A program made the position numbers and the translations under genes. Of a stretch of DNA of 64,000 nucleotides, positions 1 through 64,000 are shown piece by piece; the stretch's first letter is position 1; each line of letters opens with the position of its first letter. The notes beneath the pieces are model-generated. The model did no database searches and had not been told where the DNA came from. It saw only the letters and a list, made by a program, of their open reading frames with translations. The DNA is taken from positions 682,001 through 746,000 of the forward strand of contig JABUFD010000002.1 of the NCBI GenBank assembly GCA_013314735.1. The letters are read 5' to 3'. This stretch comes from Anaerolineae bacterium (GTDB lineage Bacteria; Chloroflexota; Anaerolineae; Anaerolineales; Anaerolineaceae).

Positions 1-99
1 CTGGACTGTAAATCTCCTCTTGTTTTCTGTGAATTCTTTCAGAATATATAGATATCGTTGAACTAGATGTTGGATTCAATTTGACGAAAAGAGAAAATT

Positions 100-744
100 A
101 TGGATCGCTGGCAACAAGTATTACCTGAAACTATCAAAAAAAGATACGAACTTCATAATGTCAACAATGCTGTCGAGATTCTTTCACAAGCTTTTCCGGT
201 AGAATTCACTGAAATTATGTCTGCACTCACGGATTTTTACCTAACAATAGACGATATAACAAGGAGTGGTGGAAACGAATCGACGATCCCTAAAAAGTTA
301 TCAGCTGCGTTGCATCCTATTGGCTGGGAAGAAGTTAAAATTACCGGGGATCTTCTTGTAAAGTTGCATAAACGTAATCCTTCTTCTGAAACAGAAATAA
401 CTATCAAAGATTTTATTGATGGTCATAATATTGACTACGTCAAAAACGGCGTTGCTGTTGACATGGAATGGAATAGCAAGGACCAGACATTTGATAGGGA
501 TTTATTTGCTTTTCGCACATTCTACGAATGTGGAATTATCTCATGTGGAGTTATTATCACAAGGAGCGAAGAATTAAACCAAGTTTTTGACGCATTAGGA
601 ATCAATATAAAAAAGAAATATGGAGCAAGTACAACATGGATCGGAAAATTGCTTCCTCGTATTCAAGCGAGGCGCCATGGGGGATGCCCATTATTAATTG
701 TTGGGATTACCCCAAGGGTGATTGCCGATTGGAAGGATAGCTAG
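100..744 (+). CDS. BglII-family type II restriction endonuclease
   Basis: This 214-aa protein looks like the nuclease of a type II restriction-modification pair. Residues 108-155 carry the layout typical of the BglII/BstYI family: D112, then nine residues on D121-M-E123-W-N, followed by a conserved stretch FDRDLFAFR and GIISCGVIITR. In BglII itself the matching positions are Asp, Glu and Gln, so the second and third acidic positions differ here but keep metal-binding potential. The methylase follows directly, with 1 nt between the stop and the next ATG. The region is AT-rich compared with downstream genes, which suggests acquisition. The recognition site cannot be read from sequence; a GATC-centred site is only a family-based guess. 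Confidence 0.85.
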   Translation: MDRWQQVLPETIKKRYELHNVNNAVEILSQAFPVEFTEIMSALTDFYLTIDDITRSGGNESTIPKKLSAALHPIGWEEVKITGDLLVKLHKRNPSSETEITIKDFIDGHNIDYVKNGVAVDMEWNSKDQTFDRDLFAFRTFYECGIISCGVIITRSEELNQVFDALGINIKKKYGASTTWIGKLLPRIQARRHGGCPLLIVGITPRVIADWKDS

Positions 745-745
745 G

Positions 746-1426
746 ATGTCTGCCCAAGATATCATGTACCATAAAGATAATAACCTGTTTGATTTTTGTG
801 ATGGATTAAAGTTTAAAACTATATTGGCTGATCCTCCATGGCAATTTCAAAATCGGACAGGAAAAATGGCGCCTGAGCATAAACGCTTGAATCGATATCC
901 GACAATGAAACTCGAGGATATCAAAGGTCTTCCTGTGTCAAAAGTAGCCGACGAAGTTTGCCATTTATATCTATGGGTCCCAAATGCATTATTGCCCGAG
1001 GGTTTGGAAGTTTTGAGGACATGGGGTTTTCAATACAAAACCAATATAATATGGGAAAAAGTTCGCAAAGATGGCGAACCGGATGGCCGTGGTGTTGGAT
1101 TTTACTTCCGTAATGTAACAGAGGTACTATTATTTGGAATTAAAGGAACCAAAGCCAGAACACTTGCTCCTGCCCGTAGTCAGGTAAATTTGATCCGTTC
1201 GCAAAAACGAGAGCACTCACGAAAACCAGATGAGATTTTTGAAGTTATTGAGCGATGTAGCCCAGGTCCTTATTTGGAATTATTCGCTCGTGGTGAAAGA
1301 GATGGTTGGACACTTTGGGGTAATCAGGCAAATGAAGAGTATGAACCTGATTGGGCAACATACAAGAATTCTACAATATTACCTTTATTCGATAATCAAA
1401 ATCATTTTGTAGGAAATGCCGATTAA
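746..1426 (+). CDS. MT-A70 family adenine-N6 DNA methyltransferase
   Basis: The protein (226 aa from the ATG at 746) is an adenine-N6 methyltransferase of the MT-A70 family, expected to protect host DNA from the upstream BglII-like nuclease. Visible motifs are the catalytic DPPW at residues 29-32, HLYLWVPNA in the middle strand, SRKPDEIFEVIE and the C-terminal YLELFAR. The ATG at 746 is preferred over an in-frame TTG at 722 because GGAAGG sits just upstream and the gene then starts right after the nuclease stop. Base composition is AT-rich, like its partner. MT-A70 enzymes are also found alone on phages and plasmids, but here the pairing with a nuclease argues for restriction-modification. 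Confidence 0.88.
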   Translation: MSAQDIMYHKDNNLFDFCDGLKFKTILADPPWQFQNRTGKMAPEHKRLNRYPTMKLEDIKGLPVSKVADEVCHLYLWVPNALLPEGLEVLRTWGFQYKTNIIWEKVRKDGEPDGRGVGFYFRNVTEVLLFGIKGTKARTLAPARSQVNLIRSQKREHSRKPDEIFEVIERCSPGPYLELFARGERDGWTLWGNQANEEYEPDWATYKNSTILPLFDNQNHFVGNAD

Positions 1427-1443
1427 TACGGCACGGTATTTGT

Positions 1444-1740
1444 GTGGAAACCAGAATTCTTCAGGATTATGACACCATCCAAACCGCCCTGGCCAGTGGG
1501 CAAGAGGAGTTGATCCCGGTAGATGTGGTGTATGCGCTCCTTGATGGTGCCAATCCGATCCGGGTATGGCGGGAATTCCGCGGAATCCCGCGCCAGGCAT
1601 TGGCAGACCAGGCCGGGATCAGTACCGCATATCCCTCACAACTCGAAAACGGCAGGCGAACCGGATCGCTGGCAGTTTTGACCAGCATCGCACGCGTACT
1701 ACAAATTTCGCCGGATCAACTTTTGCCCGTCGCGCAATAA
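1444..1740 (+). CDS. XRE-family helix-turn-helix regulator, probably N-terminally shortened
   Basis: A 98-aa protein starting at GTG 1444, with a Cro/C1-type helix-turn-helix at about residues 36-92 (VWREFRGIPRQALADQAGIS, then AYPSQLENGRRTGSL). It resembles the antitoxin-like regulators that carry a short Phd-like segment before the HTH. Those usually begin about 30 residues earlier, and here the upstream part is replaced by the end of the AT-rich methylase gene 18 nt away. No good ribosome-binding site precedes the GTG, and no toxin gene is adjacent. It could serve as a control protein for the restriction-modification pair, but its composition matches the GC-rich downstream DNA, so it more likely belongs to the host side of the junction. 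Confidence 0.7.
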   Translation: METRILQDYDTIQTALASGQEELIPVDVVYALLDGANPIRVWREFRGIPRQALADQAGISTAYPSQLENGRRTGSLAVLTSIARVLQISPDQLLPVAQ

Positions 1741-1811
1741 ACCCCGCCGCTTTCACTAACTTTTCACTTCTGGAAACGAAAGGATTCGCCGGCAGGCTTG
1801 GCTGCGCCTGT

Positions 1812-1817
1812 TATAAT
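1812..1817 (+). promoter_or_regulatory. -10 box TATAAT for the BNR-repeat protein
   Basis: A perfect TATAAT lies 49 nt before the ATG at 1867. No convincing -35 hexamer at 16-18 nt was found. Confidence 0.4.
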
Positions 1818-1866
1818 CAGCATCATCCACCCAAACCATTCACTGCTGAGCGCCCCCACTCGCCTG

Positions 1867-2943
1867 ATGAACCTCCCCCTCCCCGTCATTGCCCATTCCC
1901 CCGCACGCACGCGGCAGTACATCGGTTCGCCGGGGATTGCCGCCCTGCCGGACGGCACGTTCCTCGCCAGCCATGACCTGTTCGGCCCTGGCAGCACGCG
2001 CGACACCACCCATGTCTACGCCTCCACCGATGGCGGCAGCAGCTGGGCGCTGCGCGCGGCGATCCGCGGGCAGTGGTGGAGCACGCTCTTCACCCACCGC
2101 GGCGCGCTGTACCTGATGGGCACCACGCGGGAATACGGCGCATGTGTCATCCGGCGCTCCACCGACGGCGGTTTCACCTGGAGTACACCGGCGGATGCCG
2201 CCCACGGTCTGCTGCTGGCGGACGCGATGTACCACTGCGCGCCGGTGCCGCTGCTGGCGCACAATGGCCGCCTGTGGCGCGGAATGGAGGAGTATACCGG
2301 ACCCAAATGGGGCAGTTTCCGGGCTTTCCTCATGTCGATTGACGATGGCGCCGACCTGCTCAACGCCGCCCACTGGCGCTGCACCAATCGCATTGGGGTG
2401 TCCGCGGACTGGCTGGATGGCCGCGCGGGCGGCATCCTGGAGGGCAATGCCCTGCTTACCCCGGATGGGGAAGTGGCGGATGTGTTGCGCGTGCACCACC
2501 CCGGCTGGCACGAACAGGCTGCCTTGATGACGGTCAGCGCGGATGGCGGCACGCTGTGTTTTGATCCCGCGGCAGGCTTCCTGCCGCTGCCGGGCGGTGC
2601 GAAGAAATTCACCATCCGCTGGGACGCTCTCTCGCGCTGCTACTGGGCGCTGCTCAACCCCGCCCCGGCGGATCCGATTCCCGGGCTGCGCCCGGACCAG
2701 GTGCGCAACCAGCTGGTGCTGGCCTCCTCACTGGATCTGCGGGCATGGCACATCCACCGCACGCTGCTGACGCATCCCGATGCGGCGCGGGTCGGTTTCC
2801 AGTATGTCGACTGGCTGTTTGATGGCGCTGACATCCTCGCGGCGGTACGCACCGCCTACCCCGAGCCGGATGGCACCCCCGCCCACAACGCCCATGACGC
2901 CAATTATTTGTGTTTCCTGCGCGTGCCGGATTTCCGCGGATGA
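1867..2943 (+). CDS. Sialidase/BNR-repeat family protein
   Basis: A 358-aa protein with the fold signature of six-bladed sialidase-like propellers: Asp-box (BNR) motifs STDGGSSW at residues 53-60 and STDGGFTW at 98-105, and a weaker SADGG near 220. There is no signal peptide, so it would act in the cytoplasm or be exported by another route. Start at 1867 (MNLPLPVIAHSP) is preferred to the in-frame ATG at 1798 because the extra N-terminus is not family-like and contains the TATAAT box. The gene precedes an esterase and a GH5-like enzyme, which suggests a role in carbohydrate or sialo-sugar breakdown. Substrate specificity is unknown; the family also contains non-enzymatic propellers. Confidence 0.75.
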   Translation: MNLPLPVIAHSPARTRQYIGSPGIAALPDGTFLASHDLFGPGSTRDTTHVYASTDGGSSWALRAAIRGQWWSTLFTHRGALYLMGTTREYGACVIRRSTDGGFTWSTPADAAHGLLLADAMYHCAPVPLLAHNGRLWRGMEEYTGPKWGSFRAFLMSIDDGADLLNAAHWRCTNRIGVSADWLDGRAGGILEGNALLTPDGEVADVLRVHHPGWHEQAALMTVSADGGTLCFDPAAGFLPLPGGAKKFTIRWDALSRCYWALLNPAPADPIPGLRPDQVRNQLVLASSLDLRAWHIHRTLLTHPDAARVGFQYVDWLFDGADILAAVRTAYPEPDGTPAHNAHDANYLCFLRVPDFRG

Positions 2944-3042
2944 TTCCCTCATAAGGGGGAAATCAATATCCTGGCATGCATGGGCTTGTTTGGATGTGCG
3001 GGATCGTTGGATTCTGGCCCCGCAACAGTTTCCTGTTTCCGG

Positions 3043-3048
3043 TACAAT
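3043..3048 (+). promoter_or_regulatory. -10 box TACAAT before the esterase gene
   Basis: GGTACAATG occurs 43 nt before the ATG at 3091, where AAGGAG also supplies a Shine-Dalgarno. The -35 element is not clear. Confidence 0.4.
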
Positions 3049-3090
3049 GAAAGAAAATTGGGAAATTCGCAAGGAACAAAGGAGTACCCC

Positions 3091-4233
3091 ATGGCATCAA
3101 TCCTCTATGAACACCTTGGCATCTTCAGTGATTGGGCGGAGAAAGCCGCTTCCGAACGACCGCTCCGCCCGCTGGCACAGCCCGGGCCGCAAACCCAAAA
3201 GCAGGTGCGTGACACGCTCGGCTTTTTCTTCCGCGATGAACAGCCGCAGGATGTGCGCATTGACGACACCTGGGAGCAGGACGGCGTCAGCGGTGAAGCG
3301 GTTTCGTGGTCGGTTGGATACGGCCCGCGCACCCAGGCGTGGGTGCTGAAACCGGTTGGAGTGGTGGGGCCGCTGCCGGGGGTGGTTGCCCTGCATGACC
3401 ACGGCGGTTTCAAGTTTAACGGCAAGGAAAAGATCGCCGAAGGACCGGAGGAGATGCCGGACTATCTGCGCATCTACCAGGAGCGTGCCTACGGTGGGCG
3501 CGCCTTTGCCAACGCCCTGGCGCGGGAAGGATTTGTGGTTTTGGTGCACGATACCTTCGCCTGGGGCAGCCGCCGTTTCCCGCGCGAAACGATGGAAACC
3601 GCTTTCGCCCCGGCTTTTGAACCGCTGGCCGGCGAGAGCCTGTCGCGGGGCATTCCCTATGAGATCGCCGAATACAACTTCCTGGCACGTCTCCAGGAGC
3701 ATGAACTCGAAAAATACTGCGGCCTGCTGGGCACCACCTTTGCCGGGGTCGTCACCTACGAGGACCGCGTGGCGGTGCAATACCTGCTCTCGCGCTCTGA
3801 TGTGGTACCCGGCGGGGTGGGTTGCATCGGGCTGTCGGGCGGGGGCTGCCGCGCCGGACTGCTGCAGGGCTCCTGTGATGCCGTCAGGGCGGCCGTGGTG
3901 GTGGGCATGATGAGCACCCACGAAGGTCTGCTGGACCACAACGTGCGCTCCCATACCTGGATGTTCTTCCCCGCCGGCTGGTCTCGCCTTGGCGATTGGA
4001 CCGATCTCGTTGCCTGCCGCGCGCCCTCACCGCTGCTGGTGCAGTACGACAATGAGGACGACCTGTTCACGCCGGCCGGTATGCACGCCGCCGACCAACG
4101 CTTGGCAGCGCATTATGCCCATGTAGGCCACCCCGGCGCCTACACCGGTGAATTTTACCCCGGCCCGCACAAATTTGACCTGGCGATGCAGGCCAGTGCC
4201 TTTGCCTGGCTGAAGCGCCAACTGGCTGGTTGA
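3091..4233 (+). CDS. Alpha/beta-hydrolase, acetyl-xylan-esterase/dienelactone-hydrolase-like
   Basis: A 380-aa alpha/beta hydrolase. The nucleophile elbow is GLSGG with Ser249, the oxyanion region is ALHDHGGF at about 100-107, the acid is probably in YDNEDDLFTP (about 330), and the base is His in GPHKFD near 367. This spacing and the HDHGG motif match the large esterases that deacetylate polysaccharides. ATG 3091 is preceded by AAGGAG at 3080-3085. The stop at 4233 is 15 nt before the GH5-like gene, so the two are probably cotranscribed and may act on the same glycan. No signal peptide is present. Substrate is inferred only from the family and the neighbour. Confidence 0.82.
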   Translation: MASILYEHLGIFSDWAEKAASERPLRPLAQPGPQTQKQVRDTLGFFFRDEQPQDVRIDDTWEQDGVSGEAVSWSVGYGPRTQAWVLKPVGVVGPLPGVVALHDHGGFKFNGKEKIAEGPEEMPDYLRIYQERAYGGRAFANALAREGFVVLVHDTFAWGSRRFPRETMETAFAPAFEPLAGESLSRGIPYEIAEYNFLARLQEHELEKYCGLLGTTFAGVVTYEDRVAVQYLLSRSDVVPGGVGCIGLSGGGCRAGLLQGSCDAVRAAVVVGMMSTHEGLLDHNVRSHTWMFFPAGWSRLGDWTDLVACRAPSPLLVQYDNEDDLFTPAGMHAADQRLAAHYAHVGHPGAYTGEFYPGPHKFDLAMQASAFAWLKRQLAG

Positions 4234-4248
4234 TTCCAGGAACAGCGC

Positions 4249-5355
4249 ATGAAATACAGCATTGATCAACACCGCTTTGGCGTCAATTACACCCCCACCC
4301 ATGCCTGGTATTACGGTTGGAATGATTTTCAGCCGGATGAAATTGCCAGGGACCTCGACAGCATCGCCCAGCTGGGCGCGGATCACATCCGCCTGATGCT
4401 GATCTGGCCGTATTTCCAGCCCAACCCCAAAACCGTGAGTGAGGCGCACCTGGTGCGTCTGGATACCCTGATGGGACTGGCGGCGCAGCGCGAGTTGGAA
4501 GTGGTGGTCAGCCTGTTCACGGGATGGTTATCCGGGTATGCCTTCAAACCGCCCTTTCAACAGGATCAAACCTTTTATGACCTGGAATACAGCGCGCCGC
4601 CCCAGGAATTGTACCTGCGCACGGTGGCGGAGCACATGCGGAGGCATGAGAACTTCCTCGGGTTCGATCTCGGCAATGAACTCAATTGCTGCTGGCAAGC
4701 CCCGCACCGCAGCGTGGGAGACGCATGGAGCGGACATATGCTGGCGCTGGCACGAGAAGTTGCCCCGGGCGGGGTGCATGGCAACGGGGTTGACCACCAG
4801 CCCTGGTTCCAGCCGGCCACTTTTTCGCCGCAGCACCTGGCACAGGCCCAGGAGATTATTCCCTTGCATTGCTGGACCTTTTTCACCGGTGCGCTGCAGC
4901 GCAGCGGCGGTGACTGCCTGCATCCGCGGCCGCTGCACCTGCTTTCATCCATGGCATCCCTGGCACGGGCCTATGCCGGCGATCCGAATAAACCGGTCTG
5001 GGTGCAGGAATTCGGGATGGTGCCGGATTGGACCGATCCCGCGAACATTCCCACCTTTGTGGAAGCCTCCATCCGCAACGCGATAGATGCCGGCGTGAGC
5101 TGGTTCACCTGGTGGTCCAGCCACGATATTGATACACGATACGCCTTTGATCCGCTGGAATATGCCATGGGTCTGATGACGAATGAGCGCCGGATGAAGG
5201 CGCATGCGCATGTTTTCAAAGAACTGGCAGAAAGCTACCGTGGTAAACCTGTCGCGTCGAATCCCCGCCCCCTGCCGGCCCCGCCTGCGGAGCACCATAC
5301 CGATGCTGTATGGGCATGGCTGGATGACCGGGTTGCCTCCTGCAGCCGGGAATAG
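4249..5355 (+). CDS. GH5-like glycoside hydrolase (TIM barrel)
   Basis: A 368-aa (beta/alpha)8 glycosidase. The acid/base Glu is E144 in GFDLGNELN and the nucleophile Glu is E254 in VWVQEFG, the usual strand-4 and strand-7 positions of clan GH-A enzymes. The N-terminus FGVNYTPTHAWYYGWNDF with the IRLMLIWPYFQPNP strand fits cellulase/mannanase-like proteins. No secretion signal is visible, so it probably acts on imported oligosaccharides. It lies 15 nt after the esterase and is likely in its operon. The exact GH family (GH5 versus GH2/GH42-related) cannot be fixed without a profile search. Confidence 0.8.
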   Translation: MKYSIDQHRFGVNYTPTHAWYYGWNDFQPDEIARDLDSIAQLGADHIRLMLIWPYFQPNPKTVSEAHLVRLDTLMGLAAQRELEVVVSLFTGWLSGYAFKPPFQQDQTFYDLEYSAPPQELYLRTVAEHMRRHENFLGFDLGNELNCCWQAPHRSVGDAWSGHMLALAREVAPGGVHGNGVDHQPWFQPATFSPQHLAQAQEIIPLHCWTFFTGALQRSGGDCLHPRPLHLLSSMASLARAYAGDPNKPVWVQEFGMVPDWTDPANIPTFVEASIRNAIDAGVSWFTWWSSHDIDTRYAFDPLEYAMGLMTNERRMKAHAHVFKELAESYRGKPVASNPRPLPAPPAEHHTDAVWAWLDDRVASCSRE

Positions 5356-5463
5356 ACCGGCAGCGAAAAAGCCCCCTGTTTTGTGTGTAATTTTGGTACA
5401 AAAGTTGCTATACTGGTAGATAGTTTTTATTTCCCCCCAATTGTTCAAATGGAGAGTTGTATC

Positions 5464-5670
5464 ATGGAAGACGAGAAAAAATTAAAGTTGATGCGTTTCT
5501 GGTTGTTTGGCACCTTTGTGATCATTTTTGCCGCAGCCACCATTTATGTCGGCCAATTCACCGGCATGGCGATCTTTAAGGAATGGCGCTACTGGCTTTC
5601 GATGGCGATTGCTGCCGCGCTGTGCGTGGGCGCATTCTTCGGTTACAAGGCCTTCATTTCCCGCAAGTAA
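5464..5670 (+). CDS. Small two-helix membrane protein
   Basis: A 68-aa protein with a charged N-terminus (MEDEKKLKLMR) and two hydrophobic helices at about 12-34 and 43-64, ending in a basic tail. GGAGAG at 5450-5455 is the likely ribosome-binding site for the ATG at 5464, so the longer reading from 5383 is rejected. A TATACT at 5409-5414 may be the -10 box. No family is recognised. It is followed by a 13-bp stem-loop, so it is probably its own transcription unit. Confidence 0.6.
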   Translation: MEDEKKLKLMRFWLFGTFVIIFAAATIYVGQFTGMAIFKEWRYWLSMAIAAALCVGAFFGYKAFISRK

Positions 5671-5690
5671 ACAACCTTCCCCAATCCACC

Positions 5691-5732
5691 ATCCATGCCG
5701 GGCAGAAACTGCCTGTTCCGCCCGGCATGGAT
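5691..5732 (+). terminator. 13-bp inverted repeat after the small membrane protein
   Basis: The arms 5691-5703 (ATCCATGCCGGGC) and 5720-5732 (GCCCGGCATGGAT) are perfectly complementary around a 16-nt loop. No T-run follows, so termination strength is uncertain. Confidence 0.5.
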
Positions 5733-6004
5733 TCCACTACCGCAGCACCGCTGTGGAGATTTTGTGTTTCTGCGGTCAGGTAGTCTTCAATCCTATAGTT
5801 GTGGTTTGCCAGTTTGTCCTGTCTGGGTGGTTTTTTGGTTTCTTATCTGTAAAGTTCACCAGGCAGGATCACTCCTGAATCCGGGTTGTGTTCACATTCC
5901 ATGCCGGCAGGATAAATAACGGCAGCTGTATATCGCCAGGTTTCGGGTCGCAGAAACGTTTGTTATAGCTGGATTACCATTCTCCAAATTTGTGTGTTTC
6001 TTCG

Positions 6005-6010
6005 TATAAT
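6005..6010 (+). promoter_or_regulatory. -10 box TATAAT before the S41 peptidase
   Basis: A perfect TATAAT lies 65 nt before the ATG at 6076. No clear -35 hexamer is present. Confidence 0.4.
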
Positions 6011-6075
6011 GAATGCCGAACAGTCGAAGAACAGACTGTGAAACAAGCAAACATATGTACTCAGGCAGGAATCAA

Positions 6076-7662
6076 ATGAGAAAGTTTCTGGCATTTACCG
6101 GATGGGGTTTCCTCGGCATCACTGTTATCATCCTTTTGTTTCTGGGAATTCAATCCCTGCGGTTGCACTGGTGGACTTCGCCAGGAAATGATCCGCTCCC
6201 GGAACTCACACAGGACCAGAAAATGGAAGATATGCGTTACTTGCTGATGCTGACAGAAAAAGTAACAATGGCGGATGCAGTGTGGGATGCTGCGGGCATG
6301 GAGAACCCGTTGGCGGCGCAGGATGAATGGATCAAACGTGCAGGTGAAACTGAAAATAACCGGGAATTCATAGACCTTGTACTGCAATTCCTGACGCATG
6401 TTGGACAGGGTGGGCATGCTTTCCCGGCGTATGATGCCAACTTTAATCCCATCACCAGCCTGGTAAGTGATGTCCCCCGCGATTCGTTTTCACGTACCGC
6501 GCAGTGGTCTTCCATTATCGGCAGCCTTTCATGGTATGCCCATGCCAATTTGCCATTGATCTACCGGGATGGCAAATATCTGGTTGAAGTTGACAGCCAG
6601 GTTGGCGATATCCATTTGCCTGCCGGTTCGGCTGTGGAAACAGTGGATGGCTTGCCGGTGGAAGAATTTGTACTGCGCCAACAATACCGCACACACCTGC
6701 GGTATGATCCGCAACTGGAAAAATTCTTTATATACCCTCTGCTGGGAATCGACCCGGGTATCGCTGCTGGTGGATGGATCCTGACAGTGCGTCTGCCGGA
6801 TGGATCATTACAGACGGTGGTGGTTGACCGTATCCCCGGCTACCAGGCGCATCTCCCTGTAGAAGCCTATGCTGCCAATACCCGCTGCATGGCACTCACG
6901 CCGGAGGTGCTATACATCAGGATGCTTACCTTTGCCGGTGTCAACGCCAGCCAGGATGCCATTACCCTGCGGAAGTGTTTTTCAGAAGGAAACTATAAAT
7001 CTGCCATTTTTGATGTGCGTGGAAATACGGGCGGTGAAATCTGGAGCTATATGAATAACATCATTGCGCCGCTCATTGATGAACCAGTGACCTACAGTAC
7101 CACGCATGCTGTAAAAGAGAGTTTTTATCGCTGGTATAATTGGCGTTGGTGGCTTTATCGGCTGACCAATAATAACGAATTGATCGATCCAATTGCCCAC
7201 CGCGTGTCTGTAACACGGATAGCGCAACAGCCCTACAGCGATCAGGATTGGCGGGTGGTACAGGTGAACCGCCGGATTGAACCAGCCGCAGATCCTTATT
7301 CGTTTAAGGGGAGTTTGTATGTACTGGCGGATAATAATACGCTTTCCGCCGGTGATAGTTTCACTGCCGTGATGCAGCACACCGGATTGGCGACCGTTGT
7401 GGGCACCAATACTGTTGGATGGGGGCAGGGATATCAGGCAAAGATGCTGTATGGTCTACCCAACAGCGGTTTGCTGATCTACCTCGATGCGGAATTAACA
7501 TTGAACGCGGATGGTACGATCAATAACTACCAGGGAGTAATGCCTTCGGTTTTCCTTGAGCCATCGCAGTATCCCAGCACGTATCCCCAGGCTTTCAGCC
7601 GGGATACTTTACTGGCAGACCCGTGGGTGCAATGGGTGCTCAGCGATGCGGAGAAGGACTGA
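6076..7662 (+). CDS. S41-family peptidase (C-terminal-processing/tricorn type), membrane-anchored
   Basis: A 528-aa protein with one N-terminal membrane segment at about residues 4-27 and an extracytoplasmic S41 protease domain. The family pattern is visible in the strand FDVRGNTGGEIW, in LADNNTLSAGDSFTAVMQ with the probable catalytic Ser in SAGD, and in VVGTNTVGWGQGY. A PDZ-like region lies around residues 170-240 (GSAVETVDGLPVEEFV). ATG 6076 with CAGGCAGGA just upstream is chosen over the ATG at 6013, which leaves an implausible hydrophilic leader. These peptidases degrade or trim exported proteins; the substrate is unknown. Codon usage is somewhat less GC-rich than the neighbours. Confidence 0.8.
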   Translation: MRKFLAFTGWGFLGITVIILLFLGIQSLRLHWWTSPGNDPLPELTQDQKMEDMRYLLMLTEKVTMADAVWDAAGMENPLAAQDEWIKRAGETENNREFIDLVLQFLTHVGQGGHAFPAYDANFNPITSLVSDVPRDSFSRTAQWSSIIGSLSWYAHANLPLIYRDGKYLVEVDSQVGDIHLPAGSAVETVDGLPVEEFVLRQQYRTHLRYDPQLEKFFIYPLLGIDPGIAAGGWILTVRLPDGSLQTVVVDRIPGYQAHLPVEAYAANTRCMALTPEVLYIRMLTFAGVNASQDAITLRKCFSEGNYKSAIFDVRGNTGGEIWSYMNNIIAPLIDEPVTYSTTHAVKESFYRWYNWRWWLYRLTNNNELIDPIAHRVSVTRIAQQPYSDQDWRVVQVNRRIEPAADPYSFKGSLYVLADNNTLSAGDSFTAVMQHTGLATVVGTNTVGWGQGYQAKMLYGLPNSGLLIYLDAELTLNADGTINNYQGVMPSVFLEPSQYPSTYPQAFSRDTLLADPWVQWVLSDAEKD

Positions 7663-7769
7663 AATGACCGGCGGTAATTTCCATACTTCCCTACGGTTGC
7701 ACTTCGATCTGGAGCCAGGGCTTGTGTTCCTCTTGTAAACTTGTTACACTATAAATAACCATTCGCTAA

Positions 7770-7784
7770 TGAGAACGATTTTCC
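7770..7784 (+). promoter_or_regulatory. Fur/PerR-type operator before the regulator gene
   Basis: TGAGAACGATTTTCC matches the 7-1-7 Fur/PerR consensus (TGATAATNATTATCA) at 10 of 14 defined positions. It sits between a TATAAA at 7750-7755 and the ATG at 7790, a position suited to autoregulation. Confidence 0.5.
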
Positions 7785-7789
7785 ATACC

Positions 7790-8233
7790 ATGAATGATCC
7801 TGAACTGCGCTACCAGAGCATGCTGACCAAATTAAAGAACCGCGGCGGCCGCATCACCTCACACCGCATGGCGTTGCTGCGCCTGATTGCGGTTTCGGAA
7901 GGACACCCCAATGCCGCGCAGTTGTTCGAACAGCTGCGGCAGCAGTTCCCCACCGTCAGCCTGGCGACGGTGTACAAAACCCTGGCACTGCTCAAGGAAG
8001 AAAACGAGGTGTTCGAGATTGATCTGCGCGATGACAGTCATTACGACGGCAACAAGCCTTACCCGCATCCACACCTGATCTGCCGGGTATGCCGCCAGAT
8101 CATTGACGGTGATGAAGTCTCCCTGCTGGGCGCCCTCAACCAGGAGATCCGCGAACGGTATCAATTCCAGGTGCAGCAATCGCAGCTGGTGTTTTACGGC
8201 GTCTGCCGTGACTGCCGGGACATTCCCGGCTAA
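7790..8233 (+). CDS. perR: Fur-family peroxide regulator (PerR-like)
   Basis: A 147-aa Fur-superfamily repressor. The winged helix spans residues 10-85 (ITSHRMALLRLI, then TVYKTLALLKEENEV). The regulatory metal site lies in YPHPHLICRVC, and the structural zinc site is formed by ICRVC and GVCRDC. The catalase gene follows 75 nt downstream on the same strand with a PerR-like palindrome between them, which supports peroxide sensing rather than iron sensing. The ATG at 7790 is used; an in-frame ATG at 7769 would overlap the putative operator. Neither has a strong Shine-Dalgarno. Expected to repress katA and itself until oxidised. Confidence 0.85.
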   Translation: MNDPELRYQSMLTKLKNRGGRITSHRMALLRLIAVSEGHPNAAQLFEQLRQQFPTVSLATVYKTLALLKEENEVFEIDLRDDSHYDGNKPYPHPHLICRVCRQIIDGDEVSLLGALNQEIRERYQFQVQQSQLVFYGVCRDCRDIPG

Positions 8234-8245
8234 AAATTTTCGACA

Positions 8246-8268
8246 TTATGGAGAATAATTCTCTATAA
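8246..8268 (+). promoter_or_regulatory. PerR-like palindromic operator before catalase
   Basis: The arms TATGGAGAAT and ATTCTCTATA (8247-8256 and 8258-8267) pair at nine of ten positions around A8257. The outermost T8246 and A8268 also pair. It matches the 7-1-7 PerR/Fur consensus about as well as the site at 7770. It lies 41 nt before the catalase start codon. Confidence 0.65.
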
Positions 8269-8308
8269 AGAAAGTTAATCAATAAATATCAAAGAAAGGA
8301 CCTGACTG

Positions 8309-9778
8309 ATGAAAGACAAAGAGAAAAAGATCAAGCTGACCACAGCCGCCGGCGCGCCGGTTCCTGACAACCAGAACGCCAAGACCGCCGGTCCGCGCGG
8401 ACCGATGCTGCTGGAGGATGTGTGGTACCTCGAAAAGCTGGCCCACTTCGACCGAGAAGTGATCCCCGAGCGGCGCATGCACGCCAAAGGATCCGGCGCT
8501 TTTGGTAAATTCACCGTCACCCACGATATCACCCGCTATACCAAAGCCAAAGTATTCTCCGAGATCGGCAAAGAAACCGAGGTATTTGTGCGCTTTTCCA
8601 CCGTGGCCGGTGAGCGCGGCGCAGCGGATGCCGAGCGTGACATCCGCGGTTTCGCCATGAAATTCTACACCGAGGAGGGCAACTGGGACCTGGTAGGCAA
8701 CAACACCCCGGTGTTCTTCCTGCGCGATCCGCACAAGTTCCCGGACCTCAACCGCGCCGTCAAGCGTGACCCCAAGACCAACCTGCGCTCTGCCAAAAAC
8801 AACTGGGATTTCTGGACCTCGCTGCCGGAAGCCCTGCACCAGGTGACGATCACGATGAGTGACCGCGGGATTCCGTACTCCTACCGCCACATGAATGGTT
8901 ACGGCAGCCACACCTTCAGCATGATCAACGCCGACAACGAGCGGGTGTGGGTCAAGTTCCATCTCAAAACCCAGCAGGGGATCAAGAACCTGACCGACCA
9001 GGAAGCCGCTGAGATCGTTGCTAATGACCGCGAAAGCCACCAGCGTGACCTGTTCGACAGCATCGAGAAGGGTGATTTCCCGCGCTGGACGATGTACATC
9101 CAGGTGATGACGGAGGAGCAGGCCAACAACATGCCTTACAATCCCTTCGACCTGACCAAAGTCTGGTACAAGAGTGAATTCCCGCTGATCGAGGTGGGGG
9201 TGCTGGAACTGAACCGCAACCCGGAAAATTATTTCCAGGATGTGGAGCAAGCCGCCTTCAACCCGGCAGCGGTGGTACCCGGCATCAGCTTCTCACCGGA
9301 CAAGATGCTGCAGGGACGCCTGTTCTCGTACGGCGACGCGCAACGCTACCGCCTGGGGGTTAACCACCACCAGATTCCGGTCAACAGTCCCAAAAAAGCC
9401 CCCGCCAATCCCTCGCACCGCGACGGGCAGATGCGCGTGGACGGCAATGCCGGCGCCACCCTGGCTTACGAACCCAACAGCTACGGCGAATGGCAGGAGC
9501 AGCCCGAGTTCCGCGATCCCCCGCTGAAAATTTACGGTGACGGCGATCACTGGAATTTCCGGGAAGATGATGATGATTACTACACCCAGCCGGGCAAGCT
9601 CTTCCACCTGATGAGCCCGGCCCAGCAGCAGGTGCTGTTCGAGAACACCGCCCGCGCCATGGGCGACGCCCCCGAATTCATCAAGATCCGCCATATCCAG
9701 AACTGCCTCAAGGCCGACCCTGCCTATGGTAAGGGCGTGGCGGAAGCCCTCGGCATTCCGCTGGAGAAGGCCAAATAA
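8309..9778 (+). CDS. katA: Haem catalase (small-subunit, clade 3 type)
   Basis: A 489-aa monofunctional catalase that dismutates hydrogen peroxide in the cytoplasm. The distal His lies in [12 protein letters not shown] (about residue 57), the essential Asn in [14 protein letters not shown], and the proximal haem-ligating Tyr in [14 protein letters not shown]. Length matches clade 3 enzymes of about 480-500 residues. AAAGGA before the ATG at 8309 is the ribosome-binding site. The upstream palindrome and the adjacent perR-like gene indicate peroxide-inducible expression. A 16-bp perfect inverted repeat follows the gene. Confidence 0.95.
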
Positions 9779-9791
9779 CAACCCGATAACA

Positions 9792-9824
9792 AGACTTCCG
9801 AAGTTTTCAAAACTTCGGAAGTCT
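9792..9824 (+). terminator. Perfect 16-bp inverted repeat after catalase
   Basis: AGACTTCCGAAGTTTT at 9792-9807 and AAAACTTCGGAAGTCT at 9809-9824 are exact complements separated by a single C. The following GCATTTTC is a weak T-tract. It may be a terminator or a repeat element. Confidence 0.6.
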
Positions 9825-9853
9825 GCATTTTCACTTCGGAAGTCTGCTTTTGG
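9812..9853 (+). repeat. Two 21-bp direct repeats overlapping the catalase hairpin
   Basis: ACTTCGGAAGTCTGCATTTT at 9812 recurs at 9833 as ACTTCGGAAGTCTGCTTTTG. The right arm of the hairpin is therefore duplicated, so the left arm could pair with either copy. Confidence 0.6.
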
Positions 9854-9876
9854 CAGCTGTTCAAAATTGCCGAAAC

Positions 9877-9905
9877 CTGACTTTGCTAGCCTGTTCTGGT
9901 ATGAT
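9877..9905 (+). promoter_or_regulatory. Promoter for the DUF454 gene
   Basis: CTGACT at 9877-9882 and TATGAT at 9900-9905 are separated by 17 nt. The -10 ends 6 nt before the ATG at 9912, so the transcript would be nearly leaderless. Confidence 0.45.
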
Positions 9906-9911
9906 TGTGCC

Positions 9912-10298
9912 ATGAACCAGATTACCAGGACCGTGTTGACCGCTTTGGGGGTGTTGTGCGTGGTGCTGGCGTTGATCGGGATTTTTGTGCCGGTGCTGCC
10001 TACCACGCCGTTCCTGCTGCTGGCGGCAGGGCTGTTCGCGCGCAGCTCACAGCGTTTTTATGACTGGCTGTTGAATAACCGCCTGTTTGGTACTTACATT
10101 CGCAATTACCGTGAGGGCAAAGGCGCCACCCTGCGCCATAAAATTGCCGCGCTGGTGCTGCTGTGGGGGACGATCGGTGCATCGGCGGTGTGGTGGGTGG
10201 AGGCGTGGTGGGTACGCCTGCTGCTGCTGGGAATCGCATTCGCGGTCACGCTGCACCTGGTGAAAATGCCCACCTACCGGCCGGGGAAAGAAGGTTAG
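9912..10298 (+). CDS. DUF454 (YbaN-like) inner-membrane protein
   Basis: A 128-aa membrane protein of the DUF454/YbaN family. The family hallmark is the N-terminal helix with PVLPTTPFLLLAAGLFARSS at about residues 27-46, followed by the amphipathic YDWLLNNRLFGTYIRNYREG and two C-terminal helices at about 78-118. The biochemical role of the family is not established. The start is ATG 9912; the longer frame from 9726 runs through the catalase 3' hairpin and is rejected. It converges with the lipoprotein gene, leaving 3 nt between stops. Confidence 0.85.
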   Translation: MNQITRTVLTALGVLCVVLALIGIFVPVLPTTPFLLLAAGLFARSSQRFYDWLLNNRLFGTYIRNYREGKGATLRHKIAALVLLWGTIGASAVWWVEAWWVRLLLLGIAFAVTLHLVKMPTYRPGKEG

Positions 10299-10301
10299 GT
10301 A

Positions 10302-10865
10302 TCAGTCTTCCGCGGCGTTGAACTGGAGGCTCTCGATCACCGTTGTGTAGAGAGGAATCATCTTCTTCCATTGCTGCTCCGGCGCCAGCATGCGCGCCTC
10401 GAACAGGGTTTGCGGATCAAGCAGAACGAGGACCAGCCGGCCACGGATGGTTTCGCCCTCGCCAGCGCCGTAGAAGTCACGGACCACGCCGTCATCGGCA
10501 TGGTACTCGTTGGTGAAATCCATCTGCAAGCCGGGTTGTCCGTCAATATTGATCGTTGTCGGGGTGGATAAACCATCCGCACTGTACCGTTTTTGCGCCA
10601 CGACGGCCGCCTGCTCAAGATCTACCGGGGCTTCCAGCGCGGTGACCACGAGGACCATCCCCGGTCCGCTGGCCGGATCGTAGGGATCGGGGTAGAGTGT
10701 GACCCCGTTCGGGATGTGCGTGACGGTGTAGCCTGGGATCGACACCAGGGAGAACCCGCCTGACTCGCTGTGCACGTCTGCGGGTGGTATTTCTGCCTGC
10801 CGCGCGCAGCCTGCGGCCATCCAAGCCAGGATTGTCATCATTACGATTGCCCATCTGAACGCCAT
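10302..10865 (-). CDS. Predicted lipoprotein of unknown function
   Basis: A 187-aa protein with a signal peptide and lipobox (AWMAAGC, acylated Cys at residue 19-20). It would be anchored outside the cytoplasmic membrane. The mature part is mainly beta strand with no recognised domain (for example YTVTHIPNGVTLYPDP and TTINIDGQPGLQMDFTNEYH), reminiscent of small PsbP/LpqN-like beta proteins. GGTGAGGC precedes the ATG at 10865. It stands alone, convergent with the DUF454 gene. Confidence 0.65.
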   Translation of the reverse strand: MAFRWAIVMMTILAWMAAGCARQAEIPPADVHSESGGFSLVSIPGYTVTHIPNGVTLYPDPYDPASGPGMVLVVTALEAPVDLEQAAVVAQKRYSADGLSTPTTINIDGQPGLQMDFTNEYHADDGVVRDFYGAGEGETIRGRLVLVLLDPQTLFEARMLAPEQQWKKMIPLYTTVIESLQFNAAED

Positions 10866-10971
10866 GCCTCACCGCCTGTGAACCTGGAATGATCATGATC
10901 CATATTCAGATGATAACAGGTTTGCTGGTTTTATGTGCCTTCCGGTGTGAGGAATCGTACTATTTCGCTGT

Positions 10972-11003
10972 CAATGAAAAAGTCAGGCAAAACCTTTTCA
11001 TTG
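10972..11003. repeat. 12-bp imperfect inverted repeat
   Basis: CAATGAAAAAGT and ACCTTTTCATTG pair at 11 of 12 positions around an 8-nt loop. A further GTGAAAAGTTTGCC follows. Its function is not known. Confidence 0.4.
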
Positions 11004-11161
11004 CCAGTGAAAAGTTTGCCAACGATCCATCATACGCTGGCCAACAAAATAAACCGCGCATTGACAGGAATCAACGTGAATCATTCCTGCAACTGGAAAC
11101 CGGCAGATGCATGGAAGCATTTGTTTAGGCCTCACCGTCACCATATTCACCGCTCCGCGTG

Positions 11162-11167
11162 TATAAT
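11162..11167 (+). promoter_or_regulatory. -10 box TATAAT before the FAD oxidoreductase
   Basis: GTATAATGCAGG lies 42 nt before the ATG at 11209. No good -35 hexamer is at the usual distance. Confidence 0.4.
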
Positions 11168-11208
11168 GCAGGTATCCAATGGTTGATATGGTAAAGTGAG
11201 GGTACGTG

Positions 11209-12756
11209 ATGAAGGCAGCAGTGATTGGTTCAGGCATGTCGGGGCTGATTGCCGCGGCGGTGCTGGCACAGGCCGGCGCTGAGGTGACGGTATATGAGCA
11301 GTACGAAATTCCCGGTGGGGTGACCGCCCCGGCGGAGCAGGACGGCTTCAAGTGGGACCTGGGCCAACTCCTGGTGGAAGGGCTGGCGCCGGAGGAATCC
11401 ATCGGGCGCATCCTGGCGGAATTGGGCGTGCTGGAGCGGATTTCCGTCAGCAAGGAAGACCGCGGATACGTCTTTCCTGATTTCGCGGTGCAGAAACCGC
11501 CGCAATACCAGGGTGTGCAATGGCGCATCGAGCAGCTCAAACGCATGTTTCCGGCAGATGCTGCCGGGTTGGAACGGTATTGGCGCGATTACCTGCGCTT
11601 TCTCAAGGTGATGGCGCTCGGGCGCAAGCTCGAAACCGCTGCCGGGGTTCGCAAAGCGATCCTGACGATTCAACTGTATGCAACCCTCCTGCCGCTGTTC
11701 CCCAAAAAAGATTGGAGCGCGGAGCGCCTGATGGCTGATTACTTTCAATCGGAGCGGCTGCGCTGCGTGTTTATCTCGATTCTGGCGGATTTCTTCATCC
11801 GTCCCAGTGAGTTCCTCGGGCTGGGGGTGTTTGCCCTCAACCACGAAACCTTCTACGATTGCCGCCTGCCCAAATGGCTGGCGCCCAATACCGAGCAAAC
11901 CTACCTCTATAACGTCCACGGGGGCATCAGTACCCTGGCGAACGCGCTGGTGGAGCGCATCCTCGAACTGGGGGGCAAGGTGTATACCACCTGCACCGTG
12001 AAAAAGATCAAGGTGATCAATAACCGCGTTACGGCGGTGGTCGATGCCTGTGGTGTGGTGTATCCGGCGGATGTGGTGGTGGCGTCGGGCGGCGCACAGG
12101 AAACCTTTTTCGACCTGGTGGGCGAGGACCTGCTACCGGCGGAATTCGTGCAGGCGGTGCGGGAAGTGCCGTTGATGGATTCGATCTTCATGGTGCACCT
12201 GGGGATTGACTTTGACCCTTCGCCTTTCGTGCACGGCGTGTGCACCTATTACTACGGTACCTACGATATCGAGAATGGGGTGGCGGAGGCGCTCAACGGG
12301 CGTTACCATGAAGGCCGTGACGGCTTTGTGGTGCATATCCCCAGCCTGCATACCCCGGCGATGGCGCCGCAAGGCTGCCACGCGATGACGATCTACACCA
12401 TCTGCCCTGATACCCTGGCGCAAGGCGATTGGGATGCCTGCAAGGAGGAGTATGCGGATAAGCTGGTGGCGTATGCCGAACAGCGTATTCCCGGCCTGGC
12501 AGCCCATACCCGCACCCGCCTGGTGATGACCCCGGATGATTTTAAGAAGCGCACGCATGTACACCATCACGCTTTCGGCGGATTGGCGCCAAAAATGGGC
12601 AAAAAAGGTGTGCCGCACCACACCCCGGTGGAGGGGTTGTGGTTTGTGGGCGCGCAGAGCGAAAGTGGCGGCGGCCTGCCGGGGGTTGTTCCCGGTGCCT
12701 ACCGGACAGCGAAACGAATTCTGCAAGGCAACGCCGGGCGCTCATCCGCTGATTGA
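11209..12756 (+). CDS. FAD-dependent phytoene-desaturase-like oxidoreductase
   Basis: A 515-aa flavoprotein of the amine-oxidase/CrtI superfamily. The N-terminus AAVIGSGMSGLIAAAVLAQAG is the dinucleotide-binding fold, followed by VYEQYEIPGG. The C-terminus GLWFVGAQSESGGGLPGVVPGAYRTAKRI closes the FAD site as in carotenoid desaturases, isomerases and retinol saturases. No carotenoid synthase is nearby, so the substrate (a polyisoprenoid or another lipid) is open. ATG 11209 follows GAGGG and an immediately upstream GTG. It is convergent with the isomerase-like gene; a 7-bp hairpin overlaps the two ends. Confidence 0.82.
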   Translation: MKAAVIGSGMSGLIAAAVLAQAGAEVTVYEQYEIPGGVTAPAEQDGFKWDLGQLLVEGLAPEESIGRILAELGVLERISVSKEDRGYVFPDFAVQKPPQYQGVQWRIEQLKRMFPADAAGLERYWRDYLRFLKVMALGRKLETAAGVRKAILTIQLYATLLPLFPKKDWSAERLMADYFQSERLRCVFISILADFFIRPSEFLGLGVFALNHETFYDCRLPKWLAPNTEQTYLYNVHGGISTLANALVERILELGGKVYTTCTVKKIKVINNRVTAVVDACGVVYPADVVVASGGAQETFFDLVGEDLLPAEFVQAVREVPLMDSIFMVHLGIDFDPSPFVHGVCTYYYGTYDIENGVAEALNGRYHEGRDGFVVHIPSLHTPAMAPQGCHAMTIYTICPDTLAQGDWDACKEEYADKLVAYAEQRIPGLAAHTRTRLVMTPDDFKKRTHVHHHAFGGLAPKMGKKGVPHHTPVEGLWFVGAQSESGGGLPGVVPGAYRTAKRILQGNAGRSSAD

Positions 12757-12773
12757 ATGGTCAAATACGACTC

Positions 12774-12795
12774 ATCCCCGCAGTACTTCGGGGAT
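12774..12795. terminator. Hairpin between convergent genes
   Basis: ATCCCCG at 12774-12780 pairs with CGGGGAT at 12789-12795 across an 8-nt loop. It could end transcription from both sides. Confidence 0.4.
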
Positions 12796-14225
12796 CAAAC
12801 CATCACAGTTTCGATGCCCAGGTAACGGCACGCAATGCCGATGGCTTCGCGGTATTCGCCATGGATCATGCTGGCATGGTGCATGAAGCCTTCCTCCACC
12901 AGCACGCGGTACAGGCGCGCATGGTTATCAACCCTCACCCACGACCAGGTGCCGGCCAGGGTTTCTTCTGAGGGAATGATCTCCCCGCCGGTGATCAGCA
13001 TTTTCCACTCACCATCATATTCCACCAGGCGATTGAGGGTGACGACCCCCGGTGCCAGTTGGAACTGGAGCAGCCCGGCCTGGGAATCATCTTCCAGGAT
13101 TTCAGCACTGCCCAGCATATCGTTGCGGGAGCGCAGGGCCTTCACTGTGCCGGGCGCAGCCAGGCAGGCTGGAGCGTTGCCGCAATGCCAGGCCAGCAGG
13201 CGGTTGTCATCGCTGCGGTGCTGGATGGTCCAATCGATGAAGTGCGGTGGCGTTTTACCAAAATTGGCGGCAAATTGTGCCAGCATCGCCACGGCACCCA
13301 TTACATCGGTTTCACAGGCGGTGGGCAGCCCCTGCCCGGTCAGGCGGCCGAACACGGCGCAGGGGGATATTCCGGCGTGTTCACGCATGGCCGGCCAGCA
13401 GTTGATGGCCAGTGCGCTGAGATGGTTCGCGGTTGCAAAGGCCTTCACAGCGGTTTCCAGCCGCGCCATCTTCACTACCTGGGCATCGGCAACCGTGACC
13501 TGGTCCAGTTCAGCCTTGAACGCGGCCAGGTTTGTTTGCAGCTGGGGATCATCTTCCGGGATGGTTTCCCCCCGCTGGATGATCGTTCCCAGGTCTTCGG
13601 GGATCACGTTGATCCCAAATTTGGCTGCCAGCGCTACTTCATCGTAGGCCACGGTCTCAAACGCAGCCGGGCGCAGCCCTATCTGACCGATGCGGGCGCC
13701 GCGCAAGGCGCGTACCACCGATGCCGCCCGCAGGAAGGTTTCCAGCGCATCGCGAAAGGCAGGTTCTTCGTGGAAAAAGATACCGCCAAAGTGAAACGGG
13801 ATGCGGCGGCGCTTGAGTCCGGCGGCAATCGAAAGTGTACCGCAATACGAGTCAGAGACGCGCGCCAGGCTGATGTCATCCACAGCTGGCGGTTCTTTGG
13901 CGGCGTACAGCATCAGTGGTACCCGCAGCCGTTCGGCAATTTTGCTGACGGTGCGCTCATCGCCAAAATCCAACGGGCACACCACCAGGGCCTGCACTTT
14001 GCGGGCGAGGAAGAAATCGCTGAGGGTTTCGGCCTGGTCAAGCGTGTTGACAGCACCCAGTGCGATGCCCGCAAGAGGATTGCCTTCCTCCTGTGCGGGG
14101 GGGTACACGGTATCGATATCGGCAAACGAGGTCAGGCAATCCAGCGCCGATTGGCGCTGTTTGCGGCACCAATCGGTATAGCGAAAGCGATAGACAGGAA
14201 CAAAGCCAACGCGCAGTTTTTCCAT
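12795..14225 (-). CDS. L-fucose/L-arabinose isomerase-fold protein
   Basis: A 476-aa protein resembling the FucI/AraA superfamily of ketol isomerases. The N-terminal domain has QALVVCPLDFGDERTVSKIA, the middle has INVIPEDLGTIIQRGETIPEDDPQ, and the C-terminal part has ACETDVMGAVAMLAQFA, with the acidic and His residues expected to bind a divalent metal. ATG 14225 with AGGAG a few bases upstream is preferred to 14279. Proteins of this kind in sugar-using bacteria are often annotated as fucose isomerase but many have other substrates. The gene is alone, divergent from the DUF2892 gene. Confidence 0.72.
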   Translation of the reverse strand: MEKLRVGFVPVYRFRYTDWCRKQRQSALDCLTSFADIDTVYPPAQEEGNPLAGIALGAVNTLDQAETLSDFFLARKVQALVVCPLDFGDERTVSKIAERLRVPLMLYAAKEPPAVDDISLARVSDSYCGTLSIAAGLKRRRIPFHFGGIFFHEEPAFRDALETFLRAASVVRALRGARIGQIGLRPAAFETVAYDEVALAAKFGINVIPEDLGTIIQRGETIPEDDPQLQTNLAAFKAELDQVTVADAQVVKMARLETAVKAFATANHLSALAINCWPAMREHAGISPCAVFGRLTGQGLPTACETDVMGAVAMLAQFAANFGKTPPHFIDWTIQHRSDDNRLLAWHCGNAPACLAAPGTVKALRSRNDMLGSAEILEDDSQAGLLQFQLAPGVVTLNRLVEYDGEWKMLITGGEIIPSEETLAGTWSWVRVDNHARLYRVLVEEGFMHHASMIHGEYREAIGIACRYLGIETVMV

Positions 14226-14325
14226 CGGGTACTCCTGTGAATGGGGGTGTTTCCGCAATTGTACCACTGGTGGAATCACTCGAAATTGGTAGAATTTGTT
14301 AAGATCATTCCTATATTATTATGGC

Positions 14326-14331
14326 TATAAT
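14326..14331 (+). promoter_or_regulatory. -10 box TATAAT upstream of the DUF2892 gene
   Basis: GGCTATAATAG lies in the 245-nt divergent region, 140 nt before the ATG at 14471. On the other strand a TACAAT (14263-14258) may serve the isomerase-like gene. Confidence 0.35.
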
Positions 14332-14470
14332 AGAAGTAGATCGTTCAATCAGCCTTTCCCCAGAGCCCAATTTTGCGCCATTTGCGCTTTTTCGCGCCGG
14401 TTGTATTGCGATGATGGTTACGGGCTGGCTGAACACCAACAATTAATTCGTTCCAGTGCAAGGAGCAATG

Positions 14471-14680
14471 ATGAAACGGAATATGGGTCTTGCCGACCGG
14501 ATCATCCGGTTATTGGTTGTATTGGTTATCGCCGTATTGATTTTTGCCGAAGTGGTCAGCGGTGTTCTGGCGATCATCCTGGCGGTGCTGGCAGCGGTAT
14601 TCCTGCTCACCAGCCTGGTTGCTTTCTGTCCCCTGTATCTCCCGTTCAAGTTTTCCACTTATCGGAAAAAAGACAAGTAA
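14471..14680 (+). CDS. DUF2892 (YgaP-TM-like) small membrane protein
   Basis: A 69-aa protein with the DUF2892 pattern: KRNMGLADRIIR at the N-terminus, two membrane helices at about 13-33 and 35-52, then CPLYLPFKFST. In other bacteria this module is linked to rhodanese or redox proteins, but here it stands alone. ATG 14471 is 5 nt after AGGAG; an adjacent ATG at 14468 is too close. A strong terminator follows. The family's role is not established. Confidence 0.85.
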   Translation: MKRNMGLADRIIRLLVVLVIAVLIFAEVVSGVLAIILAVLAAVFLLTSLVAFCPLYLPFKFSTYRKKDK

Positions 14681-14708
14681 CGGTACGCCTGAAATTTATC
14701 GGTAGCGC

Positions 14709-14745
14709 ACAGGCATCCCCTCTCCCGGGATGCCTGTCTTTTTTT
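14709..14745 (+). terminator. Rho-independent terminator
   Basis: ACAGGCATCCC at 14709-14719 pairs with GGGATGCCTGT at 14727-14737 (11 bp, 7-nt loop). C and seven to eight T residues follow. Confidence 0.9.
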
Positions 14746-14878
14746 GTGGGCCGTCACAGCTTTTCCTTGTTCGGGTAAGGACGTGCATGCGCCAGCCACT
14801 GGTCTGGGCTGCGCCGCAACAGGTATTTCCCCTTAACGAACCTCGTATAACCAGGTTTTCCCGGCGGATGGCAGATGG

Positions 14879-15090
14879 TTTTTACGTTCCAATCAATCAC
14901 AATGGCGTTTGGCTGCTCCATTCCATCCCGGATGGGGGTATGGAGAAATCGAATACCGTGACCCTTCTACCCCTATCCGGGATGGGGCAGGCGGGGATGG
15001 ATGGGAATAGGTTCTTCTGCCGTTGCCTGGGCGGATGGGAGGTTGTTTTGACGTTCCAGTCAGTCATGTTGGCGCTTGGTATATCATGGC
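14879..15090 (-). repeat. Diverged copy of the dispersed 159-bp repeat family
   Basis: The order TTTTTACGTTCCAATCAA, then CCATCCCGGATGG, then CTATCCGGGATGGGG matches the complement of the tandem units at 43672-44042. A second ACGTTCC block 167 nt on (15051) begins another partial unit. Confidence 0.6.
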
Positions 15091-15163
15091 GAAAAACCAC
15101 AAACCGTTCTACAATAGGAAAAGGCAGGACTGATTACCAGGCTTGCAGCAAAGGAGCGTGAGA

Positions 15164-16405
15164 ATGGAAGTACCTTCCCCAAAAGCGAAGCTGCGGGATC
15201 TGCCGCGCAATGTGTGGGCGGTGAGCCTGACCAGTTTCTTTATGGATATCTCATCCGAAATGGTCATCAACATCCTGCCGTTGTTTTTGTCGAATGTATT
15301 GGGGGTGAAAACCAACATCATCGGGATCATCGAAGGTGTGGCTGAAGCGACTGCCTCACTGTTAAAGCTGTTCTCCGGCTGGTTATCCGACAAACTGAAA
15401 AGCCGCAAGTGGCTGGCAGTGCTGGGGTACGGTATCTCTGCCCTGTCCAAACCCTTCTTTCTCCTGACAGGCGCCTGGGGCACCATCGCCAGTGCACGCT
15501 GGGCAGACCGGGTGGGCAAAGGCATCCGCACCGCGCCGCGTGACGCGCTGGTGGCAGATTCCATTGACGAGAAGCAGCGCGGCCTGGCTTTTGGCTTCCA
15601 CCGAGCCGCTGATACCGCCGGTGCCATGCTGGGGCTGCTGATTGCCTTTTTCATCGTCTGGAAAGCACAATCCGCCCAAAACCTGCTGACCATTGGCACC
15701 TTCCGCGCCATTGTCTTGATCAGCCTGATTCCTGCGGTGCTGGCGGTGTTATCCCTGGCGCTGGGTGCCAGGGAAGTCAATATCAGCGGGCAGCGTGCCG
15801 TGCCGAAATTCGCTTTCAAGTCCCTCGGCAAACCTTTCATTGTTTTCATGCTGATTGTTGGCCTGTTTGACCTGGGGAATTCATCAGATGCCTTCCTCGT
15901 CCTGCGCGCGCAGGAACGCGGAGTGAGCGTGCTGGGTATCCTGGGAATGCTGGTGGTCTTCAACCTGATCTACACCCTCATCTCCACCCCGGCGGGTGGG
16001 CTGTCTGACCGTATCGGCCGCCGCAAGGTGATCATCGGGGGCTGGATCGTGTATGCGCTGATCTATCTCGGCTTCGCCCTGGTGCAGACCCAATGGCAGG
16101 TGTGGCTGCTGTACGTGGTGTATGGTGTCTATTACGGCATGGCATACGGCACGGCCAAAGCGATGGTGGCGGACCTGGTGCCAGCGGAACTGCGCGGTAC
16201 GGCGTATGGCACCTACAATGCCATCCTGGGGATGCTTGACTTTCCCGCTTCGGTCATCGCCGGGGTGCTGTGGCAGGGTATTGGTGCCTGGAGTGGTTTT
16301 GGCGCCGGGGCACCGTTCCTGTTCGGGGCAGTGATGGCCGGGCTGGCTGCCTTGCTGATGGTGGTGTGGATGCCGCGGGTGATGCGCAACGCGCAGGCGG
16401 GGTGA
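15164..16405 (+). CDS. Major facilitator superfamily transporter
   Basis: A 413-aa integral membrane transporter with about 12 helices. The cytoplasmic loop 2-3 motif of MFS proteins is visible as GWLSDKLKSRKWLAVLGYG, and its second-half copy is GGLSDRIGRRKVIIGG. A distinctive WADRVGKGIRTAPRDALVAD after helix 4 places it with a common but poorly characterised bacterial MFS group. ATG 15164 has AAGGAG at 15151-15156. The substrate cannot be read from sequence. It is apparently monocistronic. Confidence 0.88.
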   Translation: MEVPSPKAKLRDLPRNVWAVSLTSFFMDISSEMVINILPLFLSNVLGVKTNIIGIIEGVAEATASLLKLFSGWLSDKLKSRKWLAVLGYGISALSKPFFLLTGAWGTIASARWADRVGKGIRTAPRDALVADSIDEKQRGLAFGFHRAADTAGAMLGLLIAFFIVWKAQSAQNLLTIGTFRAIVLISLIPAVLAVLSLALGAREVNISGQRAVPKFAFKSLGKPFIVFMLIVGLFDLGNSSDAFLVLRAQERGVSVLGILGMLVVFNLIYTLISTPAGGLSDRIGRRKVIIGGWIVYALIYLGFALVQTQWQVWLLYVVYGVYYGMAYGTAKAMVADLVPAELRGTAYGTYNAILGMLDFPASVIAGVLWQGIGAWSGFGAGAPFLFGAVMAGLAALLMVVWMPRVMRNAQAG

Positions 16406-16454
16406 CGCAGCGATGCTGTTGCGGTATATTAACCTGCCATTAACAGTGAAACAT

Positions 16455-16483
16455 TTGACACCCGCTATAAATTCATATAGAAT
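16455..16483 (+). promoter_or_regulatory. Strong sigma-70-type promoter
   Basis: A perfect TTGACA at 16455-16460 and TAGAAT at 16478-16483 are separated by exactly 17 nt. Transcription would begin near 16490, giving a leader of about 240 nt before the exchanger ATG. Confidence 0.8.
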
Positions 16484-16489
16484 TAGTAC

Positions 16490-16700
16490 GATTGTGGGAT
16501 TGTTAATGGACAAGAGTCGCCCCCAATCAGGATAAAATGATGAAGGTTAACGCATTGCTTGATATTTATACAGAATATCAACAACCAATCGAAGACGACC
16601 CTGAGCACCCGTGTCAACGGGCATATCGCGTTTAACCTGCTCCTGGTCAAGTTTGGCTTTTCTTGCGTTGTCAACAAGGCTGCTTCCTGGAAGCAGCCTT
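16490..16700 (+). ncRNA. Candidate structured leader RNA / riboswitch upstream of a cation exchanger
   Basis: The helices seen are: GATTG-T-GGG (16490-16498) with CCC-C-CAATC (16520-16528); a closing helix GGTTAACGC (16545-16553) with GCGTTTAACC (16628-16637, one bulged T); a hairpin TTGATATT/AATATCAA (16559-16566 and 16574-16581); and a hairpin CCCGT/ACGGG (16608-16612 and 16617-16621). The closing helix and its two hairpins make a multi-branch junction. AAGGCTGCTTCC/GGAAGCAGCCTT (16676-16687 and 16689-16700) follows, terminator-like with a weak T-tract. I do not recognise a known riboswitch class. Control of the downstream exchanger by an ion or second messenger is inference; a stand-alone small RNA is the alternative. 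Confidence 0.5.
16676..16700 (+). terminator. 12-bp hairpin, possible attenuator
   Basis: AAGGCTGCTTCC and GGAAGCAGCCTT are perfect complements around one T. GATTTATTGTG follows, so the T-tract is interrupted. It lies 27 nt before the exchanger ATG. Confidence 0.55.
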
Positions 16701-16727
16701 GATTTATTGTGTCTGGAGAGAAAAATT

Positions 16728-17762
16728 ATGTTGGATACATTGTTGCAAAATACCTGGTTCCTCGTTATCGGCGGGATCCTATCCATCGCGCTGCTGGTGT
16801 ACAGTGCTGATGTCGCGGTGGGAAAACTGACCGGCCTGGCGGGATTTTTCCGCCTGTCCACCACCTTTGTGGGGGTGACAGTGGTTTCGTTGGCGACCAG
16901 TATCCCCGAAATCGCCTCGCATTTTACTGCCTCAGCCGGCATCCTCAGCGGGGTGCTCGATTACGAGGTCAGTTCGGCGGTGGTGCTGGGCGCCAATATT
17001 GGCTCCGATGTGATCCAGCAGACCCTGATCATGGCGATCGTGATCTTCATCGCCGGGAAGCTGACCTTCAAGCGCTACTTCCTGTGGAAGACGATGATCC
17101 CGATGATTGTCACCACCCTGATGTGCATCATCCTCGGTGTGGATGGCATCTATTCCCGCATCGACGGCGCGATCCTGTTCGGCACCTTCCTGGTGTATAC
17201 GCTCTTCCTCTATTTTGACGAGCGCAAACATTACAAAGAGGAAGACCACGGCTTCACCCCCGAAGGCGAAACCCCGCCCGGGGTGCCGAAAACCGCCAAA
17301 GAAGCCTGGATTTACGCCCTGATCGCCGTGGTGGCAATGTGCTTTACCATCATCAGTGCGATGATGACGCTCCAAATCACCGAGGTGGTGGTGGCGAAAA
17401 CTGGTGTCGGCGGATCACTGATCGGTGTGGTGACGCTTGGCATTGCTTCGGCTCTGCCGGAATTCATCACTGCTGTGTCCGGTATCCGTAAGGGTGATAC
17501 CGGTATCCCGCTGGGAACCCTGGTGGGCAGCAACATCACCAACCCGCTGGTCGCCATCGGCGGCGGCGCGTTGATCTCCACCTACTGGGTGCCCGGCCCG
17601 TTGGTCAAATGGGACCTGCCGTGGGAAACGATCACCGGTGCGATCCTGTGGGCGGTGCTGTGGTTCAGCAAGGGAAAAGCCGGCAAGCCGATTGCCATTT
17701 ACCTGACTATTCTGTACTTTATCTACGTCACCACCCGCGCCGTATTCTTCGGGGTGGACTGA
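16728..17762 (+). CDS. Sodium/calcium exchanger family (CaCA) membrane protein
   Basis: A 344-aa cation antiporter with two inverted halves. The alpha-1 repeat is VVSLATSIPEIASHFTAS with the ion-binding Glu, followed by GANIGSDVIQQTL. The alpha-2 repeat is LGIASALPEFITAVSG followed by TLVGSNITNPLVAIGG. About ten helices flank a cytoplasmic acidic loop at 165-195 (DERKHYKEEDHGFTPEGETPP). GGAGAG precedes the ATG at 16728. The family exchanges calcium or other cations for sodium or protons. A strong promoter and a long structured leader indicate post-initiation control. A clear terminator follows. Confidence 0.9.
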   Translation: MLDTLLQNTWFLVIGGILSIALLVYSADVAVGKLTGLAGFFRLSTTFVGVTVVSLATSIPEIASHFTASAGILSGVLDYEVSSAVVLGANIGSDVIQQTLIMAIVIFIAGKLTFKRYFLWKTMIPMIVTTLMCIILGVDGIYSRIDGAILFGTFLVYTLFLYFDERKHYKEEDHGFTPEGETPPGVPKTAKEAWIYALIAVVAMCFTIISAMMTLQITEVVVAKTGVGGSLIGVVTLGIASALPEFITAVSGIRKGDTGIPLGTLVGSNITNPLVAIGGGALISTYWVPGPLVKWDLPWETITGAILWAVLWFSKGKAGKPIAIYLTILYFIYVTTRAVFFGVD

Positions 17763-17777
17763 ACCAGGAAATCATCC

Positions 17778-17793
17778 CTGTGCCGCGGCACAG
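17778..17793. repeat. 16-bp perfect palindrome
   Basis: CTGTGCCGCGGCACAG lies between the exchanger stop and its terminator. It may be part of the 3' structure. Confidence 0.4.
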
Positions 17794-17802
17794 CTTGATT
17801 CC

Positions 17803-17839
17803 ACGCCCCCACCCGACCCGGCTGGGGGCGTTGCTTTTT
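17803..17839 (+). terminator. Rho-independent terminator after the exchanger
   Basis: ACGCCCCCA (17803-17811) pairs with TGGGGGCGT (17823-17831). TGC and five T residues follow. Confidence 0.8.
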
Positions 17840-17890
17840 AACCGGCCGTGCGCATATGAAAATTTTTTACCCGGTTGAGATGGCTGCTTT

Positions 17891-17896
17891 TATAAT
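17891..17896 (+). promoter_or_regulatory. -10 box TATAAT before the URO-D-family gene
   Basis: TATAAT at 17891-17896 lies 59 nt before the ATG at 17956, with a weak TTACCC about 18 nt upstream. GGAGGTG at 17942 is the ribosome-binding site. Confidence 0.45.
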
Positions 17897-17955
17897 GAAT
17901 ATGGTTTCGAGTGTTCGCCATCATTTACCATCATTCACCATGGAGGTGTACCGAC

Positions 17956-19038
17956 ATGTCCCAGAACGCACAACTCACCAGCAAGGAGCGTGTCCGTTTG
18001 GCGTTTTCCCACCAGGAGCCGGATCGGGTGCCGATCAATTACCTGTGCAATCCGGGGATCGATGCCCGTCTGAAGCGGCATTTCGGCCTGGCAGCGGGCG
18101 ATGATGAGGGTTTGCGCCTGGCGCTGAAGGTGGATTTTCGTTCCGTTAACCCACCCTACACCGGCCCGGAATTATTCCCGCAGCTGCCGGAGCGATTGGT
18201 GGATTTATGGGGTGTCCACATGCGCTACATCGAGCACGAATCCGGTGGGTATTGGGATTACTGCGATTTCCCCCTGAAGGACGCTGACCTGGAGGCGGTG
18301 TTGAATTACCCCATGCCCAACCCCGATCACTATGATTACCAGGCTGCCGCCGTGCAGGCGGCGCATTACCAATCCTACTGGGTGACCACCGGTGGCGCCG
18401 GTACAGGGGATATCATCAACCGCACCAGCATGTTCCGCGGAATGGAGCAGGTGCTGGTGGACCTGATCTCAGATAATGAGGCCTGCCTGGCGTTCATGGA
18501 TCGGCGCATGAAGATTGAACTGGAAATCCTGGCGCGTACGCTGGAGGCGGCACGCGGCAGGATCGATATGGTGTGGCTGGGCGAAGACCTGGGCACGCAG
18601 AAAAGCCCGATGATCTCCAAGCGCCTGTACCGCAAGCACCTGCGCCCGCGCCATCAGCAATATATTGATATAGCCAAAAGCTTCGGTTTGCCGGTGATCG
18701 TGCACACCTGCGGTTCCTCTTCGTGGGCGTACGAGGATTTCATCGAAATGGGTGTGGACGCGGTCGATACCCTCCAGCCAGAGGCAGCGGAGATGTCCCC
18801 TGCCTACCTGAAAGCAACCTTCGGTGGGCGGTTGGCGTTCCACGGTTGTATTTCCACCGCGGGTGCGCTGGCCTACGGCAGCGTGGAAGATGTGCGCCGT
18901 GATGTGCATGACACCCTGGCAGTGATGATGCCGGGCGGGGGCTATGCCCTGGCACCCACGCACCAGATCCAGGACAACTCACCTACTGAGAATGTACTCG
19001 CGATGTACGAGTCCGCGCTGGTGTTCGGGCGGTATTAA
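17956..19038 (+). CDS. Uroporphyrinogen decarboxylase family protein
   Basis: A 360-aa TIM-barrel protein of the URO-D superfamily. Recognisable parts are the N-terminal TSKERVRLAFSHQEPDRVPIN, the central MVWLGEDLGTQKSPMIS, and IVHTCGSSSWAYEDFIEMGVDAVDTLQP with LAFHGCISTAGAL. These features are typical of the family branch that includes corrinoid methyltransferases rather than true HemE, which carries a different N-terminal RQAGR motif absent here. No corrinoid protein is adjacent, so the acceptor is unknown. The start is fixed by GGAGGTG 8 nt upstream of the ATG. Confidence 0.85.
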   Translation: MSQNAQLTSKERVRLAFSHQEPDRVPINYLCNPGIDARLKRHFGLAAGDDEGLRLALKVDFRSVNPPYTGPELFPQLPERLVDLWGVHMRYIEHESGGYWDYCDFPLKDADLEAVLNYPMPNPDHYDYQAAAVQAAHYQSYWVTTGGAGTGDIINRTSMFRGMEQVLVDLISDNEACLAFMDRRMKIELEILARTLEAARGRIDMVWLGEDLGTQKSPMISKRLYRKHLRPRHQQYIDIAKSFGLPVIVHTCGSSSWAYEDFIEMGVDAVDTLQPEAAEMSPAYLKATFGGRLAFHGCISTAGALAYGSVEDVRRDVHDTLAVMMPGGGYALAPTHQIQDNSPTENVLAMYESALVFGRY

Positions 19039-19077
19039 TCCACGGCATCCAGCTTTCGGGATGGTATCGTTCAGGTA

Positions 19078-20376
19078 TTAATCTTCAAATCCGCCGCGCA
19101 GCAGCATGGCATCGATCACGCGCCGGACGGCGGAGTAATAGGCTGCCATGCGGCAATGAATACTGCGATCCACGTGAATGTGCCACATTTCATCAAAAGC
19201 GCGGTTGACGAGGGCTTCCAGGCGTTTGCGCACTGTTTTGCGCGTCCACCGGTAGGCCTGGATGTTCTGAACCCACTCAAAGTATGAGACAGTCACCCCG
19301 CCGGCATTGGCGAGTACGTCGGGGATGGCGGTGATGCCGCGATCGAACAGGATCATATCGGCTTTGGGGGTGACAGGGCCGTTGGCGAGTTCGAGGATGA
19401 GGCGGGCCTGGATGTTGGCGGCATTGCTGCTGGTGATCACGTTTTCCAGCGCGGCAGGGGCGATAATTGCCACCGGCAGTTCCAGCAACTGCTCATTGCT
19501 GATGCGTTCCACCGCTCCTGGTTGATAGTTCACCACGGAACCGGTTTGTTGCTTGCAATCCAGCACAGCGAACGGATCGAGGCCGGCGGGGGTGTAGATG
19601 CCACCCTGTGAATCGGATACTGCCACCACCTTGTAGCCGCGCTGGTGGGCATGCCGCGCGAACCACGATCCGGCGTTGCCGAAGCCCTGGACTGCGATTG
19701 GGAGGCCGCTGCGCTCGATGTTGGTGAACTGTTTCCGCCAGCGTTCCAGCACGTCGATTCCGCCCAACCCGGTGGCTTCATCACGCCCTGGGGAACCGCC
19801 CAATGCGACCGGTTTGCCGGTGAACAGCGCGAAAGGGTTTTCCACGTTGCGGCCGGTGCGGTCGTATTCCTCCTGCACCGCGTCCATCATCCATGCCATG
19901 ATTTGCGCATTGGTATTGACATCCGGCGCGGGCACATCCACCCACGGGCCGATTTTGTCGGCGAGAAAGCGGCCATAGGCGCGGCTGAGGCGGCGCAGTT
20001 CGTTCTCGCTCAGCGTGCGCGGATCAACCACCACTCCGCCTTTTCCGCCGCCGTAGGGGATATCCATCACAGCGCATTTCCAGGTCATCCAGGTGGCCAG
20101 GGCGCGTACTTCATCGGCGGTAACCCCGGGATGGTATCGGATGCCGCCCTTGTAGGGTCCGCGCACGTTGTTGTGCTGTACCCGGTAGGCGGTAAAGCGG
20201 CGGATGCTGCCATTGTCCATGGCAATTTCCAGCGTGGTTTCATAAAAGTGGTCCGGCCGCCGCAGGCGCTGCAGCGCCTGCTCAAAGGCAGCCTCGCGTT
20301 TTGTGTAGAGCGGGCGCAGCAGGCTGGCAACGTGTTCCAGTTGTTCCAGCGCATTGTGGTAGGGATTGATCTGCAT
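19078..20376 (-). CDS. gdhA: Glutamate (Glu/Leu/Phe/Val) dehydrogenase
   Basis: A 432-aa dehydrogenase that interconverts glutamate and 2-oxoglutarate with ammonia. The substrate pocket is NVRGPYKGGIRYHPGV, and the catalytic Lys lies in MTWKCAVMDIPYGGGKGG (about residues 97-114). The Rossmann domain starts at PIAVQGFGNAGSW near 225. The C-terminus LANAGGVTVSYFEWVQN fits bacterial and archaeal hexameric GDH. Its start has AGGAG in AGGAGCTCAGG before the ATG at 20376. It is monocistronic and convergent with the URO-D gene. Specificity for Glu over branched amino acids is inferred from the family. Confidence 0.93.
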   Translation of the reverse strand: MQINPYHNALEQLEHVASLLRPLYTKREAAFEQALQRLRRPDHFYETTLEIAMDNGSIRRFTAYRVQHNNVRGPYKGGIRYHPGVTADEVRALATWMTWKCAVMDIPYGGGKGGVVVDPRTLSENELRRLSRAYGRFLADKIGPWVDVPAPDVNTNAQIMAWMMDAVQEEYDRTGRNVENPFALFTGKPVALGGSPGRDEATGLGGIDVLERWRKQFTNIERSGLPIAVQGFGNAGSWFARHAHQRGYKVVAVSDSQGGIYTPAGLDPFAVLDCKQQTGSVVNYQPGAVERISNEQLLELPVAIIAPAALENVITSSNAANIQARLILELANGPVTPKADMILFDRGITAIPDVLANAGGVTVSYFEWVQNIQAYRWTRKTVRKRLEALVNRAFDEMWHIHVDRSIHCRMAAYYSAVRRVIDAMLLRGGFED

Positions 20377-21124
20377 CCTGAGCTCCTTTCCTGGTGATTG
20401 GTATGCGAATGCCTGTAACCTGTCCTGATACAGCGGAGCGATGTTGCATAAGGGTATGACCGGAATGTGAATGGGAGGGTCTCGATGATGGTGGGGACAG
20501 GCCAGAGGACTTCCTTTAATTGTACAGAATCTGGCGATGAATGTGAACTTTTTTTAAAGATGTTCAGACAGGTTGATACTTCTCGCTTACGAAATCCAGG
20601 ATTTTGCGGTATCACCTCTGCTTTGCGTTGACCAAACTCCGAGACGCGCGGCAGCCGCCGGGTTATCTGAATTTTAATCCGTACAGGTTGTTAAATAGAG
20701 GGGACTGCCCTCTTTCGCTAGGGGCAGTCCGCTCAAACAAGAATCCTTCTTTCTCTTGGCTAATCACGCCATTGAGATTATTCCTACATTCATTCGATCC
20801 ATGATCAGTATCAGTATCAATATCGCACGGACCGGGTGCCACAGTGCCTCAACAAATGCTGATGTTTCGTACGTTATCTACAAGAAAACCGACCGGTTGA
20901 GTGCAATCAGTCGGTTTCGCTGTTTGCTCCCTGTACGTCTAAGCCGTTTCCTAGAAACCGGCAGCGACCAGACTCAACGTACAGATCATCACATCTTCTT
21001 TGCATGTCGTATTGTGTAGAATTCTTTACCCTGTGGTACTGCAATTATACACGATTTTGGGTTCCTCATATCTTAAAAATAGTTAAGAATCAATCACCCT
21101 GACAGAATTGATAGGCAACCGGCT
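20377..21124. other. 748-nt AT-richer intergenic region without a supported gene
   Basis: It contains a 9-bp hairpin (20702-20730), an 8-bp hairpin (about 20884-20918, ACCGAC/GTCGGT) and a TCTTAA/TTAAGA pair near 21072-21089. The frame at 20756-21019 has no start signal and an unusual composition. The region could be a remnant of transferred DNA. Confidence 0.45.
20702..20730. repeat. 9-bp perfect stem-loop
   Basis: GGACTGCCC at 20702-20710 pairs with GGGCAGTCC at 20722-20730 around an 11-nt loop. No T-run follows. Confidence 0.45.
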
Positions 21125-22558
21125 TCAAGGGATGGCAGTCCATCGCGGCGGCGTTTTGGGTGCCGGATGGCGGCCGTAGAACAGGTCATCGGCCCACAGC
21201 GCGGCGCGGCGGAAAGCGGGCGAGCGGCGGATGCCGTCGCGGATGCGGTTGTGGAGCCAGTGGTCGGCATGCGCGTAGGGGCACACCGCCAGGCAGCGTG
21301 CGCAATCGGTGCCGACGCGCGCCCAATATTCATAGCAGGCGGCCTGGTCGATCTGCCAGCGCAGTACGCCGTTGATCTCGGTGCGCTCGCCGGTGGGGAT
21401 GGCACGGCTGGGGCAGTTCTCGGCGCATTTTTTACAGATGGCGCAGAAATCAAACACACTTTCATCGGGTTGGTAATGGTGCGGGATCAGTTTCAGATCG
21501 GTGGTGACCACACCGATGCGCACGCGCGGACCCTGGCGCGGGGTGAGAAGCAACCCCATGCGCCCAATCTCGCCCAGTCCGGCATCACGCGCCACCAGGG
21601 GGCAGATCACGCGGTAATTGCCGTCGATGTGGGCACGGGCGTTGTAGCCCATGCGGCGCAGGGCTTCCGCCAGCTGCACCGCCACCGCCCCGGCGTTCAG
21701 GTATTGCTGCGCCGATTCGAGTGTGACCGGCTGACGTGGGGCGGGCTGGATGTTTTCCAGCGCCATCTCAACCGTGAAGGCAATCGCATAGGTGTGGGGC
21801 AGGTCTATTGCGGCGCCCCATTCGCCCGGGCCGCGCCCGATGTGGGAATAGATGTGGTACGGCTGCAGGCGGGTGATACCGGCATCGAGCGCGCCGTAAT
21901 GGCGCGCCAGTGCCAGAACGTAGGCGCTGGCAGCCGCCGGGTCCAGCGGGATGCGTTCCGCGGCCGGGGGGCCTTCCGCCAGCGCGCCCAGTTGTGCGAC
22001 TGTGCTGAAACTGGCTTCCGCGGCAGCGTTCAACAATGGATTGGTAAGAGGTGAATTCGGCGCCAGCAGCCCGGGCAGGCGGCGGATGCGGTCATCCACC
22101 GCGCGGTGTTCGGGGTGCAGGGCATAGTAGGCTTCAAAACGCTCGCTGCCCGGCTCCAGCCGCATGCGCGCGAACATGATCGTGCGCTCGTCGATCGTGC
22201 GCTCGTCGATCGTGCGCTCGTTGATCGTGCGCTCGTTGATCGTGCGCTCGTTGATCTGTTTGTTTGGCAATGGCAGCGTTTTATTGATGCGGCGCGCTGG
22301 CAGGAAAAAGATCACAATCCCGGCCAGCAGGAGCGCTGCGAGCAGCACCAGGGCGGCAGTTTGCAGGGGCAGGCCGGCAAATACCAGCGCTGCCAGCGGC
22401 AGGGCCGCCAGGCTGCACAGCAGGGCCGTACGCGCGGCACGGGTTTCCCTTTCCCGGTAAGATACCACGGCAAACCAGACGCACAGCCCGGCACTGCTGA
22501 ATGCCGCGGCTGCCAGGAGGATGGGCGGTAGGAAGCGGATCACCAGAGGCCCCGGCAC
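21125..22558 (-). CDS. Membrane-anchored reductive-dehalogenase-like iron-sulfur protein
   Basis: A 477-aa protein with two or three N-terminal membrane helices (about 5-30, 42-62 and 64-88), then a soluble domain like the catalytic part of reductive dehalogenases and epoxyqueuosine reductase. Two 4Fe-4S motifs lie near the C-terminus: CAICKKCAENCP and DCARCLAVCP with an upstream Cys. The central GLGEIGRMGLLLTPRQGPRVRIG is typical of the cobamide-binding region. There is no Tat signal, unlike respiratory RdhA. Residues about 96-125 are five I(N/D)ERT units encoded by a 15-bp tandem repeat, forming a linker between membrane and catalytic parts. The GTG start at 22558 overlaps the kinase gene by 19 nt. 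Substrate is unknown. Confidence 0.78.
   Translation of the reverse strand: MPGPLVIRFLPPILLAAAAFSSAGLCVWFAVVSYRERETRAARTALLCSLAALPLAALVFAGLPLQTAALVLLAALLLAGIVIFFLPARRINKTLPLPNKQINERTINERTINERTIDERTIDERTIMFARMRLEPGSERFEAYYALHPEHRAVDDRIRRLPGLLAPNSPLTNPLLNAAAEASFSTVAQLGALAEGPPAAERIPLDPAAASAYVLALARHYGALDAGITRLQPYHIYSHIGRGPGEWGAAIDLPHTYAIAFTVEMALENIQPAPRQPVTLESAQQYLNAGAVAVQLAEALRRMGYNARAHIDGNYRVICPLVARDAGLGEIGRMGLLLTPRQGPRVRIGVVTTDLKLIPHHYQPDESVFDFCAICKKCAENCPSRAIPTGERTEINGVLRWQIDQAACYEYWARVGTDCARCLAVCPYAHADHWLHNRIRDGIRRSPAFRRAALWADDLFYGRHPAPKTPPRWTAIP
22181..22255 (-). repeat. Five 15-bp tandem repeats inside the RdhA-like gene
   Basis: CGTGCGCTCGTCGAT occurs twice (22181, 22196) and CGTGCGCTCGTTGAT three times (22211, 22226, 22241). 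Being a multiple of three, copy-number changes keep the frame and only alter linker length. Confidence 0.95.
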
Positions 22559-23448
22559 AGGGCGGCCGCCCCCACCAATGCGGCATGATAGCGGAAATGG
22601 GCGCGCTCAATGCGGGTGCGCTGCCACGGAACCAACCCGCACTGCGCCCGTACCTGCGCTTCCATCTGCGGCAGGAACAGGTCGAAACTTTCCATCACCC
22701 CTCCGCCGAGGGCGATCACCTGCGGTACAAAGTGGGTTACCAGGTTGGCGATGCCCACCCCCAGCAGGCGGCCTTCCTCAGCCACCGCCGAGAGCGCGGC
22801 AGGATCACCCTGCCGGGCGGCAGCGCAGATTTCCTTCACCGTCCAGGGGCTGTGCGGGTATTGTTCACGCCAGCGGCGGGTCATGGCGGTGCCGCTGGCC
22901 AACACTTCCCAGCAGCCGCGCGCGCCGCAGAAGCACAGCGGTGCGCATGGATCGAGGTCGATTACCTGGTGGCCGCTTTCGCCGTGGGCATCACCTGCGC
23001 CGCGCAGCACCTGCCCGTTCAGCACCACCCCGCAGCCGATGCCGGTGGAAATGGTCAGGTAGACGAAACTGGTTGTCCCCCGGCCGGCTCCCCAGGCGGC
23101 TTCACCCACCGCGGCGGCGACCGCGTCGTTATCGGCATAAGCCGGCACCCCCAATTGATGCTGCAAGGCCGGTGTTAACGCCTGACCGCTCCAGTTGGGC
23201 AGGAAGGCGTTTACGCCCAATATCCCGGTGGTGGGATTGACAGGGCCCGTTACCGCCGCGCCTACCGCTTCCAGGCGGATGCCGCGGGATGAACAAATCC
23301 CATTCAATGCCCCGGCAATGCGCTCGATTTCTTCATCAAATGCAGCCGAAGGATCCGTTGCCCAATTTTGTGAATCGAGCAATTCCCCCCCATCACTCAC
23401 CACACCCACGGCGATCTTGGTGCCTCCGATATCGATTGCACCCAGCAT
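22540..23448 (-). CDS. ROK-family sugar kinase, probably N-acylmannosamine/glucokinase type
   Basis: A 302-aa ROK kinase. The ATP site is AIDIGGTKIAVGVV at residues 4-17. The catalytic Asp lies in PAYADNDAVAAAVGE (about 105). The GHQVIDLD segment and the zinc motif CFCGARGCWE (about 168-177) follow. ATG 23448 comes 1 nt after the nanE stop, so the pair is translationally linked. With NanE upstream, phosphorylation of N-acetylmannosamine or a related amino sugar is the likely role, although many ROK kinases use glucose. The gene end overlaps the RdhA-like gene. Confidence 0.88.
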   Translation of the reverse strand: MLGAIDIGGTKIAVGVVSDGGELLDSQNWATDPSAAFDEEIERIAGALNGICSSRGIRLEAVGAAVTGPVNPTTGILGVNAFLPNWSGQALTPALQHQLGVPAYADNDAVAAAVGEAAWGAGRGTTSFVYLTISTGIGCGVVLNGQVLRGAGDAHGESGHQVIDLDPCAPLCFCGARGCWEVLASGTAMTRRWREQYPHSPWTVKEICAAARQGDPAALSAVAEEGRLLGVGIANLVTHFVPQVIALGGGVMESFDLFLPQMEAQVRAQCGLVPWQRTRIERAHFRYHAALVGAAALCRGLW

Positions 23449-23449
23449 G

Positions 23450-24154
23450 TCAGCCCTCTTGCATCGCGCGCGCGAAGCGTTCGGCAATGGAACGTGGGCG
23501 GGTGATGGCACTGCCGACAGTGACCGCAAACGCCCCGCATGCCAGCATGCGAGCGGCTTCGGCGGGGGTTTCAATGCGCCCTTCCGCCACCACCGGCACG
23601 GCAACAGCCGCCGCCAGGCGTTCCACCAGGGAATAATCCGGTTTGGGGGCGCCCTGCGTGTATTCGGTATACCCGGAAAGGGTGGTGGCAATGAAATCCG
23701 CCCCGGCTTCGGCGGCGGCGAGACCCTCTTCGAAGGTGGAAATATCGGCCATCACCAGGCAGCCGGTCTGCGCTTTGGCTGCCTGTATAAATGCCCCGGC
23801 ATCCATCCCCTCGGGGCGGGGACGGGCGGTGGCATCCAGCGCGATGATATCCGCGCCGGCTTCCGCCATCGCCAGCACAAGTGCCAGGGTGGGGGTGATG
23901 CGCACCGCGAAGCCCTCGATATCAAATTTGTATAAGCCGATCAGGGGTTTGTCAGTCACGGCGCGGATGGCGCGCACATGCGCCGGGCTGTTGGCGCGGA
24001 TGCCCACGGCCCCACCCAGCAATACCGACCGCGCCATGGCCACCATGACGGTGGTATCGTTCATCGGGTCCAGGTCGGCCCGGTAGGCATCCGGCTGCAC
24101 CGAAACGATCAACCCGCCTGCCAGCTGTTTTAAAATCGCCTGTGTATTGATCAT
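23450..24154 (-). CDS. nanE: N-acylglucosamine-6-phosphate 2-epimerase
   Basis: A 234-aa TIM-barrel epimerase converting N-acetylmannosamine-6-phosphate to N-acetylglucosamine-6-phosphate. Family motifs are GLIVSVQPDAYRADLDP, GAVGIRANSPAHVRAIR, ADIIALDATARPRPEG, LVMADISTFEEGLAA, and GRIETPAEAARMLACGAFAVTVGSAITRP. The ATG at 24154 is used; the extra leader from 24187 falls in an inverted repeat. It heads a three-gene unit with the ROK kinase and the RdhA-like gene. No sialate lyase (NanA) is in the window, so the sugar may arrive as ManNAc. Confidence 0.9.
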   Translation of the reverse strand: MINTQAILKQLAGGLIVSVQPDAYRADLDPMNDTTVMVAMARSVLLGGAVGIRANSPAHVRAIRAVTDKPLIGLYKFDIEGFAVRITPTLALVLAMAEAGADIIALDATARPRPEGMDAGAFIQAAKAQTGCLVMADISTFEEGLAAAEAGADFIATTLSGYTEYTQGAPKPDYSLVERLAAAVAVPVVAEGRIETPAEAARMLACGAFAVTVGSAITRPRSIAERFARAMQEG

Positions 24155-24170
24155 GTGTCGTCTTTCATCA

Positions 24171-24243
24171 AAACACCGCAAAGGCACAAAGAGCGCAAAG
24201 ATTAACTTTCTTTTCTTCGCGTACTTTGCGTCTTCGCGGTTAA
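24171..24243. repeat. Long imperfect inverted repeat between nanE and the ACP gene
   Basis: ACCGCAAAGGCACAAAGAGC (left) pairs with the complement of the right-hand block TACTTTGCGTCTTCGCGGT, with about 20 of 26 positions matching over the full arms. The interior is AT-rich (AACTTTCTTTTCTT). It resembles repetitive intergenic sequences seen in many environmental bacteria. Confidence 0.6.
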
Positions 24244-24249
24244 AAAAAT

Positions 24250-24480
24250 TTACAGCTTCTTTTGCACCAGGTCTGCCAGCGCGCCGACATCCGGCAGATT
24301 CATCACTTCCCAGTCCTCAAAGGTGACGCCGAAGTGATCTTCCACCGCCATCAGCAGGGTGACATGCGACATCGAATCCCAGCCGTCATAATCATCCGCG
24401 GTCATTGCGCGGGTGAGTTCGATGCTGTCATCTTCAAACACCATGCGGAATACTTCCGTCAATCCTTGCAATACATCCAT
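24250..24480 (-). CDS. Free-standing acyl carrier protein
   Basis: A 76-aa acyl carrier protein. The phosphopantetheine attachment Ser lies in GWDSMSH at about residue 36, within the usual four-helix frame (MAVEDHFGVTFEDWEVMNL). GGAGG, overlapping the stop of the ligase gene, lies just before the ATG at 24480, so the two are translationally coupled. This suggests that the AMP-forming ligase loads this carrier, or that both belong to one acyl-activation route separate from primary fatty acid synthesis. No ketosynthase or phosphopantetheinyl transferase is adjacent. Confidence 0.88.
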   Translation of the reverse strand: MDVLQGLTEVFRMVFEDDSIELTRAMTADDYDGWDSMSHVTLLMAVEDHFGVTFEDWEVMNLPDVGALADLVQKKL

Positions 24481-24481
24481 C

Positions 24482-26089
24482 TTAATCCTCCAGGGTTGAA
24501 ATATCGCCCACATCCTGTCCGAGGTACTCGGCTTTGAGCACCCTGCGCATAATTTTACCACTGCGGTTCTTGGGCAGTCTGTCGCGCACGATGTATTCAC
24601 CGGGGACGGCAATGGGGGAAATGCGGTTGGTGATGTGAATGCGGCAGCGCAGCTCCAGCTTGCGGTCCCATACAGCGCCTTCCTTTAAAGTGATATACGC
24701 CACGATCTTTTCATACAACAACGGGTCGGGCGCGCCGATCACGGCCACATCAACGATCTCCGGCATTTCCAGCAGGGCGCTTTCCACCTCAAACGGCCCA
24801 ACGAGGTGCCCGGAGGGGTTGATGACATCATCGTTGCGCCCGATGAACCAGAAATACCCGTCGCTGTCGATCTTCGCCAGGTCGCCAGTATCGTACCAGT
24901 CGCCGTGGAACTTGGAGCGGTAGGCATCCGGCATGTTGAGGTATTCCACGAACATCGAGTCCCAGCCTTTGCGCAGCCACAGCGCGCCCACGGTTTCGGG
25001 TTGTTCGGCGATCACGCCGTCGACTGCCACGGCAGCGGCGGTGCCGCGCACCGGCTTGCCCATCGAACCTGGCCTGACCGGCATGCCCGGGCGGTTGACG
25101 ATCATGTGACCGCCGGTTTCCGTCTGGAACCAGGTGTCGTAAATATCCTTATCCAGCGTGCGCCGCACCCACTGGATGATCTCCGGGTTAAGCGGTTCCC
25201 CCACGCTGTACATGCGCTTGAGGGCGGACAGGTCAAACTGGCCCTTGATCTTGTCCTCCTCGCGCATCAGCATGCGCAGGGCAGTGGGGGCGGTGTACCA
25301 TACCGTGATGCGTTGTTCCTGCAGCAGTCGGAACCAGTTTTCAGTATTGAAATTACCGCCGAAATGCACCATCGTGTGCCCCAGCGACCATGGCGCGGTG
25401 ATGCCGTAGGTGGTGCCGGTTACCCAGCCGTGGTCGGCGGTGCACCAATAGATATCATCCTCCGCCAGCTGGAGGATTTCGCGCACGGTCATCTGCTGAT
25501 GGGGCAGGCCGCCGTGGATGTGCAGCACACCTTTGGGCTTGCCGGTGGACCCGGAGGTATAATGCAGCACGGAGGGCGTTTCTGGCGCGGTGGGTTCGAC
25601 GGTGAAAGCGGTGCTTTGCCCGGCCAGCAGTTTGGGGTAGCTGCGGATGCGCTGATCCTCATCTTCCTCGAGATCGGTGACGAGGATGGTCTGGAGCACG
25701 GGCAGTTCCGGCAGGATGTCGCGAATGCGCCGCAGCAGACCCTGTTTGGTGATCAGCACCTGCGCGCCGGCATCTGCCAGGCGGTCCTGCACGGCCTGCT
25801 TGCCGAAGTTGGAAAAGAGCATGCCGGCGATTGCCTGCAACTTCAGGATACCGAGGAAGGCAAAATACACCTCCGGTTGGGCGGGCAGGTAGATGAAAAA
25901 GCGTGTGCCTTTGCCAAAGCCCAAACCGGCGAAGGCATTCGCGCAGCGATTGGATTCCCGCTCCAGGTCAGCGAAGGTGTAGTCGGTGGGCTGGAAGTCG
26001 GCGTCGACCCAGCGCAGGGCGATTTTTTCGGCGCGCCCGGCCTGGCATTGCAGGCGGGTGCAGTGACTGGCGATATTCATATCCGGCAT
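24482..26089 (-). CDS. AMP-forming acyl/acetyl-CoA synthetase
   Basis: A 535-aa member of the ANL superfamily. Core motifs are the P-loop-like YTSGSTGKPKG (about 183-193), the TWFQTETGG region, WYDTGDLAKIDSDGYFWFIGRNDD, and the C-terminal RLPKNRSGKIMRR with the adenylation Lys. The pattern resembles bacterial acetyl/acyl-CoA ligases of the AcsA type. The ATG at 26089 has GGAGCAAAGCC upstream. The free ACP follows after 1 nt, which makes an acyl-ACP synthetase activity possible. The preferred carboxylic acid is not predictable here. Confidence 0.88.
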   Translation of the reverse strand: MPDMNIASHCTRLQCQAGRAEKIALRWVDADFQPTDYTFADLERESNRCANAFAGLGFGKGTRFFIYLPAQPEVYFAFLGILKLQAIAGMLFSNFGKQAVQDRLADAGAQVLITKQGLLRRIRDILPELPVLQTILVTDLEEDEDQRIRSYPKLLAGQSTAFTVEPTAPETPSVLHYTSGSTGKPKGVLHIHGGLPHQQMTVREILQLAEDDIYWCTADHGWVTGTTYGITAPWSLGHTMVHFGGNFNTENWFRLLQEQRITVWYTAPTALRMLMREEDKIKGQFDLSALKRMYSVGEPLNPEIIQWVRRTLDKDIYDTWFQTETGGHMIVNRPGMPVRPGSMGKPVRGTAAAVAVDGVIAEQPETVGALWLRKGWDSMFVEYLNMPDAYRSKFHGDWYDTGDLAKIDSDGYFWFIGRNDDVINPSGHLVGPFEVESALLEMPEIVDVAVIGAPDPLLYEKIVAYITLKEGAVWDRKLELRCRIHITNRISPIAVPGEYIVRDRLPKNRSGKIMRRVLKAEYLGQDVGDISTLED

Positions 26090-26261
26090 GGCTTTGCTCC
26101 TTGGGGGGGTCAGGTACCTGTTAATTCTACATGATTTCCCCGGGGATTTCGACCTGTTGGATTGGTTTCACTGCGTTTTGGTCAGCCGGTGTATCGCGCG
26201 AAACCAGCGCTGCCATGATATCATACTTCCACAGGCACACCATGGTGGCTGGAGGACGATG

Positions 26262-27059
26262 ATGACGGAAGAGGCATTAACCGGCGGTTCGATGAGCAGC
26301 GTGGCGCGGGTGGGCGATACCGTGCGCCGCGGCGCAGGGCCGTGGACGCCACAGGTGCAGCGGCTGTTGGCGCATTTGCGCGCCAGCGGGATCGATGAAG
26401 TCCCCGCCCCGCTGGGGTTCGATGCCCAGGGGCGCGAGGTGCTGGGTTACCTGCCCGGCATGGTCGGGCACCACCCGCTGCCGCCGGAATTGCGCACGGA
26501 CGCGGTGCTGTGCGCGGCGGCGCGCCTGCTGCGGCGCCTGCATGATGCCGCCCGTGTTGCGGCGCTGGATGCACCCCCCACCTGGTTTTGCGGTTGGCAG
26601 GCAGCGGTGCGCGAACCGATGGAGGTGATCTGCCACGGCGATTTTGCGCCTTACAATTGCGTCTTCCGCGCGGGGCAGCTGGTGGGGGTGATCGATTTTG
26701 ACCATGCCCACCCGGGCCCGCGCGCCTGGGACCTGGCCTACGCGCTGTACCGCTTTGTGCCCATCATGCACCCCAGCAACCCCGAAAGCCGTGGTTCGCT
26801 GGCGGAACAGTGCCGCCGCGCGCGCCTGTTCTGTGATGCCTACGGCCTGGAAAACCGCGACCAATTGCCGGCGGTGATGCATGCGCGCATCCATGCCATG
26901 GCCGAATTCCTGCGCCGCGGGGCGGCGGTTGGTGACGAACGCATGCTCGCCAATATCGCCGAAGGCCACCTGGCGATCTACACCACCGACCTGGCCTATT
27001 GGGATCAGTACGCGCCCCGCTTCGCCGCCGTGCTGACGGAGGGCGGGGGGATTCGGTGA
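26262..27059 (+). CDS. Aminoglycoside-phosphotransferase-family kinase
   Basis: A 265-aa protein with the APH/choline-kinase fold. The catalytic loop is HGDFAPYN (His, Asp and Asn visible, about 126-133) and the metal-binding IDFDHAHPGPRAWDLA follows at about 146-161. The N-lobe is short. Start is ATG 26262, six bases after GGAGG; ATG 26259 is adjacent, and the longer frame from 26088 is rejected. Family members phosphorylate small hydroxylated molecules, and only some give antibiotic resistance, so a resistance call is not justified. It is divergent from the acyl-CoA ligase. Confidence 0.8.
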   Translation: MTEEALTGGSMSSVARVGDTVRRGAGPWTPQVQRLLAHLRASGIDEVPAPLGFDAQGREVLGYLPGMVGHHPLPPELRTDAVLCAAARLLRRLHDAARVAALDAPPTWFCGWQAAVREPMEVICHGDFAPYNCVFRAGQLVGVIDFDHAHPGPRAWDLAYALYRFVPIMHPSNPESRGSLAEQCRRARLFCDAYGLENRDQLPAVMHARIHAMAEFLRRGAAVGDERMLANIAEGHLAIYTTDLAYWDQYAPRFAAVLTEGGGIR

Positions 27060-27232
27060 ATTTGTGGTTGTGAATGATGGTTGGTTTGGCTATGCAACCA
27101 ATTAAGTAAATTGAGTGTAATACAGAACAGCGAACCCTTGTTCCTATATATCCGATTTGCACTACCAGCTTTGAACACCTTATCAAACAGGTTCATGGTT
27201 GGCGTTTTGGCACAATATTTCACATTGACGAA

Positions 27233-27262
27233 TTAGCAAGGCATACGGTAATCATATATAAT
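27233..27262 (+). promoter_or_regulatory. Promoter for the MalT-like regulator, likely leaderless
   Basis: TTAGCA at 27233-27238 and TATAAT at 27257-27262 are 18 nt apart. The -10 ends only 6 nt before the ATG at 27269, so transcription should start at or next to the start codon. No Shine-Dalgarno is present. Confidence 0.55.
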
Positions 27263-27268
27263 TTACCC

Positions 27269-29539
27269 ATGTTTGAAGGTTTTCTCAAAACAAAACTTTT
27301 CCCCCCACCCCAGCGCCCTACTCAGGTGAACCGCAAAGCACTGCTGGAGAAATTTGCTCTGGCTCGGCAACGAGGGATTGCTTGCAGTTTGGTTTCTGCC
27401 CCGGCGGGATTTGGAAAAACAACCCTAGTGGTGGACTATGCCCGGTCCAGCGGTCTACCATTTGCCTGGCTTGCTCTCGACGAGGGTGATAATGATTTGC
27501 TGCGTTTTTGGCGCTACATCGATACTGCCTTGACTGCCGTCGACAGCCACATTGGCATAGAGATACAGGATGCTCTATATGAATCACAAACGCCAGACAT
27601 TCAGAAAATCATAACAGGATTGGTCAACAACATCTTTGGTATTGAGAAAGAACTTATCCTTGTTTTGGACGATTATCATTTGATTACAAACCCGACAATT
27701 CATGAAGGGATGACCTTCTTCATCAATCACCTACCCCCATTCTTTCATCTTATCATTGTGACACGTGCCGATCCACCCTTGCCGATAAGCCGCTTGCGTG
27801 CTCAGGGGCAATTATTAGAACTTCGTGTTGCCGATTTGCGATTCACCGATGATGAAGCATTCGCATTTTTCAATGATTCGATGAACCTTGGGTTGCAAGC
27901 ATCGGATGTGGAGGCGCTCGAAACCCGCACCGAAGGATGGATAGCCGGACTGCAGCTTGCCGCACTTTCGATTCAAGAGCAGGTTGACAAGCACAAGTTC
28001 ATCCAGACATTCACAGGTAGCCATCATTATGTGTTGGAGTATCTGATGGATGAGGTTTTAAGCCACCAAACGGAATCTTTACAACGTTTTTTGCTCGAAA
28101 CATCGATTCTGCTGCGAATGAGTGGCGCATTGTGCAATGCGGTGACAGAACGCACCGACAGCGCTGAAGTGTTATCGATCTTAAATCGCCGCAATCTGTT
28201 TGTTACGCCATTGGATGGTGAAAACAATTGGTTCCGATATCATCACCTGTTCGCTGAACTGTTGAACGGTATCTTGCAGCGTACGCGCGCAACCGATGTA
28301 CCGGTTTTGCATCGCCGTGCTGCAGAGTGGTTTAACGAAAATAATTCTATTGGCGATGCTCTACACCACGCGATCGCTATTCCCGATTATCCGTATGCGA
28401 GCCGATTGGTAGTAGATAACTGGAGGCGCATCTATCATCAGGGGTGGATCAACACCGCGGTGGAATGGCTTGATTCATTGCCCCCCGACTTTATTCGCCA
28501 GTCACCACCTTTGGGTGTGGCGTATTGCTGGACTTTCTTTGTGCGCGGGGATTATGACCGTATCGAAGCATTCCTTGATGAAATTACGCAGGTATTTGAG
28601 CAAATGGTTGGGGCTGGCAGACTGCCCACAGACAATCCGGAGTACAACATTGTCTTGCAGCAAGTGATTTTATTGCGCGCCGTAGTTATGCGTCATCGTG
28701 GTCAGGTCTCTGCTGCGCTCAAGGATATCGAACAACTCCTGCCAACCATCGAGGAATTAAGAAAAATGATGGGGAATGTTGTTGCCGATATGGGTTACAC
28801 GGCCTGCTATTCGCAGCTGGGATATACTTATGTGGCAGCCAATAATCTGGAGCGAGCGGCAGAGTACCTGAGCCGCGTCAGTCCTCATGCGCGCGCATGC
28901 GGCAATATTCTTGCGCTTGCGCACACGACGATAGAGCTGGTGAGAATCAGTCTCCTTCTGGGGCGTTTTGAACAGGCGGAAAAAATTTGTCGAGATGAAC
29001 TATCCCTTAGCGAGCAATCCGCCTATGCTGATTATCCCGCATTCAGTTTGATCCATTTGAGCCTGGCGAATGTTTTGCGTGAAAAGAAAGCCTGGGATGA
29101 AGCGGAACATCATTTGCGACTCGGGTTGGAGATCGCGAAAAAAAGCGGGCATCAATACTACCTGTCGCAGGGCTATTTGATCGCAGTGCACTTGCATCTC
29201 ACACAGGGGAAAACAGAACAGGCACAGGACGATATGCGCAAAGCGGAACAAATTGCGACATCGATTCACAACCGTTTCCTGAATGATGCGATTGCCGAGA
29301 CCTGGAAATTTATGAAAGGCAACAAGGTGTCAGCCCAGCCTTTAATCGAGCCGCTGAGTGAGCGTGAACTCGAAGTGTTGCGTTTAATTTGCGCAGGCAA
29401 GTCCAACCAGGAAATTGCGGATCAGTTATTCATCGCACTCGACACGGTCAAGCGCCATGCCAACAATATCTATGGAAAACTGAGCGTCAAACGCCGCGCC
29501 CAGGCCATTCTCGAAGCACGCAGGCTGGGATTGGTCTGA
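27269..29539 (+). CDS. MalT-type STAND LuxR transcriptional regulator
   Basis: A 756-aa large ATP-binding LuxR regulator. The N-terminal P-loop is SAPAGFGKTTL (about 43-53), Walker B is LILVLDDYHLI (about 128-138), and sensor-like TRADPPLPISRLRAQGQL follows. TPR-like helices fill about 380-680. The C-terminal HTH is LSERELEVLRLICAGKSNQEIADQL through the end. Proteins of this type bind an inducer through the TPR part and activate nearby genes on assembly. It lies upstream of a small protein, an ABC transporter and a flavoprotein, which are its probable targets. Composition is less GC-rich than flanking genes. Confidence 0.9.
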   Translation: MFEGFLKTKLFPPPQRPTQVNRKALLEKFALARQRGIACSLVSAPAGFGKTTLVVDYARSSGLPFAWLALDEGDNDLLRFWRYIDTALTAVDSHIGIEIQDALYESQTPDIQKIITGLVNNIFGIEKELILVLDDYHLITNPTIHEGMTFFINHLPPFFHLIIVTRADPPLPISRLRAQGQLLELRVADLRFTDDEAFAFFNDSMNLGLQASDVEALETRTEGWIAGLQLAALSIQEQVDKHKFIQTFTGSHHYVLEYLMDEVLSHQTESLQRFLLETSILLRMSGALCNAVTERTDSAEVLSILNRRNLFVTPLDGENNWFRYHHLFAELLNGILQRTRATDVPVLHRRAAEWFNENNSIGDALHHAIAIPDYPYASRLVVDNWRRIYHQGWINTAVEWLDSLPPDFIRQSPPLGVAYCWTFFVRGDYDRIEAFLDEITQVFEQMVGAGRLPTDNPEYNIVLQQVILLRAVVMRHRGQVSAALKDIEQLLPTIEELRKMMGNVVADMGYTACYSQLGYTYVAANNLERAAEYLSRVSPHARACGNILALAHTTIELVRISLLLGRFEQAEKICRDELSLSEQSAYADYPAFSLIHLSLANVLREKKAWDEAEHHLRLGLEIAKKSGHQYYLSQGYLIAVHLHLTQGKTEQAQDDMRKAEQIATSIHNRFLNDAIAETWKFMKGNKVSAQPLIEPLSERELEVLRLICAGKSNQEIADQLFIALDTVKRHANNIYGKLSVKRRAQAILEARRLGLV

Positions 29540-29557
29540 TCATCATATCTGCAACTG

Positions 29558-29589
29558 TAATCGCCTAACACTTAAGTGTTAGGCGATTA
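29558..29589. terminator. 32-bp perfect palindrome after the MalT-like gene
   Basis: TAATCGCCTAACACTT at 29558-29573 is followed directly by its exact complement at 29574-29589. No T-run follows. It may end transcription or be an operator for the downstream unit. Confidence 0.55.
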
Positions 29590-29639
29590 TCGATTCCAGA
29601 ATCCCACCATTGTGTGTTTCAGTAACGGGCCCTGTTGCG

Positions 29640-29645
29640 TATATT
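29640..29645 (+). promoter_or_regulatory. -10 box TATATT just before the 75-aa gene
   Basis: TATATT ends 6 nt before the ATG at 29652, the same spacing as at the MalT-like gene. This again implies a leaderless transcript. Confidence 0.4.
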
Positions 29646-29651
29646 TAGGGT

Positions 29652-29879
29652 ATGAAAACACCAGAATTACCGATAACTTACGAAATCCGAGTCGAGGGTT
29701 ACCTGGGACAAAATGCCGCCATCTGGTTCGATGGGTTTGATGTGGAGCACGACCCTGCAGGCGAAACAATCCTGCGTGGGGCCATCGTGGACCAGGCTGC
29801 CTTACATGGCATTCTCATACGAATCCGAGATTTGGGTTTGACCTTGACACTGGTTCGGCAAATAAAAAAGAAACAATGA
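29652..29879 (+). CDS. Small conserved-looking protein upstream of an ABC exporter
   Basis: A 75-aa acidic-then-basic protein: ITYEIRVEGYLGQNAAIWFDGFDVEHD, then GETILRGAIVDQAALHGILIRIRDLGLTLTLVRQI. The second half looks like a short beta-alpha unit. No domain was recognised. Its end carries the GAGGTGA ribosome-binding site of the ABC permease, with the stop 8 nt before that ATG, so it is the first gene of the exporter unit. A regulatory or accessory role for the transporter is inference. Confidence 0.65.
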   Translation: MKTPELPITYEIRVEGYLGQNAAIWFDGFDVEHDPAGETILRGAIVDQAALHGILIRIRDLGLTLTLVRQIKKKQ

Positions 29880-29887
29880 GGTGACCG

Positions 29888-32206
29888 ATGTATTACCGAC
29901 TACTCCGCAACGATATGATTAAAGGCAAAGTCATCACGCTGACCACCATGCTGTTTGTCGCCGCGGCAGCTATGCTGGTGGCGCTGGCAGCCATCCTGGT
30001 CATCAACCTTTCAGGTGCGATTGATACCCTGATGACGCAGGCAGAAACGCCGCATTTCACGCAAATGCACGCCGGTGAACTGGATCTGGCGCGGCTGGAG
30101 GCTTTTGCAGTACAAAACGAGGCTGTCGCTGGTTTCCAGGCGGTTGAATTTCTCAACATGGACGGCGCGCAGTTTTTATTTGCAGGGGGATCACTGGCAG
30201 ACAGCGTGCAGGACAATGGCTTCTCGGTGCAGAATGAAAAATTCGATTTTCTGCTTGACCTCGCTGGCAACTTGATCACCGTCTCAGATGGAGAACTCTA
30301 TGTGCCCATCGCTTATATTCAGGATGGCACCGCCCAGGTTGGAGAGATGGTTTCCATAGCCGGGCGAACGTTCACCATCGCTGGCGCTCTCCGAGACTCA
30401 CAGATGCAGCCGCTGCTCTCTTCGTCCAAGCGATTTCTGGTGAGTCAAAATGATTATGATGCGCTCAGGCAGTTCGGAAGTGTGGAATACCTGATCGAGT
30501 TCCGCCTGCATGACCTGGATGATCTTGGCGCATTCGAAACCGATTACACATCCGCCGGGCTCGAAGCCAATGGACCGACACTCACCTATGCGCTGTTCAG
30601 GATGTTCAACGGCCTTTCCGATGGGCTGATGATTGCGGTATTGCTCCTGGTCAGCGCGCTGGTGATTGCCATCGCATTCCTGTGCATTCGTTTCACCCTG
30701 CTGGCTAAGATCGAGGATGACTACCGGGAAATCGGTGTAATGAAAGCGATTGGTCTGCGCATTGAAGATATCAAGAAAATTTACCTGACGAAATATATCG
30801 CCATCGCCGCGGCAGGCAGCCTGCTCGGGTATGGGCTCTCCTTCCTGTTTCGGGATGTGCTGCTTGCGAATATCCGGTTGTACATGGGCGAAAGCGACAA
30901 TACCTCCCTTGCACCAATTTTGGGATTCGTCAGCGTGGTGCTGGTTTTCCTTGCCATCGTTGCCTATGTGAACGGCGTACTGGGGCGGTTTCGCAAAATT
31001 TCGCCGGCGGAGGCTGTTCGTTACGGTATGTCGCAAGGAAAAGCCGGTGGGGCCAGGCATTTCCGCCTGAGTATCAATCAACTGCTGGACACCAACGTTT
31101 TTCTCGGCATTAAAGATGTACTCGCCCGCAAAAGCCTCTACATCACCATGCTGGCGGTGCTGGTGTTGGCAGCGTTCATTATCATCGTCCCACAAAACCT
31201 GCACAACACCATCTCATCCAACAGTTTCATCACCTATATGGGTGTCGCGAATAGCGACTTGCGAATTGACATCCAGCAAACCGATCAAATTGCCAACAAA
31301 GCAGTGGAAATCGCTGAAGCGATGGAGAAAGATCAGTCCATTTCCAGGTTTGCTGTGCTGACCACCAAAACCTTCCGTGTGAAACTGGCTGACGGTTCGC
31401 AGGAACGCATCAAGATTGAACTGGGCGATCATCTGGTTTTCCCCCTGGCCTATACCGATGGGCGCGCTCCCGCTGCGGAGAACGAAATTGCGCTTTCAGT
31501 GCTGAATGCCAACGAGATGCACAAAAAAGTGGGGGATGTCATCACGGTGATCATTAATGGTAAGGAGACCACATTGGCGGTCTGCGGTGTTTACTCCGAT
31601 GTGACCAATGGTGGAAAAACCGCCAAAGCGGTTTTCTCCGATGACTCAGCGGAGGTCATGTGGAGTGTCATCACCGCTGAACTTGTTGACCCATCCATGG
31701 TGGATGAGAAAATTGCCGAATACGCGAACAGATTTTCGTTCGCGAAGGTCTCGGACATTGATGAATTTATCCGGCAAACCTATGGTGGAACCATTCGTGC
31801 CATTGGAAAAGCCTCCTATGGCGCCATCGGCATTGCCCTGGCACTTACCATGTTGATCACGCTGTTATTCATGCGTATGTTGATTGCCAAGGACAGATAC
31901 ACAATTGCCGTGATGAAAGCCTTTGGCTTCACAAACACAGACATCAAGGCACAATACGTAGCGCGCTCGGTATTTGTCCTGGTTGTCGGAATTTTGCTCG
32001 GTACACTGCTGGCAAATACGATTGGGGAGATCCTCGCAGGTGTGGTCATTGCCTCGTTTGGGGCTTCATCTTTCAAATTCGTCATCAATCCGGCCTTTGC
32101 CTACCTGCTCAGCCCGTTGTTGATGGCAGGTGTGGTACTTGCCGCGACAATCCTGGGTACGCTGGACGCAGGTCAAATTCAAATTTCTGAAAATATCAAG
32201 GAGTAA
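29888..32206 (+). CDS. ABC transporter permease with duplicated FtsX domain
   Basis: A 772-aa membrane protein of the MacB/FtsX class. An N-terminal helix (about 16-40) precedes a large extracytoplasmic domain. Three helices follow at about 235-365, containing DDYREIGVMKAIGLRIEDIKKIYL, the classical coupling loop. A second set begins with a helix near 415-435, a second extracytoplasmic domain, and C-terminal helices with RYTIAVMKAFGFTNTDIKAQYV. Such transporters export lipids, peptides or toxic compounds by mechanotransmission. AAGGAG for the ATPase lies inside its 3' end. The substrate is unknown. Confidence 0.9.
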   Translation: MYYRLLRNDMIKGKVITLTTMLFVAAAAMLVALAAILVINLSGAIDTLMTQAETPHFTQMHAGELDLARLEAFAVQNEAVAGFQAVEFLNMDGAQFLFAGGSLADSVQDNGFSVQNEKFDFLLDLAGNLITVSDGELYVPIAYIQDGTAQVGEMVSIAGRTFTIAGALRDSQMQPLLSSSKRFLVSQNDYDALRQFGSVEYLIEFRLHDLDDLGAFETDYTSAGLEANGPTLTYALFRMFNGLSDGLMIAVLLLVSALVIAIAFLCIRFTLLAKIEDDYREIGVMKAIGLRIEDIKKIYLTKYIAIAAAGSLLGYGLSFLFRDVLLANIRLYMGESDNTSLAPILGFVSVVLVFLAIVAYVNGVLGRFRKISPAEAVRYGMSQGKAGGARHFRLSINQLLDTNVFLGIKDVLARKSLYITMLAVLVLAAFIIIVPQNLHNTISSNSFITYMGVANSDLRIDIQQTDQIANKAVEIAEAMEKDQSISRFAVLTTKTFRVKLADGSQERIKIELGDHLVFPLAYTDGRAPAAENEIALSVLNANEMHKKVGDVITVIINGKETTLAVCGVYSDVTNGGKTAKAVFSDDSAEVMWSVITAELVDPSMVDEKIAEYANRFSFAKVSDIDEFIRQTYGGTIRAIGKASYGAIGIALALTMLITLLFMRMLIAKDRYTIAVMKAFGFTNTDIKAQYVARSVFVLVVGILLGTLLANTIGEILAGVVIASFGASSFKFVINPAFAYLLSPLLMAGVVLAATILGTLDAGQIQISENIKE

Positions 32207-32209
32207 ATC

Positions 32210-32974
32210 ATGAAAACCCTAATTGCCTGTGAAAATGTTACAAAATCTTTCGGTCTGGGGAGTGAAAAACGCAATGTTCTTGACGGAATTTCGGTGGACA
32301 TTCACCAGGGCGAGTTCGTCGCTGTGATGGGACCTTCAGGTTCGGGAAAATCTACCCTGCTGTATGCATTGAGTGGTATGGACTGTGTAGATAGTGGAAA
32401 AGTCGTCTTCGATGGCGCCGATTTTTCGGCGCTCAAAGAGAGCGAACTGGCTGATCTGCGCCGCACGAAAATGGGCTTTGTTTTCCAACAGCCGACCCTG
32501 CTCAGAAACCTGAACATTCTTGATAATATCTTGCTGCCATCCATGCGCGATGGTCGTAAAAATGGCGTGCAGCTAACCGAAAAAGCCAAAACTTTCATGG
32601 AAAAAACAGGCATCGCCGGGCTGGAAATGCGCGATATCACCCAGGCATCGGGTGGGCAACTTCAGAGAGTCGGCATTTGCCGCGCCTTGATGGGCGATCC
32701 GAAAATCATTTTTGGCGATGAGCCAACCGGCGCTTTGAATTCCACCTCTGCCAGCGAAATTATGCGCTTGCTGGCTGACATTCATCAGTCTGGTGTGACC
32801 ATATTGCTGGTTACACACGATGTCAGGGTTGCTGCCCAAACAGAGCGAGTGCTGTTTATCCTGGATGGAAAGATTGCCGGCGAGTACCTGCCCGACGCAG
32901 ACGATGAAGCTCGTGACGACTTCAAAGCACGTGAAGCAGGGCTGACTGCCTGGCTGACCGGGATGAAGTTCTAG
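32210..32974 (+). CDS. ABC transporter ATP-binding protein (MacB/LolD type)
   Basis: A 254-aa ATPase. Walker A is GPSGSGKST (about 41-49), the Q-loop is MGFVFQQP, the signature is ASGGQLQRVGICRALMG (an A replaces the usual L/V at its first position), Walker B is IIFGDEPTGALN, and the H-loop is LLVTHD. It pairs with the FtsX-type permease 3 nt upstream. The C-terminal 30 residues (PDADDEARDDFKAREAGL) are acidic and extend past the family core. The flavoprotein gene starts 15 nt later. Confidence 0.93.
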   Translation: MKTLIACENVTKSFGLGSEKRNVLDGISVDIHQGEFVAVMGPSGSGKSTLLYALSGMDCVDSGKVVFDGADFSALKESELADLRRTKMGFVFQQPTLLRNLNILDNILLPSMRDGRKNGVQLTEKAKTFMEKTGIAGLEMRDITQASGGQLQRVGICRALMGDPKIIFGDEPTGALNSTSASEIMRLLADIHQSGVTILLVTHDVRVAAQTERVLFILDGKIAGEYLPDADDEARDDFKAREAGLTAWLTGMKF

Positions 32975-32989
32975 AAGGGACACAACCCC

Positions 32990-34201
32990 ATGATTTCCAT
33001 GTTTGATCTTCGTGCAAATCCAGACCCCGAAACACTTGGGGCGATCACCTCGCTATATGATGAACCATTGCATTACAATGCCATCGACCCCAGTGCGATC
33101 AAAACGTGTATCGGGTGTTGGTCCTGTTGGGTGAAGACACCAGGAATGTGTGTTTGTAACGATGCAATATCGGAAATCTACCCGGGCTATGTGAACTCCG
33201 ACAAAGTTATTCTGCTCATGGATACCGTCCAGGGTTTTCTCAATCATAGTGCCAAGGCGTTTTTTGACCGCACGATCCCGCATTACCATCCTTATATTGA
33301 GATCGTAGACGGTGAATGTCATCACAAAGCGCGCTATGAACGCTACCCGGAGATGCACTTCTATTATGATGACCAGAACGTTACTGTGAACGAAGCGCAG
33401 ATCATCGAGGATTATCTTTACAGAACTGCTTATCATTTTCAGTCCAAAGCATATCGCATTCACAAGAATCCCGTAGTGACTTTAAAAGAGCTGCAACCGC
33501 GCTGCGCCAGAAACAAGGTCTTGCAGCCCAATGCCACCCAAAAAGTGGAGAAGCTTGTTCTCTACAATGGATCTCCCAGGCTGCAGGGCAGTAATACTAC
33601 CCTGATTCTCGAGGCGATTGCCAAAACCTATGGCACGAAAGTCGTCGTGCGCGACCTGAAACAGAAGAGAATGTGGGCCCAGTGGGCAGCGGATTTCCCG
33701 AACGAGAGCGCAGTTATCTTTGCAATGCCCCTGTATGTTCATGCCATGCCTTCGCATGTGATGGCTTTTCTGGAAATGCTTCAGCCCTGCAGTGGGTCGT
33801 TGGGCTTTATCGTCCAGCAGGGTTTCCCCGAAAGCCGGCAATCGTACTTTCTTGAAGCTTACTTCGAGAATCTGGCCCTACGCCTGCAAAGAGAGTATAT
33901 CGGTACGGCCATCAAAGGCGGAGTTGAGGGTCTCCAGTATCAGCCAGCCAAAGAACAGGAAAAGATGCTTACGCCATTTGTGGAATTGGTAGGCTCTGTG
34001 ATTGAAAGCGGTCAAATGTCCGCGCCAGCCCTGGCGAATTTGGCAGGCAAAGGATATTTGTCCAAAGGAATGCTATTTTTGTTTAAGTTACTGGCCCCTA
34101 CTGGCTTGATTAACGCTTATTGGGATCGACAATTAAAACAAAACGATGCCTTCCAACAACGTTATAACCAGCCTTATGCGATCCAGACTGGCAACCGGTA
34201 A
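32990..34201 (+). CDS. Two-domain NADPH-FMN-reductase-like flavoprotein
   Basis: A 403-aa protein that seems to be two flavodoxin-like halves. The first carries CIGCWSCWVKTPGMCVCND (about 40-58), the Cys cluster of iron-sulfur flavoproteins and WrbA-like reductases, plus LLMDTVQGFLNHSAKAFFDRT. The second starts at about 188 with LVLYNGSPRLQGSNTTLI (phosphate-binding loop) and continues to FAMPLYVHAMPSHVMAFLE. It is the last gene of the exporter unit. An electron-transfer or detoxifying reduction linked to the exported compound is inferred from context only. Confidence 0.75.
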   Translation: MISMFDLRANPDPETLGAITSLYDEPLHYNAIDPSAIKTCIGCWSCWVKTPGMCVCNDAISEIYPGYVNSDKVILLMDTVQGFLNHSAKAFFDRTIPHYHPYIEIVDGECHHKARYERYPEMHFYYDDQNVTVNEAQIIEDYLYRTAYHFQSKAYRIHKNPVVTLKELQPRCARNKVLQPNATQKVEKLVLYNGSPRLQGSNTTLILEAIAKTYGTKVVVRDLKQKRMWAQWAADFPNESAVIFAMPLYVHAMPSHVMAFLEMLQPCSGSLGFIVQQGFPESRQSYFLEAYFENLALRLQREYIGTAIKGGVEGLQYQPAKEQEKMLTPFVELVGSVIESGQMSAPALANLAGKGYLSKGMLFLFKLLAPTGLINAYWDRQLKQNDAFQQRYNQPYAIQTGNR

Positions 34202-34277
34202 CGATGTGCACAAACAAGACGAAAGAGCCGGGTTTTCTTCCTTCCGCACATCCCCAAGGTGGGTTGATTAAAAAAAT

Positions 34278-34937
34278 TCATTGCTCTTCGATCACCGGAA
34301 ACAGATCATTCTCATTTTCCTCCAGCACCTGCGCCTCGATTGTCCCCTGCGAGCGTTCAAACAGCGCTGCGGTGAAGGCCTGCGCCTGGGGGCGTTCAAA
34401 GCGGGCAGTCAGGAGCACGTCGGCGGTGAATTCCTGGTCCAGCAGTTCGCCGTGGAATTCTTCGATCCATAATTTGGCGCGTTCATAGAGGGGATAGGGC
34501 AGTTCAAACACCAGGGTTTGGGTGGCCACCTTGCGCGCGCGCGGCAGCACCAGCAGCAGCGCGCGCACGGCATCGCCGTAGGCACGCACCAGCCCACCTG
34601 TGCCCAGTTTGGTGCCGCCGAAGTAGCGTGTCACCACCAGGGCCACATCGCCCAGACCGCTGCCCTGCAACACCGCCAGTGCCGGGCGCCCGGCCGTGCC
34701 GGACGGTTCGCCGTCATCGGAGCAGTGCGCCGTGACGGATGCTCCATGCCCCACCAGGAACACCGGCACGTTGTGGCTGGCATCGCTGTAGCGTTCGCGG
34801 ATGCGGGCGATAAAGGCGCGTGCTTCCTCCACGGTGAAGGCCGGCGCGGCGCTGGCAATGAAGCGCGAATTGACCACGATGATCTCCGCGCTGCATTCCG
34901 CCGCCGGCACCAGTCGTTCGGGTTCGCTGGCTGTCAC
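34278..34937 (-). CDS. yigZ: YigZ/IMPACT family protein
   Basis: A 219-aa protein of the IMPACT family. The signature SDDGEPSGTAGRPALAVLQGSGL and VVTRYFGGTKLGTGGLVRAYGDAV lies at about 73-122, and the C-terminal half has the DUF1949 ferredoxin-like fold (LPYPLYERAKLWIEEF). In other bacteria YigZ-like proteins are thought to act around translation or protein quality control, but no firm reaction is known. The GTG start overlaps the stop of the acetyltransferase gene by 4 nt (GTGA), so the two are coupled. Confidence 0.92.
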   Translation of the reverse strand: MTASEPERLVPAAECSAEIIVVNSRFIASAAPAFTVEEARAFIARIRERYSDASHNVPVFLVGHGASVTAHCSDDGEPSGTAGRPALAVLQGSGLGDVALVVTRYFGGTKLGTGGLVRAYGDAVRALLLVLPRARKVATQTLVFELPYPLYERAKLWIEEFHGELLDQEFTADVLLTARFERPQAQAFTAALFERSQGTIEAQVLEENENDLFPVIEEQ

Positions 34938-36211
34938 CGTGGCCCCCGGAAGTCATCCTGCCGCGCCTCGTATTCCGGGCGGATCAGGCTGTAGAAGGCC
35001 AGGTCGACCGGGCTGTTTTCCCGCGCGTTGCGTCCCTGCTGGCGCATTACCAGTTCAAAGGTGAAGCCCAGGCGTTCCGCCACCGCGCGCGAGGGGGCAT
35101 TCTCCGCCTGCGCCACGATCTCGATCCGGTTGGCGCGCAGCTGCCCAAACGCCAGCTGCACCAGCGCGCGCACTGCCTCGCTGGCATAGCCCCGGCCTTC
35201 CATCCCCTCCGCCAGCCAGTAGCCGACCTCGAACGAGGGGCAGTTGGCGTTGGAAACACCCATGCCGGCGTTACCCAGGAATTGCCCGGTGACTTTATCG
35301 AACAGCAGGTAGCTGAAATCTTCGCGTTTGTAAAAACGGGCGCGGTTGCGCCGCACCCAGGCGAGCGCCTTGTCCGGTGTATCGGCTTCGGCCGCCCAGC
35401 GCAGGTAACGCGCCAGGCGTTCCCGCCCGGCTTCCAGCGCCGCGAATACCCGCGGGGCGTCCTCGTCCTGGCAGATGCGCAGGATCAGGCGCCCGGTTTC
35501 CAGCACTTCGGGCACATCGTACAGCGCCAGCCAGCGTTTGTAGTCGGCTTCTGCTGGCACGGGTTGTGGCAGGGGTTCGGCCGGACCGCACTGAATTTCG
35601 TCCGGGGTTAAAGCAGTGCGGGTGGGTGGGGTGGTGGGCGGGTATTCGGCGGCAAGCATGCTGAAAAAGCACATATCGATCATCCGTTCCCGCTGGTTGT
35701 GCTGGGGTTCAAAGTGGCGCATGGTGCCGTCATAGCGGAAGCCATTGCGCAGTGCCACCGCCTGCGAGCGCAGGTTCTCGGCATCCGCCCGCAGCAGCAC
35801 CTTGCTGGCGCCGAGGTGCTCGAACGCAATCCGCAGGAGTGCCTGCACGGTCTCAGTGACGTAGCCTTTGCCTTCGTACCCGGTGCGCAGCCAGTAACCG
35901 GTCTCGAGGATGAACGGCTCGGTCTTGCGGTTGATCAGGCTGGAGAGGCCCACCACGCTGCCGCTGGCGCGGTCCAACATCACAAAGGCAAAATCCTGCC
36001 GGGCAAGGTAGTCGCTGTGCTTCTCGCGTGCATACAGTTCGTATTCCTCCTCGTTGTCCTCTGTCTGCGCCCAGCGGAACCAGCGCACCAGACGCGGGCG
36101 CGATTCGAGGTAAGCGGCATAGATCGCGGCGCCGTCCCCTGCCTGCAGGGCGCGGACCAAAAGATGTTCGGTTTCAACCGACATGGGCAGATTCAGCAGA
36201 ATATTTTCCAT
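34934..36211 (-). CDS. Tandem double GNAT acetyltransferase (RimJ/RimL-like)
   Basis: A 425-aa fusion of two GNAT domains. Domain 1 (about 10-180) has ETGYWLRTGYEGKGYVTETV, and domain 2 (about 240-415) has EVGYWLAEGMEGRGYASEAV, each containing the acetyl-CoA pyrophosphate loop. The FEPQHNQRERMIDMCFFSML and VMRQQGRNARENSPVDLAFY ends are equivalent, so the protein arose by internal duplication. RimJ/RimL-like enzymes acetylate N-termini or small amines. A Pro-rich linker at about 185-215 joins them. ATG 36211 has AAGGAG about 10 nt upstream. Substrates are unknown. Confidence 0.88.
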   Translation of the reverse strand: MENILLNLPMSVETEHLLVRALQAGDGAAIYAAYLESRPRLVRWFRWAQTEDNEEEYELYAREKHSDYLARQDFAFVMLDRASGSVVGLSSLINRKTEPFILETGYWLRTGYEGKGYVTETVQALLRIAFEHLGASKVLLRADAENLRSQAVALRNGFRYDGTMRHFEPQHNQRERMIDMCFFSMLAAEYPPTTPPTRTALTPDEIQCGPAEPLPQPVPAEADYKRWLALYDVPEVLETGRLILRICQDEDAPRVFAALEAGRERLARYLRWAAEADTPDKALAWVRRNRARFYKREDFSYLLFDKVTGQFLGNAGMGVSNANCPSFEVGYWLAEGMEGRGYASEAVRALVQLAFGQLRANRIEIVAQAENAPSRAVAERLGFTFELVMRQQGRNARENSPVDLAFYSLIRPEYEARQDDFRGPR

Positions 36212-36323
36212 CGGTATCGTTCTCCTTGCCAACGATTATACCCCCGCATAGCCATCCCCTCGGCGGGGTAAGGGTCCCAATTTTCAACTGTGTACCTGGC
36301 CGGATACGCGCGCCTGCATCAGG

Positions 36324-36329
36324 TATAAT
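36324..36329 (+). promoter_or_regulatory. -10 box TATAAT before the MATE-like gene
   Basis: AGGTATAATCG lies 31 nt before the TTG start at 36360. No clear -35 hexamer was found. Confidence 0.4.
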
Positions 36330-36359
36330 CGAACCATCCCCCCGAAAGGAAACACGACC

Positions 36360-37733
36360 TTGTCCCTCACCACCGACCGAAGCCGAATTCCGCACAATCA
36401 GGCCCTCACCTACCAGCAAATCCTGCTGGTGTGGCTGCCGCTGGCCTTCAGCTGGCTGCTGATGCTGATCGAAGGGCCGTTCATTAACGGCGTGCTGGCG
36501 CGCCTGCCGGAACCCGAACTGGCGATTGCCGCCTTCGGCGTGATCATGGCGGTGGCAGTGGTGATCGAAAGTCCGATCGTGCCCTTGCTGACCACCAGCA
36601 CCGCCCTTTCCAAAAACCGCCAGCATTTTCTCGCCATCCGGCGCTTTACCCTGATCCTGACCGGCGTCACCGTGGGGCTGCACGCCCTGCTGAGCTGGAC
36701 CCCGCTGTATGACGCAATCGTGGTACCGCTGATCAACATGCCTGCCAACCTGGTGGAGCCGGTGCGCGCCGGGCTGCGCGTGATGGTGCCGTGGAGCGGG
36801 TTCGTGGCGTGGCGGCGCTTCAACCAGGGCATCCTGATCCGCAACGGGTATTCGAAATTCGTCGGGCGCGGTACCATTTTGCGCCTGGTCGCCCTCGCCG
36901 TCAGCGCGGTGGGGCTGGGATTCCTGACCGATATTCCCGGCGTGGTGGTGGGGGCGATCGCTTCCAACCTCGGTACGCTGGCGGAAGCCGTGTATGCCAC
37001 CATCGTTACCGGCCCGGTGATCCGCGACCACTTTCCCCTGCAAAGCGGGGATTCCGCGGAACCGCCGCTGGGCACGCCGGAACTGATCCGGTTCCATACC
37101 CCGCTGTTCCTGTCCTCCCTGATCTTCTTTTTAACACGCCCGATGGTCAGCGCCGGGCTGGCGCGCACCGCCGACCCCACCCTGACCCTGGCTGCCTGGC
37201 CGGTGCTGGTGGGATTGCTCTCGATCGTGCGCGCGCCGGTGGTGGCGTATCCCTCCGTGGTGGTGGCGCTGGCAGACCGCAAGGACGCCCTGCCCAAACT
37301 GCGTAACTTCGGCCTGGCGATTGGCGCTTTTGCGCTGGTGTTGTTTTCCCTGGCCGCCTTCACTCCCCTGCGCATGGTCTATTTCCAGACCCTGATCGGC
37401 GTATCGGATGAACTCACCGCGGCAGCGCTTTCGGGGGCGGCCTTCGCGCTGCTGCTGCCGATTGTCGGCAGTTTTTCCGCGTTTATCAACGGTATGGTCA
37501 CCAGCCGCAAGTTCACCGTGGCACTGACCCTGTCCACCTTTGCCAGTATCGCCACCATGGCGGCGGTGCTGGGGATCGGGATCGCGCGCAGCGCGCCCGG
37601 CGTGCCGCTGGGGGCGGCTGCCACCAGCATTGCCGCCCTGGCTGAGATGGCGGTGCTGTTCCTTGCCTACCGCTGGCTGCTGCGCCGTGACCGGAAGAAC
37701 GCGGCTGCCGCGGAGGAGACTGCGGAGGCCTGA
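36360..37733 (+). CDS. MATE/ANK-like multidrug or polysaccharide-lipid flippase-family protein
   Basis: A 457-aa protein with about 12 hydrophobic helices in two similar halves, of the MOP superfamily. The pattern PLAFSWLLMLIEGPFINGVLARLPEPELAIAAFG near the N-terminus is MATE/ANK-like. WRRFNQGILIRNGYSKFVGRGTILRL in the centre resembles progressive-ankylosis-type proteins. The likely start is TTG 36360, with AAAGGA 9 nt upstream; no ATG fits better. The C-terminus is charged (RRDRKNAAAAEETAEA). Substrate is unknown. Confidence 0.8.
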   Translation: MSLTTDRSRIPHNQALTYQQILLVWLPLAFSWLLMLIEGPFINGVLARLPEPELAIAAFGVIMAVAVVIESPIVPLLTTSTALSKNRQHFLAIRRFTLILTGVTVGLHALLSWTPLYDAIVVPLINMPANLVEPVRAGLRVMVPWSGFVAWRRFNQGILIRNGYSKFVGRGTILRLVALAVSAVGLGFLTDIPGVVVGAIASNLGTLAEAVYATIVTGPVIRDHFPLQSGDSAEPPLGTPELIRFHTPLFLSSLIFFLTRPMVSAGLARTADPTLTLAAWPVLVGLLSIVRAPVVAYPSVVVALADRKDALPKLRNFGLAIGAFALVLFSLAAFTPLRMVYFQTLIGVSDELTAAALSGAAFALLLPIVGSFSAFINGMVTSRKFTVALTLSTFASIATMAAVLGIGIARSAPGVPLGAAATSIAALAEMAVLFLAYRWLLRRDRKNAAAAEETAEA

Positions 37734-37796
37734 GGCCCCGTATTATCACTATCCGCACCATTCGCAGACCGTTGCGCCTATTGGCGCATTCGATGA

Positions 37797-37802
37797 TACA
37801 AT
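37797..37802 (+). promoter_or_regulatory. Extended -10 promoter of a truncated gene
   Basis: CGATGATACAATT gives an extended -10 (TGATACAAT) at 37794-37802. The same twelve bases CGATGATACAAT occur before etfB (40148) and before the beta-lactamase-family gene (58106). Confidence 0.5.
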
Positions 37803-37829
37803 TTTGTTGAGGATACCAAGGAGAAGGTT

Positions 37830-37901
37830 GTGATATCCAGGTGGCCATTGATAATGGTGCTTTGGTCGTATGTTAATAAGTTGAATTTTGATTCGATTTG
37901 A
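37830..37901 (+). pseudogene. Truncated start of a membrane-protein gene at the island edge
   Basis: AAGGAG at 37818-37823 precedes GTG 37830 by 6 nt. It opens a 23-aa frame that begins as a hydrophobic segment (MISRWPLIMVLWSYV) and then turns AT-rich (NKLNFDSI) before TGA at 37899. Promoter, ribosome-binding site and start look intact but the coding sequence breaks off where the AT-rich island begins. It is read as the 5' stump of a gene cut by an insertion. A short membrane peptide is the alternative. Confidence 0.5.
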
Positions 37902-38002
37902 GAAAGGTTATCAACCCCTCTACTGGAAACGAACCGTAAATCTCATTTTGAATTTTTTTTCTTTTTCCTGACCAGCCATTTTTCTGCTAAGGAGTTTTTT
38001 GA

Positions 38003-39034
38003 ATGAAAACAATGAAAAGAGCTGTCATCACCGGGCAAAAGCAAACTATGTTAATAGATACAGGCATTCCAACACCCAAAGAAAACTGGGTGTTGGTGAA
38101 GGTGCATGCTGTTCCATTATGCACAGAATATAAAAGCTGGCTCAGCGGACATGAATATCATGGACATGAGGCCGCAGGAGAAGTTGTGCAAGTGGCACAA
38201 CCCGGAAAAGTAAAGGTAGGCGATCGAGTTGTCGTTATGCCTGGCGCACCCTGTGGAAAATGCCCTTATTGTATTTCGGGGGAATACATTCATTGTCAAC
38301 ATTTTTATGATATTGAGGATTTTACAGGGGTAGCATATGGTGGTGACACGCATGTTCAATATCTGATTAAGCAAGATTGGCTGCTAGTGCCTATCCCTGA
38401 CGGAATTTCTTACGAAAGCGCTTCATTAGCATGCTGCGGATTGGGACCAACATTCGGAGCAATGGAAAATATGAATGTGTCGGCGACAGATACGGTACTC
38501 ATCACTGGATGTGGGGCTGTTGGTTTAGGCGGGGTAGTCAATGCAAAGTACCGTGGTGCCAGAACCATTGTGGTTGAGCAGGTACCATATCGCCAGCTGA
38601 AGGCCAGTGAATTGGGCGCTGATCTGGTACTTGACCCGAATGATCCGGATATCCGGTCAAAAATTATGCAATATACCGGTTCCATTGGCGTGGATGCATG
38701 CCTGGAAACTTCAGGGAGGGTGGAAGCCCAAAGACTTTGTATTGATGTTGTCCGACAGAAGGGCCAGATTGCACTTATTGGGGAGTGTGGAGAAGATCTG
38801 ACTATCAAAGCCAGTCCCGATTTTATTCGCAAAGGGATTCTATTGATGGGGCAATGGCATTACAATCTGAATGGAACCTTTAAGATCATGAAAGTGATTT
38901 CAGAATCTCCAATCATAGAGAAGATGATCACCCATGTATTTCCAATGAACAAAATCCAGGAGGCTTTGGAGATTAGCGCCACCCATGCATGTGGAAAAAT
39001 CATCTTAAAGCCATGGGAAGACGACGAAAAGTAA
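38003..39034 (+). CDS. Zinc-dependent alcohol/polyol dehydrogenase (MDR family)
   Basis: A 343-aa medium-chain dehydrogenase. The catalytic zinc ligands are Cys in VPLCTEYKSW and His/Glu in GHEYHGHEAAGEV. The structural zinc lobe is CGKCPYCISGEYIHC (about 91-105), and the NAD site is VLITGCGAVGLGGV. It most resembles sorbitol and threonine-type dehydrogenases. The gene is clearly AT-rich compared with flanking genes and shares this with the next gene 39 nt downstream, so both probably arrived together. AAGGAG lies before the ATG. Likely oxidises a sugar alcohol or hydroxy acid, but the substrate is unknown. Confidence 0.88.
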   Translation: MKTMKRAVITGQKQTMLIDTGIPTPKENWVLVKVHAVPLCTEYKSWLSGHEYHGHEAAGEVVQVAQPGKVKVGDRVVVMPGAPCGKCPYCISGEYIHCQHFYDIEDFTGVAYGGDTHVQYLIKQDWLLVPIPDGISYESASLACCGLGPTFGAMENMNVSATDTVLITGCGAVGLGGVVNAKYRGARTIVVEQVPYRQLKASELGADLVLDPNDPDIRSKIMQYTGSIGVDACLETSGRVEAQRLCIDVVRQKGQIALIGECGEDLTIKASPDFIRKGILLMGQWHYNLNGTFKIMKVISESPIIEKMITHVFPMNKIQEALEISATHACGKIILKPWEDDEK

Positions 39035-39073
39035 ATCTGGATTATTCTTAGCAGTATCGTCAAGGAGGATTGA

Positions 39074-39979
39074 ATGAGACTTGGTGGACCTGTATTTAAG
39101 AAAGCCAACAGTTTTGAAGAAGAAATTGCATTGCATCGGAAGTTTGGTTTCGGGGCAGCCTACTGTCAATACATCGAAGAGCCTTCAAAAAGGAAAGATT
39201 ACAAGCAGATTTTTCGTGAATCCGACATCGTTCTGGCTGAATTTGGCGCCTATTGTATCAATATTCTAGATACAGATAAAAAGTTACGCCAAAAAAATAT
39301 CGATGAAATATGCAGGCGATTGGCATATGCAGATGAAATGGGTGTGCGTTGTTGTGTGATTCATGGCGGATCCATCGAGACAGGGGATTGGGGAAACGCC
39401 AATCCTTTAAATATGTCAGAGAAAAGTTTTGCAGAGACTGTAACGATCGTTCAGGGTATCCTCGATAAGATAAAACCCGTTACTACGAAACTGGTAATGG
39501 AGACTGAGTCATACCTTTTACCCGATAGTCCAGAAATCTATGTCCAACTGATTAAAGCCATCGACAGGACTGGTTTTGCCGTACATCTAGATCCCGTAAA
39601 CATTATTGCAAGTCCACGGAGGTTTTATTTCAATGCCGAATTCATCGAGCGTTGTTTCGCATTGTTGGGGCCCTGGATTGTAAGTTGTCATGCCAAAGAC
39701 TTGAATATGCCGTCAAAACATGCAACCGTCCAGATTGATGAGACCTTTATTGGTGATGGAATTCTTGATTACAATACCTATCTGAAAGAAATCGATAAAT
39801 TGGATCCTTCTCCGACGTTGATGATCGAACACCTGAATGAAAGCCAGTTGATAAGGGGTTTGAAGTTTATTTTCAAGAAAGCAGAGGAAGTTGGCATCAG
39901 GTTCGACGGTTCCGAGAATAGGGATATGTTATCAGAGATTGAAGACTCCGCTGGAGAATGGTTTGCTCCTCATTTATGA
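39074..39979 (+). CDS. Sugar phosphate isomerase/epimerase (xylose-isomerase-like TIM barrel)
   Basis: A 301-aa AP-endonuclease-2/xylose-isomerase-like barrel. Metal-binding positions are expected in CCVIHGGS, VMETESYLL, VHLDPVN, WIVSCHAKDL and MIEHLNE. AAGGAGG precedes the ATG at 39074. It follows the zinc dehydrogenase in the AT-rich island, and together they resemble the dehydrogenase-isomerase pairs of inositol or polyol catabolism. The region after it (39980-40140) holds no recognisable gene. Confidence 0.82.
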   Translation: MRLGGPVFKKANSFEEEIALHRKFGFGAAYCQYIEEPSKRKDYKQIFRESDIVLAEFGAYCINILDTDKKLRQKNIDEICRRLAYADEMGVRCCVIHGGSIETGDWGNANPLNMSEKSFAETVTIVQGILDKIKPVTTKLVMETESYLLPDSPEIYVQLIKAIDRTGFAVHLDPVNIIASPRRFYFNAEFIERCFALLGPWIVSCHAKDLNMPSKHATVQIDETFIGDGILDYNTYLKEIDKLDPSPTLMIEHLNESQLIRGLKFIFKKAEEVGIRFDGSENRDMLSEIEDSAGEWFAPHL

Positions 39980-40153
39980 TAATCCTATCCCTTCTACTTG
40001 AAATCGGATTTATTTGGCGGCATGATAAAACCGGAATTTATCCTGGATTTTACAGGGCTGCTGTGCATCAGACAGATTTTGAACCTGCCGAGGAATTCAC
40101 CTTTCATCTAAAATATATCCGTCAAATGGCATTCCGGTCATTTCTATCGATGA

Positions 40154-40159
40154 TACAAT
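40154..40159 (+). promoter_or_regulatory. Extended -10 promoter of etfBA
   Basis: CGATGATACAATT has TACAAT at 40154-40159 with an upstream TG. It lies 30 nt before the etfB ATG, and AAGGAGA follows at 40174. Confidence 0.5.
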
Positions 40160-40189
40160 TCTGCCAGACAACCAAGGAGACCCCGAACG

Positions 40190-41008
40190 ATGCGGATCAT
40201 TGTGGCCATCAAGCAGGTGCCTGAAACCAGCAAAGTCAAAATGGACCCGGAAACCGGCACGATGCAGCGCGCCGGGCTGGAAGCGATCATCAACCCGCTC
40301 GACCTGTACGCGATCGAAACCGCCCTGCGCCTGAAGCAAGCTGCCGGCGGGCTCGTGACCGTGCTGACGATGGGCCCGCCCAAAGCCGAAAGCGCCCTGC
40401 GCGAAGCCGTGGCGATGGGCTGCGATGATGCCGTCCTGCTCAGCGACCGCCGCTTTGGCGGCGCCGATACCTGGGCTACCGCCTACACCCTGGCGCAGGC
40501 TGTGCGCCGCATGGGGGATTTTGACCTGATCGTGTGCGGGGAGCGCGCCACAGACGGCGATACCGGGCAGGTGGGACCTTCCCTGGCCGCCTTTCTCGAC
40601 CTGCCGCTGGCAACCTACGCCAGCAAGGCGGAGTGGATGGCGGATGGCCGCCTGCGGGTGGAACGGCTGGAAGAGGATGGCCGCCAGGTGCTGGCGCTGC
40701 CCGTCCCAGCCCTGATCACAGTGGTGAAAGAAATCGCTTCGCCGCGCCTGCCTACCCTGCGCGGGATGAAAACTGCAAAAGCCCTCCAGATTCCCGTGTG
40801 GGGCCCTGAAGAAATCGAAGCCGACCCGGGGCGGATCGGGCTGAAAGGCTCGCCCACGCGCGTGGTGAAAATTGAATCGCCCAAACTGACGCGCGCCGCC
40901 GAGATGCTGCCCGTCGGTACCCAGCAGGAGTTGGATGATGCCCTGGCGCGTACCTGCCAGTTCCTGCGCCAGATCGGCATTGAGCCGAAGAACGGGGGCG
41001 CCGCATGA
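40190..41008 (+). CDS. etfB: Electron transfer flavoprotein beta subunit
   Basis: A 272-aa ETF beta subunit. The N-terminus IIVAIKQVPETSKVKMDPETG, the nucleotide-binding DLIVCGERATDGDTGQVGP, and the ETF-beta signature VVKEIASPRLPTLRGMKTAK are all present. With EtfA it moves electrons from acyl-CoA or other dehydrogenases to a quinone reductase, or in bifurcating systems to ferredoxin. It overlaps etfA by 4 nt (ATGA). No cognate dehydrogenase or ETF:quinone oxidoreductase is adjacent. Confidence 0.95.
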   Translation: MRIIVAIKQVPETSKVKMDPETGTMQRAGLEAIINPLDLYAIETALRLKQAAGGLVTVLTMGPPKAESALREAVAMGCDDAVLLSDRRFGGADTWATAYTLAQAVRRMGDFDLIVCGERATDGDTGQVGPSLAAFLDLPLATYASKAEWMADGRLRVERLEEDGRQVLALPVPALITVVKEIASPRLPTLRGMKTAKALQIPVWGPEEIEADPGRIGLKGSPTRVVKIESPKLTRAAEMLPVGTQQELDDALARTCQFLRQIGIEPKNGGAA

Positions 41009-42015
41009 ACCCCGCCGGCGCGGTGTGGACCCTTTCGGAATATGCCCATGGCCGCTTGCAGGCGGTTTCCTTCGAATTGCTGGCGTGGGGGCGCGGCCTG
41101 GCGGATGAGCTTGGCGTTCCCCTGTGCGCGGTGGTGCTGGGAGAACACCTGCCGGACAGCACTTTGCAGGCATTGATCCACCACGGCGCAGACCTCGTGC
41201 TGGCCTTGGAACATCCCGCCCTGGCGCAATTCCTGGTGCGTCCGCAGGCGCAGGTGCTGCGCGCGCTTGTAGAACGCTACCAACCGCAGGTGTTCCTGGC
41301 GGCGGCCACCACCACCGGGCGCACCCTGATGCCGTACCTTTCGATCCTGGTGGATGCCGGCCTGACGGCGGACTGCACCGGGCTGGCGATTGACCCGGAA
41401 ACCCGCCTGCTGCTGCAAACCCGCCCGGCCATCGGCGGCAACATCATGGCCACCATCAAAACACCCGAAGCCCGTCCGCAGATGGCTACCGTACGCCCGC
41501 GTTCCAAACAGCCGCTGCCCGTCGATCCTGCCCGCAATGGTTGCATCCTGCGCCACCCGGCGGAGGGGATGGACCTGCGCGCGGATGTGGAACAGCTGGC
41601 ATTCATCCCCAATCCGGCGCAGGACGGGAGCATTGAAGAAGCCGAGGTGATCATTGCCGGGGGGCGCGCAATGAAAACCGCCACCAATTTTGCCCTGCTG
41701 CAAAAACTGGCGCAGCTGCTGGGCGGCAGCGTGGGCGCATCACGCGTGCCGGTCGATTACGGCTGGCAGCCCTACCCCCGCCAGATCGGCCTCAGCGGCA
41801 AGACGATTTCACCGCGGCTGTACATCGCCTGCGGTATCAGTGGCAGCATCCAGCACTTGGCGGGCATCCAGACCGCAGAGAAGATCATCGCCATCAACAA
41901 GGACCCCGATGCGCAAATCTTCCAGGTGGCGGACCTGGGGATTGTCGGTGACCTGTTCGAGGTGCTGCCCGCGCTGATTGAACGGCTGGAGCAGTGCCTG
42001 CCTGCCGCCGATTGA
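41005..42015 (+). CDS. etfA: Electron transfer flavoprotein alpha subunit
   Basis: A 336-aa ETF alpha subunit. The N-terminal domain (1-190) is followed by the FAD-binding C-terminal domain, with GGSVGASRVPVDYGWQPYPRQIGLSGKTISPRLYIACGISGSIQHLAG and INKDPDAQIFQVADLGIVGDL visible in order. Start codon ATG 41005 overlaps the etfB stop. It is followed 49 nt later by two sugar epimerase-like genes, which may be in the same transcript but are not obviously related in function. Confidence 0.95.
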   Translation: MNPAGAVWTLSEYAHGRLQAVSFELLAWGRGLADELGVPLCAVVLGEHLPDSTLQALIHHGADLVLALEHPALAQFLVRPQAQVLRALVERYQPQVFLAAATTTGRTLMPYLSILVDAGLTADCTGLAIDPETRLLLQTRPAIGGNIMATIKTPEARPQMATVRPRSKQPLPVDPARNGCILRHPAEGMDLRADVEQLAFIPNPAQDGSIEEAEVIIAGGRAMKTATNFALLQKLAQLLGGSVGASRVPVDYGWQPYPRQIGLSGKTISPRLYIACGISGSIQHLAGIQTAEKIIAINKDPDAQIFQVADLGIVGDLFEVLPALIERLEQCLPAAD

Positions 42016-42064
42016 CGTTTCTAACCGCGATTAATTTCATTCGCTTTCAACAGGAGATGAACTG

Positions 42065-42805
42065 ATGCAAAACTTATGCGACCGCCTTGGAATCCAGAGT
42101 TATTGTTTCCGTGTGCTGACCTCCACCGCCGAATTGCTCCAGGCCTATGCTGCCTGCGGCGTGAATCGGATTGAGCTTTTCCCCGGGCATTATGATCCCG
42201 CGGCACATACACCAGCGGAGGACCGGCTGTTCCTGCAGCAGGTTGCATCAGCCGGGATGAAGCTCTCGACCTTTGGCGTGGTGGGTCTGTACCAGGAAGC
42301 GCCCGCGCGCCGCATCTTCGAGTTTGCCTGTGAGGCCGGTTTTGATGTGATCAATGCCGACCTGGAACCACAGCACTTTGCGATGGTGGAACGGCTGTGC
42401 GAGGAATACCAGCGCAAGGTGATGGTCCACAACCACGGCCGCAAGCACCGCTGGGGACATATCCGCGCCCTGGAAACCCTGTTTGCGCAGACCTCACCCA
42501 ACGTTGGCCTGTGCCTTGATACCGCTTTGATGCTGGATGCCGGGGATGACCCCCTGCAGGCAGCCCGCCGGTTCCAGGATCGGCTGTACGGTCTGCACCT
42601 GAAGGATTATCTCTTTGACCGCGCCGGGCACGGGGTCGATGTGATCATCGGCACCGGCAACCTGGACCTCCAGGGCATGATCGATTTCCTGAAAGGCATT
42701 GATTTCGACGGCGTGCTCACGCTGGAATACGAAGGGGATCACCTCAACCCCATCCCTGCCACCAAAGAATGTGCCGACATTGTGCGCAGCGCGTGCCGGC
42801 CTTAA
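42065..42805 (+). CDS. Sugar phosphate isomerase/epimerase, first of a tandem pair
   Basis: A 246-aa TIM barrel of the xylose-isomerase-like family. It shows GIQSYCFRVLTSTAELLQAYAACG, the His-rich MVHNHGRKHRWG, GLCLDTALMLDAGDDP, GLHLKDYLFDRAGHGVDVIIGTG and TLEYEGDH, the last two marking metal-ligand positions. AGGAGATGAACTG leads into the ATG. The next gene is a clear paralogue with the same layout, so the pair comes from a local duplication. The substrate (a keto-sugar, inosose or hydroxypyruvate type) is not determined. Confidence 0.85.
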   Translation: MQNLCDRLGIQSYCFRVLTSTAELLQAYAACGVNRIELFPGHYDPAAHTPAEDRLFLQQVASAGMKLSTFGVVGLYQEAPARRIFEFACEAGFDVINADLEPQHFAMVERLCEEYQRKVMVHNHGRKHRWGHIRALETLFAQTSPNVGLCLDTALMLDAGDDPLQAARRFQDRLYGLHLKDYLFDRAGHGVDVIIGTGNLDLQGMIDFLKGIDFDGVLTLEYEGDHLNPIPATKECADIVRSACRP

Positions 42806-42842
42806 CTGATTTTTGACTACATTAAAAAAAAGGAGTGTACCC

Positions 42843-43583
42843 ATGAATTCATTATTCAACCGCCTTGGCATCCAGAGCTATTGCTTCCGCGTGTACCAGA
42901 CCCAGGAGGAACTGATCGATGCGCTTAAGGCCTGCGGGATTAACCGCATGGAGCTGTGGCCGGGCCATTACAACCCCGCCGAACGTGATGACCACAAGGA
43001 TTTTCTGCGCCGCCTGGCCAATGAAGGCATCCTCATCTCCACTTTCGGGGTGATGGGCTTTGCCGATGAGCGTGTGGCGCGCCGTTCGTTCGAGTTCGCC
43101 TGCGAAGCCGGGTTCGATACGATCAATGTCGATTTCAGCGAAAGCCAGATTCCCCTGGTGGAAGCGCTGTGCCAGGAGTATGGCAAGAAGGTCACCATCC
43201 ACAACCACGGCCGCAAGCATGCCTGGGGCCCGTTGACGGCGCTTGACCGCCTGTTCGCCAGCACCAGCCCGAATGTGGGGTTGTGCCTCGATACCGCCTG
43301 GATGCTCGACAGCGGGGAGGAACCGGTGGCGGTGGCGAAGAAATACCGCGAACGCCTGTACGGCATCCACCTGAAGGATTTCGTGTTTGACAGCGCCGGC
43401 AAACCGGAGGATGTGATCATCGGCACTGGCAACCTCAATCTGAACGGCCTGCTGCAGCTGCTGGCTGATACAGACTACAGCGGCACCCTCACCCTCGAAT
43501 ATGAAGGTGATTACAGCGACCCGATTCCTGCCACGCGCCAATGCGTGGAGGCTGTCAAAGCCGCCTGCGCACAACTCGGCTGA
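42843..43583 (+). CDS. Sugar phosphate isomerase/epimerase, second of a tandem pair
   Basis: A 246-aa paralogue of the preceding protein, sharing GIQSYCFRV, GHYNPAE, FEFACEAGFD, NHGRKHAWG, GLCLDTAWMLDSGEEP, GIHLKDFVFDS and TLEYEGDY. AAAAGGAGTG precedes the ATG at 42843. The two copies have diverged in the N-terminal loop (FRVYQTQEELIDALKACG versus FRVLTSTAELLQAYAACG), suggesting related but distinct sugars. A strong terminator lies directly after it. Confidence 0.85.
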   Translation: MNSLFNRLGIQSYCFRVYQTQEELIDALKACGINRMELWPGHYNPAERDDHKDFLRRLANEGILISTFGVMGFADERVARRSFEFACEAGFDTINVDFSESQIPLVEALCQEYGKKVTIHNHGRKHAWGPLTALDRLFASTSPNVGLCLDTAWMLDSGEEPVAVAKKYRERLYGIHLKDFVFDSAGKPEDVIIGTGNLNLNGLLQLLADTDYSGTLTLEYEGDYSDPIPATRQCVEAVKAACAQLG

Positions 43584-43599
43584 CCTGCTTGACTCCTGT

Positions 43600-43645
43600 A
43601 CGGCACTCCCAACCTGCCATCGCGGCGGTGGGAGTGCCGTTTTTT
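43600..43645 (+). terminator. Rho-independent terminator after the epimerase pair
   Basis: ACGGCACTCCCA (43600-43611) pairs with TGGGAGTGCCGT (43629-43640) over 12 bp. Six T residues follow. Confidence 0.9.
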
Positions 43646-43671
43646 GTTTGCGGCCATACGGTTGGCGCCAT

Positions 43672-44042
43672 GGGATGGCGGCAGTAAGTGTAAAAGGGTT
43701 GTATGGAATGCAAAAGTCACACCTCAGTGATGAAGATTGGGAATGATAGATGCGACACTTCTGAACCTCCATCCCGGAGGGAGGAATATGTGCCGCTTGT
43801 GTTCGTGACCTGACTGCCTCCCTCCGGGATGGGATGGCGGAAGCTTTTGTGAAAGGCTGGTTTGGAACGTAAAAGACACGCTGCGGTGGTGAAGATTGGG
43901 AATGATTGATGTTGAACTTCTGAACCTCCATCCCGGAGGGAGGGACATACGCCGCTGGTGTTCGTGACTTTCCTGCCTCCATCCGGGATGGGATGGCGGA
44001 AGAATGTGTAAAAGGTTGGTTGGGAACGTAAAAGACACGCCG
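43672..44042 (+). repeat. Tandem array of 159-bp repeat units (about 2.3 copies)
   Basis: Unit starts (GGGATGGCGG) lie at 43672, 43831 and 43990, exactly 159 bp apart, with no indels between units 1 and 2. Each full unit contains CCATCCCGGAGGGAGG and, later, CCTCC(C/A)TCCGGGATGG, able to form a long hairpin. Related diverged copies occur at 14879-15090 and 49501-49605. Both strands stay open because 159 is a multiple of three. No coding evidence was found. Confidence 0.9.
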
Positions 44043-44121
44043 CAGCTTCCTTGCGGTTCTGTGATGAACCTTTTTTTCATTTTCATGTACAATCAATACT
44101 ACCGATTGAAAGGAAGATTGC

Positions 44122-45288
44122 ATGTTGCCGGATGCCGTTCGCAAACAACGTATCATGCTGGTGATCCAGGATGCCGCCGCCCTCAAAATGGTCGGCAAAG
44201 CATCGCTGGAGCAGGCCGGCTACGATGTGCACCTGTGCCGCAGCGCGGATGATGCCCTCAAACAGGTGATGGCCTACCTGCCGCACCTCGTGATCATCGA
44301 CCACAAGCTGGCAGACCTCAGTGGACGTGACCTGATGGTGGCACTGCGGGCAGCGGGGATCGATGTGCCTTTCATCCAGCTGATGGCGGACGACAAACCC
44401 TCACAGCAATCCGCGCAGGAGATCATCCAGGCCTACCGCATGGGCGCGCGCGATGTGCTGATGAAGCCGTTCCGTGAAACCGAACTGTTCAACGTGGTCG
44501 ACCGGCTGATGGGGGAAGCGCGCGTGCGCGAAGAGCGGGAACAGCTGGAAGAAAAACTGCGCGAGGCCAATTACCGCCTGTCGCTCAACCTGCAGGATAT
44601 GCAGAGCCTGATCGATATCCAGAAAGCACTGCAATCTGCCAAAACTGAAGCCGAAGGTTTTGACCGCATCCTTGACCAGTTAATGCGGATTTCAGATGCG
44701 CACCGCGGCTGGATGCTGATCCGCGACAGCAGCAGCGAACGATTCATCCTGGCGGCCTGCCGCAATATGCCCGTCAGTATCAGCCAGCAAATCAATCAGC
44801 CGTTCATCGATAAACTCAGCCAGGCCGTGATCGAAAGTGGACGGCACTGGATGGTGAGTGGTGAGGATTTGAAAGCTGCCTCGCTGGCCCGGCTGGGTTC
44901 CACCGCGCTGGTGATGCCCATCCGCGTGCAGGATCACCTGATCGGTGTGTTAGCCCTGGCACGCAAGACCGGTGTTCAATTTGCCCGCAGTGAGATCCTG
45001 GTGATCGAAGCCATTTCTGATACCATCGCAATGGCTGTGTTGAACAGCCGCCTGTACAACGGCCTGAAAAAGCGCAACGCCAAATTGAAGAGCATCCGCG
45101 AAGAAGCCCAGGCTGCCTGTGCCGTCCAGTTGGCGCCCCTGTTGCAGGATGCCCTGATTGCCCTCGGTGAACTCGGTACTCCGCGGGTACCGCCACCGGG
45201 AAAAAATGAACGTGCCGCGCTGAAAGATGCGCGCGCCGCCCTGCAGCGCATGCGCGATATCCTCAGCGCCTTCCAGCGCGAATCCTGA
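44122..45288 (+). CDS. Response-regulator receiver plus GAF domain protein
   Basis: A 388-aa signalling protein. The N-terminal receiver (about 9-130) has phospho-accepting Asp60 in HLVIIDHKLADLSG and Lys115 in DVLMKPF. A coiled-coil (about 130-180, REEREQLEEKLREAN) leads to a GAF domain (about 185-330, MLIRDSSSERFILAACRN to LALARKTG). No output DNA-binding or catalytic domain is visible. The last 60 residues are helical. The ATG at 44122 follows AAGGAAG, about 80 nt after the 159-bp repeat array. Its partner kinase is not in the window unless it is the partial one at the right edge. Confidence 0.82.
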   Translation: MLPDAVRKQRIMLVIQDAAALKMVGKASLEQAGYDVHLCRSADDALKQVMAYLPHLVIIDHKLADLSGRDLMVALRAAGIDVPFIQLMADDKPSQQSAQEIIQAYRMGARDVLMKPFRETELFNVVDRLMGEARVREEREQLEEKLREANYRLSLNLQDMQSLIDIQKALQSAKTEAEGFDRILDQLMRISDAHRGWMLIRDSSSERFILAACRNMPVSISQQINQPFIDKLSQAVIESGRHWMVSGEDLKAASLARLGSTALVMPIRVQDHLIGVLALARKTGVQFARSEILVIEAISDTIAMAVLNSRLYNGLKKRNAKLKSIREEAQAACAVQLAPLLQDALIALGELGTPRVPPPGKNERAALKDARAALQRMRDILSAFQRES

Positions 45289-45408
45289 TCGCGATTGCAG
45301 CCTGCCTGCCGTTTGCCGCAGAACCGCAGCTGTTGGCGGAATGGCATGGAGTTTGCATCAATCACCGCACAAATCATTATATGGATTAACCTTAACAAAG
45401 TGTTTGGC

Positions 45409-45440
45409 TTGACCTTCTTTAAGGGATATGCTACTATAAT
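45409..45440 (+). promoter_or_regulatory. Candidate promoter for the LysM lipoprotein
   Basis: TTGACC at 45409-45414 is followed by TACTATAAT. TACTAT is at 17 nt and TATAAT (45435-45440) at 20 nt. The gene's ATG is 75 nt further on. Confidence 0.45.
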
Positions 45441-45514
45441 CGTGAGTTAATAGATTGGGAGTGCATTTTCCGTTTGAGAACATGGCTATAACACGCCAAC
45501 CAAGGAGAAGCAGG

Positions 45515-46168
45515 ATGAACAAAAGAATCAGTATGATCGTAGTGATAACCATGGTGGTGTTGGCTGCGTTGGTCCTCAGCAGCTGTGAACGCTCCGCCTC
45601 AAAGGCGCCGGTTGCCACCCCCACCCTCAATCTGCCGGTGACCACCCAGGCCCAATCGGTGATTGAAGCGGAAGACCTCAGCGAACAGGCCACCAAGGAA
45701 GCCGCTGAAACCGCGGAAGGTGACGTGGAAGTGATTGAGGAAGAGGCAGCGGAGGAAGAAGTGGAAGCCACCGCGGTGCCGGAACCTACCGCTACCCCCG
45801 AACCGGAAGTGCCGGAAGTGACCCGCCCCGAAACCTACGCGCTGCAAGCCGGTGAATGGCCGATCTGCATCGCGCGCCGCTTTGACCTTGACCTGGGAAG
45901 TTTCTTCTCGCTCAACGGCCTCGGCATGGACTCGCGCCCGGCCACCGGCACCGTCCTCAAAATCCCCGCTGACGGCAGCTGGAGCGTGGCTTCGTATGGT
46001 GAACGTGCCCTGAAGAGCCACCCCACTACCTACACTGTCAAAAATGGTGATACAATATATACAGTGGCGTGTCACTTCGGGGATGTCGCACCAGAACAGA
46101 TTGCTGCCGTAAACAGCCTCGAGGCGCCATACACTTTAACTGCAGGGCAAGAGCTGCAAATTCCCTGA
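45515..46168 (+). CDS. LysM-domain lipoprotein
   Basis: A 217-aa surface protein. The signal peptide ends in the lipobox LSSC (Cys24). An acidic and Pro-rich linker (about 50-105, with EEEAAEEEVEATAVPEPTAT) leads to two LysM-like repeats: YALQAGEWPICIARRFDLDL..GTVLKIP, and YTVKNGDTIYTVACHFGDVAPEQIAAVN..GQELQIP. LysM modules bind peptidoglycan or related glycans. AAGGAG lies before the ATG at 45515; the longer frame from 45455 is rejected. Followed by a 12-bp hairpin. Confidence 0.88.
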   Translation: MNKRISMIVVITMVVLAALVLSSCERSASKAPVATPTLNLPVTTQAQSVIEAEDLSEQATKEAAETAEGDVEVIEEEAAEEEVEATAVPEPTATPEPEVPEVTRPETYALQAGEWPICIARRFDLDLGSFFSLNGLGMDSRPATGTVLKIPADGSWSVASYGERALKSHPTTYTVKNGDTIYTVACHFGDVAPEQIAAVNSLEAPYTLTAGQELQIP

Positions 46169-46209
46169 TCTTTGTGCAGCTTATTCATTTCACACCTCCT
46201 TTTTTCTGC

Positions 46210-46235
46210 AGACCAGCGGGATTTCCCGCTGGTCT
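46210..46235 (+). terminator. 12-bp hairpin after the LysM lipoprotein
   Basis: AGACCAGCGGGA (46210-46221) pairs with TCCCGCTGGTCT (46224-46235) around TT. The T-run lies before the stem rather than after it, so its terminator strength is doubtful. Confidence 0.55.
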
Positions 46236-46407
46236 AGGTGGTTAACCGCACCGCCTCTGTTCCGGCATCCCTGCTGATGGGGCAGGGGGGACAGTTTTAA
46301 GTCGTCGTTCCACCAATCTATGGTATAGTATAGGCAATCCGCAGCCGCCCGCCGGCGCTGGTTGTCCTTCCGTATTTCCCGCTTTTTTTCACTCCGGAAA
46401 CCCCAGT

Positions 46408-48150
46408 ATGAACGATTCTCTTCGCGAACAATTTTTAACGAAATTCAACCAGTGCGCCCTGATCACCGAAAAGGTCGCTGTTGTCACGGATTCCGATCTA
46501 GCCACCAATATGATCGGGTCCGATCCGACCCTGGTGCTGGAACTGTGCCGTCAGATCACGGCGGAAGTGGAAGAGAAACGGTTTGTGTTCTTTGATAAGA
46601 ACGTGGAAGGCAGCCTGCACTTTACCATCGGGCGCTGCAACAACATTCTCTCCAACCTGGAAGATGCCTTACGGGCCTACACCGAAGCGCTGTTCTGCTT
46701 CCAGGGCACCGGCAATCTGGAGATGGAAGCGCGCTGCATGAGCGGTATCGGCGGTGTGTATGACAAATCCGGCGATTACACCACCTCGTACGATTACACC
46801 TATAATGCCCTCGAAAAAGCGCTCAAAACTGGCAACCGGCTGCTGGAAGCGCGCCTGATGAACGATCTCGGTTATACCCATGTGGTGCTGGGTGAGTACG
46901 AGAAAGCGATGAATTACCTTATCCCCTGTATCCAGTACCTGGAAAAAGCGGATGATACCATGCTGCTGGCGTTTGCCAAAGACAGCATTGCCCAGGCTTA
47001 TTTCGGCCTGGGTAAGATCGATGACGCGCTCACCAATGAAATTGAAGCGCTGGAACTGTCGCGCAAGGATGACCATTGGTACGGTGTGGCTTCGTTCCTC
47101 AGTTATATCGCGCTGATCTACAACGCCCGTGGGGAGGTGGAACGCGCCCTGGCCTGTGTGGATGATGCTGAAAAGCTGTCGCAGGAACGGGGCTTTGAAA
47201 TGGAAGTATGTACCGCCCGTCGTTTCCGCGGGCAGATCTTCGCCGGCATGAATCGCCCGCAGGAGGCGATTGAGGCCTTTAAAGAAGCCGCCACGATTGC
47301 CCAGAAGGTGCATGCCAACCGCACCCTGTATGAAATCTACGAGGAAATTTCCAAAATTTGCCGCCAGATGGGCGATTACCGCCAGGCACTGGAATACTAT
47401 GAACGCTTCCACAACCGCAAGGAAGCCGCCCAGCGCGAAAAGGAAAACCAGGAACGCCGTTACCGACAGGTGATGGACCAGGCCCGCATGGCACGGCGCG
47501 AGGCCGACTTGCTTCAACTGAAAAATGACCAGCTGGAAAATGAGATCAACGAGCGCAAGCTGCTCCAGCAAAAGCTGGAAACCCTTGCCAAAACCGATTC
47601 ACTGACCAACCTGCTCAACCGCCGCGCGTTTTTCACCCAGGCCGCCCTGGCCTATGAACGCGCCAACCGCAGCCAACAGGCTTTTTCCGTGATCCTGTTT
47701 GACCTGGATCATTTCAAGGAGGTCAATGACCGACACGGGCACCAGGCTGGCGACCAGATTTTGGCGAAGATCGGGCAGCGCCTGGCGCGCCACGCGCGTG
47801 AGATCGACCTGGTGTGCCGCTTTGGCGGAGAGGAATTCATCCTGCTCCTGCCCGGCATGGATATGAACACCGCCCATACTTATGCCAGGGAGATCAAAAC
47901 CCTGATCAACAAACCGATCCGCACCCAGGAAAATGAATACATCATCTATGCCAGCTTTGGGATTTCCACCTTCGATCCCGCCCATGCCGTCAGCCTCGAC
48001 CGGGTGATTGAGCAGGCCGATACCGCCATGTACACCGCCAAGGCCGAAGGGCGCAACCGGATTGTGTTCGGTGGAGAGCGCAGGTCGACCGGCGAACTGG
48101 TGATGAAGCGCGCCGGGTTGCAATCGATTTTCACCCCGCGCGGCAAATAA
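46408..48150 (+). CDS. TPR-repeat diguanylate cyclase
   Basis: A 580-aa protein with TPR repeats over about 1-370 (for example ARCMSGIGGVYDKSGDYTTS), a coiled coil near 370-400, and a C-terminal GGDEF domain. The active site is RFGGEEF (GGEEF at about 473-477), and the inhibitory RxxD site is REID, five residues before it. FDLDHFKEVNDRHGHQAGD is the substrate-binding region. It makes cyclic di-GMP, with product inhibition expected. A similar TPR-plus-GGDEF architecture occurs in many soluble sensors; the signal is unknown. Its end is 21 nt from the convergent MFS gene. Confidence 0.93.
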   Translation: MNDSLREQFLTKFNQCALITEKVAVVTDSDLATNMIGSDPTLVLELCRQITAEVEEKRFVFFDKNVEGSLHFTIGRCNNILSNLEDALRAYTEALFCFQGTGNLEMEARCMSGIGGVYDKSGDYTTSYDYTYNALEKALKTGNRLLEARLMNDLGYTHVVLGEYEKAMNYLIPCIQYLEKADDTMLLAFAKDSIAQAYFGLGKIDDALTNEIEALELSRKDDHWYGVASFLSYIALIYNARGEVERALACVDDAEKLSQERGFEMEVCTARRFRGQIFAGMNRPQEAIEAFKEAATIAQKVHANRTLYEIYEEISKICRQMGDYRQALEYYERFHNRKEAAQREKENQERRYRQVMDQARMARREADLLQLKNDQLENEINERKLLQQKLETLAKTDSLTNLLNRRAFFTQAALAYERANRSQQAFSVILFDLDHFKEVNDRHGHQAGDQILAKIGQRLARHAREIDLVCRFGGEEFILLLPGMDMNTAHTYAREIKTLINKPIRTQENEYIIYASFGISTFDPAHAVSLDRVIEQADTAMYTAKAEGRNRIVFGGERRSTGELVMKRAGLQSIFTPRGK

Positions 48151-48171
48151 ACGCACGGGCACGGCAGCCGT

Positions 48172-49398
48172 TCAACTGCTTTCGGCGGTGTTTTCTGCTG
48201 CCACGGGTACGCCGCGGGTTCTGGAAGCCAGGCCCATGAATACGATCGCCAGCACATTCACGGCCGCGGCGATGACCAGGTTCCATGAAAAATCCAGCGC
48301 GTACAGGTACGGCACCAGCAGCGCACTGACCATGCGGCCCAGGGAGAGCATGGATACGTTAGCGCCCATCATCGTTGCGCGCGCCTCCGGCATCACCTCG
48401 GATACCAGGCTGAAGGCCGCCACGATGGCGAATTCAAAGCTGAGGTAGAACAGGCTCAGGCCAAACAGCGCACCGGCCAGGCTGCGGCTGAAAAATCCCA
48501 TCCATGCCGCCGATACGATGTTGAGCAGCGCGCCGATCGCCACCGACCTGCCCTTACCGATCCGGTCAGCGGACACACCGCCGGTAAGTTCCCCCACCAG
48601 TTCCACCAATCCGATTGCCAGTGCCGTCGCCCCCAGGCCTTCGACCGACAACCCGAAACGGTCGTGGATCCAGACCCCGAATACCAGGTTAACCATCTCG
48701 TTGGCGGCCACCAGGCACAGGCTCATCAGCAGCGCAAAACGCGCCGGTCTGCTGGCCAGCACCACACCCAGGTTGCGAAAAAATCCACCTGTATTGGAAC
48801 GGGCGGGCACGTTATTGGCGTCGCGCTGTTCCCGCGGCAGCCACCGCCACAGGAATACCAGGCTTGTCGCAGTCAACACTACCAGCAGCCAGAACGGCGA
48901 GAGCCACCCCCAGCGGCGGATCAGAAAGGCGAACAGCGGCATGCCGACCACAAAGCTTAACGCCCAGCCGGTTTCGGTCACGGCCAGCGCCATGCCGCGC
49001 CGCTGGAACGGCACCTGGTCCCCCACGTAGGCCTGCATGGAGGACATGAAAAAGTACATTCCCAGGTAGATCACACCCATGGCGGCGAAGAATACCCAGT
49101 AGGTGGGAAACAGCACCACCGCCAGGTTGGCGAGGAGGCACGCCCCGATGCCGACCAGCACGCCGCGCTTGTGCCCCCACAGGTCCGCCAGTGAGGCCAG
49201 GAACGGGCTGAGGAAGCCGGTGCTGGAACGCACGATCAGGATGCTGGAGAGGGCTTTGAGGTCCACCTGCAGCCCGGCGGCAAACATCGGTAGGAACGGG
49301 TACACCATGCGCGTGGCCATGTTCAGCACCATGCGGCTGGCGGTCAGCAGCGCGATGGAACGGTTGAGGGTGCGGGAGGGGATTTGGGGAGTTGGCAT
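48172..49398 (-). CDS. Major facilitator superfamily transporter
   Basis: A 408-aa transporter with about 12 helices. Loop 2-3 is LADLWGHKRGVLVGIG and its repeat is GVSADRIGKGRSVAIG. GMALAVTETGWALSFVVGMP in helix 5 carries a motif-C-like stretch typical of drug/H+ antiporters. GAGG is visible before the ATG at 49398. It converges with the diguanylate cyclase gene. Substrate unknown. It is distinct in sequence from the MFS protein at 15164. Confidence 0.88.
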   Translation of the reverse strand: MPTPQIPSRTLNRSIALLTASRMVLNMATRMVYPFLPMFAAGLQVDLKALSSILIVRSSTGFLSPFLASLADLWGHKRGVLVGIGACLLANLAVVLFPTYWVFFAAMGVIYLGMYFFMSSMQAYVGDQVPFQRRGMALAVTETGWALSFVVGMPLFAFLIRRWGWLSPFWLLVVLTATSLVFLWRWLPREQRDANNVPARSNTGGFFRNLGVVLASRPARFALLMSLCLVAANEMVNLVFGVWIHDRFGLSVEGLGATALAIGLVELVGELTGGVSADRIGKGRSVAIGALLNIVSAAWMGFFSRSLAGALFGLSLFYLSFEFAIVAAFSLVSEVMPEARATMMGANVSMLSLGRMVSALLVPYLYALDFSWNLVIAAAVNVLAIVFMGLASRTRGVPVAAENTAESS

Positions 49399-49500
49399 GC
49401 GGCCTCGCGGATGGGGGGAATGGGAACAAGTTTAACACATTCTCCGCTTGCAGATGCCATCGTTATGGCGTGGGGCGGGTCGGTTGCGTTCCGGGCGCGC

Positions 49501-49605
49501 TGGTTAACGTTCGCCTCGCCATCCCATCCGGCAGGGCGGATGTGGGGTTACGAATACCGGTCTCCCTGGTATCGCCTTCCGGGATGGCGGTACAAAAGTT
49601 TCGCG
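49501..49605 (-). repeat. Partial copy of the dispersed repeat family
   Basis: CGCCATCCCATCC, then CTTCCGGGATGGCGGTACAA plus AAGTT, match the complement of the 159-bp units at 43672. About two thirds of a unit is present, in the same orientation as the copy at 14879. Confidence 0.55.
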
Positions 49606-49779
49606 CTGGCAAGGGATCCTGGACATCGGTTCAGAAGTGGTCTTTTGGCGATTATCCACGTTAAAGATTGCGAGACACTGGTTTTATTGCGGAGATTCGG
49701 GTGCAAGGCTTCGTACCCTATCCGGTTAGGTAAAGGAATTTGGGATTGGCTTCATATGAAAACCAATTTCTCCAATATC

Positions 49780-49809
49780 TTGCACGCAGTTTTACCCTTG
49801 TGCTATACT
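49780..49809 (+). promoter_or_regulatory. Promoter of the SNF2 helicase operon
   Basis: TTGCAC at 49780-49785 and TATACT at 49804-49809 are 18 nt apart. A leader of about 140 nt follows. The RRM gene has the same -35/-10 pair. Confidence 0.5.
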
Positions 49810-49955
49810 TAACTTGGTTAACACCTTACGTTACACTCAGTATCACAGGATGCCTTCATCATGCTGTTTTTCATGCGGAATCCGCATCCTATGCTATTGG
49901 ATTAAAATCTTTAGAGGTCCATTCGGGAATTCACGGGAATTCGAAATAAACATCT

Positions 49956-52900
49956 ATGCTTGTAATTCATGCACACTGGCGTCCACCACGCCGCAATAAC
50001 GAACTGGGAAGCCTGTTTTTCTGGGCAGAATCATCTGACGCTGAAGAGCCGTTCTACTTTAAGGGAAGACTGCCCAAGCGCCACCCACCCAAGGAACATG
50101 GTTTCGCCCTTAGCGCGCAGGAACTGCGCGAACGGATTGCCGTGGGCACACCCCTGGCTGGCGCCGCGGATGAGGTGTGCAAACTGCGCATCCCATCCAC
50201 CCGCACCGGCCCCATGCCTTCGCCGCGCCTGGCGCACAACTGGAATCTTGATACCACCACGCCCTATTTCTTTGCACCCTGGTTGATCCAGGGGCTGGAA
50301 TTGACCTCGGAAAAAGCCTTCGGGGTGCTGGTCAGCCTGCCGGAGCAGGGGCCCAACCACTCCTATGTCCTCGGCAACGATGCGCTCTATTGGCGGCGCG
50401 TGGCCAACTTCGTTCTCGAAGTGCTCGCCGCCCAGAAGGTGGTGCCGGTGCTGGAGGAAATAGAAGGCGGCCAGGATCATTACCAGGCCGTCTGGCAGCC
50501 GGTGCTGGACGGTGAAAATGACGGCGAACGCCTGATGCGCCTGGCGGCTGCCATGCCGCCGGTGTGCCTGGTGGAAATGCTGCATCCCAATGGACGCTAC
50601 AGCACGGGCAGCGACCCCACCCCGCAGATGATGCTGGGTAGTTTCATCACCACCATGTGTGATAAATTGATGCGCGCCTGGGGGCGCAGTGTGTCGCCCA
50701 AGTTCGAACGCCGCGGCGAAAACCCGTTCCAGTCCTGGATCAAGGCCTTGTTCTCGGATGATAACGTGGTGCGCGCCTCGACCGCCCAGCTGGATGCCCT
50801 GCAGAGCAGTTTAAACGCCTGGATGCGTGATCTGAAAGCCTCGGGCGATGACAATTTCCGCATTGCCTTCCGCATGGAAGCCCCACAGGAATCGCTGGGG
50901 GTGCGGGTTGACGGCGAATGGCGGCTTTCGTTCCACCTGCAATCTCGCCACGAAACCAGCCTGCTGGTCGGCGCGGACGAAGTGTGGCATTTAAGTGAAC
51001 CGGTGATGGAATTGAACGGACGGCGGATGGAATATCCGCAGGAGAAGCTGCTGGCAGGCCTGGGCTATGCCGCGCGCCTGTATACCCCGTTGATGGACGG
51101 TTTGCAAACCAGCCAACCCGGCCACATCACCCTCACCACCGAAAGCGCGTACAGCTTTATGCGCCAGGCTGCCACCCTGTTGAAACAGGCCGGCTTTGGC
51201 ATTGTAGCGCCGCCGTGGTGGGATCAGCAGAGCGCCAAACTTGGCATCCGCCTGCATATCAGCCCGCGCCAGAAGAGCATCCCCAAATCGACCGATGGGT
51301 CGCTTTCGCTCGATAAACTGGTCAGCTACCGCTGGGAAATGGCCCTGGGCGGTACCAGCATTTCGCGCCAGGAATTTGAAACCCTGGTCGCGATGAAATC
51401 GCCCCTGGTGCAGGTACACGGCCAGTGGATCCAGCTCGACCAGGAGCAGATTGATGCCGCCAACCGCTTCTGGGACCGCCAGCGCCACAGCGGTACGATG
51501 AACCTGATTGAAGTGGCCCAGTATGGCCTGAACGGTACGGGCGGGATGAGCAATGACTTGCCGATCAACGAGGTCATCGCCGACGACTGGGTCAATGACT
51601 GGCTCGAAGACCTTTCGCACCACGACCGTGTGGTTACATTGGAACAACCCGCCAGCATGCTGGGCAAGCTGCGCCCCTACCAGGTGCAGGGGTATTCATG
51701 GCTGGCGTTCTTCCAAAAATGGGGCCTGGGCGCCTGCCTGGCGGATGACATGGGTCTTGGCAAAACCATCCAGACCCTTGCCCTGCTGCTGCATGAAAAA
51801 GAAAGCAAGCAGCTCACCGGGCCGGTGCTGCTGGTGTGCCCCACCTCGGTGGTCACCAACTGGCGTCACGAAGTCGAACGTTTTACTCCCTCGCTGCGCG
51901 CGATGGTGCACCAGGGCCCCAAGCGCCTCAAAGGAAAAACCTTCCAGCAGGTGCTGGCCAATGTCGACCTGGTACTCACCAGTTATGCCGTTGCCCGCCA
52001 GGATATTGAAATGCTGCGCGATGTCGATTGGCACAGTGTGGTCCTGGATGAGGCGCACAACATCAAGAACCCCAACGCCAAGCAGTCACGCGCGGTGCGT
52101 ACACTGAAATCCAATTACCGCCTGGCGCTCACCGGTACGCCGGTCGAGAACCGCCTGAGCGAACTGTGGTCGATTTTGCACTTCCTCAACCCCGGCTACC
52201 TGTACACACGCGAAGAATTCCGCAAACGGTTTGCCATGCCCATTGAACGCTTCGGCGACCAGGAAGCCACCGAGCGCCTGCGCCGCCTGGTATCTCCCTT
52301 TATTCTGCGCCGCCTCAAAACCGACCCGAACGTGATCAGCGACCTGCCGGAAAAGATCGAGATGAAGGAATACTGCACCCTCAACGAAGAGCAGGCCGCC
52401 CTGTACGAAGCCACGGTACAGCAAACCATGCAGCAGGTGGCGGAGAGCGACGGCATGGCGCGCCGCGGGTTGGTGCTGAAACTGCTGATGCAGCTGAAGC
52501 AAATTTGCAACCACCCGGTGCAATTTGAGCATCGCATCGATGAAGCCATTCAGCAGCGTTCGATGATCACCAACCGCAGCGGGAAACTCAGCCGCCTGGA
52601 AGAGCGCCTGGAAACGATCCTGGCACAGGGGGAGCGCGTGCTGGTGTTTACACAGTTTGCTTCAATGGGACGCCTGTTGACCCACTATCTGCCGGAACGG
52701 ATGGGCTACTCGGTGCAATTCCTGCACGGTGGTACGCCGGCCTGGCAGCGGGAAGAAATGGTGCGCCATTTCCAGGAAGATGCCCAGGGTCCGCAAATTT
52801 TCATTCTCTCACTCAAAGCAGGCGGTACCGGGCTGAACCTCACGCGCGCCTCGCATGTGATTCACTTTGACCGCTGGTGGAATCCGGCTGTTGAAGATCA

Positions 52901-53105
52901 GGCCACTGACCGTGCCTTCCGTATCGGGCAGAAGAACAATGTGCAGGTACGGAAATTTATTACTGCCGGTACGCTGGAAGAACGTATCGATGACATGATC
53001 GAAGCCAAGAAGGGCCTGGCGGATGCTGTGATCGGCAGCGGTGAACAGTGGCTGACCGAACTTTCCACCGAAGAACTGCGCCAGCTGGTCCAGCTGCGAT
53101 TATAA
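49956..53105 (+). CDS. SNF2/SWI2-family ATP-dependent helicase
   Basis: A 1049-aa protein. The N-terminal half (about 1-540) fits the SNF2-associated domain of bacterial HepA/RapA-like proteins. The C-terminal motor has motif I DDMGLGKTIQT (about 597), Ia LLVCPTSVVTNW, II DEAHNIKNP (DEAH, near 697), III LALTGTPVENR, IV-V QFLHGGTPAWQREEMV and GTGLNLTRASHVIHFDRWWNP, and VI QATDRAFRIGQ. It would translocate on double-stranded nucleic acid or remodel protein-DNA complexes. There is no good ribosome-binding site at 49956. The SWIM gene starts 13 nt after its stop, a frequent partnership. Confidence 0.95.
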   Translation: MLVIHAHWRPPRRNNELGSLFFWAESSDAEEPFYFKGRLPKRHPPKEHGFALSAQELRERIAVGTPLAGAADEVCKLRIPSTRTGPMPSPRLAHNWNLDTTTPYFFAPWLIQGLELTSEKAFGVLVSLPEQGPNHSYVLGNDALYWRRVANFVLEVLAAQKVVPVLEEIEGGQDHYQAVWQPVLDGENDGERLMRLAAAMPPVCLVEMLHPNGRYSTGSDPTPQMMLGSFITTMCDKLMRAWGRSVSPKFERRGENPFQSWIKALFSDDNVVRASTAQLDALQSSLNAWMRDLKASGDDNFRIAFRMEAPQESLGVRVDGEWRLSFHLQSRHETSLLVGADEVWHLSEPVMELNGRRMEYPQEKLLAGLGYAARLYTPLMDGLQTSQPGHITLTTESAYSFMRQAATLLKQAGFGIVAPPWWDQQSAKLGIRLHISPRQKSIPKSTDGSLSLDKLVSYRWEMALGGTSISRQEFETLVAMKSPLVQVHGQWIQLDQEQIDAANRFWDRQRHSGTMNLIEVAQYGLNGTGGMSNDLPINEVIADDWVNDWLEDLSHHDRVVTLEQPASMLGKLRPYQVQGYSWLAFFQKWGLGACLADDMGLGKTIQTLALLLHEKESKQLTGPVLLVCPTSVVTNWRHEVERFTPSLRAMVHQGPKRLKGKTFQQVLANVDLVLTSYAVARQDIEMLRDVDWHSVVLDEAHNIKNPNAKQSRAVRTLKSNYRLALTGTPVENRLSELWSILHFLNPGYLYTREEFRKRFAMPIERFGDQEATERLRRLVSPFILRRLKTDPNVISDLPEKIEMKEYCTLNEEQAALYEATVQQTMQQVAESDGMARRGLVLKLLMQLKQICNHPVQFEHRIDEAIQQRSMITNRSGKLSRLEERLETILAQGERVLVFTQFASMGRLLTHYLPERMGYSVQFLHGGTPAWQREEMVRHFQEDAQGPQIFILSLKAGGTGLNLTRASHVIHFDRWWNPAVEDQATDRAFRIGQKNNVQVRKFITAGTLEERIDDMIEAKKGLADAVIGSGEQWLTELSTEELRQLVQLRL

Positions 53106-53118
53106 GGGAAGAAACAAG

Positions 53119-54222
53119 ATGTCTGAATTGGAACCAACCCCACCGCAGGAAGCGGCACCCATCGATAACGGCGAGCAACCGCCGCGCGAGAAGAAAAATA
53201 AATCCGCTGACGGCCAGCGCGCCCATAAACCCCGCGGCAACAAAGGGGAAAAAGGCGGCAAGAATGGTCAGAAGGGCGGCTTTAACAACAAAGGCCGCCG
53301 CCCGAACTTTAACAACGGGCCGCGCCGTGTTTCCGGCGGCATCCGCCTGCGCAGCACCAGCGGGAAATCAGCCCGTAACTGGTGGGCGCAGCGCTGGATC
53401 CGTTCGATGGAGAACCTGGTGGATGTCAACCGCCTGCGCCGTGGGCGCTACTACGCCCAGCAGGGGCAGGTACTGACGATTGATGAAGGCGACGCCGAGA
53501 TGATTGCCAAAGTGCAGGGTTCGCGTCCCAAACCGTATATCGTGCGCATCAGTATGAAGCCATTCAATGACGAGCAATGGGAACGGCTGCTGGATGTACT
53601 TTCGGACAAAGCCATTTTCGCCGCGCAGCTGCTCAGCGGGCAAATGCCGGCCAACATCGAAGATGCCTTCGCTGAGGCTGAGGTGAGCCTGTTTCCCAAC
53701 CGCGCCGGTGAATTGCTCACCGATTGCACCTGCCCGGATTGGGCCAACCCGTGCAAGCATGTGGCCGCCACCCATTATATCCTCGGTGACCGTTTTGATG
53801 ATGATCCCTTCCTGTTGTTCCGCCTGCGCGGACGAACCCAGGAACAGATCATCGAAGGGCTGCGCCGCCACCGCCTGGCCGATATTGAGCACCTCGGTCC
53901 TGCCAATGTTTCCCTGCTGCCTACCGACGATGATCTGGATGACGATGATCTCCCGCTGGAACAGCAGACCCTGACACTCGACAATGAAACCATGTCGCGC
54001 TTCTGGATCAACGATGACAAACTGACGGATTTCCCGATCCGGGTTGCCGCGCCGGAATTGCAATTCCCCATCATCAAGCGCCTCGGTGAGCCGGATGCCG
54101 CCGGGATGTATTCACTGGAAGAACTGCTGGGAAATGCTTACCTGGCAGTGAGCCAGGCCGCCCAGATCATCGCCTTTATGGGTGGAGATATGGACGACGA
54201 TGAAGACGACGAAGCCGCTTAA
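53119..54222 (+). CDS. SWIM zinc-finger protein paired with the SNF2 helicase
   Basis: A 367-aa protein. A basic Gly/Lys/Asn-rich N-terminus (about 20-85, KKNKSADGQRAHKPRGNKG) resembles nucleic-acid-binding tails. The core contains the SWIM zinc site CTCPDWANPCKH at about 202-213 (CxCx(n)CxH). A central acidic run (DDDLDDDDLPLE) follows. SWIM proteins commonly lie beside SNF2 helicases and may target them to DNA. AAGGGAAG precedes the ATG. The acidic C-terminus ends DDDEDDEAA. The precise role is not established. Confidence 0.88.
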   Translation: MSELEPTPPQEAAPIDNGEQPPREKKNKSADGQRAHKPRGNKGEKGGKNGQKGGFNNKGRRPNFNNGPRRVSGGIRLRSTSGKSARNWWAQRWIRSMENLVDVNRLRRGRYYAQQGQVLTIDEGDAEMIAKVQGSRPKPYIVRISMKPFNDEQWERLLDVLSDKAIFAAQLLSGQMPANIEDAFAEAEVSLFPNRAGELLTDCTCPDWANPCKHVAATHYILGDRFDDDPFLLFRLRGRTQEQIIEGLRRHRLADIEHLGPANVSLLPTDDDLDDDDLPLEQQTLTLDNETMSRFWINDDKLTDFPIRVAAPELQFPIIKRLGEPDAAGMYSLEELLGNAYLAVSQAAQIIAFMGGDMDDDEDDEAA

Positions 54223-54268
54223 CACGCTGCCGGACGAATATTTTCTGCTGATACAGAAAGGATGACGC

Positions 54269-54604
54269 ATGAAACGAGAAAAACCAGTCTATGTTACTCC
54301 CGGTATGCTCCAGGCAGAGATGGTGGTGGCTTTTCTGCAAGCCAAAGGCATCCAGGCCTTTGCCTCACAGGAAAGTGTCGGCGCCGCCTTTGGTCTGCAG
54401 GGCACCTTCCTCGGCAAGGCCAAGGTATATGTCCCCGATGAGCAGCGTGAAGAAGCGCTGGCCCTGCTGGAAGCGATGGATGCCGGTGAATTTGAACTGC
54501 CTGATGATGTTGACCTGATGGATTACGTTGATGATGACTCAATCGAAGCGGAGCAACCCTTTGCCCCGGAGGATGAGGAAGATCAGGATCAAACGCAAGC
54601 CTGA
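54269..54604 (+). CDS. DUF2007-like small protein
   Basis: A 111-aa protein. Residues 5-70 resemble the DUF2007 or putative signal-transducing fold (PVYVTPGMLQAEMVVAFLQAKGIQA, then KVYVPDEQREEALALLEAMD). The C-terminal third is strongly acidic (DDVDLMDYVDDDSIEAEQ). AAAGGATG is visible before the ATG. It lies 46 nt after the SWIM gene and is probably the third gene of the helicase unit. Function unknown. Confidence 0.75.
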   Translation: MKREKPVYVTPGMLQAEMVVAFLQAKGIQAFASQESVGAAFGLQGTFLGKAKVYVPDEQREEALALLEAMDAGEFELPDDVDLMDYVDDDSIEAEQPFAPEDEEDQDQTQA

Positions 54605-54732
54605 CCTTCCCCAACAGGTTGTTATGCGCGGCTGTGCCCCGATTTTGTGATACACTTAATCACCGGTGGTGAACGCGAAGTGCGTGGCGCAGCCGGTTTT
54701 CTTTTTTTCAATCAGCCCGGAGGATGTGAGTG

Positions 54733-55284
54733 ATGGAAATTCGAGATACGTACCCGATCGAGATCAATGGTGTGAAACGTGACCTGGTCCTGTTCGAAGT
54801 GGCACCCGGCCTGCGGATCGCGATCCTCAACATTCTCGGCGACACCGAGCTGACGGTTGCCGCCGCGGAAGGCCTGGCGGAGCGCATGCGCGACCTCGAT
54901 TACGATGTGTTCATCACCGCTGAAGCCAAGAGCATCCCGCTGGCGCATGCCATTTCGGTGGTGACGCGCAAGCCGTACATTGTCCTGCGCAAAGCGTACA
55001 AGCCTTACATGGGTGACGCCCTCGAAACCGAGACCCATTCCATCACCACCGGCCGCAAACAGACCCTGATCCTGGATGAAAAGGATCACGCCCTGATTGC
55101 CGGTAAAAAGGCGGTGGTGCTGGACGATGTCATCTCGACCGGTTCCACCCTGAACGGGATGACCGGGATCATCGAACAGGCCGGGGCCGAGGTGGTGGCC
55201 AAGGCTGCCATCTGCACCGAAGGCGAACCCGGCGACTGGGCTGATGTCTACGCCCTCGCCCACCTGCCGCTGTTCAAAAGCTGA
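54733..55284 (+). CDS. Phosphoribosyltransferase (adenine/xanthine type)
   Basis: A 183-aa purine phosphoribosyltransferase. The PRPP-binding motif is VVLDDVISTGSTLN (about 125-138), preceded by the flexible region ITAEAKSIPLAHAISVVTRKPYIVLRK that matches adenine or xanthine PRTases. It forms nucleotides from free bases and PRPP. ATG 54733 follows GGAGGATG; an overlapping GTG 3 nt earlier is not used. It lies about 130 nt after the helicase unit and is likely separately expressed. Confidence 0.88.
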   Translation: MEIRDTYPIEINGVKRDLVLFEVAPGLRIAILNILGDTELTVAAAEGLAERMRDLDYDVFITAEAKSIPLAHAISVVTRKPYIVLRKAYKPYMGDALETETHSITTGRKQTLILDEKDHALIAGKKAVVLDDVISTGSTLNGMTGIIEQAGAEVVAKAAICTEGEPGDWADVYALAHLPLFKS

Positions 55285-55485
55285 CCGTTCTCCTATCGCG
55301 CCCCTATCCCTGATCAAAGGCCGGGGGAAGGGCCCGGGTTCATGGATCGCTGCTGCTTCCACTGGTGCAGCGGCTGTTTGTGTCCCAACGTATGACGAAT
55401 GACGCCCAAATTGGGGCACACTATCCATCACCAAATGTTGTACTATAGCAGTATTGATTGAAACCATTTGCGAGGAGTGTGTACG

Positions 55486-56319
55486 ATGAAATTGGGTGTA
55501 ATGACACGATTAACCGAAACGGTGGAAGACGGCTTCCGCGAAGCCGCCGAGATGGGCTTCCCCACCACCCAGCTGGTATGCTGGGATGAACGCTTGTTCA
55601 CGGCGGAATACGCGGAACGCGTGAAGGCGATCTCCGCTGAGACCGGTGTGGCGATTTCGGCTTTTTGGTGCGGCTACGGCGGACCTTCGATCTGGAACCT
55701 GTACCAGGGGCAGACCACCCTGGGACTGGTGCCGCCGGAATACCGCTTCCAGCGCATGCAAACCCTGATGCGCGGTGCCGATTTCACCGTGATGCTGGGC
55801 GTGCCTGATATGGCCACCCACGTGGGCTTCATTCCCGAAAACCCCAATGACCCCAATTTTGCCGGCGTGGTGGCTGCACTCACTTACGTGGGCAAATACT
55901 GCCTCGACCGCGGGCTGCATTTCCTGTTCGAAACCGGCCAGGAAACCCCCACCACCCTGCTGCGCACGATCGAGGAAATCGGCCTGCCCAACATGGGCGT
56001 CAACCTTGATCCCGCCAACCTGCTGCTGTACGGCCGCGGCAATCCGGTGGATGCGCTGGATGTATTTGGCAAGTACGTGCGCGGGGTGCATGCCAAGGAC
56101 GGCCGTTACCCCACCAGCGGGCGCTTTTTGGGGGAGGAAACACCGTTGGGCGAGGGCAAGGTCAACTTCCCGCTCCTGCTGCGCCGCCTGCAAGCGGTGG
56201 GTTACACCGGCGCGCTGACAATCGAGCGTGAGATCAGCGGCCCACAGCAAAAACTGGATATCGCCAACGGCAAGCAGTTCCTTGAATCGATCCTGCAAGA
56301 GATCGGGGCACTGGCATGA
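55486..56319 (+). CDS. Sugar phosphate isomerase/epimerase
   Basis: A 277-aa xylose-isomerase-like TIM barrel. Metal-ligand regions are HFLFETGQETPT, GVNLDPANLLLYG, RGVHAKDGRYP and ALTIEREI. GAGGAGTG precedes the ATG at 55486. Its stop overlaps the start of the Gfo/Idh/MocA gene by 4 nt (ATGA), a common pairing in pathways for inositol, sugar acids or amino sugars. The substrate is not determined. Confidence 0.88.
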   Translation: MKLGVMTRLTETVEDGFREAAEMGFPTTQLVCWDERLFTAEYAERVKAISAETGVAISAFWCGYGGPSIWNLYQGQTTLGLVPPEYRFQRMQTLMRGADFTVMLGVPDMATHVGFIPENPNDPNFAGVVAALTYVGKYCLDRGLHFLFETGQETPTTLLRTIEEIGLPNMGVNLDPANLLLYGRGNPVDALDVFGKYVRGVHAKDGRYPTSGRFLGEETPLGEGKVNFPLLLRRLQAVGYTGALTIEREISGPQQKLDIANGKQFLESILQEIGALA

Positions 56320-57329
56320 GCACACGGGTAGCCATTATCGGCTGCGGCGGGATGGGCAAGGTCCATTCCGACTGCTACGCCGCCCTCAAGCAGGCCGGCG
56401 AAGATATTGTGGTGGCCGCCGCGGTGGATATCAACCCGGCACAGCTGCCGCGGGTGACGGATGTCCACCCCGAAGCCAGAACCTATACCAGTATTGAAGC
56501 TTTCCTGGCGCAGGAACGGGTCGATATTGTTCACCTGACCACGCCTTCGTACCTGCACGCCTCGATGGGGATGGCCTGCCTGCAGGAAGGAATCAATGTC
56601 TTTTCTGAAAAGCCGATTGCCCTAAACCTGGCGGATGCGCAATGCCTGGCGGAAACCGCCGCGGAGTGCGGCCAGTTCCTGATGGTGGGGCAGGTGCTGC
56701 GCTTCTGGCCGCAGTACCGTTATCTGAAACAGGCCATCGAGGATGCCCCCTGGGGAAAGTTGCAGTCAATGCGCCTTTACCGCCGCGGGCAGGCACCCGG
56801 CTGGGACGTGCGCGGCTGGTTCCTCGACCATGCCCTCAGCGGCCGTGCCCCGGTGGACCTGCACCTGCATGATGTTGATTTTCTCAATTATCTGTTCGGC
56901 AAGCCGCGCGCGGTGGAAAGCCGCCTGGTGGATGATGGAAAATCGCTTTCCTACATCCACACCCGTTATGATTATCCGCAGGCTGACCTGCGTGCTGAAG
57001 CCGGATGGGTGAAAGCGCCGATCGGCTTCACTTTTGGCTACGAAGCTATTTTTGATGAAGCAATGCTTGTGATGAAGGATGACGCGGTAACCCTATACCC
57101 GGTGGGCGGAGAAGCGCAATCGGTTGATACTGGTGCTTCACTCACGATGGAAAGTGGTATCAACCTCAGCAACATGGGGCCATACCTGGCGGAGATTGCT
57201 TACTTCCTGCATTGCGTGCAAAACTGCCAGGCGCCAACCGTGATCACACCGGCCAGTGCGATGGATTCACTCGACATCACCCTGTGCGAAGTTGAGTCTG
57301 CGCGGTTGGGGAAACCGATGAACCTGTAG
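56316..57329 (+). CDS. Gfo/Idh/MocA family oxidoreductase
   Basis: A 337-aa NAD(P)-dependent sugar dehydrogenase. The Rossmann start is VAIIGCGGMGKVHSDCYAAL, and the conserved catalytic EKP lies in INVFSEKPIALN (about 92-103). The C-terminal alpha/beta domain includes PVDLHLHDVDFLNYLFG. Coupled to the epimerase by a 4-nt overlap, it probably oxidises the same sugar or its derivative. The family uses inositols, glucose-fructose, and many rare sugars. Confidence 0.92.
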   Translation: MSTRVAIIGCGGMGKVHSDCYAALKQAGEDIVVAAAVDINPAQLPRVTDVHPEARTYTSIEAFLAQERVDIVHLTTPSYLHASMGMACLQEGINVFSEKPIALNLADAQCLAETAAECGQFLMVGQVLRFWPQYRYLKQAIEDAPWGKLQSMRLYRRGQAPGWDVRGWFLDHALSGRAPVDLHLHDVDFLNYLFGKPRAVESRLVDDGKSLSYIHTRYDYPQADLRAEAGWVKAPIGFTFGYEAIFDEAMLVMKDDAVTLYPVGGEAQSVDTGASLTMESGINLSNMGPYLAEIAYFLHCVQNCQAPTVITPASAMDSLDITLCEVESARLGKPMNL

Positions 57330-57495
57330 CAGGATATCTATTTTTGTTGAACATCCAGGCAACCCGCCCATTCGCGGCGGGTTGTTGCATTCACAATGCA
57401 GCCAGGAAAATCAACATCGAAAACAATGACGCTAACAAAGGTTGGCCATCGCCCGGATTGATTATTCAAATCACCTGTACGGAGGAAATTGGTTC

Positions 57496-57523
57496 TTGCA
57501 CAAACTTGGCAGTATGTTATACT
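57496..57523 (+). promoter_or_regulatory. Promoter of the RRM gene
   Basis: TTGCAC at 57496-57501 and TATACT at 57518-57523 are 16 nt apart. The start codon is about 100 nt downstream, a long leader often seen for cold-induced RNA-binding proteins. Confidence 0.55.
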
Positions 57524-57629
57524 GAATTATCTTATATCATCAGATTTGCCAGGCAGTTCGAACCCTTCCCGTTTTGAGATCGTGGTGGAATGTAACAAAC
57601 AAATCTGCGTCAGTAAAGTTGAGGAAATT

Positions 57630-58013
57630 TTGGAATCAAAGCTCTATGTAGGAAATATGTCATATTCCACCACCGAAGAGGAACTGCGCACGCTGTTCAG
57701 CGAAGCGGGTACAGTGGAACAGGTCGATGTGATCAAAGACCGTGAAACCGGCCGTGCCAAGGGCTTCGCCTTTGTCACCATGGGCAGCCCGGAAGCAGCC
57801 AAAGCTGCCATTGAAATGTACAATGGCAAGGAAATCAATGGCCGTCCGTTGACCGTCAACGAAGCCCGACCGCGCGAAGACCGCGGTGGCGGCGGCGGTG
57901 GTTTCCGACCGCGCAGCGGCGGCGGTGGTGGCGGTGGCTACAACCGTGGCGGCGGTGGCAATCGCGGCAACAGCCGCGGCGGCGGTAACACCGGCGGCAA
58001 TCGGCGCTACTAA
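57630..58013 (+). CDS. Single-RRM glycine-rich RNA-binding protein
   Basis: A 127-aa RNA-binding protein. The RRM has RNP2 (LYVGNM, residues 5-10) and RNP1 (KGFAFVTM, about 44-51), in the layout of bacterial and cyanobacterial Rbp proteins. The C-terminal tail (about 85-127) is Gly/Arg-rich with GGG runs. Translation very likely starts at TTG 57630 ([10 protein letters not shown]), because GAGGAAA sits just upstream and the longer frame to 57489 covers the promoter and leader. A role in RNA chaperoning or cold response is known for relatives. A strong terminator follows. Confidence 0.9.
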
Positions 58014-58030
58014 AATCCAATCGTCTATCG

Positions 58031-58068
58031 AAAACTCCCCAGCCCAATCCGGCTGGGGAGTTTTTCTT
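58031..58068 (+). terminator. Rho-independent terminator after the RRM gene
   Basis: AAAACTCCCCAGCC (58031-58044) pairs with GGCTGGGGAGTTTT (58051-58064) around a 6-nt loop. T-rich sequence follows. Confidence 0.92.
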
Positions 58069-58111
58069 TGGCACGTGTGTTCGGCGGATGCCTCCAGTGC
58101 TGATTCGATGA

Positions 58112-58117
58112 TACAAT
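58112..58117 (+). promoter_or_regulatory. Extended -10 before the beta-lactamase-family gene
   Basis: CGATGATACAAT (58106-58117) ends 17 nt before the ATG at 58135. No Shine-Dalgarno is seen in the short leader. Confidence 0.45.
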
Positions 58118-58134
58118 GTGTCAGGTTGTTGACA

Positions 58135-59607
58135 ATGAAAGCGAAAATCGTAATCCTGACCCTCTGTGTGGTATTCCTGGGCATCATCACTGCTCTGCCG
58201 GTGCAGGCGGATGTTGATGGAACTTCTGCGGGTTTCGGCGAAATTGATGCATACATTCAGGAGCAGATGCAGCGCTCCGGCATCCGGGGCTTATCTTATG
58301 CCATCATCCAGGGACAGGAGGTGGTGCAAAGCCATGCTTTTGGCAAAGCAGGCCCCCAGGGACGCCCGATGACGACTGAAACACCGATCATCATCGGGTC
58401 TGTTGGCAAAACCATGACCGCCCTGGCTGTCCGGCAGCTTGTGAATGAAGGTCTGCTCGAGCTGCAAATGCCGGTTCAGGCGATTCTGCCGGAGTTCCAA
58501 CTGGCAGACCCCAATGCTTCCAGCCTGATCACCATCCGGCACCTGTTGGAACACACCAGTGGGATTGGCAACCTGGCCGGCAATGATCCTGCCTATTACG
58601 ATCCGGAAAAATCCAGTGCTGAGCTGGTGGCCATGATGCGGGCAGTGAATATCAACCGCCCGGTGGGCAGCTGTTATGAATATTCCAACCTGAATTACAT
58701 CATTCTGGGTGAAATCATTGCCCGGATTTCAGGCATGGCATATCCCGATTATGTCCAGACCCATATTTATGATCCGTTGGATATGAAAAACAGCTATGTT
58801 TCCCAGGAACAAGCCCTGCTGTCCGGTATGTCGAGCGGTTATCGATACTATTTTGGCATACCGGTGGACGTTACCGTGCCATATCCGGCAGCGCAGCTGT
58901 CGGCGGGGTTCCATATTTCCACGGCGGAAGATATGACGCATTACCTGATTGCGATTGCCAACCACGGACAATACGGCGAACGGTCCATCATCTACCGCGA
59001 TGGCCGGGAGCCAACCAGTGCTGCCGCTGTGAACTATACGGTGGAGTGGATGGATTTTGCCGAAGGTGGCAAGAGCGGAAACACCGAAAGATACAACGGC
59101 GCGTGGCTGAACTATTCTGCCGGGATGGTATATATGCCATTTGACCATATCGGCGTGGTTGTCCTTGCCAATTCAAATCCTTCTCAGTGGCTGCCGGTCA
59201 AAAGTGCCGGCGATATTGCCTTTGATGTACTGCGGTTGTATACCGGCAACCCGCCAGACCCATCCAAACCGGCATTGATCCTGCTATACATCATCGCGGA
59301 TACCTTGCTGTTGGCAGGGGCTGCCGCGGTAGCCTGGCGCTGGCGGTTGCTTTTCTCCGGTGCGGGGCATGCTGCAAGGTTCCGGGGTGTGGTCCTGCTG
59401 GATCTCGTGCTGCCTGTGCTGGTGCTGCTGGTCTTTCCCATCTTTCAGCTTGGTTCTCCCGGAAACTGGGTGCTGGATCCTGTGTGGTGCTGGAACCGGT
59501 ATATTTTCTCCGTGCCGGATATCGGATGGGCGCTGATTGCGCTGGCAGGCGCATTGCTGCTGTGCGGGGTGGTCAAGGTCTTCATCCGAATATCAGAATC
59601 TGATTGA
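58135..59607 (+). CDS. Beta-lactamase-family serine hydrolase with C-terminal membrane region
   Basis: A 490-aa exported protein. A signal peptide (cleavage near PVQA) is followed by a class C beta-lactamase/D-Ala carboxypeptidase-like domain. The nucleophile motif SVGK (S89-K92) and the second motif YSN (Y183-N185) are clear. The third motif is probably in GGKSG near 330. Three hydrophobic segments follow domain end (about 385-475). Such proteins act as peptidases, esterases or transacylases on cell-envelope substrates; antibiotic hydrolysis is not implied. ATG 58135 is used instead of the frame from 57886 that crosses the RRM terminator. Confidence 0.88.
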   Translation: MKAKIVILTLCVVFLGIITALPVQADVDGTSAGFGEIDAYIQEQMQRSGIRGLSYAIIQGQEVVQSHAFGKAGPQGRPMTTETPIIIGSVGKTMTALAVRQLVNEGLLELQMPVQAILPEFQLADPNASSLITIRHLLEHTSGIGNLAGNDPAYYDPEKSSAELVAMMRAVNINRPVGSCYEYSNLNYIILGEIIARISGMAYPDYVQTHIYDPLDMKNSYVSQEQALLSGMSSGYRYYFGIPVDVTVPYPAAQLSAGFHISTAEDMTHYLIAIANHGQYGERSIIYRDGREPTSAAAVNYTVEWMDFAEGGKSGNTERYNGAWLNYSAGMVYMPFDHIGVVVLANSNPSQWLPVKSAGDIAFDVLRLYTGNPPDPSKPALILLYIIADTLLLAGAAAVAWRWRLLFSGAGHAARFRGVVLLDLVLPVLVLLVFPIFQLGSPGNWVLDPVWCWNRYIFSVPDIGWALIALAGALLLCGVVKVFIRISESD

Positions 59608-59696
59608 TGCGGCGGGAACTTTTTTTCTGCTGATCTCGTCTAAAGAGCATGAATGGGGGTTCAACCCCCCAGACCGTCTATGTAGAGGAGAACAAG

Positions 59697-61349
59697 ATGA
59701 AGAAAAATTGGTTTCGTGCTGTTGTTTTGAGCACGCTGGTGCTCACGTTGCTATTGGCTGCCTGTGCCAAACCCGCAGAACCGTATAGGGAGAACGCCAC
59801 CACCAACGAATCGGTGGCGGAAGAGGTGGTATCTGAATATGCGCCTGCGGAGGAAATTTCTGCCGAGGAAGCCCTACAGGCCTTGACCGCACCCCGCGAT
59901 GAAAAGGATGAGGCAGGCAGCTACAGTTATGATTCTGTCGAAGAATTGTCTGCTCCCAGGGCCACCCAGGCAGCGGATCCATATGAGGACAACTTCTTTG
60001 AAAATTACGGCGTCAACCCGATGATCGACACCGAAGACGACAACCTGTCCACCTTCGCCATCGATGTTGATACCGGTTCCTACACCCTGGCACGCCGCAA
60101 CCTGCTGGACGGTTACCTGCCGGATGAGGACAGCGTCCGCGTGGAGGAGTTTGTCAATTACTTTGACCAGGGCTACGCCCAGCCCGAAGACCGCCAGTCA
60201 TTCACCATCAACCTGGATGGCGGCCCCGCCCCCTTCACCCAGACCGAACGCTACTCGATCATCCGGGTGGGCTTGCAGGGGTACGAGGTGCCGCAGGAAG
60301 ACCGCAAGGACGTCAGCCTGACCTTTGTCATCGATGTGTCCGGATCGATGGGAATGGATAACCGGCTGGGATTGGTGAAGCGTTCATTGGAATTACTCGT
60401 CGACCAGCTGCACCGGGACGACCAAGTTTCGATCGTGGTCTACGGCACCCGGGCGCGGGTGGTATTGGAACCCACCAGCGGCAGGGAGTATGATGAAATC
60501 ATGGATGCCATCGACAGCCTGGAGCCCGAAGGCTCCACCAATGCCGAAGCCGGTATCAAACTCGGTTACAAAATGGCACTGAAAGCATTCAATCCGGAAG
60601 GCATCAACCGTGTGATCCTGTGCTCCGATGGCGTGGCGAATGTGGGCAACACTGGCGCCGGGAGCATCTGGGAGCAGGTGGAGGATTACGCTTCCGAAGG
60701 CATCACCCTGACCACGATGGGCTTTGGGATGGATAACTACAATGATGTCCTGATGGAGCAGTTCGCCGACATGGGCGATGGATTTTATGCCTACATTGAC
60801 ACGATTGATGAAGCCGAACGCCTGTTTGTGGACAACCTGACCAGCACCTTGCAAACCATTGCCAAAGATGCCAAAGTGCAGGTGGAATTCAACCCCGAAG
60901 TGGTCTCGCGCTACCGCCTGATCGGTTTCGAAAACCGCGATATTGCGGATGAAGATTTCCGGGATGACAGCGTCGATGCGGGGGAGATCGGAGCTGGGCA
61001 CAGTGTGACCGCGCTGTACGAGGTAAAATTGTTCGGTGATGCCGCAGGCGAGATCGCCAACGTGATCCTGCGCTGGCAGGACCCCGAAACCGGGCAGGTG
61101 ACCGAGATCAACCGCGTGATCCGTACCGAGGACCTGTATGATGAATTTGACGAAGCCGACCCGTACTACCAGTGGGATGTGCTCACCGCTGAATTCGCCG
61201 AGGTGCTGCGCGACAGCTACTGGGCAGAAGATGTCGACCTGGATGACCTGCTGGAAGAATTCGACCGCCTGTACGGCTGGTTCGAACGCGACAACGACCG
61301 CGATGAACTGATCGAAATGGTTGAAACCGCCGCCTGGCTGCTGGATTGA
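59697..61349 (+). CDS. von Willebrand factor type A lipoprotein (YfbK-like)
   Basis: A 550-aa lipoprotein with lipobox LLAAC (Cys23). A disordered, Glu/Ala-rich segment (about 30-95) leads to the vWF N-terminal module (AIDVDTGSYTLARRNLLDGYLPDEDSVRVEEFVNYFDQ), then the vWA domain with the MIDAS motif DVSGSMG (about 213-219). The C-terminal DUF3520-like part begins near 400 (VEFNPEVVSRYRLIGFENR). It would bind a partner protein in a metal-dependent way at the cell surface. AGAGGAG precedes the ATG at 59697. A terminator follows. Confidence 0.92.
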   Translation: MKKNWFRAVVLSTLVLTLLLAACAKPAEPYRENATTNESVAEEVVSEYAPAEEISAEEALQALTAPRDEKDEAGSYSYDSVEELSAPRATQAADPYEDNFFENYGVNPMIDTEDDNLSTFAIDVDTGSYTLARRNLLDGYLPDEDSVRVEEFVNYFDQGYAQPEDRQSFTINLDGGPAPFTQTERYSIIRVGLQGYEVPQEDRKDVSLTFVIDVSGSMGMDNRLGLVKRSLELLVDQLHRDDQVSIVVYGTRARVVLEPTSGREYDEIMDAIDSLEPEGSTNAEAGIKLGYKMALKAFNPEGINRVILCSDGVANVGNTGAGSIWEQVEDYASEGITLTTMGFGMDNYNDVLMEQFADMGDGFYAYIDTIDEAERLFVDNLTSTLQTIAKDAKVQVEFNPEVVSRYRLIGFENRDIADEDFRDDSVDAGEIGAGHSVTALYEVKLFGDAAGEIANVILRWQDPETGQVTEINRVIRTEDLYDEFDEADPYYQWDVLTAEFAEVLRDSYWAEDVDLDDLLEEFDRLYGWFERDNDRDELIEMVETAAWLLD

Positions 61350-61373
61350 TCCTTCTGAACCAATTGACCGACG

Positions 61374-61407
61374 CCCGGCAGTTGTTTCGACTACCGGGTT
61401 TTCTTTT
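61374..61407 (+). terminator. Terminator after the vWA lipoprotein
   Basis: CCCGGCAG (61374-61381) pairs with CTACCGGG (61391-61398) with one C/A mismatch. TTTTCTTTT follows. Confidence 0.75.
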
Positions 61408-61466
61408 CTGCTGTTCGGTCCTGGTGCTACAATAGTACAAGCTTGCCAACATCGAAGGAGAACCTC

Positions 61467-62327
61467 ATGACCAAAACGAATTTTGCCAATGTGAATGTGC
61501 TGGATAATTTCTACCAGACCTCCAGTTATTATCCCATGCCGGTGGTGTTGATCAGCACGGTTGCGGAAACCGGGCAGACCAACCTCGGTCCGTATTCGCT
61601 GTGTTTTCCGCATATCATCGGCGGACAGCACGCGATGATGCTCATCAGCCGTGCCACCAGCAACACTGCTGAAAACATCCGCCGCACCGGGTTGGCGGCG
61701 ATTAACTTCATTCCAGACAAACGCAAATACCTGAAAAATTCGGTCATGCTGGGTTATCCGGGCGAAACCACCGAGGAAAAGATGAAGAACAGCATCTTCA
61801 CCCTGATGCCCTCCATGCGCAAGGAACAGCAACAAGGCGTGCGGTACCCTGAGATTGTCAATGAGTCGATCCAGGTGTTTGAATGCACCCTGGACCCCCA
61901 ATATGATTATCGCTACAGCGAGATGGAAAATCATTTTGTCCTGCGGATTGATCAGATTCTGATGCAGGATCGGTGGAAAAAAAGCCTGTTTGAAGGTAAC
62001 GGACGGTTCCCCAACCTGCCGGTGGATTTTGGCTACCGCAACAGTACCTGTTTCTGGTTCGCCAACCACCGCAAACCGTTTTCCATTGCCATCCCCAAAT
62101 CCAAGGGGATCAGCGTGGACACCGTCCAGTATGCCGCCGACCGACTGGACCCCGACATCGTATGGGAACATGATGCCTGTGCGCGATTGGTGAAAGTACC
62201 GCGGGTGTTCCTGAATACGGTGCTGAAAGGGATCAATGATGAAGCGCGCCGCCGCGGGATGAATGTGGTCACAGCCCGGCTGGTGGAAGAAATGAACGAC
62301 AAGCGCCGCAACGAAAAGAAAGCATAA
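61467..62327 (+). CDS. Flavin-reductase-like FMN-binding protein
   Basis: A 286-aa protein of the flavin reductase-like (FMN-binding split-barrel) superfamily. MPVVLISTVAETGQTNLGPYSLCFP matches the FMN-binding start, followed by ATSNTAENIRRTGLAAINFIP. The C-terminal extension (about 180-286) is larger than in small NADH:FMN reductases. GAAGGAG lies before the ATG at 61467, and TACAAT about 35 nt upstream may be the -10. Function beyond flavin-linked reduction is not predictable. Confidence 0.82.
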   Translation: MTKTNFANVNVLDNFYQTSSYYPMPVVLISTVAETGQTNLGPYSLCFPHIIGGQHAMMLISRATSNTAENIRRTGLAAINFIPDKRKYLKNSVMLGYPGETTEEKMKNSIFTLMPSMRKEQQQGVRYPEIVNESIQVFECTLDPQYDYRYSEMENHFVLRIDQILMQDRWKKSLFEGNGRFPNLPVDFGYRNSTCFWFANHRKPFSIAIPKSKGISVDTVQYAADRLDPDIVWEHDACARLVKVPRVFLNTVLKGINDEARRRGMNVVTARLVEEMNDKRRNEKKA

Positions 62328-62664
62328 ACTGAAGAAGATCAGGGTATTGCTGAAACTTTCACTTTTCTGTACAAGTGCGGCGGTAATTGGCATCCAATGA
62401 ATCTGCAGAAATCCGGATAAGACCGGAGTGGTCAATATTGCTGTCTGCTTGGCTTCGATGTCATCCTCATTCAGCCTGCTTCACCTGGGAATTGGGTGAG
62501 GGTAAGTCATCTCATGTTCGATAACAACATACCGCTTGTGCTTCCCGCAGCCAATTCTGGCAATTTTCCTGTTTTATTTGGTTAACTTCCTGGCGCAAAT
62601 TATGATAATATTTTCATACAACAAGACAGGAATCCAATGTAGAAAGAGAATAGGAACTGTACAA
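62328..62664. other. 337-nt intergenic region, no gene seen
   Basis: It has a moderately AT-rich end containing ATGATAATATTTTCATAC near 62601-62618, a possible -10 region for the secreted protein. No terminator or other feature stands out. Confidence 0.4.
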
Positions 62665-63480
62665 ATGAACAAGACAAAACGTTTGTTGATCGTGTTGTTG
62701 ATGCTGTTGGGTGTGGGAACTCTATTTCTCGCTTCGCATCAAGATATTTCCGCCAAGAAGGCGCCGCCTCCTGCCCCGGGCGTGGCGGACGGCGGCTGGC
62801 AGTGGAATGGCGCAGATGTTACGGGTGTCACCGGGCCGATTGACCTGGTTTCCGCCCCGCAACCGCAGTGGTATGAGGTGATGGACTGGCAGTCAATCAC
62901 CCTCTCTGGCGCGGCGGAACTATGCCATCCCTTCCATGGCGGTACGCAGGGTTGGGTGGCGGATATCCGCATTTTTACCGGGAAAGCATGGGAACCGATC
63001 CCGACCACAATGGGGTGGGTGCCGGATGAGGAAGGGACCTACCTGGCATGTGCCAAAGCGCCTTCCGCCGGAACCTATGCCCTGTTCGGACGTTACGTGG
63101 AGCCTGAGGCAAAACCCATGCCGGAATGTGATTTTGAGATGGTGTTTCTGTTCCTGCCAACCGATTTTTTCAGGGCGCCGGCTTTCACCGATCCCATCCT
63201 TGTTTCCAATCTGCTTGCCATTGTGATTGATGAGGAGCGGATACCGGCGGAGGGGACGGTGGCAAAATACACCCTGAGCAATATCACACCGCCCGGTGCG
63301 ATCACCGGCGACTTGAGCGGTACCACCACCTTTCAGAAGCTTTCTGATATTCCCATTTGGTACCCTGTGGCCTATTTTGATGGCGTCATCAACATGAATA
63401 TGGATGAGGTTGAAACCTATACCGTGACCTTTACCACGATGGGATGTTACGTGCGGTATGATTGGGAGGCTGTGGATTAG
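62665..63480 (+). CDS. Secreted protein of unknown function
   Basis: A 271-aa protein with an N-terminal signal or anchor (KRLLIVLLMLLGVGTLFLASHQ), then APPPAPGVADGG. The mature part is beta-rich (for example WQSITLSGAAELC, WVADIRIFTGKAWEPIPTTMGWV) with Cys at about 95, 138, 161 and 262. No family is recognised. A weak GGAA precedes the ATG at 62665; the longer frame from 62536 is rejected. A 28-bp palindrome follows. Confidence 0.6.
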   Translation: MNKTKRLLIVLLMLLGVGTLFLASHQDISAKKAPPPAPGVADGGWQWNGADVTGVTGPIDLVSAPQPQWYEVMDWQSITLSGAAELCHPFHGGTQGWVADIRIFTGKAWEPIPTTMGWVPDEEGTYLACAKAPSAGTYALFGRYVEPEAKPMPECDFEMVFLFLPTDFFRAPAFTDPILVSNLLAIVIDEERIPAEGTVAKYTLSNITPPGAITGDLSGTTTFQKLSDIPIWYPVAYFDGVINMNMDEVETYTVTFTTMGCYVRYDWEAVD

Positions 63481-63516
63481 GAACTACGGACTGTCTCAAT
63501 CATTAACTGGTATTTC

Positions 63517-63544
63517 ATCGAACCGCCATGCATGGCGGTTCGAT
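63517..63544. terminator. 28-bp perfect palindrome between convergent genes
   Basis: ATCGAACCGCCATG and CATGGCGGTTCGAT are exact complements without a spacer, flanked by TATTTC and TCTTAATCC. The position suits a two-way terminator. Confidence 0.65.
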
Positions 63545-63681
63545 TCTTAATCCAGGCCCAGATGTAAGGGCGCGGATCAGCCCCGCTTGACTATTGGGAC
63601 AGCCGCTCTGTTTTGCAACAGCGAGCATTAAGGCGTTTGGTCGCCGAACCAGGGAATGTACCGCTGATGCAGTTGGATGGG

Positions 63682-64000
63682 TCACTCCGTATCTGTGAGG
63701 GTGAAATAAAAGGCAGCGCCTGTGTCTGGCGCGGCTTCCGTCCACACCCTTCCGCCGTGGCGGGTGATGATGCGCTTGACCGTGACCAGGCCGATGCCGG
63801 TGCCGGGAAACTCGGCCGCTGAATGCAGGCGTTGAAAGGGCACAAACAATTTATCGGCGTAGGCCATGTCAAAGCCAACGCCATTATCCTTTACATAAAA
63901 GACAGTTTTGCCATCCTGGCGGTCGGCACCCACCTGGATGCGGGGCGGGGTTGCACCGGCGCTGAACTTGATCGCATTGCTGATCAGGTTTTCCAGCACA
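63682..64000 (-). CDS. Histidine kinase C-terminus, partial at the window edge
   Basis: The 5' part lies beyond the right edge. The visible 106 residues are the ATPase part of a sensor kinase: N-box [10 protein letters not shown]1 DNGVGFD, F-box FVPFQRLH, and G2 [12 protein letters not shown], ending [20 protein letters not shown]. The stop is at 63682. The sensing part and dimerisation domain are not seen. It could pair with the REC-GAF protein at 44122, but there is no evidence for that. Confidence 0.9.

Follow-up and report, generated by a model that had tools for sequence, protein, structure and literature searches.

What controls the CaCA cation exchanger at 16728 to 17762 on the forward strand of this 64,000-nucleotide stretch of DNA (the window), which comes from a genome of the Anaerolineae type of Chloroflexota? 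The gene encodes 344 residues (PF01699, E 8e-28). It follows a sigma-70-type promoter, TTGACA-17-TAGAAT, at 16455 to 16483 of the same strand, which agrees with the consensus at 11 of 12 positions, and a leader of about 240 nt that ends in a 12-bp hairpin with the loop CTG (16675 to 16701). The earlier note had described the promoter exactly, and its leader length and terminator-like hairpin are confirmed as well. It went on to read the leader as a multi-helix RNA and to propose a ligand-binding riboswitch of an unrecognised class that senses a metal or a second messenger. The main feature escaped it, namely an open reading frame (ORF) at 16537 to 16635, whose codons contain the arms of the supposed closing helix. 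Judging from sequence, the region is most likely a cis-regulatory attenuator ahead of the exchanger, a real element misread as a riboswitch. We assign a probability of roughly 0.7 to transcription attenuation governed by translation of a leader peptide, and the ease with which that peptide, with its Asp-Asp-Pro-Glu (DDPE) core, is translated probably decides whether the exchanger is made.

Folding of the leader and its overlooked reading frame

The riboswitch reading starts from genuine observations. Metal riboswitches such as the yybP-ykoY, M-box, nhaA and DUF1646 motifs also precede ion transporters and carry a terminator, and the leader folds somewhat better than chance: as a whole it is modestly more stable than shuffled sequences (z -2.04, with 7 of 200 shuffles equally stable), and the segment 16528 to 16640 somewhat more so (z -2.56; 4 of 200). 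In the latter fold the closing helix forms, with arms GGTTAACGC (16545 to 16553) and GCGTTTAACC (16628 to 16637), together with the two hairpins it encloses. The outer helix at 16490 to 16528, also part of the original description, can be sketched by eye, yet neither the minimum free energy nor the centroid structure of the whole leader contains it. Moreover, the closing helix (16545 to 16637 overall) overlaps both ends of the ORF and pairs codons 3 to 6 with the stop codon, so that translation would melt it. Covariance models of Rfam 15 gave 0 matches in the whole window at gathering thresholds, and at relaxed thresholds nothing believable in the leader, where the best sub-threshold hits were a microRNA model and a scaRNA model. 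Homologous leaders were also collected and aligned; the helices of the window are absent from its nearest relative, of the same genus (L055), from g11 and from other lineages, and no conserved RNA structure was found across the leaders.

What is conserved is a peptide. The ORF is preceded by a Shine-Dalgarno sequence, AGGA, at 16529 to 16532 (+) and encodes 32 residues, MMKVNALLDIYTEYQQPIEDDPEHPCQRAYRV, with an alternative start at the ATG of 16540; 17 further complete leaders carry homologous short ORFs that share its core. The core is formed by the codons GAC GAC CCT GAG (D20 D21 P22 E23) at 16594 to 16605, our proposed site of ribosome pausing or drop-off. Among 17 leaders, found through the homology of their exchangers, D-D-P is kept in 17 and E in 16. 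The Asp codons vary (GAC in 7 and GAT in 10 at the first position, GAC in 12 and GAT in 5 at the second), and differences between close leader pairs fall mostly at third codon positions (0, 2 and 10 by position for L091 and L092). These 17 counts are not independent observations, since most of the leaders are related by descent; we count some nine to ten lineages. A block of codons with synonymous Asp changes argues for protein-coding conservation and against a riboswitch, and we infer that the ORF is translated. In several relatives, furthermore, only a few bases separate the likely start of the transcript from that of the ORF, which leaves no space for an upstream aptamer. With a terminator ahead of an ion transporter gene and a modest excess of folding on one side, and the lack of an Rfam match, the coding nature of the conserved block and the absence of the helices from relatives on the other, a ligand-binding riboswitch in which the ORF is incidental seems to us highly improbable. 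A regulatory leader with a terminator, retained in relatives, is thus what survives of the earlier proposal; a link to metals is plausible, while a metal- or second-messenger-sensing riboswitch class finds no support.

The proline of the core is constrained beyond its amino acid. Its codon is CCT in all 17 leaders compared (16600 to 16602 in the window, plus 16 relatives), against 35 of 188 proline codons (19%) in the exchanger genes, and the proline three codons upstream uses all four codons among the leaders. This invariance reflects either codon-specific decoding or a constraint on the RNA. It also invites the view that the leader is an amino-acid attenuator, reading the charging of tRNA-Pro or tRNA-Asp, or else the m1G37 status of tRNA-Pro at the invariant CCT. 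A precedent exists in mgtL, whose conserved CC[C/U] proline codons are m1G37-dependent and are linked to Mg2+ through TrmD, an enzyme that needs this ion (PMC6335274). However, each leader holds one to a few proline codons, not the typical run, the controlled gene is a cation exchanger and not an amino-acid gene, and the acidic residues are conserved as strongly as the proline, all of which makes this an unlikely explanation, though the strongest of the alternatives. The sequence CCT-GA also creates a TGA in the -1 frame; by inspection only, no consistent overlapping ORF was seen in that frame.

A conserved peptide core beside one and the same gene could, alternatively, mark a small protein with a function in trans, for example on the exchanger. 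Nevertheless, the peptides range from 21 to 41 residues and are variable everywhere outside the core (L071 and L073 differ at 12 of 37 residues), and the terminator always lies between ORF and exchanger; we accord this possibility very little weight. The core typically sits at about residues 12 to 24, that is, within the first 30 or so.

Terminator, stop codon and the proposed mechanism

The hairpin at 16675 to 16701 (+) is an intrinsic terminator, with an extended form of -20.5 kcal/mol, and is followed by ATTTATTGTG. A terminator stands at the equivalent place in every complete relative, mostly with a strength of -15 to -28 kcal/mol, and nearly all DDPE leaders have an equivalent promoter in the same position. 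A candidate antiterminator strand spans the stop codon of the ORF (16613 to 16646 on the forward strand, comprising 16613-16617, 16619-16620, 16637-16643 and 16645-16646) and is complementary to 16686 to 16703; the duplex, of -13.7 kcal/mol, is moderate by itself and only moderately specific.

Prompted by the match CAGAAC:GTTCTG seen in one genus, we asked whether the stop-codon region of each leader complements the loop and 3' arm of its own terminator better than those of other leaders. Across nine lineages this was the case for the region from stop-24 to stop+21 (p 0.0015) and for the wider one from stop-33 to stop+21 (p 0.0001). With other representatives chosen, the values were 0.064 for the narrower and 0.0009 for the wider region, and omission of the genus of the first sighting gave 0.0065 and 0.0014. 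As about a dozen combinations of region and target were tried, only the strongest of these values withstand correction. The ORF start, the DDPE block, and the 5' arm as target gave no signal in the same test, and some relatives (L070, L069 and L072) have little complementarity between stop region and terminator. When upstream sequence was allowed to pair with the terminator 5' arm in equilibrium folding, the outcome was no better than for shuffles. A pairing between the DDPE codons and the 5' arm stood out in one genus (GATGACCCTGA:TCAGGGTC) but was set aside, as it reached p 0.075 by lineage and was absent from the own-versus-other test. The layout of stop region and terminator is that of a candidate antiterminator.

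We propose the following sequence of events. Transcription would start near 16490 and a ribosome would translate the short ORF. If it passed the DDPE codons and reached the stop codon, it would cover the stop region, the terminator would fold and transcription would end before the exchanger. If instead it paused at the acidic-proline block or dropped off there, the stop region would be left free; it could then pair with the loop and 3' arm of the terminator as this emerged, and transcription would continue into the exchanger gene. The geometry would allow such a distinction, in that a ribosome at the stop codon would hide the antiterminator strand and one halted 20 to 60 nt earlier, at DDPE, would not. 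The complementarity between stop region and terminator predicts this polarity, in which interrupted translation switches the exchanger on. Leader translation might instead act on translation or on access for Rho, or with the opposite sign, complete translation of the leader turning the exchanger on. The tail of the window's terminator is indeed imperfect (ATTTATTGTG), and YoaL/MgpA of Salmonella has been discussed as a high-Mg2+ case (PMC12421838); but the strong terminators of every complete relative and the predicted polarity speak against such arrangements, which we regard as a distant prospect, marginally ahead of a riboswitch or a protein acting in trans.

The proposed attenuator shares a leader ORF, an intrinsic terminator and a competing candidate antiterminator with attenuators of the trp and his type. 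It differs from them in its control block, D-D-P-E instead of a run of codons for the amino acid of the gene concerned, and in the place of the candidate antiterminator strand, here at the stop codon. A closer parallel is provided by MgtL. In E. coli mgtL reads ATG GAA CCT GAT CCC and is annotated before mgtA; at low Mg2+ ribosomes drop off at its EPDP sequence and mgtA is turned on, an effect that EttA counteracts (PMC11282234). Similarly, acidic residues of MgtQ act for mgtB (PMC8092293), and Asp-Pro repeats stall ribosomes of B. subtilis in the absence of EF-P (PMC11381351). Published work shows pausing or drop-off of ribosomes at early acidic-proline stretches in E. coli and Salmonella, and the location of DDPE within the first 30 or so residues fits the position which that effect requires. 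By analogy with the acidic and Asp-Pro stretches of E. coli and B. subtilis, DDPE would slow or destabilise Chloroflexota ribosomes as well. The cue may then be low Mg2+ or some other ribosome-weakening imbalance of divalent cations, a suggestion we make tentatively and rate at somewhat under even odds.

The MgtL leader and that of the window both combine a short ORF, whose early codons include those for acidic residues and proline, with a downstream cation-transporter gene and a two-component-type box ahead of the promoter. In contrast, they belong to different phyla and, apart from the motif class, share no homologous sequence; the terminator is intrinsic in the window and Rho-dependent in E. 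coli mgtL; the gene under control encodes a CaCA exchanger and not a P-type Mg2+ importer; and the box is of the Pho type instead of the Salmonella PhoP box.

Distribution of the DDPE leader and a second leader type

The exchanger is present in 33 of 147 genomes of the window's family and in other families of the class; relatives with names include a Chloroflexi MAG and Pelolinea sp. A search of 400 genomes across the phylum brought up no close exchanger beyond the class. A DNA search with the leader in 100 related genomes gave no real match beyond its own genome, indicating conservation at the peptide level only. Upstream of exchanger homologs, 17 leaders with a D-D-P-[ED] core could be read from the DNA, with peptides such as MDKFQEFQAPIEDDPEGCLGDH, MRRPFEPQYPTEDDPEGASDMFTMPQKARVDIGCIMP, MDTYYKTHSAIKDDPEHVLGSVYLWRSRCTVT and MKKNWLFDPDYSVKDDPEGTGFSRARELCRLAI. 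The complete order of promoter, short ORF, intrinsic terminator and exchanger occurs at 18 loci, window included, in three families (f1, f64 and f67) of one class; pattern searches added L106, in the third family, and L127. The latter and L124 are tandem exchanger copies on one contig (G595, C61); each copy has a separate DDPE leader and terminator. Two further loci are partial: L014 has the core without a clear start codon or terminator, and the DDPE leader of L116 is interrupted by a contig end.

The association with the exchanger also emerges when the search starts from the peptide. In 400 genomes of the order the degenerate pattern P-x-[EQ]-D-D-P-E had 27 matches, against 6 for a reversed control. 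Nine of the 27 are leader ORFs flanked by a promoter and a terminator, and every one of these precedes the exchanger; the others lie within long genes or in chance ORFs. For the order to which f64 belongs, the matches that are true leaders likewise all precede the exchanger, except one at a contig end.

The exchanger tree groups 16 of the 17 DDPE leaders in one clade (support 100/100), one member of which, L068, has no leader visible in its 199 nt. The exception, L023, is placed elsewhere, beside leaderless homologs. L023 and L057, whose exchangers are distant, have the ORF end CAA-TAA in common, as well as terminators that are nearly the same (GAGAGCCG...TTATTGCGGCTCTC), a similarity suggestive of transfer of just the leader between them. 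The same-genus relative (L055/L006) keeps promoter, short ORF and terminator, and DDPE is absent (MFEKMHEFQHPGCD...; MFEKMHEFQHPGCDIAAVAACAVLLP).

In another family (f50) the exchanger is preceded by short ORFs that end G-[FY]-G-[EDH]-Q-[GS]-P-P-stop (L080, L087 and L088); L089 is of the G-[FY]-G-x-Q-[GS]-P-P-stop type plus one Ser, and L094 ends H-L-P-P-stop. These leaders also have terminators, and their exchangers form one supported clade. A near copy of a leader of this type lies at a contig end (L133). The second type looks like another nascent-peptide sensor on the same exchanger gene. Its Pro-Pro-stop ending recalls the arrest peptides of the RAPP/RGPP and TnaC types, although the f50 motif, G-[FY]-G-x-Q-[GS]-P-P-stop, precedes a cation exchanger and not Sec/YidC or tryptophanase genes.

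Probable phosphate control, the exchanger and the meaning of the leaders

Just 5' of the -35 hexamer, at 16429 to 16445 (+), lies a Pho-type box, the 11-bp direct repeat TTAACC-N5-TTAACA. In this genome pstS and pstC, too, have arrays of this repeat in front of them (L101; G000:C9:16482 and 17564), the genes being named from translated ORFs beside phoU. Within the family, 22 of 29 exchanger homologs have an 11-bp TTA[AG] repeat upstream, versus 2.5 expected, and in other families 0 of 24 do; counted genome-wide, the pattern shows no enrichment (24 against 46 in the control). The exchanger probably belongs to the phosphate-starvation regulon of the window's family, in which case promoter box and leader peptide together would resemble the two-level control of mgtA.

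The exchanger itself falls below the cutoff of TIGR00367 and is a distant homolog of NCX_Mj (E 3e-08). Alignments with NCX_Mj and the family, inspected by eye, place an Asn at the second acidic ion-binding position (GSNITNP) and GSDVxQQT in the first repeat, so its ion specificity may differ from that of Na+/Ca2+ exchangers.

In the open-licence literature we found neither a prior report of the DDPE leader nor one of an MgtL-like peptide sensor in Chloroflexota. More broadly, we consider the odds about even that in Anaerolineae two or more unrelated sensors of the nascent-peptide kind (DDPE and G-[FY]-G-x-Q-x-P-P-stop) stand before one clade of divalent-cation exchangers, with ribosome stability or stalling reporting cation status. 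The 18 leaders offer a natural set for testing the residues and codons at which ribosomes fail, and the two motifs before one type of gene make drop-off and stop-codon arrest directly comparable. If the proposal is true, it would help to predict which ion this exchanger clade handles. Cation sensing through ribosome destabilisation at acidic-proline codons would then not be just enterobacterial, but would have arisen in, or spread to, a distant phylum, with a different peptide, terminator and transporter.
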